In this document: positions 1 to 64,000 of the stretch, piece by piece | Layout: each line of letters starts with the position of its first letter | Numbering within the stretch: the stretch's first letter is position 1 | Assembly: GCA_003017855.1 (NCBI GenBank) | Contig: PYER01000003.1 | Span: forward strand, 1 to 64,000 | Source: a filamentous cyanobacterium CCT1 | GTDB taxonomy: Bacteria > Cyanobacteriota > Cyanobacteriia > Phormidesmidales > Phormidesmidaceae | Direction of reading: 5' to 3' | DNA length: 64,000 nucleotides | Position numbers and translations under genes: made by a program | The notes under the pieces: generated by a model | Told to the model about the DNA's origin: nothing | Seen by the model: the letters and a program-made list of their open reading frames with translations, nothing else | The model's database searches: none

Positions 1-612
1 GGCGCAGCTTTGCAGTTGGGTTTGCTGGGGTTGGTGTGGCTGTGGCTGTGGCATCGGGCTGGAGGGGCGACGCTGGGGTTGAGCCAGCGGCCCAGTTGGC
101 GATCGCTCCTCTACGGCCCCTGGTCGCTGGTGACCGGAGGCGTTGCCCTGGCGCTGCTGAATACCCTCACCCTGCTGTTGGCCGGTCGGCCCTGGGGGGT
201 GACCTGGGGCTTTACCCTCTGGAGCGCCAAGCTGGCCACCCTGCTGGGCTGGAACCCAACCAGCAGCGGATTTTGGCGCCAAGCGAGCATTTTAGTGGTG
301 CTGCAGGGCAGCGTCTTTGCTGACGTGACCTCGGTGATGAATGTTGGCATCGTGCTGGGGGCAGCGCTGGCGGCGGCGATCGCCGGACAGCTCACCGTGC
401 GCCAGCCCCCTTCGCGGCGAGCGATACTGGCGGCCCTAGTTGGCGGCCTGCTGATGGGATATGGAGCCTGGTTGGCCTTTGGCTGCAACGTCGGGGCTTA
501 CTTTAGCGGCATTGCCTCTACCAGTCTGCATGGTTGGCTATGGATTGCCTTTGCCCTGCTGGGCACAACCCTTGGGGTCAGACTCAGGCCACTGTTTCAG
601 CTGACGAATTGA
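1..612 (+). CDS. YeeE/YedE family (sulfur-compound transport) membrane protein, 5' end probably outside window
   Basis: Multi-TM ORF from base 10 with C-terminal GCNVGAYFSGIASTSLHGWLWIAFALLGTTLG motif typical of YeeE/YedE; reading frame open at window edge. Confidence 0.75.
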   Translation, partial: GAALQLGLLGLVWLWLWHRAGGATLGLSQRPSWRSLLYGPWSLVTGGVALALLNTLTLLLAGRPWGVTWGFTLWSAKLATLLGWNPTSSGFWRQASILVVLQGSVFADVTSVMNVGIVLGAALAAAIAGQLTVRQPPSRRAILAALVGGLLMGYGAWLAFGCNVGAYFSGIASTSLHGWLWIAFALLGTTLGVRLRPLFQLTN

Positions 613-672
613 ATTGTACCGACCCAAGGCGGTTCCTTCGCTGCCACATCGACTATCACCCACTGTGTTTCC

Positions 673-1125
673 ATGATTCAGACCCCTCAAGTTACCGACA
701 TTCAAGGCGATCGCAACAGCGATGCAACCTTGGTCCCCAGCCCAGACGCTCCCCAAAAGCCTACCTCCCGCACCCGTGACCACCTGGCTAACGAGCGCAC
801 CTACCTGGCCTGGATGCGTACTGCGATCGCCCTGATCGGCTTCGGCGTGCTGATCGCCCGCCTGCGCTATCTAGTTTCCCCCGATATACCTGGCACCGGT
901 CAGGGCTGGCTGGTCGGGCTGGGCCTATCCTCCATTGGCCTGATTACGGTGCTGCTGTCGACTTGGCACTACTTTGCGGTGCTAGATGCAATCGAGAGCA
1001 ATACCTACGAACCCAACAGTCGCTGGGTGATTCTCTTTAGCCTGGTGGTGACGCTGTTGGGGGCCGGTGTGCTCTACGTGCTGTTTTCCGCCCCGGCAAC
1101 GGTGAAGGGGTTTCCGCTGGTGTAA
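673..1125 (+). CDS. YidH/DUF202 family membrane protein
   Basis: RDHLANERTYLAWMRTAIALIGFGVLIARL motif and 3 TM segments. Confidence 0.85.
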   Translation: MIQTPQVTDIQGDRNSDATLVPSPDAPQKPTSRTRDHLANERTYLAWMRTAIALIGFGVLIARLRYLVSPDIPGTGQGWLVGLGLSSIGLITVLLSTWHYFAVLDAIESNTYEPNSRWVILFSLVVTLLGAGVLYVLFSAPATVKGFPLV

Positions 1126-1245
1126 GGAGTAGGGAGTGGGGGGATGGGTGAGGGGTGAAAGCCAACGCTCTCAAACCTAGTCAATAAGTCCAAAACCCCA
1201 GCCCCCCACGGCTGGGACTGGCTCAGCTACGCTGCGACGGCTCAA

Positions 1246-1464
1246 GTGCTGGATCACAATGACGACGAGACCTTTAACCGGGTGGCCATAGTCTACCGCA
1301 CCCCATCCGGTGAGCAGCAGACTCTTCAGGCCGATGTGGTCGCCGACACAGCTCGCACCGTTTTACTCCAGGGCTCTTGCGCCAGCGACAAGGCCTCGGC
1401 GATCGCGCCATACCGAGTAGAGAACCTGGTGCAGCGCCAGGATAAGGTGGTGGGTGCCAAATAG
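1246..1464 (+). CDS. small hypothetical protein
   Basis: 72-aa ORF, plausible composition, followed by terminator-like hairpin. Confidence 0.35.
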   Translation: MLDHNDDETFNRVAIVYRTPSGEQQTLQADVVADTARTVLLQGSCASDKASAIAPYRVENLVQRQDKVVGAK

Positions 1465-1611
1465 TTGTCTACCGCTATTGCTTCACCGCTGCCCCACCGC
1501 TACACTGAGGCACTGGCAGCGCTTGAAGCCGATTCCAGCAGACGGTAGAACCCAAGGGAGCGGCGGCATGCAGATAAGATCTATGGCCTTAACCAGGCTG
1601 CTAACGCCAAC

Positions 1612-1656
1612 AAAAAGCCCACTGCCCCAGGGAAGACCAGAGCAGCGGGCTTTTTT
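1612..1656. terminator. bidirectional terminator-like hairpin between convergent genes
   Basis: aaaaagcccactgc...gcagcgggctttttt inverted repeat with A tract and T tract. Confidence 0.7.
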
Positions 1657-1676
1657 AGATAGGCAATTCAGCCGGG

Positions 1677-2084
1677 TTACTTTAACCCGCCAGCGGCCTG
1701 GAGCCGAGCCCGGGCGCGCTTTAGGCCCTGACGGGCTTGAATGGTAGCCTGCTTATCCTCAGGATCGACCTGATTCAGGCGGGCTTCGGCTTCTTGGTAA
1801 GCCGCCTGGGCGTTTGCCGTGTCGATCGCATCGCCGCGTTCAGCCCCGTTGACCAGAATGATCACTTCGTTGCTGTCGACTTCGGCAAAGCCGCCCATGA
1901 GCGCAATGGGCACCCACTCTTTGTCAGCTCTGACCCGCATCACCCCTACATCTAGGGCCGTTAGCAGTGGGGCGTGGCCAGCTAAGATGCCCAGCTGGCC
2001 AGTAGTGCTGGGCAGAATGACTTCCTCAGCCTCTGAGTCCCAGACGGTTTTATCTGGGGCAATTACACGAACGGTTAATGCCAT
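1677..2084 (-). CDS. atpC: F0F1 ATP synthase subunit epsilon
   Basis: [45 protein letters not shown]; directly after atpB. Confidence 0.97.
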
Positions 2085-2166
2085 AACAAGGATGAAATAG
2101 GGATGTCACAGGGTATGTGGGCACACAGAATTGGGGGCAAATCAGCGACCTGCCCCCAACAGCAGC

Positions 2167-3630
<1,464 letters not shown>

Positions 3631-3889
3631 CTATCTCGTATGATCAGCTGTTTTGGTCGCTTTATGGATGACTGTTACGTTTTAAAGCGCCATCATTCAG
3701 AGTATCACTAGAGTGTGACAGCCTACGACGAATGCGCTGACTTTATCTAAACCTCTTGTCTTTGGCCCGCTCAGGCCAGGCAATCGCTCGGCCTAAGCGG
3801 GCCGGCGCCATGGCTCTATCCCTTAACCAAACCATCAGGTTGAGTCATTAAAATACCCTCATATCCAGAATTGGGGCGTAGACACCGCA

Positions 3890-6100
3890 ATGACGAAGGC
3901 TGAGCGCTTAGAGAAGGGGGCAGAGCAGAAAGCAGAGCAAGGGCCAAAGCAGAGGGCGGAACGAGACGTTGATCTCAGCGATTCGCGCTACTACATCAAC
4001 CGCGAGGTGAGCTGGCTAGGGTTTAACGATCGCGTGCTGCACGAGGCCCTTGACCCCCGCACGCCGCTGCTGGAGCGCCTAAAGTTTCTAGCGATCTACA
4101 GCTCGAATCTAGACGAGTTCTTTATGGTGCGTATCTCTGGGGTGATGGATCAGGCGGAGGCCGGCGTTCACCCTGAGACACCCGACAAGCTGACCCCCGT
4201 GAAGCAGCTTGAGGTGATGCGATCGCACCTGGTCGACAAAGTGCAGCTGCAGCACCAGACCTTTAAGCATGAGCTATTGCCAGCGCTGCGGGAGCATGGG
4301 GTTTACCTGCAAAACTACCGCGACCTCAGTAAAGAGCAGACGTTTTACCTGAAAGACTATTTTGAGAAGCGTATTTTTCCGGTTTTGACGCCCCTCAGCG
4401 TTGACCCATCGCACCCCTTCCCGCGCATGTCTAATTTGAGCCTGAATCTGGCAGTGAGGGTGGCTGACCCAGATACCGGCGTTGAGCGCTTTGCCCGAGT
4501 CAAGGTGCCGAGCAGCCTACCTCGTTTTGTGGGCATGCCCGAGTCGCTGTGCACCTACGAGGGTGAACCTTGCCTGTGGATCGGCGTGCCGCTGGAGCAG
4601 GTGATTGCTGAAAACCTGGGTTCCTTGTTTCCGGGTATGACGATTGTGGGGCATCACCTGTTTCGCATTACCCGCGATGCCGACTTCCCGGTTTTAGAGG
4701 ACGAGGCCGATGACTTGCTGATTGCGATTGAAAAAGAGATCAACAAGCGGCGGCTAGAGGGCTTTGTCTGTCGAGTCGAGCTAGAGAGCACAATGCCCCC
4801 GGATCTTAAGGAGGGGCTGATGCGTGAGTTGAAGGTCAGCAGCGATCGCGTCTACGACATCGACGGGCTGCTCAACCTCAAGGACCTGTTCTTTTTTATG
4901 TCGCTGCCGCTGCCAGAGCTAAAGGAAAAACCCTGGTCAGGGCTGGTGCCGCCGAGGCTTAAGCCGATCGTAGACCTTGACGATGACGGCAACCGCAGCT
5001 ACTCCGAGCACCCGCCCAATATTTTTGACACGCTGCGGGACGGCGATATCTTAGTGCACCATCCTTACGAATCATTTAGAACTTCGGTGCAGGAGTTCAT
5101 TACCCAGGCGGCGAACGACCCCAATGTGCTGGCGATTAAGATGACGCTCTACCGCACCTCGGGCGACTCGCCCATTGTGAAGGCGCTGATTGCAGCGGCA
5201 GAAAACCGCAAGCAGGTGGTGGCGCTGGTCGAACTCAAGGCCCGCTTTGACGAAGCTAACAACATTGAGTGGGCCAAAAAGCTGGAAGACGCTGGGGTGC
5301 ACGTGGTCTATGGCATCGTCGGTCTCAAGACACACACTAAAACCACGCTAGTGGTGCGCGAAGAGGGCAGCGAAATTCGCCGCTACGTGCACATTGGCAC
5401 CGGCAACTACAACCCCAAGACCTCAAAGCTGTACACCGACCTGGGCCTGTTGAGCTGTCAGGAGGAGTTGGGTGCTGACCTGACCGATCTATTTAACTTT
5501 CTCACCGGCTACTCCCGACAAAAGGCCTACCGCAAGCTGCTGGTGGCCCCGCTGACCCTGCGCGATCGCATGGAAGCACTGATTCGCCGCGAGATCGACC
5601 ACGCCCAAACCGGTGGCCAGGGCAAAATCGTCGCCAAGATGAACTCCCTGGTGGATGCCCGCATCATCCGGCTGCTCTACGAGGCCTCCCAGGCGGGCGT
5701 CGAAATCGATCTGATTGTGCGCGGCATCTGCTGCCTGCGCCCCGGGATACCGGGCGTGAGCGAAAATATTCGCGTGATCAGCGTGATTGGCCAGTTCCTA
5801 GAGCACTCTCGTATTTTCTGCTTTCACAACAGCGGTCAGCCTGAGTACTACATCGGCAGCGCCGACTGGATGACGCGCAACCTCGATCGCCGGGTAGAAG
5901 CCGTAGTGCCCATCGAAGACCCCAGCCTGATTCAAGAGTTACAGACCATTCTCGACGTGCTGCTAGCCGACAACCGCCAGGCGTGGGAAATGGCCGCCGA
6001 CGGCACGTTTGTCCAGCGTCGCCCCCAAGAAGGTGAGGAGGAGCGCGGCACCCACGCAACGCTAATGGCCTATGCGCTGAAGCGCGATCGCCAACTCTAG
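3890..6100 (+). CDS. ppk1: polyphosphate kinase 1
   Basis: 736 aa; NREVSWLGFNDRVLHEA, HIGTGNYNPKTSKLYTDLGLL, IGSADWMTRNLDRRVE motifs. Confidence 0.97.
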   Translation: MTKAERLEKGAEQKAEQGPKQRAERDVDLSDSRYYINREVSWLGFNDRVLHEALDPRTPLLERLKFLAIYSSNLDEFFMVRISGVMDQAEAGVHPETPDKLTPVKQLEVMRSHLVDKVQLQHQTFKHELLPALREHGVYLQNYRDLSKEQTFYLKDYFEKRIFPVLTPLSVDPSHPFPRMSNLSLNLAVRVADPDTGVERFARVKVPSSLPRFVGMPESLCTYEGEPCLWIGVPLEQVIAENLGSLFPGMTIVGHHLFRITRDADFPVLEDEADDLLIAIEKEINKRRLEGFVCRVELESTMPPDLKEGLMRELKVSSDRVYDIDGLLNLKDLFFFMSLPLPELKEKPWSGLVPPRLKPIVDLDDDGNRSYSEHPPNIFDTLRDGDILVHHPYESFRTSVQEFITQAANDPNVLAIKMTLYRTSGDSPIVKALIAAAENRKQVVALVELKARFDEANNIEWAKKLEDAGVHVVYGIVGLKTHTKTTLVVREEGSEIRRYVHIGTGNYNPKTSKLYTDLGLLSCQEELGADLTDLFNFLTGYSRQKAYRKLLVAPLTLRDRMEALIRREIDHAQTGGQGKIVAKMNSLVDARIIRLLYEASQAGVEIDLIVRGICCLRPGIPGVSENIRVISVIGQFLEHSRIFCFHNSGQPEYYIGSADWMTRNLDRRVEAVVPIEDPSLIQELQTILDVLLADNRQAWEMAADGTFVQRRPQEGEEERGTHATLMAYALKRDRQL

Positions 6101-6224
6101 CCCATTAATCTAGGACGAATCCCAAATGAATACCCCCAGCTGTTAGAGCAGCATGCTAGGCCCCTACCAGGTTCCTGGATCATGCATTAGGGCTTATCAA
6201 TCGGATTTTGTGTAGGCCCCTGCT

Positions 6225-6272
6225 ACAAATGTCCCCCTGCGCTCAGATTAGGGAGCACAGGGGGACATTTGT
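6225..6272. terminator. strong hairpin between convergent ppk1 and helicase
   Basis: 15-bp perfect arms acaaatgtccccctg / cagggggacatttgt with internal gctc/gagc. Confidence 0.6.
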
Positions 6273-6307
6273 GGTCTAGCTAACAGCCGAACCGTGAAGC
6301 ATTGGGC

Positions 6308-7567
6308 TTACCTTGCCCCAGCCCCAGCCCGGCGAGGGGCGCTGCTGCCGCTGTTGCCGCTGCTGCGACGCCGAGGCCGACGCCGAGGCTTACCAGGGGC
6401 ACCCGCAGCCCTCACCGTCGTCGTATCTGAGGAGAAGGAGGGTTCGTAGCCGGGCACGACATCTTGAGTAATCGACTGCTTGAGCAGGCGCTCAATCCCC
6501 ATCAGCAGGGGTAGCTCATCGTCGCTAATCAGCGATACGGCGCGGCCTTCATTCCCCGCCCGTCCGGTGCGGCCAATGCGGTGTACGTAGTCTTCGGGCA
6601 CATTGGGCAGCTCAAAGTTGACCACGTAGGGCAATTGGTCGATATCAATGCCGCGAGAGGCTACGTCGGTAGCCACCAGCACTCGCACGCGGCCCTGTTT
6701 GAAGTCTTTGAGGGCGCGGGCGCGGGCCGCCTGGGTCTTGTTGCCGTGAATGGCGGCGGTTTTGAGGCCGTCTTTGGCTAATTGCTCGGCCAGTCGGTTG
6801 GCCCCGTGCTTGGTGCGGGTAAACACAAGCACCTGCTCCCAGTTGTGAAAGCCAATCATGTGCGACAGCAGTTCCCGCTTGCGGTGGCGATCGACGGGGT
6901 GCACCACCTGCTCGACCCGCTCGGCGGTGGTGTTGCGGGGGGCAACCTCGATCTGCACTGGCGACTTGAGCAGGGTGTGGGCCAGCTGCTGAATAGGCTT
7001 TGAGAAGGTGGCCGAAAACATTAGGGTCTGGCGCTCGTCGGGCAGGCGACCCATGATTTTGCGAATGTCGTGGATGAAGCCCATGTCAAGCATGCGATCG
7101 CACTCATCCAGCACCAAAATTTCCACAGCGCTGAGGTCAATGGTGCCCTGGCCAACATGGTCGAGCAGGCGACCGGGGGTGGCGATTAAAATATCGACGC
7201 CCTGGCGCAGCTGACGAATTTGGCCGCCAAAGCTAACGCCACCGTAAATCATCGCCGCGCGAAAGGGCAGGTGCTTGCCGTAGGTGGTGACGCTGTCGCC
7301 CACCTGGGCTGCCAGCTCGCGGGTGGGGGTGAGAATCAGGGCACGAGGCATACGTCGCCCCGTGGTTTTGGTTTCGGCTAGCCGCTGCAGCATGGGCAGG
7401 GTAAAGCCCGCCGTTTTGCCAGTCCCCGTTTGGGCGCTGGCGAGGATGTCTTGCCCATCCAAAATCGCGGGGATCGCCTTTTCTTGAATGGGAGTTGGCG
7501 AAGTGTAGCCCTGATCGGCAACCGCGCGAAGGAGACCGGCCGCAAGACCGAGTTGCTCAAATGTCAT
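6308..7567 (-). CDS. DEAD-box ATP-dependent RNA helicase (RhlE-like)
   Basis: [34 protein letters not shown] motifs. Confidence 0.95.
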
Positions 7568-8399
7568 TTAGTTTTTGCTCCGAATGGTGCCCCTATCCCA
7601 AATCAACTGCCTGGGCCCAGTCATAAGAGCAGAGAACTGTAATCAAAAGAATGGCTGCTAAGCAAATTCTGTTGGCCAGCTCAGACCGGATGGCTGGCGA
7701 AGCTACATCCTAGCAGATAAGTTTGGTAAATAGGTTCAACGGCAGGTAATTCAGCTTGGGGACATAACGTAGGCCACAGACGACAGGCCTGATACCAAAT
7801 CCAAATTGCCTCACCCCAATTCCAAATAGACGGCTTGCGTAGGGGTAAACGGTGTTCGCTCAGCCCAAACTGTGGGTAGCCAAGGCGGATTCGGTATGAG
7901 AGGGGTAATGACAGTACCACGACCGCCCTATCAGGTAAGGGCGTTTTGACGAGAAACCCTCGACCGCTACGAGCTAGCCAGCTGACCCAGGTTTGTGATC
8001 ACCCAGTTCTAGCAATTGATAACTGACTCATGCTTGAAGGGCTCGGGTCAGGGCTGTAACTTCGATCGGGACCAAACCTTCTGTCACCTTTATTCCCTGC
8101 CTGTGCAAAGCTCCGATAAGGCCAAAAAAGGTCGTCAAAAACAGTATTGGAGCGAATTCGACCTTCACTCAGCATTCTAGGCTATATCTGACGATTTAGT
8201 ACCTGCTGCTAACTTTAAAGCCTCTGCAAATTCCCCTAGTCAAATCTCCGCTTTTCGGTATTGTGAATACGCTGGGGATAGGTGTGCCTTGATGCCTGGG
8301 AATTCGCCTTTAGCCGTTTCCCCACCGGGTATTCAACGTCTTAACCACTGCCTGAGTCGTCACCGCAGCTGTATGTTGAACCCCTATCCAGTAACCCAT

Positions 8400-8666
8400 A
8401 TGCCTAAAACCTTCTTATACACCAGCACTCCGTCTGAAGATGAAGCAACGCCCTCAACCGGCGATGGTTCTAAAGGGCCAGTCTTTGACCAGCGCGACAA
8501 AGTTCGCATTCTTGTCATTGGCCGCCCGACGGCGGTAAACCGAGTGATTTTAGAGATGAGCCACGTGGGTTTCTCCGACTCAATTGAGTGGAGCAAACCC
8601 ATTCCCACCGATCGCCAGCAGGAGTCAATGCGGGTACTTACTCGCGTCGTGTTTAGTGATTCGTAA
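8400..8666 (+). CDS. conserved cyanobacterial small protein (C-terminal ILVIGxxxAV...VGFxxxxEWS domain)
   Basis: Shares a domain pattern with the C-terminus of the 15114-15674 product; internal ATG at 8400 preferred over 8289. Confidence 0.6.
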   Translation: MPKTFLYTSTPSEDEATPSTGDGSKGPVFDQRDKVRILVIGRPTAVNRVILEMSHVGFSDSIEWSKPIPTDRQQESMRVLTRVVFSDS

Positions 8667-8691
8667 GCCGAGAAAACTCCCATGGTTTCAG

Positions 8692-8736
8692 CATTTACCC
8701 CTGGGGTTCCTACTACTGGAGCCCTAGGGGTAAATG
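8692..8736. repeat. 19-bp-stem hairpin (perfect outer 11 bp, two G-T wobbles in the rest)
   Basis: catttacccct...aggggtaaatg arms with inner ggggttcc/ggagccc pairing and 7-nt loop. Confidence 0.7.
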
Positions 8737-8777
8737 TTAGACTGTGGCTAATTCAAGCGTGTTTCCTCTGCGATCGC

Positions 8778-9230
8778 ATGACCCCAGCTCGGCCTACCTC
8801 AGCGATTTCTCTATACGAAGCTGACTATCTCAGTTGGCTGGACGCCACTGTCGCCGCCCTCAAGCGCCAGGACTATGGCGCGATCGACTGGGAAAATGTG
8901 ATCGAAGAAATTGAAGACATGGGCCAACGGGAGCGACAAAGTCTAAAGAGCAACCTGGTGATTCTGCTTTTACATTTGCTGAAATGGCAGTTTCAGTCAA
9001 ATAAACGAAGCAACAGCTGGAAGGCGAGTATCGTTGAGCATCGCCAGCGCCTGGAAGATAGCCTGGAGGCATCGCCTAGCCTGAAGCCTTACTTAGAAAC
9101 CATATTCACCAAAGCCTACGAAAACGCTGTAGAACGGGCGTCGGCGGAAACTGGTTTGTCTGAAGCTGCCTTCCCTAAAGATTGCCCCTATACCGTTGGT
9201 CAGATTATGTCCAAGGGATTCTTGCCCTAA
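8778..9230 (+). CDS. DUF29 domain-containing protein
   Basis: LYEADYLSWLDATVAALKRQDYGAIDWENVIEEIEDMGQRERQSLKSNL. Confidence 0.9.
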   Translation: MTPARPTSAISLYEADYLSWLDATVAALKRQDYGAIDWENVIEEIEDMGQRERQSLKSNLVILLLHLLKWQFQSNKRSNSWKASIVEHRQRLEDSLEASPSLKPYLETIFTKAYENAVERASAETGLSEAAFPKDCPYTVGQIMSKGFLP

Positions 9231-9306
9231 TCGTAAATTAGGGTGGAAAGTTTCGATCCAAGGCCGATCAGAGGTTACCTCACGCACCTACTCACCCACT
9301 CCCCGA

Positions 9307-9756
9307 TCACCACTGCCTGCGATAGTGATGCTCGACGTAGCGCTTAATCTGCCGCGCCATCCGGCGAATGCCTTCTTTTTCGTCGCGGCGGATGAAGGGC
9401 AAAAACGCGCGGGACAGGAAGCCAGAGATGCGCTCTTGATGAATGTATTTGGTGCGGTTGGGGCCAACATCTTCTAGCTCAAAAACGTGCTCGCTCTTAA
9501 AGCCAGGGCCGGTGGAAATCCACCGCAGGTAGTGGTTGGGCTGCACCGCTAGGATGCGGGGCTGAAACTCGGTTTCGTCTTCACCCTCTAAACGGCGCAG
9601 GGCGAGAAAGATTTCGCCGCCGGGACGAATGGGCAGATTGGGGTCGCAGTCGTAGAGAAACGTGTTCCAGCGGTGCCATTCTTCTTTGCGGACGAGGGCA
9701 TCCCAAACGGCAAAGCGGGGCGCGTTGATGGTGACTTCGCTGTAGAGGCTGGGCAT
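9307..9756 (-). CDS. SRPBCC / polyketide cyclase-like domain protein
   Basis: SEVTINAPRFAVWDALVRKEEWHRWNTFL...FEPRILAV-type pattern; start at MPSLYSEV preferred. Confidence 0.8.
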   Translation of the reverse strand: MPSLYSEVTINAPRFAVWDALVRKEEWHRWNTFLYDCDPNLPIRPGGEIFLALRRLEGEDETEFQPRILAVQPNHYLRWISTGPGFKSEHVFELEDVGPNRTKYIHQERISGFLSRAFLPFIRRDEKEGIRRMARQIKRYVEHHYRRQW

Positions 9757-10069
9757 GGCGGTGAGGGGGTAGCCAGAAGGTGTCAGAAACCGTGCATAGG
9801 TAACAGACGCTACTGCTATCTTCACACACACTGAGGGGACAGGGAGGAAGGAGGCTCGGTTGATGAGGCGACTCAGTCGCTCAAGTCGCTTAAACTGAGT
9901 GATTGATCTTGGAGTGTTCTAGCTAAAGACTCCTTAGAGTATTGCAGCAGTAGGCCCAGAGGGCCGAGTTTGCAACCTCAACGGGAATTTTTATTTAGGT
10001 GGAGTACGCTTAATATTCCCTCAAGACGGCATTTCTATTTCGCTGGCGCGATCGCCCAAAGGTTTTGGC

Positions 10070-11461
10070 ATGGCAATTCTTACCCCCAACCCCAGTTACA
10101 GTCTCAGTCTACGGCTTAAGCTGCCCAACAAAACCGGCATGCTGGCGCGGGTTACCCAGGCGATCGCCGAGGCGGGGGGGAACCTGGGCGATTTTGAGCT
10201 GATCAGCCGCAGCCGCTACGATATGGTGCGGGTGCTGCATGTGGATGCCTCCAGCGAAGACCACGTAGAAGACATTATCGCGGCGGTCAAAACTGTTGCT
10301 GATGTGGAAATTTTGGAGATTTGCGATCGCACCTTTGCCATTCACGAGGGCGGCAAGATCAGCGTTGAGAGCAAGCTGGAGCTGCACAACCAGGACGACC
10401 TGGCCATGGCCTATACCCCTGGCGTCGGGCGGGTGTGCGTGGAGATCGCCGAGCACCCCGATCGCGTTTTTGACCTCACCATCAAGGGCAACACGGTGGC
10501 GATTGTCACCGACGGCAGCGCCGTGCTGGGACTGGGCAACCTCGGCCCCGCCGCCGCCCTGCCGGTGATGGAGGGGAAAGCGCTGCTGTTTAAGAAGTTT
10601 GCGGGGCTAGACGCCTTTCCGATTTGTCTCGACACCCAGGACACCGATGCGATCGTGACGGCGGTGAAGCAGCTAGCCCCGGTGTTTGGCGGGGTAAATC
10701 TGGAGGACATCAGCGCTCCCCGCTGCTTTGAGATCGAGGCGCGGTTGCGCAAGGAGCTGGATATTCCGGTGTTTCACGACGACCAGCACGGCACCGCCAT
10801 TGTCACCCTGGCGGCGCTGGTCAACGCGCTCAAGCTGGTGAACAAGTCGCTCACCCAGGTCAAGGTGGTGATCAACGGGGCCGGGGCGGCAGGGGTGGCG
10901 ATCGCCAAGCTGCTGCAAAAGGCCGGGGCCAGCACCATCGTGCTGTGCGACTCAAAGGGCATTCTCTGCCGCAGCCGCGACGACCTGAACCCCCAAAAGC
11001 TGGAATTTGCGATCGATGAATCGGGCAGTCTGGCCGACGCGATGGTGGGAGCCGACATCTTCTTAGGGGTTAGCGCACCTGGGGTGGTGAGCATCGAGAT
11101 GGTGGCCTCGATGGCCGCAGACCCGATTGTGTTTGCTATGGCCAACCCGATTCCCGAAATTCAGCCAGAGCTGGTGACGGGTAAGGTAGCGGTCATGGCC
11201 ACGGGCCGCAGCGACTACCCCAACCAGATCAACAACGTGCTGGCGTTCCCTGGGGTGCTGCGGGGAGCGCTCGACTGCCGCGCTCAGGAGATTACGCCAT
11301 CAATGTACCTAGAGGCGGCCTACGCGATCGCTGCTCTGGTCAGCCCCCACGAACTCGATCGCGAGCACATCATTCCCTCGGTGTTTGACGAGCGGGTTGC
11401 CGCCGCCGTTGCCTCAGCCGTTAAACATGCCGCCAGAGTAGACGGGGTGGCAAGAAAATAA
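10070..11461 (+). CDS. NAD(P)-dependent malic enzyme with N-terminal ACT domain
   Basis: ACT-like N-terminus (SLRLKLPNKTGMLARVTQAIAEAGG) plus AYTPGVGRVC, FHDDQHGTAIV, GAGAAGVAIA motifs. Confidence 0.93.
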   Translation: MAILTPNPSYSLSLRLKLPNKTGMLARVTQAIAEAGGNLGDFELISRSRYDMVRVLHVDASSEDHVEDIIAAVKTVADVEILEICDRTFAIHEGGKISVESKLELHNQDDLAMAYTPGVGRVCVEIAEHPDRVFDLTIKGNTVAIVTDGSAVLGLGNLGPAAALPVMEGKALLFKKFAGLDAFPICLDTQDTDAIVTAVKQLAPVFGGVNLEDISAPRCFEIEARLRKELDIPVFHDDQHGTAIVTLAALVNALKLVNKSLTQVKVVINGAGAAGVAIAKLLQKAGASTIVLCDSKGILCRSRDDLNPQKLEFAIDESGSLADAMVGADIFLGVSAPGVVSIEMVASMAADPIVFAMANPIPEIQPELVTGKVAVMATGRSDYPNQINNVLAFPGVLRGALDCRAQEITPSMYLEAAYAIAALVSPHELDREHIIPSVFDERVAAAVASAVKHAARVDGVARK

Positions 11462-11478
11462 GCCTTTGTAGCAACCGT

Positions 11479-11520
11479 GACCCGCTAGCTTTCCAACGTC
11501 GAGCTAGCGGGTCTTTTTTT
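11479..11520 (+). terminator. rho-independent terminator of malic enzyme gene
   Basis: gacccgctagct...agctagcgggtc stem followed by TTTTTTT. Confidence 0.92.
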
Positions 11521-11719
11521 GGCGAAAGGAAAGCCTTGCAACGGAACTAAAACAGCCCAATTTTGAAAAAGCCTCTCATTCTATTGACAAACTCTTAAAA
11601 GTCAAGTTTTCGGGGCAAAACTACCCCTCGGCTAGGGGGGCAGATTGTACGCAGTTATATTGCCCGCTGTTCAGCCCTGGTCCGCTAAGGCTGAATGGTT
11701 CTGTTTCGTGAGGAAAACT

Positions 11720-12508
11720 ATGACGCTATCTGCGTGTTCAAGCTGCAAAAATGCTGTCGACAGCATTTGCCTGTTGGGGCAGAGCTACATCGACGTCTAT
11801 CTAACCGTCCAAAATATTACCAATGAACAAGATCGAGAAAAAGTTACCCATCAGCTGGCCAATTGCTCATTTTGGGAAGAGTCTGAACTGTTTAAGCAAA
11901 TCTGCCGCGAGGTTACACTCAGCCAGCACGCTTGGAGCCGAATTGCTTACATCAAGCTCCAGTCATCTGACCAAGAAATGTTTGCTGGGTTAATCGACGT
12001 AGCACGCGATGTGGTGCATAACCCCATCAGTAACACCGGACAGCCTGGTCTGGCGGAGCCTCAACCCGCGCTCGATCTAGAGCCTCTGCCCTCAGCGGCT
12101 CCTGAAATCGAATCCAGTTCTGTAGCCCCCGCAGAGCCCGTTGCAGATCAAACGGAAGCGGACACAACGACGCTGCCCGGCAACAGCCCAACGGAAAGTG
12201 AGCCTGAAGCGACTGCCCTTGAGAACCCGATCGATCAAGATCTAAGCCAGACTGTCGCCAGCCAGGATGACCAAGTTCCAAGCCAGACTATTGCTAGCCA
12301 GGATGACCAAGATCCTGTAGAACAGGCTATGCAAGAACTCTTGAGCAATGCGATCACGTCATCGACCCAGGTGTCGTTGGCAGAGGCTCAGGCTCTGCAA
12401 TGGGGCCGGGGTTCAGGTCGAGTGACTAACGCTGCTAATGTCTCTGCCAACACCAATCTAGAACTCGAACGCAACTCCCAGTTTGAGTCTCTTCCTAGTA
12501 TTGCCTAG
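11720..12508 (+). CDS. hypothetical protein with N-terminal Cys cluster and acidic repeat tail
   Basis: ATG with AGGA-type RBS; CSSCKNAVDSIC; tandem SQTVASQDDQVP/SQTIASQDDQDP. Confidence 0.6.
   Translation: MTLSACSSCKNAVDSICLLGQSYIDVYLTVQNITNEQDREKVTHQLANCSFWEESELFKQICREVTLSQHAWSRIAYIKLQSSDQEMFAGLIDVARDVVHNPISNTGQPGLAEPQPALDLEPLPSAAPEIESSSVAPAEPVADQTEADTTTLPGNSPTESEPEATALENPIDQDLSQTVASQDDQVPSQTIASQDDQDPVEQAMQELLSNAITSSTQVSLAEAQALQWGRGSGRVTNAANVSANTNLELERNSQFESLPSIA
12245..12316 (+). repeat. two tandem 36-nt units inside CDS
   Basis: agccagactgtcgccagccaggatgaccaagttcca / agccagactattgctagccaggatgaccaagatcct. Confidence 0.85.
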
Positions 12509-12860
12509 ATAAGTAGGCAGCGAGGAGGTCGGTTAACGGTATCGCTCCCAGGCCGTTAACCGATCGCTACACCTAACAATTTACGCAGTACCTTTGTTCT
12601 CCGCTTTCATCACAAGTACTTGCAAGCCCATCTGCTTCGATGTGCAGATGGACGAACACTTGAAAAATTCTGGGATTAATGATCAATTGAGCCACCAAAG
12701 AAAATGGCGGCTCATCCATGCAATTATTTTTAATACGTAAACGAATACAACAAAAAACTCAAAAAAATCGCTTAAATTTTCTTCGCTCAAACATTTAGAA
12801 AAACGTTTCTGAGCCCTAAGTAAATATCATTCTGGAGGACGGTAAGCCTAAAAACCGAGG

Positions 12861-12905
12861 CAACCCCTAGGCATAAGGGGTCTTACCCCTTATGCCTAGG
12901 GGTTG
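12861..12905. repeat. perfect 21-bp inverted repeat, 3-nt loop
   Basis: caacccctaggcataaggggt-ctt-accccttatgcctaggggttg. Confidence 0.95.
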
Positions 12906-13204
12906 TTGATCCGCTTGCCACTTGCCGTTAGTCAAGGAATTATGTTTACAGGACAACGGGCAGGGTGAGCACAATTTTCTAAAACTGTCACGTTAAGAAC
13001 AAATGTCTCACCCACTTATAGCGATTGCTGAGCCTACGAGATGGGCCTAGCAGATTTTCTCTGCCCTATTTTGAGGGGTCTACCGAGAAAATCTTTAGCA
13101 GCAGACTGTAGACCACGCTGCGGATACCTTATCTGCCACAGCAACGTTACATTGGCCCCGTAGATTATTGTCCAACTCACTGTCACCTTTACGCGGAGCC
13201 GGCT

Positions 13205-14227
13205 ATGAACCTCAGACAAGACATTCAGAGAGTCGATATTGAGACCTACTTCAGCGATGTTGACGATCACGTTAAGGATAGTGATCAAGCCGTTATTATC
13301 CCTCCTGCCAATCTAGTCTCGACATCGGTAAAGCAACAGCTTATTACTACACCTGCCACCTCTGGTTCAGTGCTAAAACCCTACCAAAACGAGCGATCGC
13401 TACTTTTCAAACATCGCGACTTTAGTGTATTTGAACTGGAAGCAGCTCATGGTGCCGTTCGCGAACTGAGAGACAAACTACAGGAAAATACCTCGCCAAA
13501 AGTTAAGCCCCTGCCCCTTCCAAAGGTTGAAATTTCTGAACCACCTAAACCAAACTGGATCAGGCCTGCTGCAGGTCTCTTGGTTATCCTAATGGCGACT
13601 GCTATTACCTCTAAGGCTTCATGGCCCTACATAAGTGCCTGCTTAGCCCAGCAATGCTATTACTCCACTCAGGAGCGATTTATAGAGATAGCTAAATCGT
13701 TAAGCCAAGTCGCTAGCGATCGCCTCTCAAACAATTCACAAGCAGACGACAGCGCTTTAGATCAACAGCATTTCAGCACAGGGCTAAGGTATGCTCAAGC
13801 AGCATCGGACCTGACCCAGCAGGCTCAAACCAGTACCGACTGGCAACAGGTTGTTCAGTTATGGCAGTTGGCCCTCAACAGCATTGGCCATATCTCTTCG
13901 GAAAGTACTTTGTATTCTGAGGCCCAGGCCAAAGAAGTTATATATCGAACTAACCTCGCCTACTCTCGCCGAGAACTGGATATGGCTCCTTTTCGAGGTG
14001 GAGTTAAAGCAGCAGAAGAAGCGTCACGGCTAGCGATCGAAGCTAATTCTAAAGAAGATTGGCAAACCGTGGCAGACAAGTGGCAAGCAGCCCTAACTAA
14101 AATGCAGGCGGTCTCTAGCAACAATCAACATTACTCAATCGCCCAGGCCAAGCTTGTAGAGTACTCCACCAAATTTGCCTATGCCCAAAAGCGTTACTTG
14201 GATAGCCAAGCTACTTATCGTCCATAG
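13205..14227 (+). CDS. single-pass membrane protein with two about 65-aa tandem helical repeats
   Basis: TM near PAAGLLVILMATAITSKASW; repeats GLRYAQAASDLTQQAQTSTDWQQVVQLWQLALNSI... and GVKAAEEASRLAIEANSKEDWQTVADKWQAALTKM... Confidence 0.65.
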   Translation: MNLRQDIQRVDIETYFSDVDDHVKDSDQAVIIPPANLVSTSVKQQLITTPATSGSVLKPYQNERSLLFKHRDFSVFELEAAHGAVRELRDKLQENTSPKVKPLPLPKVEISEPPKPNWIRPAAGLLVILMATAITSKASWPYISACLAQQCYYSTQERFIEIAKSLSQVASDRLSNNSQADDSALDQQHFSTGLRYAQAASDLTQQAQTSTDWQQVVQLWQLALNSIGHISSESTLYSEAQAKEVIYRTNLAYSRRELDMAPFRGGVKAAEEASRLAIEANSKEDWQTVADKWQAALTKMQAVSSNNQHYSIAQAKLVEYSTKFAYAQKRYLDSQATYRP

Positions 14228-14291
14228 GAGGCCAACAGGCGCAAACCATTGCCTCATACTTTCCCCATCAACCCGCACTGCGGTGTCTCCA

Positions 14292-14927
14292 TTAAGGGCG
14301 ATAGCTAAACGCAAAGCACTCAGGCGGCGATTTTGGACCAGTCAGCGTTAAAAGAGTGTAGTCAGCGCTGGAATAATCTGGGTCTTTGTAGTACAAAACA
14401 ACTGCCGAAAGCTCAGGATCATTGCGATCAATGGCTTCTAGGCAGCTGCGATCGGCAAGATTTTGCCTTTCGATAAAGGCTAGTTTGGGGCCACTATCTA
14501 AGTCAGTAAACACGACCGCCCCATCACCATATGCCATATATCCTTGCCAAGCCAAAGCCAAAATAGCTTGGTAGTGCTGAGTCAAACGCTGTAGAGCTAC
14601 TTTTGAAACGTTTTGCAAATCCGGTTGGGAATGCTGAACAACTACAGAGTTGGGCAATGCCGCTTCACCAGCAGGCGAAACAACATCCTGACTTAAGACC
14701 GTGCCCGGTAGCGGCAACTCCTCAGGAACCCACACCAGAAGTTCTCCAGGCTGACATTGCAGTGCAGCACAGATCCCCTCCAAACGCTGAGGAGTCAGTC
14801 GCGGCATGTCATCGGCCTTACGCAATCGATAAACCGAATTCTCCGTGATATCCAGATACTCAGCGAGATCCTTATTGCGCATGCGCTTTCTCGCCATCAC
14901 CTCATGTAGCTTCCAGCGAATCGGCAT
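14292..14927 (-). CDS. XRE/Cro-CI-like helix-turn-helix transcriptional regulator with C-terminal unknown domain
   Basis: RWKLHEVMARKRMRNKDLAEYLDITENSVYRLRKADDMPRLTPQRLEGICAALQCQPGELLVW. Confidence 0.85.
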   Translation of the reverse strand: MPIRWKLHEVMARKRMRNKDLAEYLDITENSVYRLRKADDMPRLTPQRLEGICAALQCQPGELLVWVPEELPLPGTVLSQDVVSPAGEAALPNSVVVQHSQPDLQNVSKVALQRLTQHYQAILALAWQGYMAYGDGAVVFTDLDSGPKLAFIERQNLADRSCLEAIDRNDPELSAVVLYYKDPDYSSADYTLLTLTGPKSPPECFAFSYRP

Positions 14928-14979
14928 GGTGGATCAGGAGTACAAGTGAGCTCACCACTATAAAAGCACAAAAACACGT

Positions 14980-14998
14980 ATCTACTTCAGCCGTAGAT
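14980..14998. promoter_or_regulatory. putative operator dyad 1 (ATCTAC-N7-GTAGAT)
   Basis: atctac ttcagcc gtagat, between divergent regulator and cluster. Confidence 0.65.
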
Positions 14999-15014
14999 TT
15001 TTAACCCTAATGGC

Positions 15015-15043
15015 TTGACATTGATCTACGCTTCAAGTAGATT
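15015..15043 (+). promoter_or_regulatory. putative sigma70-type promoter for the 15114-20505 cluster
   Basis: TTGACA (15015-15020), 17-nt spacer, TAGATT (15038-15043). Confidence 0.6.
15024..15042. promoter_or_regulatory. putative operator dyad 2 (ATCTAC-N7-GTAGAT), overlapping the promoter
   Basis: atctac gcttcaa gtagat, same half-sites and spacer length as dyad 1; centres 44 bp apart. Confidence 0.65.
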
Positions 15044-15113
15044 AATCGCATTGGAGCAAGAGAAGCCTACGGCCGAGTACTCCACCACCAACTAGGTTTG
15101 AACGAGGTATTCA

Positions 15114-15674
15114 ATGAGAAACAAAAACGCCGCCTTGGATGACCACTCGTGCTGCAGCAGCCCGTCTAAGAGCGCTGAGTCCTTACCCAATTCCGGCAGC
15201 CTAGCGCCAGGTATGCGGTTTTTCAGGAATGGGCACTGGTGGGAAGTAGATGGCTACATCAAAGGACGCGCCAGTAGCTACTACAAATGCAAGCCAGCAT
15301 GCTTTGTAGAAAGCCGATTTTATACAGAATCTGAAATTAAGCAAGCACTAGAAAAGGAAACCCAAATCATGAACCAAAAACTCCAAGAGTACGGCAGCAG
15401 AGGAACTGGTCGCCTACTCGCTGAACCCAGCGACAACACAACTCTTGTTGCTGGCAATTTTTCTGAACAGCGAACCACCAGCATCGCAAAAGTCAAGCCC
15501 TACTTAGAAAAAAAAGAGCCACTCAAGGTATTACTGGTCGGTTCGCGACAGGCCGTAAAAAAAACCATTCAAGCTCTACATCTTTTAGGCTTTGCCAATT
15601 TAAATGACTGGAGCGCTTTCCAAAACCGTTCTAACGGCGAAGAAGTTCTGAGCATTCTGGTACAAAAAGTCTAA
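15114..15674 (+). CDS. hypothetical cyanobacterial protein; C-terminal domain shared with 8400-8666 product
   Basis: LKVLLVGSRQAVKKTIQALHLLGFANLNDWSAFQN...EVLSILVQKV. Confidence 0.65.
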   Translation: MRNKNAALDDHSCCSSPSKSAESLPNSGSLAPGMRFFRNGHWWEVDGYIKGRASSYYKCKPACFVESRFYTESEIKQALEKETQIMNQKLQEYGSRGTGRLLAEPSDNTTLVAGNFSEQRTTSIAKVKPYLEKKEPLKVLLVGSRQAVKKTIQALHLLGFANLNDWSAFQNRSNGEEVLSILVQKV

Positions 15675-15703
15675 CCTGTGTAGCAATCATAGAGAGGGGA
15701 ATA

Positions 15704-16198
15704 ATGAAAAAAAATCCTGCTGAATCAACTTTTATTTTGCTCTCCAACTACAGCTTTGAGTTAACTGAAACTAATGTTAACGACATGGTATTTGGCTGGC
15801 TTAGCTTATATCCAGGCAAATGGGTGGTCGCAGCTATTGTTGAAGCCATATACCAGGGACGCTACAAAGTTGAATCAGTCAGCCGAATCCTTAGCTCATG
15901 GAACACAAAAGGTTACCCGGCACACCATTTTGACTATGACTTTGCTGACGTGGTTTGCAAGCAACTTGTCAACTTGGGCACCTACAGAGTAAGCAAATCA
16001 AATCGAGAGGCTATGAAAACTATGCAACACCAAGAACATACCGTTTCAGAGCAACTAAAAACTGAAGTAAACCATCAGCGAGAAGGGCAAAATTTAGCAG
16101 AAATGATTCCCAAAAAGCACTGCAAAACGGGCTTTAAGAATACGCCCAATCAAAAAATAGGCGAGTGTGAAAGGTTAGTTGTTCACATCACTGCTTAA
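15704..16198 (+). CDS. hypothetical protein
   Basis: Ordered ORF with IVEAIYQGRYKVESVSRILSSWNTKG segment of a type I recognise from cyanobacterial hypothetical proteins; 29 nt after previous gene. Confidence 0.6.
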   Translation: MKKNPAESTFILLSNYSFELTETNVNDMVFGWLSLYPGKWVVAAIVEAIYQGRYKVESVSRILSSWNTKGYPAHHFDYDFADVVCKQLVNLGTYRVSKSNREAMKTMQHQEHTVSEQLKTEVNHQREGQNLAEMIPKKHCKTGFKNTPNQKIGECERLVVHITA

Positions 16199-16230
16199 AA
16201 ATTAGATCGATTCGCAGGAGATCAGCAGAC

Positions 16231-16593
16231 ATGCATTCATATTATCCCAAGAGCTATGACTACTACACTGACGAACGTAACGCCTTTCTATCAACGCCCT
16301 CACAAGAGAACTATGGAAGCACGCTTACTGCTGAAATAATAATCCTGGAGCCAGCTTCGTTTACAGAAATCTCAGAAGCCATTCATGCCTTGAGAAGTAA
16401 CCAAATGGTTGTCTTGAACCTGATGAAAATTGATTTTGAAGAAGCCCAGCGCTGTGTAGACTTTTTAGCAGGAAGTATTCTCATGATTAATGGAACTGTT
16501 GAGAAGATAGATGAAAAAATATTCATTTTTGCTCCCTATAGTGCAGAGATTATCGCTGAGCACCAGCAGAATGAAGATCGAGGTAGCCAATGA
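16231..16593 (+). CDS. SepF-like (YlmF/Cdv2) short paralogue
   Basis: EIIILEPASFTEISEAIHALRSNQMVVLNLMKIDFEEAQRCVDFLAGSILMINGTVEKIDEKIFIFAP matches the SepF core pattern (EP.SF.E...I..LR....VVLNL...D...AQR.VDF.AG....I.G....I...IF.F.P). Confidence 0.85.
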   Translation: MHSYYPKSYDYYTDERNAFLSTPSQENYGSTLTAEIIILEPASFTEISEAIHALRSNQMVVLNLMKIDFEEAQRCVDFLAGSILMINGTVEKIDEKIFIFAPYSAEIIAEHQQNEDRGSQ

Positions 16594-16714
16594 ATATCAG
16601 ATTGACAATTTCGGCTAGGCATTGCATAGATGATTCAAAAATTCTTTGACGCATAGTTGTTCTAATCCAAAATTTCTTTAAATAATCCCAAGGCAACGCA
16701 ATTAGGAAAGCAAA

Positions 16715-18859
16715 ATGATTTCTCCAGACTTAGTTTCAGGCATCACGTTTTGGATCTTCAAGGCTCTTTGGGAAAGCCGTGACGAAACTTACAAACTGCT
16801 AAGCCAGAGACTTAATCAGAGCATTTTCTATGCTTCAAAAGAATATCAGGCCAATTACATTGCTAGACACGGATTTATAAAACAAGAAGAGTTTAGGCCT
16901 TCTATAGCATTATCTAAACTTTATATATCGCCATCTCTCGTTGACCGAAAAATACCCGTTCATCAATTAAGCAAAACATTACCCTATTACAAAGAAATTG
17001 ACTACCTTAATAAGCTTAACCTGACCCAAGATAGCTCTAGTTTATTTGATCAACATAAACATTTAATTATTAAGGGAGATTCGGGGATTGGAAAAACAAC
17101 TTTTCTAAAGAAGCTAGGGTTAGAAGCCTTTGAGGAAAGAGAAGACTATCCTTCCGGTGGGTATATTCCCGTTTTTATTCAGATATCTCAAAGTTTTAAC
17201 ATTAAAATTGATCTACAAAAAATGGTGGAAGAAGAGTTTAAAGCTTGCGGTTTTCCGGAGTACGAAGGGTTTACAGAGTCGGCTTTAAAGAAAGGAAAAT
17301 TGCTCGTTCTAATTGATGAAAGTGACACGATTACACACCACCTCCAAGACAATTTAATTCTGAAGTTAAAAAGCTTTTCTGACCTCTATAAAGGCAACAG
17401 AATAGTATTAGCTAGTCGAAAATCTCTAAACACAAAAGCATTGACTCACTTTCACAGTGTTAGCATTTTGGGTTTTGGTAGCGATCAAATCCAAACGTAC
17501 ATCTACAAAGTCTACCAGGTACCGAATGAAGGAGTCATTTCTGATTCAACTTGCCAGGATATTTGGCAAAAAATAGGTGAAAACGACAAGGCGACAAGGT
17601 TGATAGTCCATAATCCTTTTTGCTTAAGTATTGTCCTGTCACTATACCAAAAATCAACCCAAAAAATTTCTGGTAAAACTATACTCTACGAGAAAATCCT
17701 CTCAAATCTACTAGGAACTACTATTTCTCCAGGCACTTTAGATCTCACCTATAAAGGAATGGAAAGTTCCGTTGAAGCTCGTCTAGGCATTTTATCTGAG
17801 ATGGCTTATGTTTGCCTTAAAAGTGGCAGACAGTACTTCCACAAAATGGAAATATACCGACTTTATGCAGCAATCGTGCAGAAACGAGCTATTCAATATG
17901 ATCTAACCAACTTTGCATCTATACGAGAGGAAACCTTTAACGATTTCCTCGTCAGCGTAAATGACAATTTATGTCAGTTCAGCAACCCGCTAATTCAAAA
18001 GATACTTGTTTCACATCACCTTATGGGTAGCCTAAAAATCTTAGACGAATCAATTGATCAGTTTTTAGATACACCATCATGGGAGGATGTGTTCGTTTTC
18101 TTGGCCGGTATGCAAGGGGCTGACTACTTGCTATCAATTATACAAAATAGAATTTTTTCTAATTTAAGCACCCCTAACCTGAGCAGCTTTATGAATTGGA
18201 TCGAGTCTGTCTCTGAAGATGTATGTATATCATCAAATCAAGCCGTTAATCGATGCTATGTAGCATTTATGGTTTTTGAAATAATGCTGCTATTCGGCGA
18301 TCGCAATTCCGACAAATCAGTCATAGCTAATATTCTTAAAAAGATTAAGGAAGTTATTTCCCTTTTGGATCCCGAATGCCATCTTATTAATTCAATCAAT
18401 TCCAAGAATATCGACGGCATGAGATTGAGTTTAAATCATTTTATCGATCCTAAGATAACTAGGGGTTTGTCACTAGAACGCCTTCTTGATTTGGCAGCAA
18501 TTCTTTCTAAAAAAGCGCAGTCTTATAAATTAATTAATTCTAGTAATGCACAAAGATTGCTGTCCACAATATCGCGCATAAGAAAACAGCTGGAGGGTAA
18601 ATCTATATCAACTTATCACCGAAAAGTCTGTGAAAAAAACCTGTACATGTTATGGATGAGCTCTTTCGATATGGTCGATAACAATCTTAAGTTCACGCCC
18701 AGTGACTTACAGTCATTCTATTTATATAGCCGGGGAGCATGTCTCATTGTTAATTGCCTTCGAGAAGCTTTTTATGTATCTGGAAGACTTCAGGACGATG
18801 TAATTCAAGCTTTGTTTACAAATCCCGTTTCCGCTTTTCCCCCCACAACCAACCTATAG
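16715..18859 (+). CDS. NACHT/STAND-type NTPase
   Basis: Walker A GDSGIGKTTFLKKL, IPVFIQISQS, Walker B LLVLIDESD, IVLASR sensor-like strand, NPFCLSIVLSLY; helical C-terminus without obvious repeats. Confidence 0.85.
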   Translation: MISPDLVSGITFWIFKALWESRDETYKLLSQRLNQSIFYASKEYQANYIARHGFIKQEEFRPSIALSKLYISPSLVDRKIPVHQLSKTLPYYKEIDYLNKLNLTQDSSSLFDQHKHLIIKGDSGIGKTTFLKKLGLEAFEEREDYPSGGYIPVFIQISQSFNIKIDLQKMVEEEFKACGFPEYEGFTESALKKGKLLVLIDESDTITHHLQDNLILKLKSFSDLYKGNRIVLASRKSLNTKALTHFHSVSILGFGSDQIQTYIYKVYQVPNEGVISDSTCQDIWQKIGENDKATRLIVHNPFCLSIVLSLYQKSTQKISGKTILYEKILSNLLGTTISPGTLDLTYKGMESSVEARLGILSEMAYVCLKSGRQYFHKMEIYRLYAAIVQKRAIQYDLTNFASIREETFNDFLVSVNDNLCQFSNPLIQKILVSHHLMGSLKILDESIDQFLDTPSWEDVFVFLAGMQGADYLLSIIQNRIFSNLSTPNLSSFMNWIESVSEDVCISSNQAVNRCYVAFMVFEIMLLFGDRNSDKSVIANILKKIKEVISLLDPECHLINSINSKNIDGMRLSLNHFIDPKITRGLSLERLLDLAAILSKKAQSYKLINSSNAQRLLSTISRIRKQLEGKSISTYHRKVCEKNLYMLWMSSFDMVDNNLKFTPSDLQSFYLYSRGACLIVNCLREAFYVSGRLQDDVIQALFTNPVSAFPPTTNL

Positions 18860-18870
18860 GAGGATCCGCC

Positions 18871-19605
18871 ATGAATATTGAAAATTTAGTTCAACTCTCG
18901 TTCGAACAGTTGGATGAAATTCATCGACGAATTAGTACTGCGATTCATGAAAAAAGAATAATGAGGGTTGGTAATTCTGCAAGTGACATTTTAGATTTAA
19001 TGGCGACGAACTACTCTGACGTAGATCTGTGGGATGTACTCAATGAACTTGCATTTCGTAGTCAACTAAAGGTTGATCTAAAGAGCAGTTCAATTAGCTA
19101 TAAGCCAGTGCTGAATGAAACACCCAACTTAAAAGAGGACCAGAGGCCTGAATTATCGTTTCAAAACATTCAAATTCTATCAGAGCGATTGAAAACGATC
19201 CGAAATTCTGTTTTGCAGCATGATGACTCTCGCTTGTTATGGTTAACCAGCGGAGCTACCCAAAAAACATCAAAAATGTTTGGCAAAGATTTGGCAGAAG
19301 TTTTACAGGAAGCAACCAAAAGATTGGATAGACTACACGACGTAAGTGACGAAGACGAGCAGATAAAGGATTTAAGTTCTGAGGTCATCAAAATAGATGA
19401 GTGGGCAGAATTTAAACTTGGCATCTCTTTATTGTATGGAACTTTAACGGTCATTAATCCATTTTCTTCTAGAGACAATCAAACCAAAGACAATCCTCGT
19501 ACATCGCAACGGCTTCCCACGTCTGAAAACAGCAGAAATAAAGCTAGTTTAGAGCTTAGCTTTTACTCAAATCAGCGCAAAGGCGCTAGCGGCTACGTTC
19601 AGTAA
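18871..19605 (+). CDS. hypothetical protein, translationally coupled to the NACHT gene
   Basis: ATG 11 nt after NACHT stop with taggagga RBS; helical acidic protein. Confidence 0.65.
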   Translation: MNIENLVQLSFEQLDEIHRRISTAIHEKRIMRVGNSASDILDLMATNYSDVDLWDVLNELAFRSQLKVDLKSSSISYKPVLNETPNLKEDQRPELSFQNIQILSERLKTIRNSVLQHDDSRLLWLTSGATQKTSKMFGKDLAEVLQEATKRLDRLHDVSDEDEQIKDLSSEVIKIDEWAEFKLGISLLYGTLTVINPFSSRDNQTKDNPRTSQRLPTSENSRNKASLELSFYSNQRKGASGYVQ

Positions 19606-19650
19606 TAGTTCTCAGCCTGTATCAACACATCTAAAATGGGAGAAAACCGA

Positions 19651-20505
19651 ATGGGCGCTGACGGATCTGACCACCTATCATACTTAAAGCGGTACCCAAT
19701 GCTAAAGCATGAAGAGGAAGTTGAGCTTGGGCAAAAAGTTCGAAGGATGATGGATCACTGTGAACCCGTTCCTTCCAAAATTATCAAAGAGGGAATTGCT
19801 GCCAAGCGCCGCATGATAGAAGGAAACTTGAGACTCGTAGTTTATATCGCCAAAAAGTACCTTGGGCGAGGCTTAGATTTAGATGATTTGGTGTCAGAGG
19901 GAATTATTGGACTGAATCGGGCGGTAGAAAAATTTGAGCCGACTAGAGGTTACCGCTTTAGTACCTATAGCTGCTGGTGGATTCGTCAATCAATTACTCG
20001 AGCATTAGCAAATCAGGGGCAAAGTATTCGCATTCCTATGCACATAGTTGAGAAGTTGAATAGGGTGAAAAAATGGCAACACTTATTTCAACTCAAAAAT
20101 AACCAGTTTCCTAACCAGGGCGAGTTAGAGGTTTTTTTGAAGAATGAGCTGGGCTTGAACTTTGCTGATTTTCAAAGATTGGTTTTGATTACACAACGCA
20201 ACCCTAGCTTAGATGCTTCTTTAAACAATGATGATTTAGACTTTAATTTGGGTAATTCTCTGCGCGATGAATGCTATGAACGAGCAGTTGAGTCTTTAGA
20301 AAGTAGCTATGAGTTGGATGATATTTTGGGGCAGGCTAATCTGACTGAGCGAGAGCTTAAGGTACTAAAGTTACACTTCAACTATAATCAGAGCCTAAAC
20401 GATATTGGGCAACAACATTTAGGTGGAGTTACCCGGGAACGGGTAAGGCAGATTAAGGTGGCCGCGCTTCAGAAGTGCCGCCACGCGATCGCCCTAAGGG
20501 ACTGA
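19651..20505 (+). CDS. RNA polymerase sigma-70 factor (RpoD/group 2-like)
   Basis: Region 1.2 ([21 protein letters not shown]), region 2 ([62 protein letters not shown]), region 4 ([18 protein letters not shown]); start 19651 preferred over 19636 by RBS GGAGAA. Confidence 0.93.
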
Positions 20506-20538
20506 TATCTAGCCGCGTGATGTCTGGATTAGTGATTT

Positions 20539-21465
20539 TCAAGCTGATATTTCTTGGTGTGGCCCAAGCAAAAACTGTAGAGCGACAATGTTAGACCCAT
20601 CTGACTCTGTGTGGTATTTGTCTGCCCACGTACGCAGCATTTCATCAAGCTCCTGCAGAGCTTCGTCTTTCCGATCTTCCTGAATTTCTAAGGTTTCTAT
20701 GCCTCGCATAACACCACTTTCACCATCAATCCATGAGTACATCCAACGAAATGAGCGAGTTAGATCTTGAACCATTGTTTGCATACGAGCTTGCCGCCCC
20801 TTGGGAGAATACTCTTTCTTAAGTAGCAGATAAGCAGAGATTTCCTTGGTGATTTTAATCTCTTGCATTGTTTCTGAAGCTAGCAAACGATATTTTGCAT
20901 GCTCAGCAAGTGCTTCGCTAAAATCGGTTCGTTTTGACTCGTGCAGTAACGATTGTGCTTTCTCATGCAAGTCTCTTATTAAATCCTCAACATCACATTC
21001 TCGCAGCACGAGGCAGCTAGGTATATTTTTCGGAAAACTAGCCTCTAAAATGAGTCTTTCGCTTTCGCTTAAATTGAAAAGCCGGGTCATTGGTTCCCCA
21101 TTCTTCAGTGAATATTTCTCAAGCCAAAGGTAAGAAAAGCCAATTAGGTATGAAGGCTCTACACTTCCTAATAAACAAAGTGAGCCTCCATTTTCCAAAA
21201 GGGAATCAAATTCACCAACAATTTCTTTGACCCTGCGAGGCTCTACATGATGTAGAAAACCCGTACGTCTTAAGTTGTTTCCCTCTTCCAAATAGGTTAG
21301 ATAAACTGCGAATTTTGCGGCGACCGACACAGCATCAATGACCTTTCCATACCGGTGTCCAAAAGTTTTGATTAAATTGATTACAAGTAAAAGAATAAAG
21401 AAATCAATGTCGCTAACGTTCAAAGCTTTGGCAAGCTTATCGTGATTAACCCTGATCTGCACCAT
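20539..21465 (-). CDS. hypothetical protein
   Basis: 308-aa ORF with coherent protein-like composition; no family recognised. Confidence 0.6.
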   Translation of the reverse strand: MVQIRVNHDKLAKALNVSDIDFFILLLVINLIKTFGHRYGKVIDAVSVAAKFAVYLTYLEEGNNLRRTGFLHHVEPRRVKEIVGEFDSLLENGGSLCLLGSVEPSYLIGFSYLWLEKYSLKNGEPMTRLFNLSESERLILEASFPKNIPSCLVLRECDVEDLIRDLHEKAQSLLHESKRTDFSEALAEHAKYRLLASETMQEIKITKEISAYLLLKKEYSPKGRQARMQTMVQDLTRSFRWMYSWIDGESGVMRGIETLEIQEDRKDEALQELDEMLRTWADKYHTESDGSNIVALQFLLGPHQEISA

Positions 21466-22230
21466 CTTAGATTTTCCAAGAACTCAGTCAACTAAATTGT
21501 CATTTGACCAAGATTAGCCGTAGTTCTGCTTTCCTACTTCAACGTCAAGATACGATTTTGAAGGTAAAACTTTTGCAGTTTCGCATCGTCAACCCTTTCT
21601 ACTCCGAAAAAAGCTTAGTTCAGAATAGTGGAGAAAAGGGTGTACGTTGACCGCGCCGTTTAAGTACGGTCGATTCATTTAGAAGTTTATTCTGAACAAA
21701 TCACGCTTCTACTAAGCAGTCATCCTGGGAATCACACATCATTGACTTTACGCTATTTATACTTACGCCGTATCATCTTTATGGAAAATTAACAATCTAT
21801 CCAAAGGAATACGTATAAACACTGAGGTGAAGATTTTAGAAGAGAAAAAATACGTAGAAATACGGTTGCCGATTCTTGGGGAACTATTCGCTAGTAGGAA
21901 ATAGGCCTTTGTTTTTTCTGAAATTAAGCTGTAAGAACCAGTCAAAGAGGCTGAAGCCCTTTGATAGTAAGGGTTTCGAGGTGTGCGAGATGTTTTAGGA
22001 GATTCTGTGAGACGGTAAGTTCGCAGCTAATCTTTGTGAGAAGATTGCTAGGTGCATAATATTCACTAGAAGTAAAATATTTGCTTCGTACTTTAAATGC
22101 ATCTATTATTCCTGCTGACGATATTAATATTCGCACTGGTAAGCTATCTGGAAAAACATCCGCAAGTGCAACGTTTAGACCTTGAAGGGCTATAAATCAC
22201 AGAATAAAGCCTTATCGTGGCTGGGTTTGA

Positions 22231-22734
22231 TTAGCAATGCGCCTTTCCTGTCGGGAAGGTGTCCTCCTCCATTGGCGGCAGCAGGTGTACCAGGTAGCGG
22301 GTGAACTGCACGCCATTGCGGTCAACTACTTCGGTGTCGTACTGGCTAAAACCGAATTTTTGGAATAGGCCTAGGCTGAATTCGCTGGCTTCGGCGTAAA
22401 GGCGCTGAATTTTGCGCTGTCGAGCATGGTCTAGCACAGCCTGCATGAGGGTTGAGCCTATGCCTTGCCGCAGGCAGTCGTGACGAACGTAGATAGAAGC
22501 AACGTAGCCATCTTCGCCAATGCCTGTAAAGCCCACAATGCCAGTGTCGTCTTCGGCTATATAGGTGGTGACGCCTAAAATAAACTGGCGAAAGCGAGGG
22601 CTGGAGCCATCTACGGCGGCCCATGCCTCCGTTTGGGCAGGGGTGTAGTGCTGGGGGGCGTTGACCAACACCGTTTCTTGAAACAGGGTAGCCAGGGCCG
22701 ACAAATCGGCTTCGGTCGCAAAGCGGAGGCGCAT
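22231..22734 (-). CDS. GNAT family N-acetyltransferase
   Basis: MRLRFATEADLSALATLFQETV...ASIYVRHDCLRQGIGSTLMQAVLDHAR. Confidence 0.92.
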   Translation of the reverse strand: MRLRFATEADLSALATLFQETVLVNAPQHYTPAQTEAWAAVDGSSPRFRQFILGVTTYIAEDDTGIVGFTGIGEDGYVASIYVRHDCLRQGIGSTLMQAVLDHARQRKIQRLYAEASEFSLGLFQKFGFSQYDTEVVDRNGVQFTRYLVHLLPPMEEDTFPTGKAHC

Positions 22735-22776
22735 AGCTTGGGTACAGGAATACGGCTTGTGGGGGCAAACGCGATT

Positions 22777-23247
22777 TTACAGTGGCTCACAGACGACTGG
22801 AACCGCAGGGCTACCGCAGAAACCGACCACAAAGCGATCGTTGACGGGGTCGCGGGGGGCCGCTACCAGCGTAATCACCACTGGCGCTATCCCCAGGGTG
22901 ACGGGCACCGTCCAGTGGCTGTCTTCTCCAGGGGTGCTAAACCAGGCTTTTTGCAGCTCTGGCTCGACGGTATCGGGGCCGGTGTCAAAGGTGGGCGACG
23001 TTAATTGCACATTGAGGTATTCTGCCGTGCGCAGCTGGGGGTAGACAAACTCTAACCCTGTAGAAATGGCGGCATCGCCTTCTCCGGCGGTAATGACGGC
23101 CCGGCAGCGCAGTTGCCCAGTGGGCGAGTCTACCTCCGTGGGCACCTGCAGGGTAGATGAGGCGGCGCTATGGCTTTGGGCTAGGCCAGCGCCCGCGGCC
23201 AGGGTGGCTAAGGCAGCCAACCAGAGGAAGCGAAGGGGGCTATTCAT
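22777..23247 (-). CDS. secreted hypothetical protein
   Basis: Signal-peptide-like MNSPLRFLWLAALATLAAGAGLAQS. Confidence 0.6.
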   Translation of the reverse strand: MNSPLRFLWLAALATLAAGAGLAQSHSAASSTLQVPTEVDSPTGQLRCRAVITAGEGDAAISTGLEFVYPQLRTAEYLNVQLTSPTFDTGPDTVEPELQKAWFSTPGEDSHWTVPVTLGIAPVVITLVAAPRDPVNDRFVVGFCGSPAVPVVCEPL

Positions 23248-23359
23248 GGACGTAACTCTGTCAGTAAACGTTAGTGAAGAGAAAACTCTCAAGAGGAATA
23301 ACTTCACTGGCAGAGAGCGCAATTTCGCTCAGATTGGAAAATTTAGATCAGGGGGGTGG

Positions 23360-24583
23360 CTAGGCTGTACGCAGGGCCACGATGGGGTCGAGTTTGGCGG
23401 CTTGACGAGCCGGAAACACGCCAAAGAAAAGACCAATGCCGCCAGAGATGCTAACGGCAAGAACAATGGCCCCGATTGAAATCCCGGCCTCGAAGGGGCT
23501 AAGCACTCCGATCAGCAGAATGCCGCTCACCCCCAAAGCCGTGCCAATTACCCCGCCCGCCACCGAGAGAATGATGGCCTCAATCAAAAACTGACCCAGA
23601 ATATCGCTCTGGGATGCGCCGATCGCCTTCCGCAGCCCAATCTCCTGGGTGCGCTCACGCACCGACACCAGCATGATGTTCATAATGCCGATGCCGCCGA
23701 CAAAGAGGGAAATACCGGCGATCGCAGCCAGCATAATCGTCAGCGCCCCGGTAATGGTGTTGGCGATGGTCAGCAGCGTGTCCTGGCTGCTGATGTAGAA
23801 GTCGTCTTCGTCGCGAATGTTGTGGCGCAGGCGCAGCAGGTTGGTAATTTGAAACTCGGCGGTGGCCATGCTCTCGCGATCGCGGGCCGACACCGTAATA
23901 AACGAAACCTCGATCCCATAGGGCGATCGCTCGCCCCCGGCCAGGCGGCTTTCTTTGGTCGTCAGCGGCACCATCACCGCGTCGTCGTAGTCGAGGCCTA
24001 GGTTAGAGCCCTTTGGCTCCAGTACCCCTACCACATCAAAGGTGACGCCCCCCACGCGAATTTGCTGGCCCAGGACAGGCTGGTTGTCAAACAGGCGCTC
24101 TCGCAGGGTTTCGCCAATCACGGCAACCTGGGCACTGCGGGTCATATCCAGCTCGCTGACAAACCGTCCCCTGGCCACCTCAAAACTGCGCACCGTTAGA
24201 AAGTCAGGGGTAATGCCCACCACGTTGACGTTGGCGTTGCGGTTGCGAAAGGTGACGAGCTGGCGACCGCTCGACTCTGCGGCCACCGCGGCCACTGAGG
24301 GCACCTGCTGGGCGATCGCCTCCGCATCGGCCAGCACCAGCGTGCGCGGAATTTCCAAAGAGCCCAGCTGGCGGGTCTCTTGACTGCCCGGCACCACAAA
24401 CAGCACGTTTGGCCCCAGGGTTTCGAGCTGGGCATTGACAAACCGCTGCGCCCCCTCGCCCAGGCCCACCATCGTAATCACCGAGGCATTGCCAATAATG
24501 ATGCCCAGCATGGTTAAGGTGCTGCGCAGCCGGTTAGCAGCCAGGGTTTTCGTCGCCATCGACAGGCTTTCTTGCAGATTCAT
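23360..24583 (-). CDS. MacB-like ABC transporter permease (FtsX domain)
   Basis: MNLQESLSMATKTLAANRLRSTLTMLGIIIGNASVI... IGIMNIMLVSVRERTQEIGLRKAIGA. Confidence 0.95.
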   Translation of the reverse strand: MNLQESLSMATKTLAANRLRSTLTMLGIIIGNASVITMVGLGEGAQRFVNAQLETLGPNVLFVVPGSQETRQLGSLEIPRTLVLADAEAIAQQVPSVAAVAAESSGRQLVTFRNRNANVNVVGITPDFLTVRSFEVARGRFVSELDMTRSAQVAVIGETLRERLFDNQPVLGQQIRVGGVTFDVVGVLEPKGSNLGLDYDDAVMVPLTTKESRLAGGERSPYGIEVSFITVSARDRESMATAEFQITNLLRLRHNIRDEDDFYISSQDTLLTIANTITGALTIMLAAIAGISLFVGGIGIMNIMLVSVRERTQEIGLRKAIGASQSDILGQFLIEAIILSVAGGVIGTALGVSGILLIGVLSPFEAGISIGAIVLAVSISGGIGLFFGVFPARQAAKLDPIVALRTA

Positions 24584-24596
24584 AAGAAGTATCTTG

Positions 24597-25214
24597 TCAG
24601 GAATTGGATCGCAGGGCAGTCAAAAATTGAATTTGGGCCTCAACAGCCTCTTCAAGCTGAGTACAGCGTTCCAGCAGGGCAATATCTAAATTTGGCAACC
24701 AGCTGCTACGGTCGGCCACCTGATAGTCAGGGTTGCCATCAGCAGCGGGATTGAGGTGATAGATCACCAGATGATTGCTCTGCCAAAACCAAACCTCTGC
24801 CACATTAAACCGTCGATACTTCTCCAGCTTTTCCAGCCCACCACTCGTAAAAACTACTTCAATAGCTAGGTCAGGATAAGGTTTATCAATTTCAAAATAA
24901 TAGGATTCATCTGGATCAAAGGATGCTCCCTTCTCCTCTGCTTCGCAGGTAGCATTACCTGACGGAAAGAATCGAATGCCTAACTCAAAACAATAGGCTT
25001 CGATCAAAATAGCGATTAGCTTTTTCACTCGCTCGTGAGATTTGCCAGTGGTCGTCAATTCAATGGCGCCATCCAGGTAGGTAATTTTGAGGCCAGGGGT
25101 CTGGGCCGCCCAGCTTTGCAGGTTCTTGAAGTGGTCCCATGGATAGCGCCCAGGCAGGGTAAGGGCTTGCTCTACAGACGAGGGCTGAATTGGTAAGGAG
25201 ACTTGAGTCGTCAT
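24597..25214 (-). CDS. Uma2 family (DUF820) putative endonuclease
   Basis: YLDGAIELTTTGKSHERVKKLIAILIEAY...PDLAIEVVFTSGGLEKLEKYRRFNVAEVWFWQ. Confidence 0.92.
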   Translation of the reverse strand: MTTQVSLPIQPSSVEQALTLPGRYPWDHFKNLQSWAAQTPGLKITYLDGAIELTTTGKSHERVKKLIAILIEAYCFELGIRFFPSGNATCEAEEKGASFDPDESYYFEIDKPYPDLAIEVVFTSGGLEKLEKYRRFNVAEVWFWQSNHLVIYHLNPAADGNPDYQVADRSSWLPNLDIALLERCTQLEEAVEAQIQFLTALRSNS

Positions 25215-25218
25215 CGCA

Positions 25219-25722
25219 TCATTCCTCCTGTAATGAAGCACCTGCCAGGGGCAGCCAACCTTTTTCTAGGGCCTGCTCTAGGCTAAAGCAAGGCTCTTCA
25301 GGAATAAGATTTGGCGCGATGCCGCTAGCAATCAAGACATTATCTCGGGCGTCCTGATATTCAGTCTGAAAATTTTCCAGCAGATAAGGTTTCAGTCTGG
25401 GGCTATCCTTCAAAAGCCGACGAATTTCCTTACGAAAGTTGTTGATTTCTACCGTCCAACCCCGCAAGCACGGCTGACGCTCTGCATCCCAGTACTTAAT
25501 CTTGAGCAGGTGTTCGCAGAGGCGAGCTAGATAGCTTAAAACAGCTCGCTTATCACTTCTGCCCAAACTTTCAATTTCCTCAATTAGATTGTCTAGATCA
25601 AGATTGTCAAATCGGCGATTTTTTAGCAGGGCGGCGGTGGTCTCTATCCACAGTAAAAAATCTGTGTCGTACAGAGACGGGGCGTTTACCTGGGTTGTAG
25701 CATCACTGGTCTTAAGGGTCAT
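25219..25722 (-). CDS. DUF29 domain-containing protein
   Basis: LYDTDFLLWIETTAALLKNRRFDNLDLDNLIEEIESLGRSDKRAVLSYL. Confidence 0.92.
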   Translation of the reverse strand: MTLKTSDATTQVNAPSLYDTDFLLWIETTAALLKNRRFDNLDLDNLIEEIESLGRSDKRAVLSYLARLCEHLLKIKYWDAERQPCLRGWTVEINNFRKEIRRLLKDSPRLKPYLLENFQTEYQDARDNVLIASGIAPNLIPEEPCFSLEQALEKGWLPLAGASLQEE

Positions 25723-25756
25723 AGTGGGTCCAGGATAGCGGGCCGGTACAGCAATT

Positions 25757-27097
25757 TTAGCGATCTTGACGAACGGTAATGTTTTCGAGCGATTTGCCGG
25801 GAGGCAGGTCAACAAAGACGCGATCGCCCGCCTCGACGCCGCTGATAATTTGAATCTGGTCGCCCACCTGCGGCCCCAGGGTAACGGGCTGAAACACAAC
25901 TTCGCGGTTGTCGCCGGGCACCAGCACCCCTGTTTCGCCCGCCTGGGTCACCACCGCCACCGTGGGCACCACCAGGGCATCGGCCAGCTGATCGCCAATA
26001 AAGGCCACGTTGACATTCATATTCGATCGCAGAATGTCTTTGCCGTCGAGCAGCTCAATGCGCACCTGAAATAGGGTGACATTTTGCCGCTCGATCGCCT
26101 CCGGGGCCACCAGCTTGACCCGGCCCGCAAAGGTCTGTTCAGGGAACGCGTCGGCGACAATCTCGACCCGCTGCCCCGGCTCGATCAGGCTAATGTCGGC
26201 CTCGGGCACCTCCGCCAGCACCTCTAGATCCTCCGCCAGGGCCACGATCGCCGTAGATGTCGCCGACGACAGCTCCGAGGCCGAGGTGGTTGGGGTCACA
26301 AACGCCCCAACGGTCGCAAACTTCTGGGTGATCGTGCCGCCAAAGGGGGCGCGGATGAAGGATTCACTCTGCCGCACCTGGGCCGCTTCGAGCTGGGCGC
26401 GGGCCTGGGCCAGGCGGGCCTCGGCCTGGGCAATCGCCTCTTGCCGTGGCCCGCTGCGCAGGTCGTCCACTCGTCGCCGCGATTCGGTGACGCGGGCCTG
26501 GGCCTGCTCCAGAGCGGCCTGGGCGCTACGCTGCTCGCGTTGGGCGGTATCCAGGTCGGTGGCGGCTACTGCCCCACGCTCGTAGAGCTGCTGGCGACGC
26601 GCCAGCTCGCTGGCAGCTAGATCGACACGAGCCTGGGCATCGCGGACCTGAGCCCGGTTGGCCTCAACGGTGGCTTCAGCCTGGGCAATTTCGTCGGAGC
26701 GGCTGCCCCGGCGTAGCTCAGCTAGGGCGGCTTCGGCTTCGGCCACCGCCGCCTGGTTTTGATCGACCTGAGCAGCGGTGTCGCGGCTGCGCATGCGGGC
26801 GATTAGCTGGCCGGACTCGACGCGATCGCCCTGCTCGACGTATAGCTCTTCTAAAACCCCGGCATTCTCGGGACTGAGGTTAACGGTTTGCACTGGCCTG
26901 ACGGTACCGCTGGCCGACACCCGCACCGTCAGCGGCTCGATCGCCGCCTGGGTCGTAAATTCTGCTACGTCGTAGGCGTTTTGGCGGCTGCGCCAGAGGC
27001 CAAAGCCCACGGCCCCAGCCACTAGCGTAGCGGCCGCCAGCCCCGCCAGCAGCCAGACCAGCGGACGACGTACCTTACCAATTAGAGGAACCTGCAT
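25757..27097 (-). CDS. HlyD/MacA-type membrane fusion (efflux periplasmic adaptor) protein
   Basis: N-terminal TM, long coiled-coil (QARVDLAASELARRQQLYERGAVAATDLDTA), lipoyl/beta-barrel motifs. Confidence 0.93.
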   Translation of the reverse strand: MQVPLIGKVRRPLVWLLAGLAAATLVAGAVGFGLWRSRQNAYDVAEFTTQAAIEPLTVRVSASGTVRPVQTVNLSPENAGVLEELYVEQGDRVESGQLIARMRSRDTAAQVDQNQAAVAEAEAALAELRRGSRSDEIAQAEATVEANRAQVRDAQARVDLAASELARRQQLYERGAVAATDLDTAQREQRSAQAALEQAQARVTESRRRVDDLRSGPRQEAIAQAEARLAQARAQLEAAQVRQSESFIRAPFGGTITQKFATVGAFVTPTTSASELSSATSTAIVALAEDLEVLAEVPEADISLIEPGQRVEIVADAFPEQTFAGRVKLVAPEAIERQNVTLFQVRIELLDGKDILRSNMNVNVAFIGDQLADALVVPTVAVVTQAGETGVLVPGDNREVVFQPVTLGPQVGDQIQIISGVEAGDRVFVDLPPGKSLENITVRQDR

Positions 27098-27269
27098 AGA
27101 AAACTTGCGATTTTGGATTTTGGCTAGAACTAAACCAAGTAGCCAGAACTAAACCAGTTAGTTTAATTGTAACGATCGCAGCTCGGCCCTTACTCTGAGA
27201 TAGGGCAATGGCTATCGGCCCTGTCCACAGCATTGAGCACGATCTTGAGAAGAAATGGGGGAGGGCGCT

Positions 27270-28385
27270 ATGGCAGAAACTTCGGTGAAAGTGGCGGTAG
27301 TCGGCACTGGCTTTGGCCAGAAGGTCCATATTCCAGGCTTGCAGGCCCACCATCGCACCGAGGTGGTGGCGGTCTACCACCGCGATTTGGCCCAGGCCCA
27401 GGCGATCGCCGCTGCCCACCACATTCCCCACGCCTGCGACAGCATTGATGCGATTGTGGCCCTGCCGGAGGTGCAGGCCGTCACCGTGGCCACGCCCCCA
27501 TTTCTGCACTATGACCAGGCCAAAACCGTGCTCGAAGCGGGCAAGCACCTGCTGCTAGAAAAGCCCACGGCGCTGTCGGGGTCCGAGGCGGAGGATATTG
27601 CGAAACTAGCGCGCGATCGCAGCCTGATTGCCACCATGGATTTTGAATTTCGCTTTGTGCCCGCCTGGCAGCACTTAGCTGAACGGCTGGCCGCTGGCTA
27701 CGTTGGCAACCTGCGCTTCGTCAACATCACCTGGACGGTGCCGGGCCGGGCCGACCCCAGCCGCGCCTGGAACTGGTACTCGCGCCAGGACCAGGGGGGT
27801 GGTGCCCTGGGGGCCTTTGCCTCCCACAGCTTCGACTACATTACCTGGCTGTTTGGCCCCACTCAGCGGCTGTGCGCCCGCCTCAGCACCGCCATTCCCC
27901 ACCGTCCTGACCCGGCGACGGGGGAGCTAAAGCCGGTCGATGCCGACGACACCTGTAGCCTGATTCTGGATCTGCAGAACGGTGTTCCCTGTCAGGTAGC
28001 GATTAGCTCGGTCACCTATGCGGGTCGGGGCCACTGGGTCGAGGTCTACGGCGACGGTGGCACCCTGGTTTTGGGCAGCGACAACCTGAGCGACTACGTG
28101 CACGGGTTCAAGCTATGGGGCAGTCAGGGGGGCGCACCTCTGGCCGAAATCGCGATTCCCGATCGCCTCCAGTTTCCCACCACCTACAGCGATGGCCGCA
28201 TTGCCCCCTTTGTGCGGGTCGTCAACCACTGGGTCGGCGATATTGACCGGGGGCAGATGACGGCTCCTTCTATTTGGGATGGGGTGCGATCGCAGCACCT
28301 GATGGATCTGGCCCACCGCTCCCACCGGGAAAACCGCTGGGTAGAGGTGCCCAACCCGCTGCCTCAGGGTCTGTCGCAGGTATAG
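27270..28385 (+). CDS. Gfo/Idh/MocA family oxidoreductase
   Basis: VKVAVVGTGFGQKVHIPGLQAH...VLEAGKHLLLEKPTALSGSEAEDIAKLA. Confidence 0.95.
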   Translation: MAETSVKVAVVGTGFGQKVHIPGLQAHHRTEVVAVYHRDLAQAQAIAAAHHIPHACDSIDAIVALPEVQAVTVATPPFLHYDQAKTVLEAGKHLLLEKPTALSGSEAEDIAKLARDRSLIATMDFEFRFVPAWQHLAERLAAGYVGNLRFVNITWTVPGRADPSRAWNWYSRQDQGGGALGAFASHSFDYITWLFGPTQRLCARLSTAIPHRPDPATGELKPVDADDTCSLILDLQNGVPCQVAISSVTYAGRGHWVEVYGDGGTLVLGSDNLSDYVHGFKLWGSQGGAPLAEIAIPDRLQFPTTYSDGRIAPFVRVVNHWVGDIDRGQMTAPSIWDGVRSQHLMDLAHRSHRENRWVEVPNPLPQGLSQV

Positions 28386-28398
28386 AAATGTTCCCGAT

Positions 28399-28431
28399 TT
28401 AGCCCCACAGCCATACCGAGACTGGGGCTAA
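28399..28431 (+). terminator. terminator-like inverted repeat
   Basis: ttagcccca...tggggctaa 9-bp perfect arms, no T tract. Confidence 0.45.
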
Positions 28432-28561
28432 GGGGTATCCTCAAGGGCATCCTTAACTAATGGTGGTTTGCAAACGAATCGAAGGTGGCTGCAACAGAGC
28501 CGTGGCTCAGTCTGCCAACCCGTTTTTACCACCTACCCTCTAGCCACCGCTCCGGTGATTC

Positions 28562-29353
28562 ATGGCGTTTCAACGATATCCCCTCGCGACAGTTCAAAAG
28601 GTGAGCCAGTTTATTCGTGAGACGCTGGTGCTACCTCCCCACGAACAGCAGCCGGGCAAGCTCAGCCCCCAGGATGACGACGATGCCCCCATCCCCGACT
28701 CGCTCAACGCCCTGGGCGATCTGTTTCGGGTGGGCGATCTGCCCGAAGACAACGTGCCTGCCCCCAATGCCGAGGGCCGCTGGTTTGTCAGCACCCTTGA
28801 CCCCGCTAACGCGCTCACTAAGCTGCCGGGGCTGTGGCTGCGGCCCGGCATTCGCCTGGTCACCTACCTGCGCCAGGATGGCAATGGCGGCCTAGGGGCG
28901 ACCGTAGCCCTGCCGGGGCTGCTCAGCACCACGGAGTATCTAGACGACGCGATCAACGCCGTTACCGCCGCCGACCAGGTGCCCAGCCCCATGGGGGCGC
29001 TGCCCAACCTGATGGCCGGCATTGAGGGGGACGGCTCGCTGGCCTCGTTTCTGACAGCCTCAATCTTTATCCGAGAAGTGCGAGAGTTTGGCCGGTTTGG
29101 CCGCTACGCCCGCTGGGTGCACCATCGCTTTGTGTCCACCCCGCCCCAACAGATTCCGTGGCAGTGGCGCACCAAAATGCCCGAGGATTTTTCGCCTAAA
29201 GTGGTGCTGCGTCAGGATGCCGAAGTGGTTGTGGAGTTCTACTCCTGCCGGGTGCAAAAGCCCGTTGCTCTGTTTCGCCACCTCGATCGCTACCCCCCCA
29301 ACAGCTACACTGCCGAAAACCAGGACCAGGTGGTGGCCGTAGCCGGAAATTAA
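28562..29353 (+). CDS. conserved hypothetical protein
   Basis: 263-aa ORF, GC-rich codon usage consistent with neighbours. Confidence 0.75.
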   Translation: MAFQRYPLATVQKVSQFIRETLVLPPHEQQPGKLSPQDDDDAPIPDSLNALGDLFRVGDLPEDNVPAPNAEGRWFVSTLDPANALTKLPGLWLRPGIRLVTYLRQDGNGGLGATVALPGLLSTTEYLDDAINAVTAADQVPSPMGALPNLMAGIEGDGSLASFLTASIFIREVREFGRFGRYARWVHHRFVSTPPQQIPWQWRTKMPEDFSPKVVLRQDAEVVVEFYSCRVQKPVALFRHLDRYPPNSYTAENQDQVVAVAGN

Positions 29354-29544
29354 CCTCTGCCGGGGACAGACTGGGCGACACGGTACGGTAGCCAAGCGGC
29401 CCCAGAAACTTAGGCTCAGCTCGCGGCGTGGTCTAAAATTGACGGTAGCTTTCGGTATCTAAAAGAAAATCTTCTCAAAGGATAGGACGTTGGGGAGTAG
29501 GTTTGTGCTCCAATAACAGCGAGATCACCACGAAACCTGGCCCT

Positions 29545-30654
29545 ATGGAGTTTAACCATCTGAGTTTTTATGTGGAGGCGGTAGCCCCCTGGCGCGACTG
29601 GTTTGTCAACGCCTGGGGAGGCGTTTGCTCGGAGCCAGCAGCCGAGGCCTCCGCTGAGCAAAACTCTCGGCAGGCGCTGGTGTACGTGGGCCGAGTGCCC
29701 CTGCTCATCGTGGCCGATGCCGCCGTAGTGGGCACTTATCTCCAGCAGCATCCACCGGGCATTGGCGATGTGGCGCTGCGGGTGCGGGCGCTGGAGCCAG
29801 TTTTGGAGCAGGTTGTGGCAGCCGGAGGCAGTTTGGTGCAGCCGGTTCAGCGCGATCGCTGGGGCCGGGGCCGCTGGGCCAAAATTCAGGGGTGGGGATC
29901 GCTCACCCACACGCTGATTGAGTCGCAGCAGCCGGAGAGCTGGGTGCCGGGTATCGCCCCCGACCAGGGCAGGCGCGCCGCCCCCAGAGACAGCTTGATT
30001 ACCGCCGTCGACCATGCCGTCGTCAACGTGCCGAAGGGAGAGCTGCCTCAGGCGATCGCCTGGTACGCCGGCCAGCTTGGCTTTCAGCCCCGGCAGCGGT
30101 TTACCATCGATACGCCCCGCTCAGGGCTGCGCAGTCAGGTGCTGGCCCACCCCCAGGGCAATGCCCAGCTGCCCATCAACGAACCCGCCACGGCCAATTC
30201 GCAGGTGCAGGAGTTTCTCGACTACAACCGGGGGGGTGGAATTCAGCACGTGGCTCTGCACACCGCCGATATTGTGCATACGGTGGGGCAGCTGCGGGCC
30301 GGGGGCGTGGGGTTTTTGGCGGTGCCGCCCAGCTACTACGAGGCCCTGCGGCGGCGGCCCGGCTATCAAACCCAGGGCGATAGTACCTCAGAGTGGCTGC
30401 GCCAGCGCGAGGCGGCCATTGCTCAACTGCAAATTTTGGTCGACTGGGAGCCCCATCTGCCCCAGGCGCGCCTGCTGCAAACCTTTACCCAGCCGCTGCT
30501 GAGCATTCCGACGGTTTTTTTTGAGCTGATTCAGCGTCAGGTCGTACAGCTTAAAGAGGAGGCCGTGCAGGCCCAGGGGTTTGGCGAGCGCAACTTTCAG
30601 GCCCTGTTTGAGGCGATCGAGCGCGAGCAAATGAAGCGGGGCAGCTTGGCCTAG
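29545..30654 (+). CDS. 4-hydroxyphenylpyruvate dioxygenase-like VOC protein
   Basis: MEFNHLSFYVE..., DHAVVNVPKGELPQAIAWYAGQLGF, GGGIQHVALHTADI, PTVFFELIQR. Confidence 0.85.
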   Translation: MEFNHLSFYVEAVAPWRDWFVNAWGGVCSEPAAEASAEQNSRQALVYVGRVPLLIVADAAVVGTYLQQHPPGIGDVALRVRALEPVLEQVVAAGGSLVQPVQRDRWGRGRWAKIQGWGSLTHTLIESQQPESWVPGIAPDQGRRAAPRDSLITAVDHAVVNVPKGELPQAIAWYAGQLGFQPRQRFTIDTPRSGLRSQVLAHPQGNAQLPINEPATANSQVQEFLDYNRGGGIQHVALHTADIVHTVGQLRAGGVGFLAVPPSYYEALRRRPGYQTQGDSTSEWLRQREAAIAQLQILVDWEPHLPQARLLQTFTQPLLSIPTVFFELIQRQVVQLKEEAVQAQGFGERNFQALFEAIEREQMKRGSLA

Positions 30655-31259
30655 CGGAGAAAGCTGGTCACTGTCCACAGCGACAGACAGGTGACCGCCG
30701 CCGCAACGGCATCGGGGCTAGCCCAGGCAAACTGCGCTCCCTGCGGAATCAGCAGCTGACCAACGGTCAAACCGAGGGCCAAACCAGCCGCCAGCCCGCC
30801 AATGGTGAGCAGCACCGATCGCCAGAATTTATTCTCTTTGCGGTTGAGAAAGTAAATTGCGGCCCCAATGGCCACCGCCAGGGCTAGCGACGGCGCGGCA
30901 AAGCCTAGGATCGCCAAACCGCCGTAGGTGACAGCAGGCCAGAGAATGTCGTCTCGGCTGGGGGTGTCGACCAGGCCACTGAGCCATTCGGGGCGGGGGA
31001 AGGTGGGGGCAGACTTGGTCGGTGGCGGTGGCTCGGGCACGTTTTCGGCAAAGCGAATGCGGTCGGGCACTTTGATCTTGCCCTCCTGGCGCAGCCGCAG
31101 TCGCTCCATCAAAATAGCGTCGTAGGCGGCTTCTACCGCGGCCTGCTGCTTGGGCTCTTCGGCATACTGATCGACCAAGCGATCGCGGGCCTCCTGAATT
31201 TCTTCAAAGGTTGAGGCTTCGGTCAGCCCCAGCAGTTCGTACGAATTTTGGTCGCTCAT
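30651..31259 (-). CDS. CPP1-like (J-like/DUF3353) membrane protein
   Basis: MSDQNSYELLGLTEASTFEEIQEARDRLV...AAYDAILMERLRLRQEGKIKVPDRIRF, C-terminal TMs. Confidence 0.85.
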   Translation of the reverse strand: MSDQNSYELLGLTEASTFEEIQEARDRLVDQYAEEPKQQAAVEAAYDAILMERLRLRQEGKIKVPDRIRFAENVPEPPPPTKSAPTFPRPEWLSGLVDTPSRDDILWPAVTYGGLAILGFAAPSLALAVAIGAAIYFLNRKENKFWRSVLLTIGGLAAGLALGLTVGQLLIPQGAQFAWASPDAVAAAVTCLSLWTVTSFLR

Positions 31260-31572
31260 CTGCAAAACCCCAAAGCCCCCAGACGACTTAACAACATTAG
31301 CTAACTTCAGCGGAGAATCAAGCTGGTGGGTTGCCCATAGCCTGACCGCGCGATCTGAAGCTGCTTCTGGCTTAACCCCAGTGTAACCAGCCACCCCGTA
31401 AATAGGGAACACCCGCCTTGACGGCTTGCTCCTTGGCCCATCTTAAGGCCTGAGCACCGCTCTGAGCGCCAACAATCGGGGAATGCGCAATTATTGTTTG
31501 TGTCTTTTGGGTATGTCAGGCAGAGGGCAAGTTCAGCCCCTAGGATAATGAGTAGTTTAAGCGTTTTAGCTT

Positions 31573-33222
31573 TTGTCTAGCCCCATGGGTATAACTTCAA
31601 TGCTCTCCTGGCGGCTGGCCCAGGTATCTCCTGGGATAGATGTGCTGCCCACTCAACCTGCTGCAAGCAACGACGTCACCAGTTTGGTCAACACGCTGAT
31701 TGTGCTGCTGCTGGTGGCCACGGTGGTCGCATTGATTACTCGGCGGCTGCGAATTCCTTACGTGGTGGGGCTGGTGCTGGCGGGGCTGACCATCACTAAA
31801 TCACTGCTGCCGGGGTCGGTGGGCCTCAACCCAGAGATTATTCTCAATCTGTTTTTGCCCATTTTGATCTTCGAGGCCGCCATCAATACCGACATCAGCC
31901 GGTTGCGCAGCACCATCAAGCCGATTGCCCTGATTGCGGGGCCGGGGGTAATGCTGGCGGCCATCATTACCGCCACCTTGCTGCGATGGGGCCTGGGGCT
32001 GGCCACCATTACCGCCGCCGCGATCGGGGTGATTCTGACAATTACCGATACGGTGTCGGTGATTGCCGCCTTTAGAACGGTGCCGGTGCCCCCCCGGCTG
32101 GCCACCATTGTGGAGGGCGAAAGCCTGTTCAACGACGGCATTGCCCTGGTGCTGCTGGGCATCATCACCACCATCTACCTGCAGGGGTCGTTTACGGCCT
32201 GGGAAGGGGTGCAGCAGCTGGTGATTGCCTTTGTGGGCGGTGGAACGCTGGGGCTGGGGCTGGGCTACCTGTGCGTGGGCCTGTTTCAGCAGCTCGACGA
32301 TGCCCTCAGCAACATATTGCTGACGGTGGCGGTGTCGCTGGGCACGTTTCAGATTGGTCAGGCGCTGGGGGTATCGAGCGCGATCGCCGTCGTCATTGCC
32401 GGGCTGGTGATTGGCGAACTGGGCTTTCGCCAGACCTCGGCCTCCACCAAGGTGACGCTGCTCAACTTTTGGGAGTACGCGGGCTTTGGGGTCAATACGT
32501 TTATCTTTCTGCTGGTGGGCATCGAGGTTGACCCCAGCGTGCTGCTGCAAACGATTCCGGCGGCGCTGTTTGCGATCGTGGCCTATCAGATCGGCCGCAT
32601 TCTAACCACCTACCCGCTGCTGTACCTGCTGCGCTTTGTCGATCGCCCGCTGCCCCTGCGCTGGCAGCACGTGCTGATTTTGGGCAACATCAAGGGATCG
32701 CTGTCGATGGCGCTGGCGCTGAGCTTGCCCCCCGATCTGCCGGGGCGATCGCAGGTGGTCGCCCTGGTGTTTAGCACCGTGCTGCTGTCGCTGGTGGGCC
32801 AGGGGCTGAGCCTGCCCTTTCTGGTCAGGCGGCTGCGGCTGAGCAGTCCCTCGCTCACCAGGCAGCGCCTCGAAGCCCTGCAGCTCAACCTGATTGCCGC
32901 CAAAGCCGCCCAGCAGGAGCTGGCCACCCTGCTGCAGTCGGGCAGCCTGCCCAAAAACCTCTACGAAGAGCTGTTCGCCGCCTACCAGGCCCAAATTGCC
33001 GCCGCCGATCGCGACCTGCGCGACTTCTACAACCAGCGCACCCTCAGCGACGCTGCCCACTTAGAGGACCAGAGCCACCTCGACGGCCTGCGCCGTCGCC
33101 TGTATTTGGCCGAAAAAGGGGCCGTCAACGACGCCCTGCGCAAAGGGCTGCTGTCGGAGGAAACCAGCCAGGCCTACGTGCGATCGCTGAATGAAAAGCT
33201 GCTCTCCCTTAAGGACGATTGA
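31573..33222 (+). CDS. CPA1 family Na+(K+)/H+ antiporter
   Basis: Multi-TM; GESLFNDGIALVLLGI motif. Confidence 0.93.
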   Translation: MSSPMGITSMLSWRLAQVSPGIDVLPTQPAASNDVTSLVNTLIVLLLVATVVALITRRLRIPYVVGLVLAGLTITKSLLPGSVGLNPEIILNLFLPILIFEAAINTDISRLRSTIKPIALIAGPGVMLAAIITATLLRWGLGLATITAAAIGVILTITDTVSVIAAFRTVPVPPRLATIVEGESLFNDGIALVLLGIITTIYLQGSFTAWEGVQQLVIAFVGGGTLGLGLGYLCVGLFQQLDDALSNILLTVAVSLGTFQIGQALGVSSAIAVVIAGLVIGELGFRQTSASTKVTLLNFWEYAGFGVNTFIFLLVGIEVDPSVLLQTIPAALFAIVAYQIGRILTTYPLLYLLRFVDRPLPLRWQHVLILGNIKGSLSMALALSLPPDLPGRSQVVALVFSTVLLSLVGQGLSLPFLVRRLRLSSPSLTRQRLEALQLNLIAAKAAQQELATLLQSGSLPKNLYEELFAAYQAQIAAADRDLRDFYNQRTLSDAAHLEDQSHLDGLRRRLYLAEKGAVNDALRKGLLSEETSQAYVRSLNEKLLSLKDD

Positions 33223-33436
33223 CCCCTAAAGCTGACCAGGTGCACACTATAGAGCCGGATCAATAGGCGTCATTGCCTTGGGAAGTGCATTTTTTCAGGG
33301 GAGCAGAGGGCTAATGCTTGAGGGGGAGCCGGGGGCATGGGTTTTAGACCTTTAGCAAGATGGGCGAGGGAAACGCTACTCTGCTAATCTATACGTAGTC
33401 GTTATGACTTCATTTTAATTATTTGGAGATTTAGTG

Positions 33437-33538
33437 ATGGGTTCAGTATTCGCGCGAGGGCTGCAGGCCGTTAGAGATGCCATCAAGCGCAGCAATGATG
33501 CCGTTGCTGAAGGTCGACGTCTGACCAGGCGTTGCTAG
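33437..33538 (+). CDS. candidate 33-aa small protein
   Basis: ATG with upstream ggag; translation MGSVFARGLQAVRDAIKRSNDAVAEGRRLTRRC (below ORF-track cutoff). Confidence 0.35.
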   Translation: MGSVFARGLQAVRDAIKRSNDAVAEGRRLTRRC

Positions 33539-33668
33539 AGCGACGGTCCAGAGATCGGGTTTCTAAGCCAGGAGGTCGTCCTTGCGGTAGCGCAACGCCG
33601 AAACACTGGTTTTTGCCGCACTGTATTGATGATTTAGCTCGTCGGTGGCTAAGCTGTTCAAGGGTATA

Positions 33669-34346
33669 TCAGGCACAAAGCCCCATAAAATCGAGCATTT
33701 TTCGCACCAGGCCAGGTTTTGTCACCGCCAAAATGGTTGAGCCGCTCTCCAGAATCGTGCTGCCATTGGGAATGGTTAAGTCTTCGTGGGGGTGGGCCTG
33801 GTAGCCAATAATCAGCGTCCCGGCAGGGAACCGGGAGTCTTGGGCGATTTCGGCTACGGAGCGCCCCACGATCGTGCACTGCTGTGGAATCGGCAGCTTG
33901 AGCACCTCCACCTGGCCCTGCTCAAAGTGCATCATGGCCTCGACCTGAGGGTATTCAATGGCGCTCACCATCCGGTTGATGGTGAGTTCGGTAGTGCTGA
34001 TGGTGTGGGTCGCCCCGGCCAGCTGGTAGGGCTCGGCAAAGTCGCGATCGCTCATCCGCACCACCGTCTGGGGCACGCCGTAGTGCTTGGAGAGGGTGAC
34101 AATTGCCAGGTTGAGCGCATCTTCCGGCAGGGCCGCAATCACCGCATCGGCCTTGCGAATGCCTGCCTCTAGCAGCGTCGTGGTGTTGACGGCGCTGCCC
34201 TCAAAGGCCATCACGCCAATTTTTTCGCGGGCATACTGGCAGGCCAGCGGGTCAGTATCGACGACAGCTACGGTGTGGCCTTCATCGAGCAGGGTTTTTG
34301 CCAGCTCTAGGCCCAGCATGCCGGCACCGCCAATTAAAACGTACAT
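33669..34346 (-). CDS. TrkA-like potassium uptake NAD-binding protein (TrkA-N/TrkA-C)
   Basis: MYVLIGGAGMLGLELAKTLLDEGHTVAVVDTDPLAC. Confidence 0.92.
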   Translation of the reverse strand: MYVLIGGAGMLGLELAKTLLDEGHTVAVVDTDPLACQYAREKIGVMAFEGSAVNTTTLLEAGIRKADAVIAALPEDALNLAIVTLSKHYGVPQTVVRMSDRDFAEPYQLAGATHTISTTELTINRMVSAIEYPQVEAMMHFEQGQVEVLKLPIPQQCTIVGRSVAEIAQDSRFPAGTLIIGYQAHPHEDLTIPNGSTILESGSTILAVTKPGLVRKMLDFMGLCA

Positions 34347-34537
34347 GCTTAATGACTCCTTAATCAATGACGGTCAAGCTGCTCTAGGGAGTAATTAACC
34401 CCCCAGAGGGATATACCAAAGTTTTAGGCTTTAGTATGCTCACCCGAAGGGAGTTGCCTTATGACGCCTGGTTAGAAACGACCTGGCTGTCCCTCTATAG
34501 CTGACTTATCAATCGACCATCCCACGGAGCTAATCCT

Positions 34538-35347
34538 ATGAAAGGACTGACCGGCAAAACTGCCCTCGTTACTGGTGCTTCATCGGGCATTGGTCAATCG
34601 ATCGCCATTCGCCTGGCCGAAGAGGGCTGCAACGTGGTGATTAACTACCGCAGCGACAGCGATGGGGCCGAAGACACCCGCCGTCAGGCCATGGAAAAAG
34701 CTTGTAAAGATGTCGAGGCATGCGGCGTCAAAGCCTTGCTGCTGCAGGGCGATGTCTCTAAGGAAGAAGACGCGATCGCCCTGGTACAGCAAACGGTTGA
34801 CCACTTTGGCCGGCTCGATATTCTGGTCAACAACGCGGGAGTGCAGATCGAAAGCCCCTCCGAGGCGATCGAGATAGATAGCTTTGATAAAGTACTGGGG
34901 GTCAACCTCCGCGGGGCCTACCTGTGCGCTCGCGAGACCATTCAGCACCTGCTGGCCCAAAACCGTCCCGGCAGCATTATCAACATTTCCAGCGTCCACG
35001 AAATCATCCCCCGGCCCCAGTACCTCAGCTATTCCATCAGCAAGGGGGGCATGGGCAACATGACTCGCACCCTGGCCCTGGAGTATGCCGCCAAGGGCAT
35101 TCGGGTAAATGGCATTGGCCCCGGCGCCACCGTTACCCCCATCAACGATGCCTGGACCGAGGATCCTGAGAAACAGGCCGAGGTCGAAAGCCATATTCCC
35201 ATGGGCCGAGCCGGTACCAGCGAAGAGATGGCCGCCGCCGTAGCCTTTCTGGCCTCCGACGAGGCGGCCTACATTACCGGGCAAACCCTCTACATCGACG
35301 GGGGGCTAACCCTGTATCCCGACTTCCAAGAGCCGTGGTCAGCCTAA
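34538..35347 (+). CDS. SDR family oxidoreductase (glucose 1-dehydrogenase-like)
   Basis: TGASSGIGQSIA, NNAG, YSISKGG motifs. Confidence 0.95.
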   Translation: MKGLTGKTALVTGASSGIGQSIAIRLAEEGCNVVINYRSDSDGAEDTRRQAMEKACKDVEACGVKALLLQGDVSKEEDAIALVQQTVDHFGRLDILVNNAGVQIESPSEAIEIDSFDKVLGVNLRGAYLCARETIQHLLAQNRPGSIINISSVHEIIPRPQYLSYSISKGGMGNMTRTLALEYAAKGIRVNGIGPGATVTPINDAWTEDPEKQAEVESHIPMGRAGTSEEMAAAVAFLASDEAAYITGQTLYIDGGLTLYPDFQEPWSA

Positions 35348-35446
35348 AGAACTGTTACACTTCCTCAACAATCGGTATTACCCCCTGCTCTCGCGATGAT
35401 ACGATTCCCATCAAACGCCCATTAAGTGGTTGAGAGATAGGATTTC

Positions 35447-35875
35447 ATGACTGAAACGCTTACAGGTCAAACACCTATTTTTGGAGGCAGCACCGGCGGT
35501 CTCCTCACCAAGGCCTCTGTTGAAGAAAAGTACGCCATCACCTGGACCAGCCCCAAGAAGCAGGTTTTTGAAATGCCTACCGGTGGCGCGGCCATCATGA
35601 ACGAAGGGGATAACCTTCTATACCTGGCCCGCAAAGAGCAGTGCCTGGCCCTGTCCAGACAGCTGCGTACTAAATTTAAGCCTAGGATCGAAAATTACAA
35701 GATTTATCGCGTCTATGCCACTGGCGAAACCCAGTACCTGCACCCCGCTGATGGTGTCTTCCCTGAAAAGGTGAATGAAGGTCGTGGGTCAGTCAATGCC
35801 ATCGGCCGCAACATCGGGGCCAACCCCGACCCCGCCACCATTAAATTTAGCGGCAAAACCCCCTACGAAGTGTAG
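35447..35875 (+). CDS. psaD: photosystem I reaction center subunit II
   Basis: [30 protein letters not shown]...[15 protein letters not shown]-type PsaD sequence. Confidence 0.98.
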
Positions 35876-36044
35876 GCTTTTCTCCACTGGTTTCAGCTTT
35901 GTGAACCAGGGATACCGCTAAATGCTGACTGTGACTGTTGTGTTGTGAGGGGCGTAGCTTAGGCTAGGCCCCTTTTGCTATCCAGGCCCGTTTGCGATTC
36001 GGGTAATGTCTTCGTACCTCCGCTAGGGCGGTAGAATAAGTGCC

Positions 36045-37574
36045 ATGATTTTCCCCGCCTTTGAGCAGTTTCAGGCCTACGCCACCCAGGGCAACTTTGT
36101 GCCGGTCTACCAGGAGTGGCTGGCCGACTTAGATACACCTGTATCGGCCTGGTACAAAGTGTGTGCTGGGCAGCCCTATAGCTTTCTGCTGGAGTCGGTA
36201 GAGGGTGGCGAAACCCTGGGCCGCTACAGTTTTTTGGGCTGTGACCCGCTGTGGGTTTTAGAAAGCCGGGGCGACCAGTCTACCCAAACTCACCGCGATG
36301 GCAGCGTAGTCGAGCATGCGGGCAACCCCTTCGACACGCTGGCTGCCTGCCTGGCTCCATACCATCCGGTCAAGCTGCCTGCCCTGCCCGCTGGCATTGG
36401 CGGCCTGTTTGGCTTCTGGGGCTACGAGCTGATCCGCTGGATCGAGCCGACGGTGCCGATCTATCCGCTGAGCGACGGCGATCTGCCCGACGGCCTGTGG
36501 ATGCAGGTCGACAGCCTGCTGATTTTTGACCAGGTGCAGCGCAAAATTTGGGCGGTGGCCTACGCCGACCTGCGCGAGCCGGAGCTGGATATACGGGCGG
36601 CCTACGAAGGAGCCTGCGATCGCGTTCAGCAGCTGCTCCACAAGCTCACGCTGCCCCTATCAACGGCCTCCGCTACACTGCCCTGGCATCCCCCTTCCAG
36701 CGGCACGCCGCCTGTGGCTTATACCAGCAACCGCACCCCCGTCGAGTTTTGCGCCAGCGTTGAGCGGGCTAAGGCTCACATCCAGGCCGGGGACATCTTT
36801 CAAGTAGTGATCTCTCAGCGGCTCAATACCACCTATGGGGGCGACCCGTTCGACCTGTACCGATCGCTGCGGCAGATCAACCCCTCCCCCTACATGTGCT
36901 ACTTCAACTTCTACGACTGGCAGCTGATTGGCTCCAGCCCTGAGGTGATGGTCAAGGCCACCCTGGCCGACGACCCCGACCAGCCCCGCGTTGCCACCGT
37001 GCGCCCCATCGCCGGTACCCGCCCCCGCGGCAAAACCGCCGCCGAAGACATCGCCTATGAGCAAGACCTGCTGGCTGACCCCAAGGAGCGGGCTGAGCAC
37101 GTCATGCTGGTTGACCTGGGCCGCAACGATCTGGGGCGGGTATGCCTCAGCGGCACCGTGCAGGTAGACGAGCTGATGGTAATCGAGCGCTATTCCCACG
37201 TCATGCACATCGTCAGCAATGTGGTGGGCCAGCTCAGCCCCAGCAAGACCGCCTGGGATTTGCTCAAGGCCTGTTTCCCGGCGGGTACCGTCAGCGGCGC
37301 GCCCAAAATTCGCGCCATGCAGATCATTCACGACCTGGAGCCCTGCCGCCGCGGCCCCTACTCCGGGGTCTACGGCTACTACGACTTTGAGGGGCAGCTC
37401 AACACCGCCATCACCATTCGCACGATGGTGGTGCAGGCGCTACCCGAGGGTGGGCACAGCGTTGCGGTTCAGGCCGGGGCCGGGCTTGTCGCCGACTCGG
37501 TACCTGAACTGGAGTACCAGGAAACGTTGAACAAGGCGAAAGGCATGCTGGAAGCGATTAGGTGCCTGAGTTAG
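36045..37574 (+). CDS. trpE: anthranilate synthase component I
   Basis: GDIFQVVISQRLNT, ATVRPIAGTRPRGKTAAED, GTVSGAPKIRAMQII, next to psaD. Confidence 0.96.
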   Translation: MIFPAFEQFQAYATQGNFVPVYQEWLADLDTPVSAWYKVCAGQPYSFLLESVEGGETLGRYSFLGCDPLWVLESRGDQSTQTHRDGSVVEHAGNPFDTLAACLAPYHPVKLPALPAGIGGLFGFWGYELIRWIEPTVPIYPLSDGDLPDGLWMQVDSLLIFDQVQRKIWAVAYADLREPELDIRAAYEGACDRVQQLLHKLTLPLSTASATLPWHPPSSGTPPVAYTSNRTPVEFCASVERAKAHIQAGDIFQVVISQRLNTTYGGDPFDLYRSLRQINPSPYMCYFNFYDWQLIGSSPEVMVKATLADDPDQPRVATVRPIAGTRPRGKTAAEDIAYEQDLLADPKERAEHVMLVDLGRNDLGRVCLSGTVQVDELMVIERYSHVMHIVSNVVGQLSPSKTAWDLLKACFPAGTVSGAPKIRAMQIIHDLEPCRRGPYSGVYGYYDFEGQLNTAITIRTMVVQALPEGGHSVAVQAGAGLVADSVPELEYQETLNKAKGMLEAIRCLS

Positions 37575-37621
37575 CGTTTCAAAGAACCCGAATCAAACCA
37601 GGGATTCTGTGGGGGCTATTC

Positions 37622-37650
37622 AGTAGGGCAAACAGCCGTTTGCCCCTACT
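37622..37650. repeat. GTAGGGGCAAACGGCCGTTTGCCCCTAC-type palindrome
   Basis: agtagggcaaac agcc gtttgcccctact. Confidence 0.8.
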
Positions 37651-37688
37651 ACCTTCGGGGATATGCAGTCAGAATTCGGCAAAATGGC

Positions 37689-38426
37689 CTACATGCAGCC
37701 CTCAGCCCAGGTCACCGAGGGAAACTGCCCGGCGCGAAACTGAGTTACTTTGCCCTGATCGTCGGTTTCAAAGACCAGACGATAGACGTCTTCGCCGGGG
37801 TCTTGGGGCGTGAAAACAACGGTTTTGCCGAGGGTGGCAGGGTTGGTGGTCGCCTCCAGCTGCTCACCATAAACTCGGACCAGGTCTCGCTCGGTCGAGC
37901 CAATTCTGATGCCGCTGCGGGTTGTCGTCAGGCTGCCTGGCCACACATCGACGCGCAGAACCTGATTGTCGATGGCCATCAGCCCAATCGGTTCGCCGTA
38001 GTCTTGAATGCGGTAGTACTGACACTGACCGTTGCTGGCCTCGGCGATGGCGACTGGGGTTAGCCCCGCTGCTTCGAGATCGTCTAGATCCATGCCAATG
38101 CGAATGGGGCCAAGGCCAGTGGTCTTCAGCTGTGCCGTCAGCAGCGCTAGAGTGGGTGCCTGCTCAACATCGACCCCGGGAGCGAGGGCGATCGCCCGCT
38201 GCATGACCCGTAGAGAGTTGAGCGGAACCAGCACGCCATTGAGCAGCGAACTGGCCTGGGGGTAGTAGTAGGGCGAAGGTTTAGCTGTAGGTGTAGCGGT
38301 GGTCTGAGCGTGAGTCGCCTGGGCCGTTGGCCGCTGGCCATAGCCAACCGCCGCCAGGCCAACAATAGACGCGGTTGCGGCGATCGCCGCAACCGCTCCC
38401 AATCGTTGTTGTCTCCCTTTGACCAT
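37689..38426 (-). CDS. secreted/membrane-anchored hypothetical protein
   Basis: N-terminal hydrophobic segment; TGLGPIRIGMDLDDLEAAGLTPV. Confidence 0.7.
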   Translation of the reverse strand: MVKGRQQRLGAVAAIAATASIVGLAAVGYGQRPTAQATHAQTTATPTAKPSPYYYPQASSLLNGVLVPLNSLRVMQRAIALAPGVDVEQAPTLALLTAQLKTTGLGPIRIGMDLDDLEAAGLTPVAIAEASNGQCQYYRIQDYGEPIGLMAIDNQVLRVDVWPGSLTTTRSGIRIGSTERDLVRVYGEQLEATTNPATLGKTVVFTPQDPGEDVYRLVFETDDQGKVTQFRAGQFPSVTWAEGCM

Positions 38427-38656
38427 TGCTCCTAATCCGATGAATGAACTCAAGCGAATGCGTGACTGACGGAGGCGCTGTTCCCCTGAGATGGGGCCGT
38501 AAACCGATGCGCCGAATCAATCACTGGCCTCAAATCTAGTCCCAAAAGGGCCTAAACCCTAGGCAAGACTTATCATAGTGGGCATCATAGTGGGCAAGCC
38601 CAGTCAATATTGTGACCGGCTGCTCTAGTTTAGCAGTAGCTGCCTAACTGCCTCCA

Positions 38657-39622
38657 ATGCCGCCGCTATTTCGCCCATTGTTTCGCCCATCGCCCAGGTT
38701 GAAGCGCTCACCTGCATCCAGGCCTGGTGCCCGATGGCACCGGTTGGCGCCGGCTGGTCTAGCGGCGATCGCGCTGGTTTTGGCCCTGGCTGCGGCGATC
38801 GCCAGATACCCCTTCAGGGCAGCAAAGTCTACCCTGGTACCAGCTGCCACCCCGGCCCGAGCCAGGGGCTTTCAGGCTCTGTTTAACCGCAGCAGGCCGC
38901 AAAGCCCGCCGTTGACAGTACCGCTGCCGGTGCTGCCCCAGACCCTGCCGCCCCAGCAGGCCTGGCCCGATCTGCCGCTGGTGCAGGGACAGCCCGGCTT
39001 TGATGACCTCAACAGCGCACACTGGGCCTGGCCAATTCTGAATGATCTGAACCAGCGCAACGTGATCGCAGGCTTTCCAGACGGCACGTTTCGCCCCGCC
39101 GACCCTATGACTCGAGCCGAGTTTGCAACTCAGCTGGCTCAGCTGTTTAACCTGCCTCTGGAGCGATCGCGACTGGGGAAAGAAATCCTCTATACCGATA
39201 TGGACCCTGGCCACTGGGCCTACGGCAACGTTCAACAGGCCGTGCAGATGGGGTTTCTCAGCGGCTACCCCGACGGCACCTTTTTGCCTGATCAACCCAT
39301 CAGCCGCCTCCACGTCATCGTAGCTTTGGCCGACGGCCTGCTGCTGAAATCTAGCAGCAGCGCGACAATAGCGCTACAACCCTACAAGGACAAGAGTCAG
39401 GTGCCGCCCTGGGCTCTCGGCCCCCTGGTCGCGGCTACAGAGGCAGGGCTGGTAGTCAACTACCCCGATCGCAGTCAGCTTACTCCCAATCGGCTGGCCA
39501 GTCGGGCCGAGGTTGCGGTTATGCTGCACCGGGCGCTAGTCCACACCGGCACCCTGCAAGAGATCCCGTTCCCCTACGTGATCGGGCGATCAGCGTCTAA
39601 GGGAGAGAGCTACACCAAATAA
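38657..39622 (+). CDS. S-layer homology (SLH) domain protein
   Basis: AHWAWPILNDLNQRNVIAGFPDGTFRPADPMTRAEFATQLAQLF and following SLH repeats. Confidence 0.92.
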   Translation: MPPLFRPLFRPSPRLKRSPASRPGARWHRLAPAGLAAIALVLALAAAIARYPFRAAKSTLVPAATPARARGFQALFNRSRPQSPPLTVPLPVLPQTLPPQQAWPDLPLVQGQPGFDDLNSAHWAWPILNDLNQRNVIAGFPDGTFRPADPMTRAEFATQLAQLFNLPLERSRLGKEILYTDMDPGHWAYGNVQQAVQMGFLSGYPDGTFLPDQPISRLHVIVALADGLLLKSSSSATIALQPYKDKSQVPPWALGPLVAATEAGLVVNYPDRSQLTPNRLASRAEVAVMLHRALVHTGTLQEIPFPYVIGRSASKGESYTK

Positions 39623-39714
39623 TATAGCCAGAGTCACCTGAGTTAGGACCTCAATAAAGCCTGAAAACGTTCAAACGCTCATTTGACAAGCACTCTAATC
39701 CGATCGGCTACAGG
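39623..39714. repeat. dispersed repeat family A, copy 1 (imperfect TIRs)
   Basis: tatagccagagtcacctgagttaggacctcaataaagcctgaaaacgttcaaacgctc...ctaatccgatcggctacag; related to 50350-50450. Confidence 0.8.
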
Positions 39715-39723
39715 CGTATCTTT

Positions 39724-39753
39724 GGTGGGAGTAAACGATTGTTTGCCCCTACC
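39724..39753. repeat. GTTTGCCCCTAC-type imperfect palindrome
   Basis: ggtgggagtaaac...gtttgcccctacc. Confidence 0.6.
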
Positions 39754-39776
39754 CTGGGCTCAGCAGTCCCGTTTGC

Positions 39777-40298
39777 TTAAAAGGAAGGAAGGGAGATACC
39801 GTCTAGCCCATCCTGCTCGAGGGTAGGTAGCTCAAGACGCTGGCTGCGGCGTGTCCGCATGGCCAATCGGTAGCTCACGCTCTGGAGTTCAGCCTGAAGC
39901 TGTCGATTTTCGCGCTGAATTTCGGCGACGCGCTGCTTAACGGCGGCCATACGATCGGCAAACTTCTGCCGATAGACCGTGGGCAGCTCCTGCACCACCT
40001 GCTCCAGCATGCGGGTGCGATCGGTGAGTTCCTGCACCGTTTGTCGCAGCTGCAGCACTTCGCTGTCGCGCTCTTCGAGCTGACCCTGGTAAAAGTCAAT
40101 TTGCTTTTCAACGCCGCGTAGCTGTTCGCGCAGCGCCGACATCTCGGCCTGGTGCTGCTCAGACACTTCAGGGCTGGGCACAAACCCAGCGTTGCCCTTA
40201 ACCAGCCGAAACAGCTCCTGCGACAGCTGCTGCACTAGCTGGTCGCGAATGGCTAACTCCGACTCAATCCGGGCGATTTCGGCCTGATGTTCGTTCAT
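39777..40298 (-). CDS. coiled-coil hypothetical protein
   Basis: MNEHQAEIARIESELAIRDQLVQQLSQELFRLVKGN heptad-rich. Confidence 0.75.
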   Translation of the reverse strand: MNEHQAEIARIESELAIRDQLVQQLSQELFRLVKGNAGFVPSPEVSEQHQAEMSALREQLRGVEKQIDFYQGQLEERDSEVLQLRQTVQELTDRTRMLEQVVQELPTVYRQKFADRMAAVKQRVAEIQRENRQLQAELQSVSYRLAMRTRRSQRLELPTLEQDGLDGISLPSF

Positions 40299-40734
40299 GT
40301 CTGAATATGAAGACTGCGCCACGAGACTACTACTCCCACACCTACAACTAAACCTACTACTCGATGCCCCAAAGCCTGAATTATCAACCTCCCCTGGCTT
40401 GTTAACCGGGCACATCGACAGCCTAAATTAGCTATCGCCAGTGGTCTGAGCAGACTCAGAAACCAGGGAGGATAAGTTGCTGCTAATTTATAACACCTGT
40501 CAGAAAAGTTGGCACACCAAATTGTGGTGAAAATTAGCGCACGGCCAGAGACATGCCAGAAACTACTGCCATACCCCTCAGAAGCTGTCAATTAACTGTT
40601 GGCGCAGGAATCAGCGGCTACAGCCCCCAGGTATTCTTTGGGTCGAGCGTAGCAGCGTTGATGGGCTTCGGGTTGTGGTCAAAATTGATGACACTCCCTA
40701 ATACGAAATCCTGACTGGCTATACCTGATTGGCC

Positions 40735-40760
40735 GAGGGCAAACCACCGTTTGCCCCTAC
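40735..40760. repeat. GTTTGCCCCTAC-type palindrome
   Basis: gagggcaaac cacc gtttgcccctac. Confidence 0.7.
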
Positions 40761-40879
40761 AGGTTGGTCTGCTGGATATCAGGGGCGTGGAATTCGGATT
40801 CGGTATAAGACAATGCCGCTGGTCATTCTCACCCGGGGGCAAAATGACCAGCGGCAGGTTGTGGAAAATCGGTAGATGG

Positions 40880-41236
40880 TTACTCTTCTTCGCTAGCAGC
40901 AACTTCTGCCATCGGTTCTTCAACCTCAGCGGGCAGAGGTTCGTCAGACTCTTGCTTAACCGTCAAAAATCGAATGACTTCGTCGCTGAGGCGCATGGCT
41001 CGCTCCAAGGGGGCGATCGCGGCCCCAGGCCCGGTGTAGTTCATCTGAATATAGATGCCCTCGCGATTGCGGTCGATCTCGTAGGCGAGGCGGCGCTTGC
41101 CCCGGTGCTGGGTCTCTAAGATAGAAGCGCCCTGATCCTTCAGCATGGTCTGGTATTTGCCGATGGTGGCATCAATGGCCTCATCGTTGAGGTCGGGCCG
41201 CAAAATGTACATGGTTTCGTACATGTAAGCTTTCAT
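40880..41236 (-). CDS. rpsF: 30S ribosomal protein S6
   Basis: [49 protein letters not shown]. Confidence 0.97.
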
Positions 41237-41412
41237 AAACACTCCTTGTGGACATAGTGGCCTTTAGCAGCCAAAAATAGGCATAAATAAGCGCTAATGG
41301 CGATCGCCACCCCGCACTTACCCACGCCTTAGGTATTGGCGCAAAGACAAGGATCTACAATCATACCAAGAATTAGCAGGCCCAGAGTTAGAAAATCAAG
41401 AGTTAGAAAATT

Positions 41413-42189
41413 ATGGCGCAACGCTACGTTAGGGTTCAGTCTCAGACCGGGCAACTGCACTATGGGCTGCTGCGCCCCGATCGCAGCGTGCAGGTGCTCG
41501 ACGCGCCGCCGTGGCTCCAGGGGCAGCCCACCGAGGTCGAGCTACTGCCCGGTAGCTATGACCTGCTGGCTCCCTGCGCTCCGTCTAAGGTGGTGGCCGT
41601 CGGCAAAAACTACCCTGACCACGCGGCCGAGATGGGAACCGCAACCCCGCCCGAACCCCTGCTGTTTATCAAGCCCTCGACGGCGGTAACGGCAGCGGGA
41701 GCTCCCGTTTATTACCCCAACCAGTCGGCCCAGGTTGACTATGAAGGCGAACTGGCGGTGGTCATCGGCGATCGCTGCGCCCACGTGCCCCCCGACGAAG
41801 CCCGCGCCAAAATCTGGGGCTACACCATCGCCAACGACATTACCGCTCGCGACCTGCAAAAGCGCGATGGCCAGTGGACTCGGGCCAAAGGCTTCGACAC
41901 CTTTTGCCCGTTGGGGCCGTGGATTGTGCGCGAACTTAGCCCTGGGGCCAGGCTGCAAACCTTTCTCAACGATCAAGACACGCCCGTGCAGTCTGCCTCA
42001 GTCGATGAAATGACCTTCAGCCCTGACTATTTGGTGGCCTACATCAGCGAGATTATGACCCTGCTGCCGGGAGACGTGATTTTAACTGGCACCCCCGCCG
42101 GAGTTGGCCCTCTGACAGTGGGTGATCAGGTCAGAGTGGCGATCGAAGGCATTGGCATGCTCGACAATACCGTAGCGCTGAGGCCCTAG
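41413..42189 (+). CDS. fumarylacetoacetate hydrolase family protein
   Basis: KVVAVGKNYPDHAAEM...YEGELAVVIGDRC...GYTIANDITARDLQ...GDVILTGTPAGVGPL. Confidence 0.95.
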   Translation: MAQRYVRVQSQTGQLHYGLLRPDRSVQVLDAPPWLQGQPTEVELLPGSYDLLAPCAPSKVVAVGKNYPDHAAEMGTATPPEPLLFIKPSTAVTAAGAPVYYPNQSAQVDYEGELAVVIGDRCAHVPPDEARAKIWGYTIANDITARDLQKRDGQWTRAKGFDTFCPLGPWIVRELSPGARLQTFLNDQDTPVQSASVDEMTFSPDYLVAYISEIMTLLPGDVILTGTPAGVGPLTVGDQVRVAIEGIGMLDNTVALRP

Positions 42190-42250
42190 GCGTGTCATCA
42201 ATTCTGGCAGCAATCGATTAACCCATCAGTGCTGCCAGCCCGACCCGAAA
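42188..42250. repeat. dispersed repeat family B, copy 1
   Basis: aggcgtgtcatcaattctggcagcaatcgattaacccatcagtgctgccagcccgacccgaaa. Confidence 0.7.
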
Positions 42251-42310
42251 GACAAGCTAGGGGCTGTAATCGGTGGTTTTTGGATATCAGTAGTCAATTG
42301 ATGACCGCCC

Positions 42311-42805
42311 CTAGCGCACCTGCATGTGCACCGCATCTGAAATAGTGGGAATTTCGGCGTAGAGGCCGCGAAAAGTCTGCACGAGGGAGAAGCCCACCGA
42401 AATGAGCATGCCCAGGAACAGCACATTCGAGAGGGTGCTAAACAGCAGTTCCCCAAACACGCTGGGGTCGAGCAGGCTGAGAATCAGGCTAAACACCGCC
42501 AAAATAATGCTCAGCAGAATTGCCTGCATGGTGTTGAAGCGAATGAATCGACTGATATTTTCGTTGCGGACCACCAGTAAAATGAGGGCAAAAAATACGA
42601 TTAGCCCAAAGAAGGGAATCGTGCGCTCTAGGGTGCCGTAGACCGTAATCAGCGGGGCCAGGGGCAGCAGCAGAAACCCAAACACCGGAAACTGGCTGAT
42701 CAGCTGCAGTCCGTAGGGCAGTCCAGCGGTAACCGGCAAGATGTACGGTAGGGCCGCCAGAATGCGATCCAGAATAGTGGGGTTGGGGGAACTGCTCCAG
42801 GTCAT
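42311..42805 (-). CDS. Tic20-like membrane protein
   Basis: DRILAALPYILPVTAGLPYGLQLISQFPVFGFLLLPLAPLITVYGTL, 4 TM. Confidence 0.88.
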   Translation of the reverse strand: MTWSSSPNPTILDRILAALPYILPVTAGLPYGLQLISQFPVFGFLLLPLAPLITVYGTLERTIPFFGLIVFFALILLVVRNENISRFIRFNTMQAILLSIILAVFSLILSLLDPSVFGELLFSTLSNVLFLGMLISVGFSLVQTFRGLYAEIPTISDAVHMQVR

Positions 42806-42887
42806 GAATTTTCTCCAAACAAACTCTAAGGGCTACCGGGCTATAGCCTTACCATATCGTAAATCTATAATTTGCCGGAGTAGCCTA

Positions 42888-42950
42888 AGGCGTATCATCA
42901 ATTCTAGCCACGATCCTTATCCCGTCAGCGCTGCCACGCTCGACCCAAAA
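42888..42950. repeat. dispersed repeat family B, copy 2
   Basis: aggcgtatcatcaattctagccacgatccttatcccgtcagcgctgccacgctcgacccaaaa. Confidence 0.7.
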
Positions 42951-43041
42951 ATAGGCCAGTGGAGTTCAGAATTTGAAGTGCATGGTTTAAGCCCTGCCGT
43001 GAACCGCATACCTTAAACCCTGAACCCTAGCCCTTTCACGT

Positions 43042-43227
43042 CTACTCAATATCGGCGACTCGAAAGCCCATCTGGCACTCAAACTGGGTCGGCTGCGCCT
43101 GGTCTAACCCCGCCACACGCCGACCACAGCGCAGTACCCCCTGCTGCCAGCGGGGCTGACCGTGGCGATCGGCCATTAGGCAGTTGCAGCACACCGTCTG
43201 GGGTGAAATCAGTTGGTTATCCGTCAT
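43042..43227 (-). CDS. small cysteine-containing hypothetical protein
   Basis: MTDNQLISPQTVCCNCLMADRHGQPRWQQGVLRCGRRV. Confidence 0.55.
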   Translation of the reverse strand: MTDNQLISPQTVCCNCLMADRHGQPRWQQGVLRCGRRVAGLDQAQPTQFECQMGFRVADIE

Positions 43228-43597
43228 CATGACCAACATTGCGGCTACCTCCCGTGGGCCAGGGTTAACCTGTTCTTCTCTTAATCTTAGAATGCCTTAT
43301 AAACCCTGCTGTGTATTGGCATACGCAATCAAACGCAAACAGATAGGGCTACCGCTTGTCAAGTAGAGGTAGCCCTATCCGTCAGGCCCAGTCGAGTGTG
43401 ATTCTAAATCCGCCCTGGCTATCCCCGGCTGGGCTGGGCAAACACCGTCTGCCCGTGTGCAAGCCGCTTGTCTAAAACCGGGGTTATGCAGTTTGGATGG
43501 GGGTATGAGTCGAGGCGATTCGCAAAGCGTGTAGCCTGCGGCGTCCCAGAAACGGGAGCCGATTCGGAGCGAGTATCTTTTCAGAAATTGCCGCCCG

Positions 43598-45007
43598 CTA
43601 TTCTTTGGCCTTGCTGACCTCTCGCGACTCAGACGCCGGACCTTTGCGCTTTTTAGGCAGCGGCACGCCCCGCTCAGACACATCTGCATCGCTGCTGTGG
43701 TGCTCCCGCTGCCAGGCGGGCACGGTCTGGTCGTAGGCCATTTGCAGCGCTGCCGCCGCTACAGTTCGCAGATCGTACTCCTCGCTGAGCTGCGACACAA
43801 TGGGCAAAAACGATGCCAGCCGCTCGCTGGTGATGGCCTCACGCACCTGACTGCGCAGCCGCTCCAGGTTGCGAGCGGCGATTTCAGCCCGGGTGGGAAT
43901 TTTCATCAGGGTCATGGGCTGCTTGGTGTGGCGCTCAATCTGCCGCAGCTTGTACTTCTCCAGGGGGGTAACCAGGGAAATCGCTACCCCGTGCTTACCG
44001 GCCCGCCCGGTACGACCAATGCGGTGGACGTAGTTTTCCATGGCGTCGGGCATGTCGAAGTTGATCACGTGGGTGAGGTCATCGACGTGCAGGCCGCGGG
44101 CGGCGATATCGGTGGCGACGACCAGCTTCACCTGCTGCTGGCGGAACCGCATCATTAGCCGTTCGCGCTGGGACTGGCTGAGGTCGCCGTGGTACTCGTC
44201 CACACTGTAGCCCGCCGCCTGGAGCTGGCGGGTAAGGTCGCCAGCGGTGCGACGGGTGCGCACAAAGATAATCGCGGTCTCAGGATCTTCTAGCTCCAGA
44301 ATGGGCTGGAGGGCGCGCACCTTGGTCCAGCCGCGCGGCACGATGTAGCTCACCTGCTGAATTTGCTTGGGCGAGGCCTTGGGCGACTGCACCGTCACCG
44401 TCACCGGGGAGTGGAGATACTTGGTGGCCAGCTCGCGAATTTCGGGAGCCATGGTGGCGGAGAAGAAGGCGGTTTGCCGATTGGCTGGGGCCTTGCTAAG
44501 AATTTTTTCGACGTCTTGAATAAAGCCCATGTTGAGCATTTCGTCGGCTTCATCGAGCACTAGCCAGCCTAGGCTGTTGAGCGACAGGCTGCCCCGGTTG
44601 AGCAGGTCGAGCACGCGCCCTGGAGTGCCCACCACAATCTGAGTGCCCCGATTGAGCTGCTCCTGCTGACGCTCGATGGACTGCCCGCCGTAGAGAGCCA
44701 GCACCTTAGGGCGACCGCTGATGCGAAAGCCGCGCATGGCCTGGCATACCTGAATAGCTAGTTCGCGGGTAGGGGTAAGCACCAGCGCCTGCACCGCCGG
44801 GTTGCTAGGGTCAACCTGCTCCATCAGCGGCAGGGCAAAGGCGGCAGTTTTACCGGTGCCGGTTTGGGCCTGGCCAATCAGATCGCGCCCCGAGAGCAGG
44901 TGGGGAATGGCCTCCGCCTGAATGGCCGTGGGTTCTGCATAGCCCATGCTCTCTAAATGGCTAACACGGGCTTCTGACAACCCCAGGCTAGTGAACGATA
45001 AGGTCAT
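43598..45007 (-). CDS. DEAD-box ATP-dependent RNA helicase (DeaD/CrhR-like)
   Basis: [42 protein letters not shown]. Confidence 0.96.
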   Translation of the reverse strand: MTLSFTSLGLSEARVSHLESMGYAEPTAIQAEAIPHLLSGRDLIGQAQTGTGKTAAFALPLMEQVDPSNPAVQALVLTPTRELAIQVCQAMRGFRISGRPKVLALYGGQSIERQQEQLNRGTQIVVGTPGRVLDLLNRGSLSLNSLGWLVLDEADEMLNMGFIQDVEKILSKAPANRQTAFFSATMAPEIRELATKYLHSPVTVTVQSPKASPKQIQQVSYIVPRGWTKVRALQPILELEDPETAIIFVRTRRTAGDLTRQLQAAGYSVDEYHGDLSQSQRERLMMRFRQQQVKLVVATDIAARGLHVDDLTHVINFDMPDAMENYVHRIGRTGRAGKHGVAISLVTPLEKYKLRQIERHTKQPMTLMKIPTRAEIAARNLERLRSQVREAITSERLASFLPIVSQLSEEYDLRTVAAAALQMAYDQTVPAWQREHHSSDADVSERGVPLPKKRKGPASESREVSKAKE

Positions 45008-45063
45008 AGTGGTTCCTCGGGACGATGGACAAAGGGTACGGGGCAAACGGGTGGGGACAGAAC

Positions 45064-46419
45064 TTAGTGGGCTAGGCTCAGAGAAGGCTCTGGCGCTGAA
45101 CCTACAGGAACAACTTCTCCAAATAGGTCATAGGTATCGGCGGCGGTGATGGTGACGGGCCCGATCGCGTCGAGGGGAGCGGCCCCCGTCACATAGACCA
45201 GGCCGTCTACCTCGGGGGCAAAGCGGGCCGATCGCCCGATCGCCATGCCTGTGGCCGGGTTTTCCTGCTCGATCAGCACATCGACTACGCGACCAATGTG
45301 AGCCCGGTTGTGCTCCCAGGCGATCGGCTGCTGGGCCAGCATCAGGATTTCGCGACGGCGATCGCGCTCGGCCTGAGGCACCTGGTTGGGCAGGTCGTAG
45401 GCGGGGGTGCCCTCCTCCGCAGAAAAGCTAAATACGCCCACGTGGTCAAATCGATGCCGCTCGACGAAGGCCAGCAGATGCTCGAAGTGAGCCTCGGTTT
45501 CGCCCGGAAACCCGACGATAAACGTCGTTCGCAGCACAGCCTCGGGCAGAGCCTCTTTGATGCGGTGAATGACGTTGTCGTTGACCTGACCCTGCCAGGG
45601 GCGGTTCATGGCCCGCAGCACCTCGGGGTGCGAGTGCTGCAGCGGCAGATCAAGGTAGGGCAGCACGTTGGGGGTTTCGCGAATGGCGGCGATTACCTCG
45701 GAGGTGAGCCCGGTGGGGTAGGCGTAGTGCATCCGAATCCAGGGCACATCCACGTCGCCCAGGGCGCGCAGCAGCTCGGCCAGGCGGGGCTTGCCGTAGA
45801 TATCTAGCCCGTAGTTGGTGGTGATTTGGGAGATCAGCACCAGCTCCTGCACCCCCTCGGCGGCGAGTTGGTGGGCCTCGGCCACAATCGACTCAATGGT
45901 GCGCGATCGCTGGTTGCCGCGCAGGTGCGGAATAATGCAGAAAGCGCAGCGGTAGTCGCAGCCCTCGGCCACCCGCAGGTAGGCCACGCTGGAGGCGGTA
46001 GTGCGGTAGCGGGGCACCGTTTCGTCAGCAATATAGGTGGGCTCCGGCGAAACCAGCTTCACCCGTTCGCCCGCTTCGGCCCGCTCGATCACCTCGACAA
46101 TGCGGTTGTAGTCGCCTGTCCCAACCAGGGCCACGGCTTCGGGAATTTCTTCCAGCAGTTCGTGCTGAAAGTGCTGGGCCAGGCAGCCCGTAATCACGAC
46201 TTTCTTTTGGGCAGTGGCCAGCTCGACCAGGGTGCGCACCGACTCTTCCCGCGCCGCTTCGATAAAGCTACAGGTGTTGACCACCACGTAGTCGGCCAGC
46301 TCTTCGTTGGCGTCGACCTGATAGCCAGCCTGCACCAGCAGCCCCAGCATGTGCTCGGTATCGACCCGGTTCTTCTCGCAGCCCAGGTGGTTAAATGCAA
46401 CCGTTGGCTTTAGCCCCAT
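45064..46419 (-). CDS. rimO: ribosomal protein S12 methylthiotransferase
   Basis: [16 protein letters not shown], radical [18 protein letters not shown]-like C-terminus. Confidence 0.95.
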
Positions 46420-46800
46420 GGTGTCCTTTGTGTCTCGTATAATCTATAAACACGCCAATTCTGCCAAAAGCTTGGGGTCGGTGACTCAACCGCCCCCAGG
46501 CGATCGCGCAATACGCTAGCAAACGCTGACATTCCTAACGCCACACCCTGAACATTACAGCTCTGGCATCCATCAATCCTGTGTTGACGAATTGCCCAGC
46601 AAATCTTTTGGCCAATGGCACCAGGGGGCAATACAAATTAACACTCATAAATAATACAACACAAAAGCAGGGGGTGGCCTAAATCGGGTCCCAGGGGTTG
46701 ATATGCTGATAGGGTCGGTTGGCGTTTGCCGTAGCTGGTGCTGCGGTGAGCTAAAATCACCCACTGTTCTTTACGTTCTGCGAGTCCAGGCAAAATTCAC

Positions 46801-47646
46801 GTGGACTTAATCGAAGTCTTTAACACCCCTAACCCGGTCCTCGGGGTCCTACACCTGTTGCCCCTGCCCACCTCACCCCGCTGGCAGGGGGATTTACAGG
46901 CCGTTGTCGACCGCGCTGAGCAAGAGGCCACGGCCCTCGCCTCGGGCGGCGTAAACGGCATTATTATTGAGAACTTTTTTGATGCCCCCTTTACTAAAGG
47001 TCCTGTCGATCCGGCGGTGGTCAGCGCTATGGGGTTGGTGGTGCAGCGTCTGCAAACCCTGATTACGGTACCGCTGGGTATCAATGTGCTGCGCAATGAC
47101 GCCCGCAGCGCTCTGGCGATCGCCACCTGCACCGGCGCGGCTTTCATTCGCGTCAACGTGCTGACCGGGGTGATGGCCACCGACCAGGGGCTGATCGAGG
47201 GCTGCGCCCACGACCTGCTGCGCTACCGCAAAGAGCTGGGCAGCTCGGTGCAGATTTTGGCCGACGTGCTGGTCAAGCACGCTCGCCCGCTGGGATCGCC
47301 CAACCTGACCACAGCCGTGCAGGAAACGATTCACCGGGGGTTAGCTGACGGCATTATTCTGTCGGGCTGGGCCACGGGCAGCCCCCCCAGCCTCGAAGAT
47401 CTGGAGTTGGCTAAGGCCGCTGCGGGCGATCGCCCCGTTTTCATTGGCAGCGGGGCCGACATCGACAATATTGGCACCCTGATGAAAGCCGCCGACGGCG
47501 TGATTGTCGCCAGTTCTCTCAAGCGCCAGGGCGATATTAACCAGCCTATCGACCCAATTCGGGTAGGGCAGTTTGTCGAGGCGATGCAGGAAAGTTTGCA
47601 AGCTCTGGAGGGCACCCTACCCTTGCCAACGGTAATGACCTCCTAG
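46801..47646 (+). CDS. btpA: BtpA/SgcQ family protein (photosystem I biogenesis)
   Basis: GTG start; VLGVLHLLPLPTSPRW...GVNGIIIENFFDAPF. Confidence 0.92.
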   Translation: MDLIEVFNTPNPVLGVLHLLPLPTSPRWQGDLQAVVDRAEQEATALASGGVNGIIIENFFDAPFTKGPVDPAVVSAMGLVVQRLQTLITVPLGINVLRNDARSALAIATCTGAAFIRVNVLTGVMATDQGLIEGCAHDLLRYRKELGSSVQILADVLVKHARPLGSPNLTTAVQETIHRGLADGIILSGWATGSPPSLEDLELAKAAAGDRPVFIGSGADIDNIGTLMKAADGVIVASSLKRQGDINQPIDPIRVGQFVEAMQESLQALEGTLPLPTVMTS

Positions 47647-47786
47647 AGCTGTCCCAGGGTCGCGCTGTCCACCCTCTGGCCTAGGCATTAAGATAGACAC
47701 GGGGTAAGTCACGTTTCAGCAAGCGATTGGCTACCCTGGTTGAGAATTTAGAATTTGGGTCAATTGTTGTGGAAGAGAGACGCATC

Positions 47787-48707
47787 ATGAGACGTCGTCG
47801 TCAGGAGAGCCGTTGGATTCATCGCTGGTCGCGCTGGCTGGTGGCGGGAATTGCCCTGATCGGGGCTCTGGGCACGGGCTATCTAACCATTGCCAAGCTC
47901 ACGGGCGGTGGAGCCTGCCCCACTGAAGGGTGCGATCGCGTGCTCTCTAGCCCCTGGGGTACCGTATTTGGCCAACCCTTAACGCTATTTGGCTTTCTGG
48001 CCTACGGCACCATGCTGGTGATGGCCGTTGCCCCTCTGCTGGTCAACGCTGACCAAAACAAAACGTTGCGCCAGAAGCTCGAGACCTCGACCTGGCCGCT
48101 GATGTTTATGCTGGCCTCGGCCATGCTGGTGTTTAGCGGCTACCTGATGACGGTGCTGGCCTTTGAGCTGCAGACGGCCTGTCCCTACTGCATTGGCTCG
48201 GCGCTGTTTGCCCTCTCCATGTTCGTCATTATTTTGCTGGGCAACCGCTGGGATGATCTGGGCCAGATTGCCTTTATTGGCCTCATCGTCGGCGTGGTGA
48301 CGATTGTTGCTACGCTCGCCATCTATGCCCCCATCAGCGCTGGCGATAGCCCCAGTGCTGACGTTGCCGGGCAGGCAGGGCCACCGATTACCACCGCCTC
48401 TGGCCCTGCCGAAGTCGCCCTGGCCAACCACCTCAACGACATCGGTGCCACCATGTACGGTGCCTGGTGGTGCCCCCACTGCCACGACCAAAAGCAGCTG
48501 TTTGGAGCTGAGGCTACTCAAACCTTCAACTACGTCGAGTGCGCCGAAGACGGCCAAAATCCCCAGCCCGACCTGTGCCGCGCTAAGCCCGAGATCACGG
48601 GCTTCCCCACTTGGGAAATCAACGGTGAGTTTTACTCGGGTACCCAGAGTCTGGCGCGTTTGGCCGAGCTTTCTGGCTACACCGGGCCGACTAACTTCCA
48701 GCGCTAG
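47787..48707 (+). CDS. vitamin K epoxide reductase with C-terminal thioredoxin-like domain
   Basis: TKLTGGGACPTEGCDRVLSSPWGTVFGQPLTLFGFLAYG...CPYCIGSALFA...AWWCPHCHDQKQLFG. Confidence 0.93.
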   Translation: MRRRRQESRWIHRWSRWLVAGIALIGALGTGYLTIAKLTGGGACPTEGCDRVLSSPWGTVFGQPLTLFGFLAYGTMLVMAVAPLLVNADQNKTLRQKLETSTWPLMFMLASAMLVFSGYLMTVLAFELQTACPYCIGSALFALSMFVIILLGNRWDDLGQIAFIGLIVGVVTIVATLAIYAPISAGDSPSADVAGQAGPPITTASGPAEVALANHLNDIGATMYGAWWCPHCHDQKQLFGAEATQTFNYVECAEDGQNPQPDLCRAKPEITGFPTWEINGEFYSGTQSLARLAELSGYTGPTNFQR

Positions 48708-48756
48708 CCGTTTGATTTCAAATCTGAATTACCAAACCCTGACTGAAAACCGATCT

Positions 48757-48787
48757 GGTAGGGGCATTGCGCTGTAGTGCCCCTACC
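48757..48787. repeat. GTAGGGGCA...TGCCCCTAC palindrome
   Basis: ggtaggggca ttgcgctgtag tgcccctacc. Confidence 0.8.
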
Positions 48788-48820
48788 GGTGAGGGTTTAC
48801 GGATAGGCTCTCTCTAAAAA

Positions 48821-48856
48821 TAGCCGTTCCCTTCGACTTCGCTCAGGGAACGGCTA
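48821..48856. terminator. 12-bp-stem hairpin with CTTCGACTTCGCTCAG core
   Basis: tagccgttccct tcgacttcgctc agggaacggcta, between convergent genes. Confidence 0.65.
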
Positions 48857-48921
48857 TGGCTGTTTTAATTGTTGAAAGTACCGCGTTAGAGCATCGGTAC
48901 AGTATCTAGAAGCTAACTGCG

Positions 48922-49797
48922 CTAGGCCGCTTGCCAGAGTTCGCGCACTTTGCCTTCCGGTAGCCACTGGCCCACGGCCTCAATGCGCTCTGGGGAGAGT
49001 TCATCTTTGGTGGCTGAAAATACGGCAGAGACGACAATTTCTGCGTTAACCGTTTTCGGTACGCCGGCTTCGTTGTCTACCCGCGTCAAAAACAGCTTGG
49101 AGTCAATACCGATGGGGGCTGGCCCTTTCAGCGGGGGGCGAATGCGGCTCAGCAGGCCCACGATGGGGTTTCTGTCTTTCCACAAATCAGCGACTTCCAT
49201 TTGAAGCGCTTTTTCGTCGGTGGGCAGAACCGCATCGTGTAGCTCTTCCTGCACCCGGTCGGCCTCGGCTGTGGTCATCACATCGCGCATGACGCGGAAG
49301 ACGGTCTCAGTGATATCGCGCGCATCGTAGATGTCGGGCAGCCCGCCCTTGACCTTGACCTTCTCTAAGAATGGGGTGTGCTCGTTAATCAACGGCACCT
49401 TTGGCCCTTGGTCGAGATCCTTGGGCGGATTTTCCTCCATATCCTTCAGCATGCTTTTCCCCTTCTCGGTCAGGGTCGCCCGCTTAAAGGTAATCAGGTG
49501 GGGCAGGGGGCCGTCTTCAGCACCAAAGGTATTGGCCACGCGGAAGCCGACCTCGTCTGAATCCACCACGCTGGGCACATCTTCCTGGTTGCCGTAGGCG
49601 TTGCCGGTGAATTCGGCGTCGATGTACTGCCGCTGGTTCAGGTAGTCTAAGTGACCCAGCAGGTCAGATTTGGTTAACCCCAGGCCAGTGAAATCGGTGG
49701 CAGAAAAGTTGATATCTCCTTGCCCGTCGCCTTGGTTGAACTCGTCAATCTTGCTGAGAATAATGAAAACTGCGTCGTCGCGAATAGAAATTGGCAT
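48922..49797 (-). CDS. DUF2267-like domain protein
   Basis: VFRVMRDVMTTAEADRVQEELHDAVLP...LWKDRNPIVGLLSRIRPPL. Confidence 0.7.
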   Translation of the reverse strand: MPISIRDDAVFIILSKIDEFNQGDGQGDINFSATDFTGLGLTKSDLLGHLDYLNQRQYIDAEFTGNAYGNQEDVPSVVDSDEVGFRVANTFGAEDGPLPHLITFKRATLTEKGKSMLKDMEENPPKDLDQGPKVPLINEHTPFLEKVKVKGGLPDIYDARDITETVFRVMRDVMTTAEADRVQEELHDAVLPTDEKALQMEVADLWKDRNPIVGLLSRIRPPLKGPAPIGIDSKLFLTRVDNEAGVPKTVNAEIVVSAVFSATKDELSPERIEAVGQWLPEGKVRELWQAA

Positions 49798-49860
49798 AAG
49801 GCCTCCTTTGGAGTGAAGAAATTGGTTGGTCAGCGTTGCTGCCTGGCAGCCCGATCGCCT

Positions 49861-50151
49861 CTACTCTTCGACGTACATAGGGGGTTCAACTGGAAAGTTA
49901 TCAAGTCTGCCGGCCTCATCAACGACAAACCCGTGGGATGTCGGCAGCGTGCCTTCTTCTTGAGCTGCGTAGTCTTCGATTTGCTGCTCGTTTTGCTCTA
50001 CATCCACATTGGATGGAATTTTTTCATCGTCGGGGTTGACGTCGGTGGGCTGAGCGGTTTGCACAGCCCACTGGTTGCCAGGAGCGCCACGGCCGGGTTC
50101 AGCTTCTTTAGGGTCACCGACCTGTTGAGGTCGAGTATTTTCGTCAGTCAT
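49861..50151 (-). CDS. small acidic hypothetical protein
   Basis: MTDENTRPQQVGDPKEAEPGRGAPGNQWAVQ..., RBS-preceded, same strand as upstream-region neighbour. Confidence 0.55.
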   Translation of the reverse strand: MTDENTRPQQVGDPKEAEPGRGAPGNQWAVQTAQPTDVNPDDEKIPSNVDVEQNEQQIEDYAAQEEGTLPTSHGFVVDEAGRLDNFPVEPPMYVEE

Positions 50152-50349
50152 AGGGGCTAATTGTGTATACAACTGTCGCGGTGCTGAGGCGACCCATCAC
50201 CCGATGCGATCGCTTGCCCTCAGCAATGACGACATTTCTCCGACAAGCTAACGTGGCTACCACAACGCACAACACTGTCGTTGGTAGCAGTTCATACCTA
50301 TTCGCCTTCCGCCTTTAGCTGGATTTTGAAGTGACGGGCGATCGCCAAA

Positions 50350-50450
50350 CTACAGCCAGAGTCCTCTGAGTTAAGACATCGATAAAGCCTGAAACCGTTC
50401 AAACGTTTGAACGCTCGTCTGACGGAGGTTCTAACCTGACTGGCTACAGC
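50350..50450. repeat. dispersed repeat family A, copy 2 (TIRs; internal CGTTCAAACGTTTGAACG palindrome)
   Basis: ctacagccagagtcctctgagttaagacatcgataaagcctgaaaccgttcaaacgtttgaacgctcg...taacctgactggctacagc. Confidence 0.82.
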
Positions 50451-50456
50451 TATAAC

Positions 50457-52097
50457 TCACCGGTCCAACGCCTGGGGCCAGATGTAGCCCAGGTCATCGA
50501 TCGCAAGCGGGGTGTCGGGAAAGTCGCGCTGGGTAAACTGGCGCACCAGCATCACGCCACCGAAGTGGTCATCGAGGTAGGGCACACCGTTGCGATCGAG
50601 GGCGACGGGGATAATGCGCCCGCTGACAAAGTTGCCCTCGGCATTGAGGTTGGCCTGCAAGATCAGCGATGTGCCCAGCGGCCCCACCGTTGAGAGGCTG
50701 CGGTAGCCCAAAAAGTTGCCCAGGGAATAGGCGATCAGTTTGCCGTTGTACAGCTCAAGTGCGCGGGGAACGTGGGGGCCGTGGCCCAGCACCAGATCGG
50801 CGCCGTGGTCAATGACGGTGCGAGAGAAGCGCACCACGTTGCCGCGATTTTCGGAGTAAAACAGCTCGTCCTGATCGCGGGTGACGGTGGCATCGGTGCC
50901 TTCTTTGCCCGCGTGGAAGGAGACGACGACAATGTCGGCCTGCTGCTGGGCGGCTTCTACCAGGGCGATCGCGCCTTCGAGATCCTGCACCCGGTTGTGC
51001 TCTGGGTAGTTGCTGAAGCCGATAAAGGCCACCCGTTGCCCCTGGGCCTCGACCACTACAACCTCGCCCTTGCGGCCCACGGCCCTCATCCCCGCCGCTT
51101 CGATATGGGCAATGGTGTCTGCAAAACCCTGCTCAAAAAAATCCATCGAGTGGTTGTTGGCTACGCTCAGCACGTCAAACCCGGCGGCCCCTAACACGCT
51201 GGCGTACCAGGGCGGGGTGCGAAAAGCAAAGGTGTTGGCGCGACCCGTGTCTTTGGCGCTGCGGGGTACCTCGGTCAGGGTACTCTCGAAGTTGCCAAAG
51301 GTGATGTCGGCATCGCCCAGGTGGTACTGAATGCTGCCAAACAGGTACTGCCAGTCGTCGGGCAGCCGGTAGCGCTGGTAGTCAGTACCGGGAATGATGT
51401 CGCCGACCGCTTTGATTGTCAGGGTAGGGGGAGCGGCCAGGGTCGGCACGGCTATCGTCCGCTCGGCCAGCCGCAGCGGCTGAAGGGGAGTCGCTAGCGC
51501 CGCCGCGGGTCGATCAACGATTGAAACGGTCCCACTCTCGGCGGTATGGCTCGCCTGCTGCCGGTCGTAATGCCACTGGGTAACGCCAGCCGCTAGCCCA
51601 AACCCCAGTACGATTGCAGTCGGTAGCACCACCCACCGCCAGCGGCGATCGCGCGGCCGAACCGTATCTGGTCCTAACTTAGCGATCGGTGCGATTGCCG
51701 GAATCACAGGTTGAGCCTGATCAGCTGGGTCAGGCATCGCGGCCCGTGGTGTCACCGCAGGCGGCTTAGGCTGGAGGTCAAAGTCGTACTGCCAGCGGTT
51801 GAGCAGACGCTTCTCGGTGCCGTCGATGACCTTGAGCTGGGTAATGGTCTCCAGGCCCAGCGCGCTCGCGGCGGCGTGAATGCATTGCAGGTAGCGCTCC
51901 AGCGGCGGCTGGGCCTGGGTGAGAAAAACGTAGAGAGTGCGATCGCGGCGTGAGACCTCTACACGCACCCGGCGATCGTCGATTGCTTGACGAATTAGTT
52001 GAGCGATGGTCTGCAAAGACGGATCTCTGGAGAACGGGCCTGGAGTTTTGGCCTGAGCCTGTTCCCCAGCTGGTTCAGTCGAATTGGTAGTATTCAC
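50457..52097 (-). CDS. CapA family protein with N-terminal cytosolic domain and TM
   Basis: IKAVGDIIPGTDYQ...LSVANNHSMDFFEQG...LVLGHGPHVPRALELYNGKLIAYSLGNFLGY. Confidence 0.9.
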   Translation of the reverse strand: MNTTNSTEPAGEQAQAKTPGPFSRDPSLQTIAQLIRQAIDDRRVRVEVSRRDRTLYVFLTQAQPPLERYLQCIHAAASALGLETITQLKVIDGTEKRLLNRWQYDFDLQPKPPAVTPRAAMPDPADQAQPVIPAIAPIAKLGPDTVRPRDRRWRWVVLPTAIVLGFGLAAGVTQWHYDRQQASHTAESGTVSIVDRPAAALATPLQPLRLAERTIAVPTLAAPPTLTIKAVGDIIPGTDYQRYRLPDDWQYLFGSIQYHLGDADITFGNFESTLTEVPRSAKDTGRANTFAFRTPPWYASVLGAAGFDVLSVANNHSMDFFEQGFADTIAHIEAAGMRAVGRKGEVVVVEAQGQRVAFIGFSNYPEHNRVQDLEGAIALVEAAQQQADIVVVSFHAGKEGTDATVTRDQDELFYSENRGNVVRFSRTVIDHGADLVLGHGPHVPRALELYNGKLIAYSLGNFLGYRSLSTVGPLGTSLILQANLNAEGNFVSGRIIPVALDRNGVPYLDDHFGGVMLVRQFTQRDFPDTPLAIDDLGYIWPQALDR

Positions 52098-52178
52098 CAG
52101 TAAAAAGGCATCCTGCGCTCCGCTACGCTAAATAATACTGCCAGAGCCGTTTTTTTGTCTTATGCTCCATTCTTTGCC

Positions 52179-52213
52179 AAAAAAAGACCCCGCTAGCAAA
52201 ATACCAGCGGGGC
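52179..52213 (-). terminator. rho-independent terminator of 52281-52715 gene
   Basis: Reverse strand ccccgct...agcggggtcTTTTTTT. Confidence 0.88.
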
Positions 52214-52280
52214 GAGAGTGGGTTTATGTGGAACGCTATTGAACGCTACGAGTGAGCGCTAGATCCGCAGAGCTACTGCC

Positions 52281-52715
52281 CTATCGAGACGACGTGATGT
52301 CGCGGTAGAGACCTTTGCGGCGCGATGCCTTGGTGCTTCGCGATCGCAGCGGTAGGCCAACTCCAGCTAGGCCCAGCAGCCCCAGTGCCGACTTAGCCCC
52401 TGGCCGCTGCGTCATCGCCTGGGGTTGAGCCTCCGCAGGCTGGTGAGGCTGAGTAGTCTGACGATGCTCTGCCCCAGCGATCGAAAGCAGACCTGCCACA
52501 ATGAAGGCGCTGAGGTGATTTAGCGATTTATCGATCGCAGGCACCTCGTAGTGAGTTTTAAAGGTTCTAACCAAAAACCAGATGAACAACCCAACGCAAA
52601 TTAACAAGAGAATAGTGTTGATAGCCGGGCTGTTGGCAAAGGTGTAGATGGCACCTCCAGTGGGGCCATCAATGGCTCCTTCAAACTCTTCAAAGGTAGA
52701 GAATGGGCTTGACAT
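52281..52715 (-). CDS. small TM hypothetical protein downstream of amtB
   Basis: SPAINTILLLICVGLFIWFLVRTFKTHYEVPAIDKSLNHLSAFIVAGLLSIAG. Confidence 0.7.
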   Translation of the reverse strand: MSSPFSTFEEFEGAIDGPTGGAIYTFANSPAINTILLLICVGLFIWFLVRTFKTHYEVPAIDKSLNHLSAFIVAGLLSIAGAEHRQTTQPHQPAEAQPQAMTQRPGAKSALGLLGLAGVGLPLRSRSTKASRRKGLYRDITSSR

Positions 52716-52752
52716 GCTACTTGCTCCTCAAAATCTTTAGCATCCTGACAAA

Positions 52753-54165
52753 TTACACATCTAGAGCCTTATGAATGGTTGCCTCAGGCACCATGGGAGG
52801 CATTGTAGAATGACCATTTTGCTCAGGCAAAATCGAATATTCTGGATAGCCACCGATGCCAAAGTCAGCAAGATCTAGACCCGCAATTTCTTCGGCTTCA
52901 GAAACGCGCAGCATACCCAGCTTTTTGAGCACAAAGCTAACACCATACCCAGGGATAAAGCCGAGCAGGATAGAGCAGATTAAGGCCCCCACTAGCTGGG
53001 CACCAAAATTGATAGCAGGAACACCCTCAGGCTGAGGATAACCAGCGGCAACAATGCCTACCATTAGGGCTCCAAACATACCGCAGTAGCCATGTACCGC
53101 AAACGCACCAACGGCATCGTCAATGCCAGCTTTTTCGATGGCGTTGCCCACAAAAGGCATCGTGTAGGCCCCGATAAAAGCTAGCAAAATGACAACCGCA
53201 GGGCTATAGAGGTCCATGCCTGCCCCCACAGAAATAATTCCAGCCAGACCACCCGAGATAGTGTAGAAAGGATCAGCCTTTGACCCCATGTAGGCCCCTA
53301 CTAGACCAGCCGACAGGGCGAGGGTAGTATTGACCCCAATGGAAGCCAGAGTCATTGGCGTGCCGTAGATGGTGATTTCCCCAGTTTGGCCCGGCACAAA
53401 GATGACGCAGGCGGCCAGGAAGGCGTAAAAGCCTACAAAAATCAGCATTAGCCCCACCATGGTGAGGGGTAAGTTGTGAGGCATGATGACGCGAGGCTTG
53501 CCCTGGGCATCAAACTTACCAATGCGGGGGCCGAGGTTGATTAGCACGCCCAGCGCGAAGAACCCTGCAACGGCGTGCAGCACAGCAGAGCAGCCGAAGT
53601 CGTGATAGCCCATTTGGGTGAAGAACCAGCCGTAGGGGTTCCAGCCCCAGGCGGCGGCTACCACCCAGGTGAACGAGCCTAGGACAATGGCCAAAATACC
53701 GTAGGCCCCAATCTTGATGCGCTCAATGACGGCACCAGAAAGAATCGAGGCGGTGGTCATGGCGAACAGCGCAAAGGCAAACCAGAACACGCCAGTCAGA
53801 TTGTCGGCAATGTTTGGCCCCAGGGCTGGCGACCAGGGGTAAGACGCCTGAACAAGCCCCAAAACGTCTCCCACAACCCCATCGGCGGCCGGGTCAGTCC
53901 AGGGGCCGACGATGCCGCCCTGGAGCGGAAACAGCGGGAAAGCGTTGTAGACCCACCAGCCAAAGAAGAAAAAGGTTAACCCCACCAGCGATAGGGTCAT
54001 CAGGTTTTTGACCATGGTGGCCAGAACGTTTTTGGAGCGGGCCGCGCCACCTTCATACGCTAAAAAGCCCACGTGAATTAGCACCATGAGCACAGAGGCC
54101 CAGTAGTAGTAAGACTCTGAGACAAAAGTTGCTAAAAACTCTTGTGATTCAGGAGACATAATCAC
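52753..54165 (-). CDS. amt: ammonium transporter
   Basis: Multi-TM Amt; GYHDFGCSAVLHAVAGFFALG, AVGAFAVHGYCGMFGALMVG. Confidence 0.96.
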   Translation of the reverse strand: MIMSPESQEFLATFVSESYYYWASVLMVLIHVGFLAYEGGAARSKNVLATMVKNLMTLSLVGLTFFFFGWWVYNAFPLFPLQGGIVGPWTDPAADGVVGDVLGLVQASYPWSPALGPNIADNLTGVFWFAFALFAMTTASILSGAVIERIKIGAYGILAIVLGSFTWVVAAAWGWNPYGWFFTQMGYHDFGCSAVLHAVAGFFALGVLINLGPRIGKFDAQGKPRVIMPHNLPLTMVGLMLIFVGFYAFLAACVIFVPGQTGEITIYGTPMTLASIGVNTTLALSAGLVGAYMGSKADPFYTISGGLAGIISVGAGMDLYSPAVVILLAFIGAYTMPFVGNAIEKAGIDDAVGAFAVHGYCGMFGALMVGIVAAGYPQPEGVPAINFGAQLVGALICSILLGFIPGYGVSFVLKKLGMLRVSEAEEIAGLDLADFGIGGYPEYSILPEQNGHSTMPPMVPEATIHKALDV

Positions 54166-54460
54166 TCCTAGCTGTCAACTAAGTTGTACGGAAAAAACTG
54201 ACTAATCGGAACGACCAACCTGTGAAATACAAGCGGGCTAGATAGGTAGAGAAAGCTAATCAGTGCGATCGTTTCACTGTGCTAAGGGGAAGCACTGCGG
54301 TTTATCTGGGGGCCTGATTGAAGCTGGAACAAAGCCAGACATGAATAAGCCAAACTCAAGTCCGGATATGAAGTTTTGCCGATGGGAAAACTCTAGATTC
54401 AGAGCCGAACTTGGCATAACTAAGTTAGCTGAGGCAATTCAACCAACTTGTTATGTCAAG

Positions 54461-54477
54461 AGTTTGCAATGCAAACT
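54461..54477. promoter_or_regulatory. 17-nt palindrome AGTTTGCA-A-TGCAAACT, possible regulator site
   Basis: Perfect 8-bp arms, 1-nt centre, upstream side of amt. Confidence 0.3.
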
Positions 54478-54991
54478 AGGTAAGGGCTGTAGTGAGTGAT
54501 ACTGAACCGTAGTTTGAAGGTTGAATTAAAGCCCAAAACGCTTCAATTTGGGGACGAGCCAGGTGTAGTTCTAATGCAGCTCTATCCCCTAGATGATGAT
54601 GCCAAATCAGCACGGCAGTCTGGGCTACCTGGACAGGTACCGCCCGGTGCAGGGGCAGGGGGGCAAGCCGGTGAGGTGCTCTAACGGTGGCCAGAGCTGC
54701 GATCGCAGGCAAACTCTCTGCCGGCAGGGCGATCGCCCCCAGCCAGTCCAACTGCTTTACCCACAGGTTGAGGCTGAAGGCCGCAACCCGCTGGTCAAAA
54801 GGCCCAGGGTAGGTGACGCGAAAGTTGCGATCGCACAGCCGCAGCACTGCACAGGGCAACCCATCCAGAGTCGTTTCCATCGACTGAAACGGTGCCAGGT
54901 GATCCACCGCTTCGCCAAACAATGCTCGGGCGGCCACTAGACCATCGGCCCCCGCCATATCCCAGGGTTGAGAAACCGTGAACTCTCTCAT
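54476..54991 (-). CDS. hypothetical protein (possibly sarcosine oxidase gamma-like)
   Basis: Stop-start overlap with the downstream-oriented 54988-56823 gene; weak SoxG-like pattern. Confidence 0.5.
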   Translation of the reverse strand: MREFTVSQPWDMAGADGLVAARALFGEAVDHLAPFQSMETTLDGLPCAVLRLCDRNFRVTYPGPFDQRVAAFSLNLWVKQLDWLGAIALPAESLPAIAALATVRAPHRLAPLPLHRAVPVQVAQTAVLIWHHHLGDRAALELHLARPQIEAFWALIQPSNYGSVSLTTALT

Positions 54992-56823
54992 ACCCGCACC
55001 CGACTTTTGGTGGGGTCAAAGGCTGCCAGCGGCCCCACCCTGGCCTGCACCCGGCGCTTGAGGCCATCCAGTAGGCCGACCTCAACGGTCGTTCCCGGTT
55101 CGGCATACTCAGGGACAACCTGGGCCATAGTAATGCTGGCATTGAGAACGGGCGAAAACGTGGCGCTGGTAATCTGCCCCACCCGCCACCGTTCCCCTGC
55201 CGCAAATACCGGCTGCCCGTGGGCGGCAACCTCCGGCCCCTCCAGCACCAGGCCTACAGCTACTCTGGGGGGATGACGGCGGATCGCATCCAGCGCTGCT
55301 TTGCCGATAAAGTCGGGCTTTTTCATCGCTACGGCCCAGCCAATGCCCGCCTGGTAGGGTGAGGTCAAATCATCAAATTCGTAGCCCAGCGCCAGCAACC
55401 CAGCCTCGATACGGGCGCGATCGAGTGCCTTCATGCCCAAGGGCAGCATTCCCAACGGCTGTCCCGCCGCTGAGAGAATTTCCCAAAGGGCCGCGCCATC
55501 CTGGGGATGCACAAACAGCTCGTAGCCCAGCTCCCCGGTGTAGCCCGTGCGGGAAATCAGCACCGTAATACCATGAATTTGGGATTCTATAAAGCTGAAG
55601 TAGCCAAGCTCTGCGACCTCTGGCACCAGGGTTTTGAGAACATCGCGGGAGAAGGGACCTTGGAGGGCGAGGTTGTGGAGGCGATCGCTGATCGCCTCCA
55701 CCGTCACCGACCAGGCCTTCTCCTGAGCTATTTTTCGTAGCCAGTCGCCATCGGTATCGCAGTTGCCCACGTAGCGGTAGCGGGTGGAGTCAAAGCAAAA
55801 CACAATGCCGTCATCCACGATGCCGCCGTGAGGGTTGAGCAGACAGCCGTAGGCCGCCTGCCCTAGTGCTAGCTTGTTCAGATTGCGGGAAAAGGCATAC
55901 TGCAAGAGAGCAAAGGCGTCTTTACCGCAGACTTCAAACTTGCGCAGGGCAGAGAGATCCATCAGCGCCGCTCGCTGGCGCAAGGCCCAGTATTCGGCCT
56001 GGTCGCCCTGGTGGGCAAAGCTGCGCGGTACCCAAAAGCCGTTGTACTCAACTAAATCATCCGTGAGCTGGCGAATGCTGGGGGTAAAGGCGCTGTCTTG
56101 AGTCAGGCGCAGGGGCCAGTCTGCCGCCACTCGCCGCCCGATCGCCCGAGCAAAGGTCTGCCCCGCCGCATAGATGCGCACGTGAATAGGCGTTGGGTGC
56201 CAGCCGTTGGCCGGGTCAATGTCGTCGGGGCAGGCCGAACTGGCGCAGAGCAGATCTTGATGGGCCAGCAGCAGCACGTAGTCGCCAGGGCGCGACAGCG
56301 GTTCTTCGAAGCCAATCACCCCGTGACAATCTACGCTGGTGTTGTAGAAAAAGTTGAGCGCGGGCCAGCCGGGGCGCGGCGCAATGCCGTAGGGAGCCAG
56401 CACCCGGTTGAAGTTGTCGCTGCAGCTGGGGTGGCCGGGGTAGCCCGAGTCTTCGTAGTAGCGAGCGGTGCAGGCGAGCAAAAAACTGTCGTGGGAGCCA
56501 CAGGTATCCTGCACCACCTCTACCAACGGCTGCATCGACTGAGAGAAGACTTTGCTGGGCAGCCCCGCCTGAGGTACCGCCAGCCCCGTCAGCGTACGGG
56601 TAACGGTGGCATCGAGCGGGTCGTGGTAGCGATCGCCGCCAAAGGCCAGAAAGTCGGAGCACTGAGAGCCTTCGACATCAATGATCTGAATGTGCTGGCC
56701 AGCCGTGACCGAGTAAGCAATAGCATCCCCCACCGCAATGCGGTACTCGGCCACCACCTCGCCCAGGGGCGGCGGAATGTCGGTAAAGGGTTCGGTGGTT
56801 GAAATCTTGAGTGCAGTTGTCAT
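54988..56823 (-). CDS. DUF1989 (urea carboxylase-associated)-GcvT/aminomethyltransferase fusion protein
   Basis: N-terminus GDAIAYSVTAGQHIQIIDVEGSQCSDFLAF...PHSCSDNFN-type; C-terminus DLSALRKFEVCGKDAFALLQ...SRTGYTGELGYELFV...EAGLLALGYEF. Confidence 0.88.
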   Translation of the reverse strand: MTTALKISTTEPFTDIPPPLGEVVAEYRIAVGDAIAYSVTAGQHIQIIDVEGSQCSDFLAFGGDRYHDPLDATVTRTLTGLAVPQAGLPSKVFSQSMQPLVEVVQDTCGSHDSFLLACTARYYEDSGYPGHPSCSDNFNRVLAPYGIAPRPGWPALNFFYNTSVDCHGVIGFEEPLSRPGDYVLLLAHQDLLCASSACPDDIDPANGWHPTPIHVRIYAAGQTFARAIGRRVAADWPLRLTQDSAFTPSIRQLTDDLVEYNGFWVPRSFAHQGDQAEYWALRQRAALMDLSALRKFEVCGKDAFALLQYAFSRNLNKLALGQAAYGCLLNPHGGIVDDGIVFCFDSTRYRYVGNCDTDGDWLRKIAQEKAWSVTVEAISDRLHNLALQGPFSRDVLKTLVPEVAELGYFSFIESQIHGITVLISRTGYTGELGYELFVHPQDGAALWEILSAAGQPLGMLPLGMKALDRARIEAGLLALGYEFDDLTSPYQAGIGWAVAMKKPDFIGKAALDAIRRHPPRVAVGLVLEGPEVAAHGQPVFAAGERWRVGQITSATFSPVLNASITMAQVVPEYAEPGTTVEVGLLDGLKRRVQARVGPLAAFDPTKSRVRV

Positions 56824-57040
56824 AACAAGATTGCAGCAAATGCCAACCGCCGCCGCAGTGGTGCAGACTACAGAACCTGATCATCGCGTCGCTATTAAAA
56901 GGTAGCTAGATGACCGGGCGCAGGGCGTAAACTTCGCAGTGCAGCCCGTTGTGGTAGTCCTAAACCTAGCTCCTGCTTTGCAGTCTGAATGGGTACCTTA
57001 ATCTCGTCAGGATTTTAATTAAAACTAGTAAAACCAGGTA

Positions 57041-59035
57041 ATGGCGGCATCTACCAGTCTCTTTGCGATAACTCCCCAATCGCGTCGGTTGTCTCAACTT
57101 TTTGACTTCCGGCGGGTTTCCCTGTGGAAACAAGCGATCGCAGCTGTTGCTTACCTCAGTCTGGCTTACCTGTCGAATGTTGCCGTAGACCCGGTATCGG
57201 GCTTTACCGCAGTCTGGGCTCCGACGGGGGTAAGTGTTGGGCTCGTTTACATCTGGGGTTATCCAATCTGGTTAGGCTTAGTCGTCGGAAGTTTTCTAAC
57301 TCAAATCATCTTTTACAGCGGGTTGTCTACTCTCTCTGACGTCGTGCTGACACTTTTGATCACTGTGCTTGGCACTATGGGGCAACTACTAAGTGTGTAT
57401 TGGACCGTTCATTTAACCCGTAATCGATATTTTTTAGATCGATCTAGAGACACGATTTATTTTATTATTTGTAATTGCTTTCTATGCCCTCTTGTTGCGG
57501 CAGTAGTGATGTCAGCTTTTCTCTGCTGGCTGGGAAAGTTTGTCTGGGAATTTTATCTGCCCCTGGCCCTGGCGCAGTGGATGGGGGATGCCTTTGCCAT
57601 CATGGCGGTGACGCCATTAATTATTACCTGGCATCAGCGTGCCTCAAGATTTAGGCAGTTGCTGCGACAGCGCCCCACCGAAAGTATGCTCATTTTGAGC
57701 TTGATGCTGGTGGTTAGCCATATTGCGTTTATGCAAGGCTATCCTGTGGCGTATATTTTGGTGCCTTTGATTATTTGGGCAGCTTTTCGCTTAGGGGAGG
57801 TGGGCGCAACCCTGCTGACGGTGGGTGCAGCGGCGATCGCAATTGTCGGTACCATTCAAGGCCATAGTGCGTTCACCTATGGTTCTCTTAATTCGTCGTT
57901 GATACTGCTGCAATCCTTCATTGCATTTATTAGTATTACGACCCTCATGTTGAGTGCAGTTTTGAATGAGAACGATCGGGCCAAAGCGGATTTGAAGTCT
58001 GCCAATGCGATGCTGACCCAGTTTCTCAACGCTTTGCCAATTGGGATTAGTGTTTACGATCAAAGTGGTACCACGCTGTACTCTAATCCAATGGTTGAAC
58101 AGCTCCTAAAGCCAGCTCGGCATGCCAAAAACGGTCAGTTGGTGTGGCATAGCTCCCTCTACCGCCCCGGTTCAAGTATGTCTTGCTCTCCAGAACATCT
58201 TCCGGCAGCCCGAGCCCTAGACGGAGAATATCTACTCGATGATGACCTGGAAATTCGTCAGGGAAATACCGTTATTCCGCTGGAAGTGCAAGGGACACCC
58301 ATTTTGGACGAGCAGGGGAAGGTAACCTCCGCAATTGTGGTATGGCAGGATATCAGCGAACGAAAGCGCACCGAGGCTATCTTGGCTAACTACACCCACG
58401 AACTCGAGTTGGAAGTCGCCTGTCGGACGCGGGAACTTGCCAACACCAACGAGCAGCTGCATCGAGAAATTTGGGAACGAGCGCGCGCGCAGGAGGCTCT
58501 CGATGAAGCTATAGGAGAATTGCAGAAGTTAATTAACATTGATGGCCTCACCCAAATTGCCAACCGACGCTGTTTTGACGAACGGCTCCGCTGGGAGTGG
58601 CAAAGAGCGGCGATAGGAAGTCTACCCCTATCCCTCATTTTGTTAGATGTGGATTATTTCAAACGCTATAACGACATTTATGGCCATCAAGCAGGCGACG
58701 ACTGTTTGGTAAAAGTTGCCCAGACGGCTGCCCAAACGGTAAAATGCCCAGATGACTTGGTCGCTCGCTATGGGGGAGAGGAATTTGTAATTCTGCTTCC
58801 CTACACCGACTCTAGTGGTGCAATTGCGGTAGCCCAGCGGCTGCAAAAAGCCATTCAAGCTTTAGAAATCTGCCATGAGGGATCTGATGTCAGCAAGACA
58901 GTCACTCTCAGTATGGGTATTGCCTATCTCTTGCCTGAACCTGAGAGCAGCCTAACCGCATTTATTCATCTCGCTGACCAGGCTCTATACGAGGCAAAGC
59001 GGCTAGGTCGCGATCAATATGCAGTTGCAGCATGA
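57041..59035 (+). CDS. MASE1-PAS-GGDEF diguanylate cyclase
   Basis: N-terminal multi-TM MASE1 (VDPVSGFTAVWAPTGVSVGLVYIWG), PAS-like middle, GGEEF active site (RYGGEEFVILLP). Confidence 0.93.
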   Translation: MAASTSLFAITPQSRRLSQLFDFRRVSLWKQAIAAVAYLSLAYLSNVAVDPVSGFTAVWAPTGVSVGLVYIWGYPIWLGLVVGSFLTQIIFYSGLSTLSDVVLTLLITVLGTMGQLLSVYWTVHLTRNRYFLDRSRDTIYFIICNCFLCPLVAAVVMSAFLCWLGKFVWEFYLPLALAQWMGDAFAIMAVTPLIITWHQRASRFRQLLRQRPTESMLILSLMLVVSHIAFMQGYPVAYILVPLIIWAAFRLGEVGATLLTVGAAAIAIVGTIQGHSAFTYGSLNSSLILLQSFIAFISITTLMLSAVLNENDRAKADLKSANAMLTQFLNALPIGISVYDQSGTTLYSNPMVEQLLKPARHAKNGQLVWHSSLYRPGSSMSCSPEHLPAARALDGEYLLDDDLEIRQGNTVIPLEVQGTPILDEQGKVTSAIVVWQDISERKRTEAILANYTHELELEVACRTRELANTNEQLHREIWERARAQEALDEAIGELQKLINIDGLTQIANRRCFDERLRWEWQRAAIGSLPLSLILLDVDYFKRYNDIYGHQAGDDCLVKVAQTAAQTVKCPDDLVARYGGEEFVILLPYTDSSGAIAVAQRLQKAIQALEICHEGSDVSKTVTLSMGIAYLLPEPESSLTAFIHLADQALYEAKRLGRDQYAVAA

Positions 59036-59346
59036 TGTCGCTTTCGGGTGTCGCCGCAGGTGTGGGCGGGCCTTGCATCGCGCATAGTCGCAGTACCCGT
59101 TTGACAATTTTAGATTTTGGACTGGGGATTTTAGCTAATGGTCTGTGGGTGCTCTGTAACGACCATAAGTATTTCATGCCCTACGATCAATTTCCCTGGT
59201 TCAAAGATGCCCCTATCAAGCACATCTTCAATTTAGAAGAACCTCACCCTGGCCACCTCTATTGGCCTGATCTGGATATTGATCTGTCCCTTGAGATCAT
59301 TCAGCACCCAAAAAGGTTTCCTCGCATAGCTAGAGCTGAAGCCTGA
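59032..59346 (+). pseudogene. DUF2442-like C-terminal segment, 5' part atypical (possible fragment)
   Basis: NGLWVLCNDHKYFMPYDQFPWFKDAPIKHIFNLEEPHPGHLYWPDLDIDL; ATGA overlap with GGDEF stop. Confidence 0.4.
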
Positions 59347-59480
59347 AGACATCAAGGACAATCTAACTACGAATGCCTACCTCATAGTCCCAAATCCTAC
59401 AAGATGTGTAGACAGGGTTCCAGGGTGCCTCGGTAGCGATTACAACAAAAGATCCGTTTTCCTGTGTGAGGATCGTTGCT

Positions 59481-59915
59481 GTGAAGAAGCTGTTGCCGTC
59501 TGGTTTGGTAATTGGGGGATGTTTGCTTGGCCTGGCCGCCTGGATGCTAAGTGTGCCTGCGGCTCTGGCAGCCCCTTGCACGGTGAACTGTAAGTCGGGG
59601 CAGATCCAGTTTACGCCGGGCGATCGCATCACCATCCAAGTCGTCAACGTCGGCAGTCGCCCCCTCAGCCTAGAGCAGCCGCCCCTGCTTGGCCCCCGCG
59701 TGCTCTACACCGGCAGCACCATCGAAACCCAGGTGGGCTGGACAGCGCAGCCCCATCCTTCAGTATTTTTCTGGTCGCAGGAGCGGCTGCCCGTGCGGGC
59801 AAGGCTGAACCGCCCCGGCCCCAACACGCTGCGGGTAGAAGTCTACGATGCCCCAGCTGAACCGAGCGATCGCAGCATCACCATCGAAGCCGATGGCCGC
59901 GTCATCGTGAAGTAA
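59481..59915 (+). CDS. secreted hypothetical protein
   Basis: Signal peptide MKKLLPSGLVIGGCLLGLAAWMLSVPAALA (GTG start). Confidence 0.65.
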   Translation: MKKLLPSGLVIGGCLLGLAAWMLSVPAALAAPCTVNCKSGQIQFTPGDRITIQVVNVGSRPLSLEQPPLLGPRVLYTGSTIETQVGWTAQPHPSVFFWSQERLPVRARLNRPGPNTLRVEVYDAPAEPSDRSITIEADGRVIVK

Positions 59916-59918
59916 TTA

Positions 59919-59956
59919 ATGTCTCAAACGTTCGCATCCGCAAACGTTTGAGACAT
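59919..59956. terminator. bidirectional hairpin between convergent genes
   Basis: Perfect 14-bp arms atgtctcaaacgtt / aacgtttgagacat. Confidence 0.75.
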
Positions 59957-60979
59957 CTACCTCCAGCCTGCTAGCACCAGCTTGCCAATCGTTCGCCCCG
60001 ACTCAACCTGAGCATGGGCTTGGCGCAGGTTGGCGGCATTGATAGGCGACAGCGTTTGCCCCAGAGTCGTGCGCAGCTTGCCCGCATCCACCAGGGCCGC
60101 CACCTCATCTAGCAAATGGCCCTGGTCGGCCATATCGGCAGTCTGGTACATCGAGCGGGTGAACATAAACTCCCAGGCGAAGGTGGCGCTTTTGTTCTTG
60201 AGCAAATTCAGGTCGAGCGGGTCGCGGTTGCCGACGATGCCGACAATTTTGCCCTGGGGCCGAATCAGCTCGGCCATCACGCCCCAGTAGTCGTCGGTAT
60301 TGTTGAAGTTGGCGATGAAATCGACCTCGCGGTGGCCGAGCTGGGTCATTGCTTCGATCAGGGCGTCGCTGTAGTCGACGGTGTGGTCGGCCCCCATCTG
60401 GGTGGCCCAGGCTTGGGACTGGGGCCGCGATGCGGTGGCGATCGCAACTAACCCTGCCAGCTTAGCCAGCTGAATCGCGATCGACCCGACCCCGCCAGCG
60501 CCGCCGATAATCAATATTGAATCGCCGCGATTGCCCCCAGCCCGGTTGATGCTCAGGCGAGTGAACAGGGCTTCCCAGGCGGTGATCGTGGTCAGGGGCA
60601 TTGCCGCCGCTTCGGCAAAGGAGAGAGTTTCGGGCTTGTGGCCCACAATCCGCTCATCCACCAGCTGAAACTCCGCATTGGAGCCGGGGCGAGTGATATC
60701 GCCAGCGTAGTAGACCGCATCCCCCGGCTGAAAGCGCGTCACTTCCTCGCCCACGCTTTCGACGACTCCGGCAGCGTCGTAGCCCAGCACTTTGGGGGCG
60801 TCTTCGACGTTATCTTTGGGGGCACGCACTTTGGTATCGACCGGGTTCACCGAGACGGCTTCGACTCGCACCAGCAGATCGCGGCCTGCCGGGTGCGGCT
60901 TGGGCAGGCGAGCGTCAAAGAGCGATTCTGGATCGCTGATGGGCAAATAGTGGGTAAGGGCAACGGCTTTCATAGGCAA
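59957..60979 (-). CDS. zinc-type alcohol dehydrogenase / quinone oxidoreductase (MDR)
   Basis: VEAVSVNPVDTKVRAP..., VLGYDAAGVVESVG, GGAGGVGSIAIQLAK. Confidence 0.94.
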   Translation of the reverse strand: MPMKAVALTHYLPISDPESLFDARLPKPHPAGRDLLVRVEAVSVNPVDTKVRAPKDNVEDAPKVLGYDAAGVVESVGEEVTRFQPGDAVYYAGDITRPGSNAEFQLVDERIVGHKPETLSFAEAAAMPLTTITAWEALFTRLSINRAGGNRGDSILIIGGAGGVGSIAIQLAKLAGLVAIATASRPQSQAWATQMGADHTVDYSDALIEAMTQLGHREVDFIANFNNTDDYWGVMAELIRPQGKIVGIVGNRDPLDLNLLKNKSATFAWEFMFTRSMYQTADMADQGHLLDEVAALVDAGKLRTTLGQTLSPINAANLRQAHAQVESGRTIGKLVLAGWR

Positions 60980-61087
60980 TCTTCAGATCAATGAGCAACC
61001 GCAAAAGTGATCAAGACATGGGCTGATGTCCTGACCAAATCTGAATAGCTGCAAAACGACAGCAGGGACAGATGCGGCTATTGGTTT

Positions 61088-61291
61088 CTAACTACCAAAT
61101 AGCTCTCTGGTTATCATAGCGAGGCCAAAGACCCCAACCGCCAAAATAAAGGCATAGGCTAATCCTTTGGCCGTACCAAGATTGAGCGTCAGGGCACCAA
61201 GGGCAACGTTTCCGCCCACCAGACCAACGACGGAGGTAACGACCAGGAGTAGACCTACCAACAGTTCCGAATTATCTATCGGTATTTGCAT
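61088..61291 (-). CDS. small 2-TM hypothetical protein
   Basis: MQIPIDNSELLVGLLLVVTSVVGLVGGNVALGALTLNLG. Confidence 0.6.
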   Translation of the reverse strand: MQIPIDNSELLVGLLLVVTSVVGLVGGNVALGALTLNLGTAKGLAYAFILAVGVFGLAMITRELFGS

Positions 61292-61543
61292 CCTCTTCGC
61301 CTTCGGTAAAGAAGCCTGGCTGAATTGCCAAACCACATACGATAGCCAAAAGCCGAGACTGAATTTTCGCGAATCTTCTTGAGGGCTGCACAAGGGTCGA
61401 ACGCTGGCAGACAGAGCGCTGACAGTCTCACAATAGCAGGTTATGAATCAGAGCTAATTCACGGTTTCAGAAGATAATCAGCGTTTCAAAAAGCGTCCCA
61501 GGAAAGGCTGATAAAGTCTCCTGCTCCTCACGTTTTGGCTGAC

Positions 61544-62257
61544 CTAAAGCCCAGCGAACCACTCGTAGCCCCGGTCTTCCCAGTAGCCCAGGCGGGGCCT
61601 TAGCTCATTCATAAACGTAATTTGAGTCACCCACTTGCTCTGTTTGTAGCCCAGCTTAATCGGCGAGGCCAGTCGCAGCGGGGCACCGTTATCCACCGAG
61701 AGGGGCTGCCCGTTTTTCTGGTAGACCATCAGGGTTTGGGGATGCAGCGACGAGGCCAAATCCCAGCTTTCGTAGTAGCCGTCGGCGGAGGTAAAGAAGA
61801 CGTAGCGCACCCCAGCTTTGGGCTGCACCAGCTGGGCCAGGGTTTGTAGCTGCACGCCGCCCCACTGCACGATCGCCGCCCAGCCCTCCACGCAGACGTG
61901 ACGAATCACCATGTCTTTGAAGGGTAGGGCCTGCAGATCGGCCAGGGAAAACTGCATCGGCTGGTTGACCTCGCCATCGACCACCAAGCGAAACTGCTCG
62001 GGGTCAAGCTGGGGCGTTTCGTCAAAGGTGTTGATCAGCAGCTGGTCGGGCTGAATGGCGCTAATAGGGAACTCGGGCACCGGGCTTTGCGACAGCAGCA
62101 GCTGCTCGATCGCCTGGTTCAAAGGCTCGGTGAGCTGGCCCACCCGGCGCGACCCTAGGCTGGTTCCGCAGCCGTTGAGCAGCAGGCCAGCCCCCGACAG
62201 ACCCGCCCCAATCAGCAGGCGGCGGCGGGAGAGCGATGGCGGAAGAATGAGGCCCAT
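61544..62257 (-). CDS. molybdopterin-dependent oxidoreductase (SUOX/YedY-like)
   Basis: Tat/lipobox-like N-terminus SRRRLLIGAGLSGAGLLLNGCG; RHVCVEGWAAIVQWGGVQL. Confidence 0.92.
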   Translation of the reverse strand: MGLILPPSLSRRRLLIGAGLSGAGLLLNGCGTSLGSRRVGQLTEPLNQAIEQLLLSQSPVPEFPISAIQPDQLLINTFDETPQLDPEQFRLVVDGEVNQPMQFSLADLQALPFKDMVIRHVCVEGWAAIVQWGGVQLQTLAQLVQPKAGVRYVFFTSADGYYESWDLASSLHPQTLMVYQKNGQPLSVDNGAPLRLASPIKLGYKQSKWVTQITFMNELRPRLGYWEDRGYEWFAGL

Positions 62258-62278
62258 AGGAAAACTCTGGGGTAACGG

Positions 62279-62878
62279 CTAGACGAACATTGACTTGATC
62301 AGGCGCAGGTTACCGACCTTAAGCGCCAGCAGCGAGTGAACCAGGCTGAAGGCCAGCACGATGGGCACGGTCAAAAAGTGGACGGTACGCAGGGTTTGCC
62401 AGTTGCCAAACAGGGCCGCCAGCCAGTGGAGCTGGGCGGGTTTGTACATGGCCAGGCCGCTTGCGATCGCCAGCAGCAGCACCGGCACAATGGCGGTATA
62501 CACCAGCCGATGCTTGGCAAAGTTTTTGCGCTTTTCGTTCTGGCTGGCGCGCAGGGCCTTGAGATCACCGCTGCTGGCAAAGCGGTGCTGCCACCGCCGG
62601 GTGACAAAGACAAAAACGCCGTAGGCCAGCAGGTTGAGCGAATACACCCACATGATCGCAAAGTGCCAGGCCCGCCCCCCGGCCAGCCAGCCGCCCAGCA
62701 GCACCAGCTCCGGAAAATCCCACCCGGCCCGACCGCCAAAGACGGGGTTGGCGTTGTAGATTTGCAGGCCGCTCGCCATCATGAGCAGCAGGGCGATGAT
62801 GTTGACCCAGTGAAAGGTTTTGGCCAGGGCAGACTGACTGGGGAACTTGGCGTTTCGCTTGGTTGCTGATGCCGTCAT
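62279..62878 (-). CDS. cytochrome b561-type membrane subunit
   Basis: KTFHWVNIIALLLMMASGLQIYNANP, 4 TM with conserved His. Confidence 0.88.
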   Translation of the reverse strand: MTASATKRNAKFPSQSALAKTFHWVNIIALLLMMASGLQIYNANPVFGGRAGWDFPELVLLGGWLAGGRAWHFAIMWVYSLNLLAYGVFVFVTRRWQHRFASSGDLKALRASQNEKRKNFAKHRLVYTAIVPVLLLAIASGLAMYKPAQLHWLAALFGNWQTLRTVHFLTVPIVLAFSLVHSLLALKVGNLRLIKSMFV

Positions 62879-62905
62879 GGGATTACCTGGGGTGAAGCAT
62901 TTTTT

Positions 62906-63595
62906 CTAAAGCGGCAGGGTAGGGAAGAGCGGGGCCAGCCAGAGCTGAATTTTGATATCCCAACCGAGCAGAATGGCGATCGCAGTGCCGACGATCAGCC
63001 CGCCGCCCAATCGCTGAAGCTGGGCGCTGTGGCGGCGCAGTCCCAGCAATCGCTGGCTGATAGAACGGCCGCCGTATGCGATCGCAAGCAAAGGCAGGGC
63101 GGCCCCCAGCCCATAGGCTACCAACAGGCCAAAGGCACCAGCCACCTGGCGATCGACGGCCGCCAGTACCAGAATGCTGCCCAGCACCGGCCCAGCGCAG
63201 GGGGTCCAGAGCAGGCCCAGCTGGGTGCCGAGCCAGAACTCGCCTCGCAGGCCCAGGCGAGGGGTTTCTTTCAGCGATTTGCCCAGGGGTAGGTAGCTGA
63301 GGGCGCGGTAACTCAGGGTGGGGAACAGGGCGGCGATGCCCAGGGCGAGCAGAATGGCGATCGCGCCGTAGCGCAGTCCGTTGGCAAGGCCTGTAAACCA
63401 GCTGGCGGTGAGGCCCAGCAGGCTGCCCGCTGCAGCAAAGCCCCCGACTAAACCCGTCACCAGTGCCACCGGGCCAAGGCGATGCGACTGCAGCGATCGC
63501 CCCACTACTACCGGCAGCACCGGCAAAATGCAGGGCGACAGCACGGTCAACAGCCCACCCAGCCACGCCAACCCCAGCGATGTGCCTGCCACCAT
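62906..63595 (-). CDS. CcdA-like cytochrome c biogenesis/thiol-disulfide membrane protein
   Basis: AWLGGLLTVLSPCILPVLPVVVGR; FWLGTQLGLLWTPCAGPVLGSIL. Confidence 0.93.
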   Translation of the reverse strand: MVAGTSLGLAWLGGLLTVLSPCILPVLPVVVGRSLQSHRLGPVALVTGLVGGFAAAGSLLGLTASWFTGLANGLRYGAIAILLALGIAALFPTLSYRALSYLPLGKSLKETPRLGLRGEFWLGTQLGLLWTPCAGPVLGSILVLAAVDRQVAGAFGLLVAYGLGAALPLLAIAYGGRSISQRLLGLRRHSAQLQRLGGGLIVGTAIAILLGWDIKIQLWLAPLFPTLPL

Positions 63596-63599
63596 AGCC

Positions 63600-64000
63600 T
63601 TACCCCAAAAGCGCGCGAATGGTTTGCTCGGTGGTGTCGTAGGCCCCTTCGCCAATGTGGTCGTAGCGCAAAAACCCGTCGCGATTGGCCAGAAACAGGT
63701 GGGGCCAGTAGCGGTTGCTGTAGGCCCGCCAGGTCTGAAAATCGTTGTCCAGGGGCACCGGGTAGGTAATGTCGTACTGCTCTAGCGCCCGGCGAATGTT
63801 GTTGACGTCGCGCTCGTAGGCGAACTCTGGAGTGTGCACACCGATAATTTTCAAGCCCTGGTCGGCGTAGCGCTGGTGCCAGCCCACCAGCGCAGGCAGA
63901 GTGCGCTGGCAGTTGATGCAGCCAAACGTCCAGAACTGAAGCAAGACCACGTTGCCCCTGAGGCTGGCAACGGTCAGCGGGTCAGAGTTGAGCCACTGGC
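63600..64000 (-). CDS. thioredoxin-like (TlpA/redoxin) protein, N-terminus outside window
   Basis: GNVVLLQFWTFGCINCQRTLPALVGWHQRYADQGLKIIGVHTPEF; frame open to window end. Confidence 0.9.
   Translation of the reverse strand, partial: QWLNSDPLTVASLRGNVVLLQFWTFGCINCQRTLPALVGWHQRYADQGLKIIGVHTPEFAYERDVNNIRRALEQYDITYPVPLDNDFQTWRAYSNRYWPHLFLANRDGFLRYDHIGEGAYDTTEQTIRALLG

Follow-up and report, generated by a model that had tools for sequence, protein, structure and literature searches.

The HetR/RGSGR-peptide system is used by cyanobacteria for the patterning of specialized cells. The pentapeptide RG(S/T)GR is the HetR-inhibitory element of PatS, HetN, and PatX (PMC7761841), and PatX undergoes export and processing by PatP (PMC12756182). 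Dimers of HetR bind palindromes, with a consensus gggN5ccc; E253 and the D270/D278 pair are reported to be indispensable for the effect of the PatS peptide, and E254 and D256 to contribute to it (PMC4649674). In filamentous cyanobacteria that do not form heterocysts, the function of hetR and patX was called a mystery in 2024, and in Leptolyngbya BL0902 the effects of PatX appeared independent of HetR (PMC11298460).

Here, we analyzed a window of 64,000 nucleotides from the filamentous cyanobacterium CCT1 (assembly GCA_003017855.1, contig PYER01000003.1, positions 1 to 64,000), in which two inverted repeats, or dyads, lie between the gene of an XRE regulator and a divergent cluster that includes a HetR paralog. 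This locus shares with the HetR-PatX and HetR-PatS modules residues R223, E253, D270, and D278 of HetR, proteins with RG(S/T)GR, and a HetR-type box. However, its RG(S/T)GR proteins are larger (186 and 262 aa) and have no obvious signal peptide, and their genes lie several genes away from that of HetR, whereas patX is immediately upstream of hetR. SepF, a NACHT ATPase, and the proposed XRE gate are additions. With autoregulated XRE repressors of the C-protein, SinR, and P22 c2 type, the locus shares the HTH fold, inverted-repeat operators in a divergent promoter, and an operator over the −10 box, but its regulator has a nameless C-terminal domain of its own and would control a HetR-containing cluster. 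What it has in common with the CI/Cro lysogeny switch is the presence of two or more operators between divergent promoters.

Two Dyads in the Promoter Region between an XRE Regulator and a Divergent Cluster

The two dyads are exactly where they had been predicted. Dyad 1 (ATCTAC-TTCAGCC-GTAGAT, 14980–14998), a predicted operator on the regulator's side, and dyad 2 (ATCTAC-GCTTCAA-GTAGAT, 15024–15042), a predicted operator over the cluster promoter, are exact matches to ATCTAC-N7-GTAGAT, and their centers (14989 and 15033) are 44 bp apart. Their half-sites are identical, as is the length of their spacers (7 nt), but the spacer sequences, originally described as identical too, differ. They are the only perfect copies in the window. 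When up to three mismatches are allowed, the window contains 15 matches versus 12.2 ± 3.4 by chance, which is no excess, and the evidence for the dyads therefore rests on their conservation. As shown by a motif scan of the whole 6.85-Mb assembly, the dyad is uncommon at unrelated loci, with only three perfect sites: the two dyads themselves and a copy on contig C155 (L001, G000:C155:1-2340), which also carries a regulator homolog (57% identical). We considered C155 as a third, paralogous locus of this genome and rejected it as probable cross-contamination of the assembly, since its entire 2340 bp are 99.96% identical to a contig from a genome of a different genus (G001:C45); it may instead reflect recent transfer. 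A global regulon of the dyad was rejected as well: most near-matches in 66 genomes are isolated and scattered, and a reversed-pattern control gave about as many. In the same genomes, zero-mismatch extended sites are all at XRE loci, except for those on G035:C146 and G036:C245, around which no related genes were seen. The dyad sequence was not found in the literature searched.

A consensus scan identified the predicted cluster promoter on the forward strand (15015–15043), with a −35 hexamer TTGACA (15015–15020) and a −10 hexamer TAGATT (15038–15043) separated by 17 bp. The original prediction had dyad 2 between these hexamers; it does lie within the promoter, but not strictly between them, since all but one of the six −10 bases fall within its right half-site. 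That its occupancy would block the promoter is supported both by this geometry and by conservation in 13 loci (see below). On the reverse strand, a putative weak promoter of the regulator (TAGATA-16-TATAGT, 14957–14984; 9/12 by consensus scan alone) overlaps dyad 1 through its putative −35, which places dyad 1 where it could affect transcription of the regulator, in keeping with the autoregulation proposed for it. Judging from these positions, a protein bound to dyad 2 should keep RNA polymerase out, and one bound to dyad 1 should have an effect on the regulator.

The regulator gene (P0001, 14292–14927, reverse strand) encodes a 211-aa XRE protein, with an HTH_26 domain (PF13443, 67.7 bits versus a cutoff of 22) and a C-terminal domain that is conserved in homologs and has no Pfam name. 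In an AlphaFold model, the HTH is confident and the C-terminal domain moderately confident (mean pLDDT 68). Foldseek matched the HTH to C-proteins, SinR, and P22 c2. The best overall Foldseek match was the carboxysome assembly protein CcmS (E 5e-4, TM 0.35 on the query), the fold of which the C-terminal half weakly resembles in the model; we take this resemblance as a lead only. A search of solved structures by sequence, using the regulator alignment, gave no match, and a search of viral contigs returned distant HTH matches alone.

The arrangement had been predicted to be a CI/Cro-like switch. However, Pfam shows no CI-type self-cleaving peptidase in the regulator, and there is no Cro-like opponent across the operators, where the product of the first gene, 186 aa long, has no detectable HTH and no Pfam, NCBIfam, or PHROG match. 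Since there is neither a second repressor nor a CI-type cleavage domain, we consider the regulator an autoregulated divergent repressor rather than part of a CI/Cro switch. The absence of the peptidase alone would be a weak argument, because some CI-like repressors do without one.

The Dyads Are Conserved with the Regulator

Full-length homologs of the regulator were found in 11 genomes of its own order (its own included), where the distribution is patchy, and in G092 and G229, which belong to another and a third family, respectively. We compared the 13 loci with a full regulator by anchoring dyad 2 and measuring the match upstream. Dyad 2 matches at 10 to 12 of the 12 positions at every locus and is preceded, at a fixed distance, by a −35 in which TTGAC is invariant (13/13). 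A second dyad, matching at 9 to 12 of the 12 positions, is found at each locus at a distance of 44 bp (11 loci) or 45 bp (2 loci) from dyad 2, and the match averages 9.0/12 at 44 bp versus 3.27 ± 1.17 over offsets 20 to 80. The dyad is thus present at the orthologous loci, and it is mainly this conservation in 13 loci that excludes chance. One locus (L030) has a third dyad (10/12) in the interval from dyad 1 to dyad 2, 23 bp from the latter and with some of its bases in common with the −35; in the other loci, the signal at 23 bp reflects in part the −35 sequence itself. Another locus (L025, 9176–9624) displays a 226-bp tandem duplication of the 5' part of the regulator gene and its upstream DNA, with a truncated extra HTH copy before the intact gene; the dyads stand before the first copy of the duplicated start.

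Across the 13 loci, dyad 1 is weaker and more variable than dyad 2, and the two dyads may therefore fill at different levels. This difference would also suit a regulator that is an activator or has a dual role, with dyad 1 promoting transcription of the regulator or the cluster and dyad 2 repressing at high level only, as would the location of dyad 1, the center of which is ~26 bp upstream of the cluster −35 and which overlaps the putative −35 of the regulator. We find such a role distinctly unlikely, because the best-kept site is dyad 2, which extends into the −10, where a bound protein would stand in the way of RNA polymerase, and because the TTGAC −35 is already near consensus, which makes an activator needless.

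A scan of genome contigs for regulator homologs gave 80 loci, many of which share the HTH alone. A dyad, defined as a site with at most two mismatches within 300 bp upstream of the homolog, is present for 24 of the 25 homologs with a recognition helix ending in SVYRLRK or close to it (a group that takes in L166, with a helix ending in RLRR), but for none of the 68 with a different helix, which include cyanobacterial homologs (e.g., L067, L079, L099, L108, L111, L113, L118, and L126); the sequences are related, and 2 of the 25 may be one genome in two collections, so Fisher values for this comparison overstate independence. In Nostocales, a relative of the regulator is only 86 aa long and stands opposite an unrelated gene encoding ~110 aa; the dyads are kept there, again close to a −10 and to a −35 resembling TTGAC. 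That it is kept opposite a different gene argues for a dyad tied to the regulator rather than to HetR or the cluster. It could still be supposed that another cluster protein binds the dyads, such as the HetR paralog, HetR being a dimer that binds palindromes (PMC4649674), but this is most improbable, since the dyad is kept beside the HTH in the Nostocales pair, which has no HetR, is lost when the recognition helix changes, and is unlike the HetR consensus gggN5ccc. We conclude, from sequence comparison, that the dyads are likely operators of the divergent XRE/HTH_26 protein.

At several Nostocales loci (L057, L059, L060, L062, and L063), the 86-aa HTH protein and its divergent ~110-aa partner adjoin genes of type V-K CRISPR transposons (TnsB, TnsC, and TniQ), with Cas12k at two of them. 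Known repressors of such transposons differ in type from these HTH proteins, CvkR being MerR-type and the others Arc-like (PMC9938897). The pair may be a preferred neighbor or cargo of the transposon. It may also be a mere neighbor, since it is present at L056, L058, L061, and L064, where no match to a V-K transposon gene was found.

The Cluster Combines RG(S/T)GR Proteins with Paralogs of HetR and SepF

The first gene behind dyad 2 (P0002, 15114–15674, forward strand) encodes the 186-aa protein, with RGTGR at residues 96 to 100 (15399–15413). It is followed on the same strand by genes for a conserved 164-aa protein without a named function (P0003, 15704–16198), present at all cluster loci; a SepF paralog (P0004, 16231–16593; PF04472, 76.4 bits versus a cutoff of 27); a NACHT-domain ATPase (P0005, 16715–18859; PF05729, 38.1 bits versus a cutoff of 26.7); a conserved protein of no known function (P0006, 18754–19605), with homologs in six loci; and a sigma-70 family factor (P0007, 19636–20505; PF04542/PF04545 over cutoff), which only three of the other cluster loci have. 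The P0006 ORF as mechanically called overlaps the preceding gene, and its true start is probably internal. From the spacing, we assumed that 15114–20505 is one operon. The gene of the HetR paralog (P0008, 20539–21465, reverse strand) is convergent with it. On the other side of the regulator, two forward-strand genes encode a conserved 340-aa protein with a probable membrane segment (P0009, 13205–14227), which has homologs at all cluster loci, and a second RG(S/T)GR protein of 262 aa from the ATG at 11720 (11720–12508), with RGSGR at 12407–12421. The nameless proteins of the cluster received no name from defense-system, NCBIfam, or PHROG libraries.

Most orthologous loci retain the set of 186-aa protein, 164-aa protein, SepF, NACHT ATPase, P0006, and HetR, with the sigma factor in some. 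In the distant family (G229), the core comprises the regulator, an RGSGR protein, SepF, 164-aa-like and 340-aa-like proteins, NACHT, and HetR. The HetR/SepF cluster of that genome, which has nifH, lies ~7 kb from ftsZ (L181, 826–2019). The window's genome has two HetRs and one SepF besides those of the cluster, while in one near-complete genome (G065:C133:45086-45964) the cluster HetR is the sole HetR found at the threshold used.

The cluster HetR matches PF03574 (167.4 bits) and PF18460 (67.7 bits), both with a cutoff of 27. Its score against the NCBIfam HetR equivalog (261.3 bits) is below the cutoff of 489, and we therefore classify it as a paralog, not HetR itself. It retains R223, E253, D270, and D278, with E254 replaced by T and D256 by E. 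RGTGR or RGSGR is present in the 186-aa protein at every locus, in proteins down to 29% identity, and is at the edge of a disordered linker in the model of P0002. For the second RG(S/T)GR protein, ORFs in the matching place at seven other loci carry the motif near the C terminus; the similarity of the L029 and L033 ORFs to the protein of the window is weak. Since PatX is exported and neither the 186-aa nor the 262-aa protein has an N-terminal signal obvious to the eye, we did not class them as PatX. Elsewhere in the genome (G000:C354; L182, 3999–4319), a 106-aa protein with three copies of RGSGR adjoins another of its HetRs, as expected of PatX.

Between the genes of the second RG(S/T)GR protein and the 340-aa protein, there is a HetR-type box, AGGGGTCTTACCCCT (12876–12890). 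Of 14 rows, two of which represent the same G065 locus, 6 carry GGGGN5CCCC in the 600 bp preceding the 340-aa gene, versus 0.16 expected from mononucleotide shuffles. Since the box is the center of a longer inverted repeat, it may also be a terminator or another hairpin.

NACHT/STAND ATPases frequently work in defense. The cluster could thus be a co-inherited stress or defense island around its NACHT ATPase, in which the XRE protein binds the dyads as an ordinary autoregulated repressor and the RG(S/T)GR proteins do not act on HetR. The operator evidence fits this just as well, and the patchy distribution in the order, the size and lack of apparent export that set the RG(S/T)GR proteins apart from PatX, and the two changed residues in the HetR pocket all speak in its favor. 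Nevertheless, we consider it unlikely, because RG(S/T)GR is invariant in an otherwise poorly conserved protein, recurs in a second protein of the cluster, and travels with a HetR paralog that retains the indispensable pocket residues. In addition, PADLOC found no defense system in the cluster, its only matches being a generic sigma match and a weak P-loop match.

Discussion

The explanation that we favor as a whole, with moderate confidence, is a HetR/RG(S/T)GR module gated by an XRE repressor, with the dyads as its operators. Considering its parts, repression and autoregulation by the XRE protein are likely, and the gating of a HetR/RG(S/T)GR module by this repressor is plausible. In such a module, an XRE dimer on dyad 2 would cover the −35/−10 spacer and the −10 box, thereby repressing the cluster promoter. 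On the same face of the DNA and at a distance of four helical turns, a second dimer, bound to dyad 1, would overlap the −35 of the regulator's weak promoter and tune the level of the regulator, possibly in cooperation with the dimer on dyad 2. Relief by some signal, perhaps sensed via the C-terminal domain of the regulator, would release the operon, whose first gene encodes the RG(S/T)GR protein and whose later genes encode the SepF paralog, the NACHT ATPase, and, in this genome, the sigma factor. The cluster HetR would have the gggN5ccc box within the cluster as its target and would be held back by the RG(S/T)GR proteins through their binding to its Hood domain. Taken together, the locus would represent an XRE-gated HetR/RG(S/T)GR module with an influence on cell division or on the fate of the filament.

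The genes predicted to be under this control are a conserved set, undescribed in the open-access literature that we searched, which is related to the HetR/RGSGR-peptide system. That search returned no description of the HetR/SepF/sigma/XRE combination; subscription papers, such as Elhai and Khudyakov 2018 on PatX, were outside its scope. We tentatively suggest, as a possibility well short of our favored explanation in likelihood, that the locus is a second, XRE-gated patterning circuit of filamentous cyanobacteria, apart from the canonical HetR-PatX pair. If this is true, a HetR paralog, its own RG(S/T)GR ligands, and a SepF paralog would determine the cells of a filament that divide, differentiate, or break. 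With a HetR paralog, a division protein, and RG(S/T)GR proteins all behind a single recognizable repressor and operator, the locus offers a defined genetic handle on filament behavior.

Follow-up and report, generated by a model that had tools for sequence, protein, structure and literature searches.

The HetR-PatS and HetR-PatX systems combine a HetR-fold regulator carrying ligand residues with a separate RG[ST]GR protein (PMC4649674, PMC12756182). When residues R223, E253, D270 and D278 of HetR are lost, PatS6 binding is abolished or much weakened (PMC4649674), and PatX acts only after export (PMC12756182). Unrestrained HetR gives rise to necridia-like dead cells (PMC7761841), and control of necridia by HetR and RG[ST]GR has been conjectured (PMC12756182, PMC7761841). 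The idea of a HetR-linked programme that acts on FtsZ and SepF comes from divisome-directed factors of Anabaena, namely PatA, PatD, HetF and PatU3 (PMC12288457, PMC7380572). PatA binds SepF in this organism (PMC7380572), and Anabaena SepF is essential and harmful on overexpression; it restrains FtsZ polymerisation and disappears or is switched off in cells that differentiate (PMC12288457). In Corynebacterium glutamicum SepF, mutation of K125 and F131 abolishes binding of the FtsZ C-terminal peptide (PMC7118173). Here we describe a locus in which a SepF paralogue, a HetR paralogue and RG[ST]GR proteins occur together with a NACHT-domain NTPase and an XRE-type regulator.

Results

A second SepF gene in the CCT1 genome

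The window, by which we mean the whole 64,000-nucleotide stretch of contig PYER01000003.1 of filamentous cyanobacterium CCT1 that was analysed, contains a short gene with a PF04472 match, whose product aligns without gaps to C. glutamicum SepF:

16231-16593, plus strand: short SepF paralogue, 120 aa
16336-16551, plus strand: SepF core of the paralogue, residues 36-107
16504-16506, plus strand: K92, FtsZ-pocket residue
16522-16524, plus strand: F98, FtsZ-pocket residue

The gene starts with ATG just downstream of AGGAGA, and since no in-frame ATG, GTG or TTG was found 5' of this ATG, the N-terminus is not mis-called. The product covers the whole PF04472 profile (positions 1-72; E 2.1e-21), scoring 76.4 bits against a curated cut-off of 27 bits, which bears out the clear SepF core that the first-pass annotation had recognised in this 120-aa protein, and it matches solved SepF chains with E 3e-11. 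The first-pass annotation had proposed looking for a housekeeping sepF and took a sole sepF as counting against its reading; a search of the 6.85 Mb genome (546 contigs), which judging by its named relatives is close to Nodosilinea, Leptolyngbya and Phormidium, detected two SepF genes, this copy and one on contig C25 encoding a housekeeping SepF of 199 aa (100 bits; N-terminus (V/M)SNMFSKLRDFVGL). Because the genome also has this housekeeping protein, the gene at 16231-16593 is a true paralogue, a real second SepF, whose core is 44% identical to that of its housekeeping counterpart. On contig C25 the housekeeping sepF is flanked by what we take, from our reading of the ORFs, to be a YggS-type gene and proC; the paralogue is not near yggS/proC and lies instead in an operon associated with HetR, NACHT and XRE genes.

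Orthologues of the paralogue in two congeners show 78% and 61% identity, and dN/dS among module SepFs is ~0.2, indicative of purifying selection; this value comes from the measurable module pairs, as dS is saturated for pairs involving the window SepF. These two observations imply that the gene is maintained and, together with the Pfam match, rule out a chance ORF or a pseudogene. In a SepF tree 16 rows share one and the same housekeeping core, whereas the module SepFs diverge quickly.

Other accessory SepF-core proteins were encountered. Acaryochloris plasmids (L034-L037; three plasmids in one strain) encode several of 93-102 aa, in which the N-terminal linker is apparently absent; they occupy a separate long branch and have no module genes around them, which rules them out as near kin of the paralogue and marks a second, separate accessory class. 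SepF-core matches with 25-36% identity were also seen in unannotated gut/Firmicutes phage records (MT835478, OR846604, OR847588 and others) and may represent phage-borne SepF or host DNA.

Membrane helix and FtsZ pocket

Over its first 30 residues the window SepF has no amphipathic helix (its helical moment peaks at 0.29, compared with 0.56 in the housekeeping SepF), and it is thus a SepF-core protein that lacks the N-terminal amphipathic membrane-targeting helix of the housekeeping type. The earlier description of its N-terminus as short and non-amphipathic therefore holds for this protein, but does not extend to the family: a housekeeping-like hydrophobic or amphipathic start is kept in four module SepFs, those of CCP5 (MSKLLAKTLKYIA), T3Sed10 (MNRFVNKLLDFVGG), Halomicronema (MILGVLDALGWL) and G038 (MSGLLETIGL), and is absent from the window, Nodosilinea-type and Vasconcelosia members. 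From this distribution, the membrane helix looks to have been lost within the history of the module.

Compared with the housekeeping SepFs of PF04472 (B. subtilis YlmF, C. glutamicum, Anabaena), the paralogue has a complete core and keeps the glycine mutated in B. subtilis entry 3zii, whereas the window clade lacks both the N-terminal amphipathic helix and the long linker. In the ungapped alignment K92 and F98 occupy the positions of C. glutamicum K125 and F131, and since both tested FtsZ-binding residues are kept, an interaction of the paralogue with FtsZ or SepF is plausible. By analogy, a protein able to hold FtsZ and pair with SepF, yet not anchored in the membrane, would be expected to weaken the Z-ring or to redirect it.

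A syntenic module surrounds the SepF paralogue

The paralogue is the third gene of an operon, 32 bp after o15704, in a cluster with the order o13205, XRE (reverse), o15114, o15704, sepF, NACHT, in some cases o18868 and a sigma factor gene, and a HetR paralogue (reverse). The features in the window are as follows:

11720-12508, plus strand: o11645, second protein with RGSGR (12407-12421, close to its C-terminus); N-terminus Cys-rich
13205-14227, plus strand: o13205, conserved protein of 340 aa with a hydrophobic segment and a repeated C-terminal half
14292-14927, minus strand: XRE/Cro-type regulator (HTH_26; Pfam 67.7 bits) with a conserved C-terminal domain of ~120 aa
14981-14997: upstream operator, TCTACGGCTGAAGTAGA on the minus strand, 0 mismatches to TCTACGNCTNNNGTAGA
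15015-15043, plus strand: promoter-like TTGACA-N17-TAGATT, a pattern conserved in the aligned loci
15025-15041: operator 2
15114-15674, plus strand: o15114, protein of 186 aa with the RG[ST]GR motif, here RGTGR, residues 96-100 (15399-15413)
15704-16198, plus strand: o15704, conserved all-helical protein, 164 aa
16715-18859, plus strand: NACHT-domain (STAND) NTPase, 714 aa (Pfam NACHT 38.1 bits)
18868-19605, plus strand: o18868, 245 aa, function unassigned, 3' of NACHT
19636-20505, plus strand: sigma-70 family factor, RpoD/SigA-like, cyanobacterial (Pfam and NCBIfam)
20539-21465, minus strand: HetR paralogue, 308 aa, with a peptidase S48/DNA-binding part and a Hood domain (Pfam 167 and 67.7 bits)

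This module is syntenic in 12 loci of filamentous cyanobacteria: the window, Filamentous cyanobacterium CCP3 (L038/L107), G027 (L039), Leptolyngbya DLM2.Bin15 (L040/L109), Phormidium FACHB-1136 (L041/L110), Nodosilinea BSH.14 (L042/L108), CCP5 (L043/L111), Vasconcelosia minhoensis (L044/L112), G016 (L045), T3Sed10 (L113), Halomicronema CCY15110 (L114/L180) and G038 (L181). SepF, XRE, o15114, o15704 and o13205 are each present in 12/12 loci, with o13205 always adjoining XRE. NACHT is found in 11/12, being missing in CCP5 only (G038 has it), and HetR adjoins the module in 10 of the 11 loci whose contigs reach far enough for a check (all but G038), T3Sed10 being the one locus with no HetR beside the module on its contig. 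SepF is therefore at least as constant a part of the module as either NACHT or HetR. Homologues of o18868 occur in six loci (L038-L042 and L045), and CCP5 has a 236-aa ORF in a similar position; a neighbouring sigma factor is confined to the window, G018, G027 and G031. In almost all genomes examined, a single gene away from the module encodes a function-unassigned protein that shares the N-terminal ~85 aa of o15704. This chromosomal homologue is stand-alone, with no obvious hetZ adjoining in the one locus examined, so an assignment of o15704 as PatU3 found no support, and its low-confidence AF2 model was too poor for use.

G016 apparently corresponds to the genetically tractable Leptolyngbya BL0902, an identity that we infer, with the module at about 746-756 kb of the chromosome; its genome has three HetR genes, and three hetR-like ORFs have been described in BL0902 (PMC11298460). 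A search of freely readable papers found no description of the module, and we consider that the novelty rests in the module as a whole.

Paired operators and probable control by the XRE regulator

The XRE protein, 57-90% identical across loci, is likely a repressor. The divergent promoter between its gene and o15114 contains TCTACGNCTNNNGTAGA twice, at a spacing of 44 bp that is kept in most loci, and operator 2 overlaps the spacer and second hexamer of TTGACA-N17-TAGATT. Operators are present in every module promoter, and in each of the 9 loci tested 0/200 shuffles were as good, a result that speaks to conservation and not to independent discovery because the pattern was derived from the tested loci. 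In an independent set, the same site lies 5' of stand-alone Nostocales XRE genes that have a near-identical HTH and no module. This makes XRE the likely operator-binding protein and HetR a less likely one. A genome-wide operator search gave no excess over a control pattern beyond the module pair. The first-pass annotation had placed the SepF gene in an accessory, inducible cluster, and this agrees with an accessory operon that, judging by the paired operators at its promoter, is apparently repressible.

The stand-alone Nostocales XRE proteins (L116-L129) are short (86 aa), are preceded by a TCTACG...CGTAGA operator and, in the two loci examined, adjoin genes for a transposition-like ATPase and a zinc-finger protein. 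In G027, the divergent promoter region (L039:11218-11394) contains a duplicated XRE N-terminus fragment of 59 aa that is 100% identical to that of the window.

The HetR paralogue and the RG[ST]GR proteins

Residues R227, E257, D274 and D282 of the HetR paralogue correspond to the ligand residues R223, E253, D270 and D278 of HetR. Their equivalents are kept in 9/10 module HetRs, the exception being D278N in L180. Two accessory Hood residues differ: E254 is replaced by T (by M in L180) and D256 by E, G, T or Q. The module HetRs form their own clade, apart from the two canonical HetR clades of the same genomes (support 97/93; long branches), and differ from HetR of the PatX and PatS systems in this distinct position and in being coupled to XRE, SepF and NACHT. 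In CCT1, a patX-like ORF in which RGSGR occurs three times is found near canonical hetR on contig C354 (L164). Genomes in which the module is present have three HetR types, and no patX-like ORF is evident beside the type on contig C13 (L163) of the same genome. In Vasconcelosia minhoensis (L044, G030), the module HetR is the only HetR found in a nominally complete genome.

In all 12 loci o15114 keeps RGTGR or RGSGR, even though the linker around the motif is not conserved. The AF2 model reaches pLDDT 80-93 for residues 35-93 and 136-185 and is low in the linker, so that the motif is predicted to mark the start of a disordered, exposed linker between two folded domains. In contrast to PatX, o15114 would thus be a two-domain protein, and inspection by eye showed no obvious signal peptide. 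A fold search returned only weak SH3/Tudor-like matches with E over 0.2. At its C-terminus o15114 has a stretch of ~60 aa (LKVLLVGSRQAVKKTIQALHLLGFAN..W) representing a domain that is widespread in cyanobacteria, where a genome has several copies; another copy lies at 8289-8666. The RGSGR of o11645 is kept in most loci, with homologues or fragments that carry it in L038-L041, L043, L045 (as RGTGR) and L180. Between o11645 and o13205, at 12861-12905 on the minus strand, a 20-bp hairpin is followed by a T-containing tail, resembling a terminator or a repeat element.

The module occupies a genomic island

The module segment is AT-rich, with 37-50% GC as against mostly 52-66% in its flanks. In the window ~11.9 kb separates the flanking malic-enzyme and ABC-permease genes, which are close together in module-free congeners, 510 bp apart in G007 and 0.6-2 kb in G014, G009, G004, G011, G008 and G019. 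The diverged copy in G016 also adjoins malic enzyme, so the site could be an old position with losses or one that is used repeatedly. No integrase, phage or plasmid association of the module was found. Module HetR and o15704 were not found in a plasmid collection, nor module HetR in viral contigs, where the only matches were to the XRE HTH, in two contigs; on these searches we reject a phage or plasmid origin.

Discussion

The partners, namely the HetR paralogue, RG[ST]GR proteins, NACHT and XRE, are most telling as to the role of the SepF paralogue. We tentatively read it as the division-facing part of an XRE-controlled cell-fate or cell-death module with its own HetR-type regulator and RG[ST]GR ligand proteins, which we regard as quite possible though short of probable. 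The XRE protein would keep the operon off until a trigger sensed by its C-terminal domain or by NACHT leads to derepression, and HetR activity, limited by RG[ST]GR, would govern the response. The extra SepF may then bind the FtsZ tail and/or heterodimerise with housekeeping SepF without membrane tethering, and through this untethered binding Z-ring assembly in that cell would be blocked or remodelled while the programme lasts. Our best reading is accordingly of a brake on division, or a modifier of it, that acts when an XRE-repressed, HetR/RG[ST]GR-linked programme fires, where we infer both the interaction and its sign. Relative to PatA, PatD, HetF and PatU3, the difference is that the division-facing protein would itself be a SepF paralogue.

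In favour of this reading we count the two SepF genes, the synteny in 12 loci, the separate HetR clade with its ligand residues, RG[ST]GR in all 12 loci, the operators and the FtsZ-pocket residues and, by analogy with published work, the dosage sensitivity of Anabaena SepF, its binding by PatA and HetR-linked dead cells. Against it, kept pocket residues are equally expected of a normal, division-promoting SepF; the helix in four module SepFs means that the design is not in general that of a helix-less poison; the absence of HetR in T3Sed10 and of NACHT in CCP5 means that neither partner is strictly required; and the HetR tree has long branches, E254 and D256 are changed, and o15114 shows by eye no obvious signal peptide, whereas PatX acts only once exported. 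The suggestion of the first-pass annotation, an accessory second SepF possibly acting on division, survives in outline, although its argument from the helix proved specific to one clade and it had missed the module partners.

A NACHT domain in an AT-rich island of patchy distribution, at a site otherwise empty in congeners, would also fit anti-phage defence, with NACHT sensing infection, the operon stopping division of the infected cell or killing it, SepF serving as effector or guarded decoy, and HetR/RG[ST]GR tuning expression or sparing neighbours in the filament. The module protein resembles bacterial NACHT/STAND defence genes in its P-loop NTPase and Orc/nSTAND-like similarity. However, no module protein has a substantial PADLOC match (only a 16.6-bit P-loop match to mad8), NACHT is embedded in a regulatory and division operon and dispensable in CCP5, where SepF is nevertheless kept, no integrase, phage or plasmid association was found, and the malic-enzyme neighbourhood is common to diverged copies; we consider it unlikely. 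That the paralogue is instead a normal SepF working positively with FtsZ in a specialised mode of division or septation, such as filament fragmentation or short-cell formation, would agree with its conserved core and FtsZ residues, with purifying selection and with the helix kept in several module members. The core nevertheless evolves fast beside the invariant housekeeping core, and the window clade has lost a helix that a sole membrane tether would have to keep, which makes this decidedly unlikely. The constant position of sepF between o15704 and NACHT, where NACHT is present, and the dispensable helix could suggest that the core is a dimer or polymer scaffold for another module purpose, for example clustering NACHT or the RG[ST]GR protein, without divisome contact; this seems highly improbable given that a pure scaffold has no need of the K92/F98 pocket and that CCP5 dispenses with NACHT.

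The preferred reading, of a division-facing SepF in an XRE-controlled programme, can be extended further. In an unlikely form of it, the module would be a self-contained, horizontally patchy cell-fate circuit of heterocyst-less filaments, in which HetR/RG[ST]GR lateral inhibition selects single cells, XRE opens the operon, NACHT brings about death as a necridium and the SepF paralogue stops division. If this were true, a single operon of a HetR pathway would encode both its executioner and its brake on division.

The role of HetR and RG[ST]GR in heterocyst-less cyanobacteria has been called a mystery (PMC11298460). Here, one unit joins a third HetR type, the ligand motif, a NACHT NTPase, a divisome protein and a recognisable operator. 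Since markerless deletion works in Leptolyngbya BL0902, an apparent carrier of the module, both the HetR question and the role of SepF paralogues as division effectors become directly testable. The module suggests that some heterocyst-less filamentous cyanobacteria have a hitherto undescribed switch linking cell fate or cell death to division.
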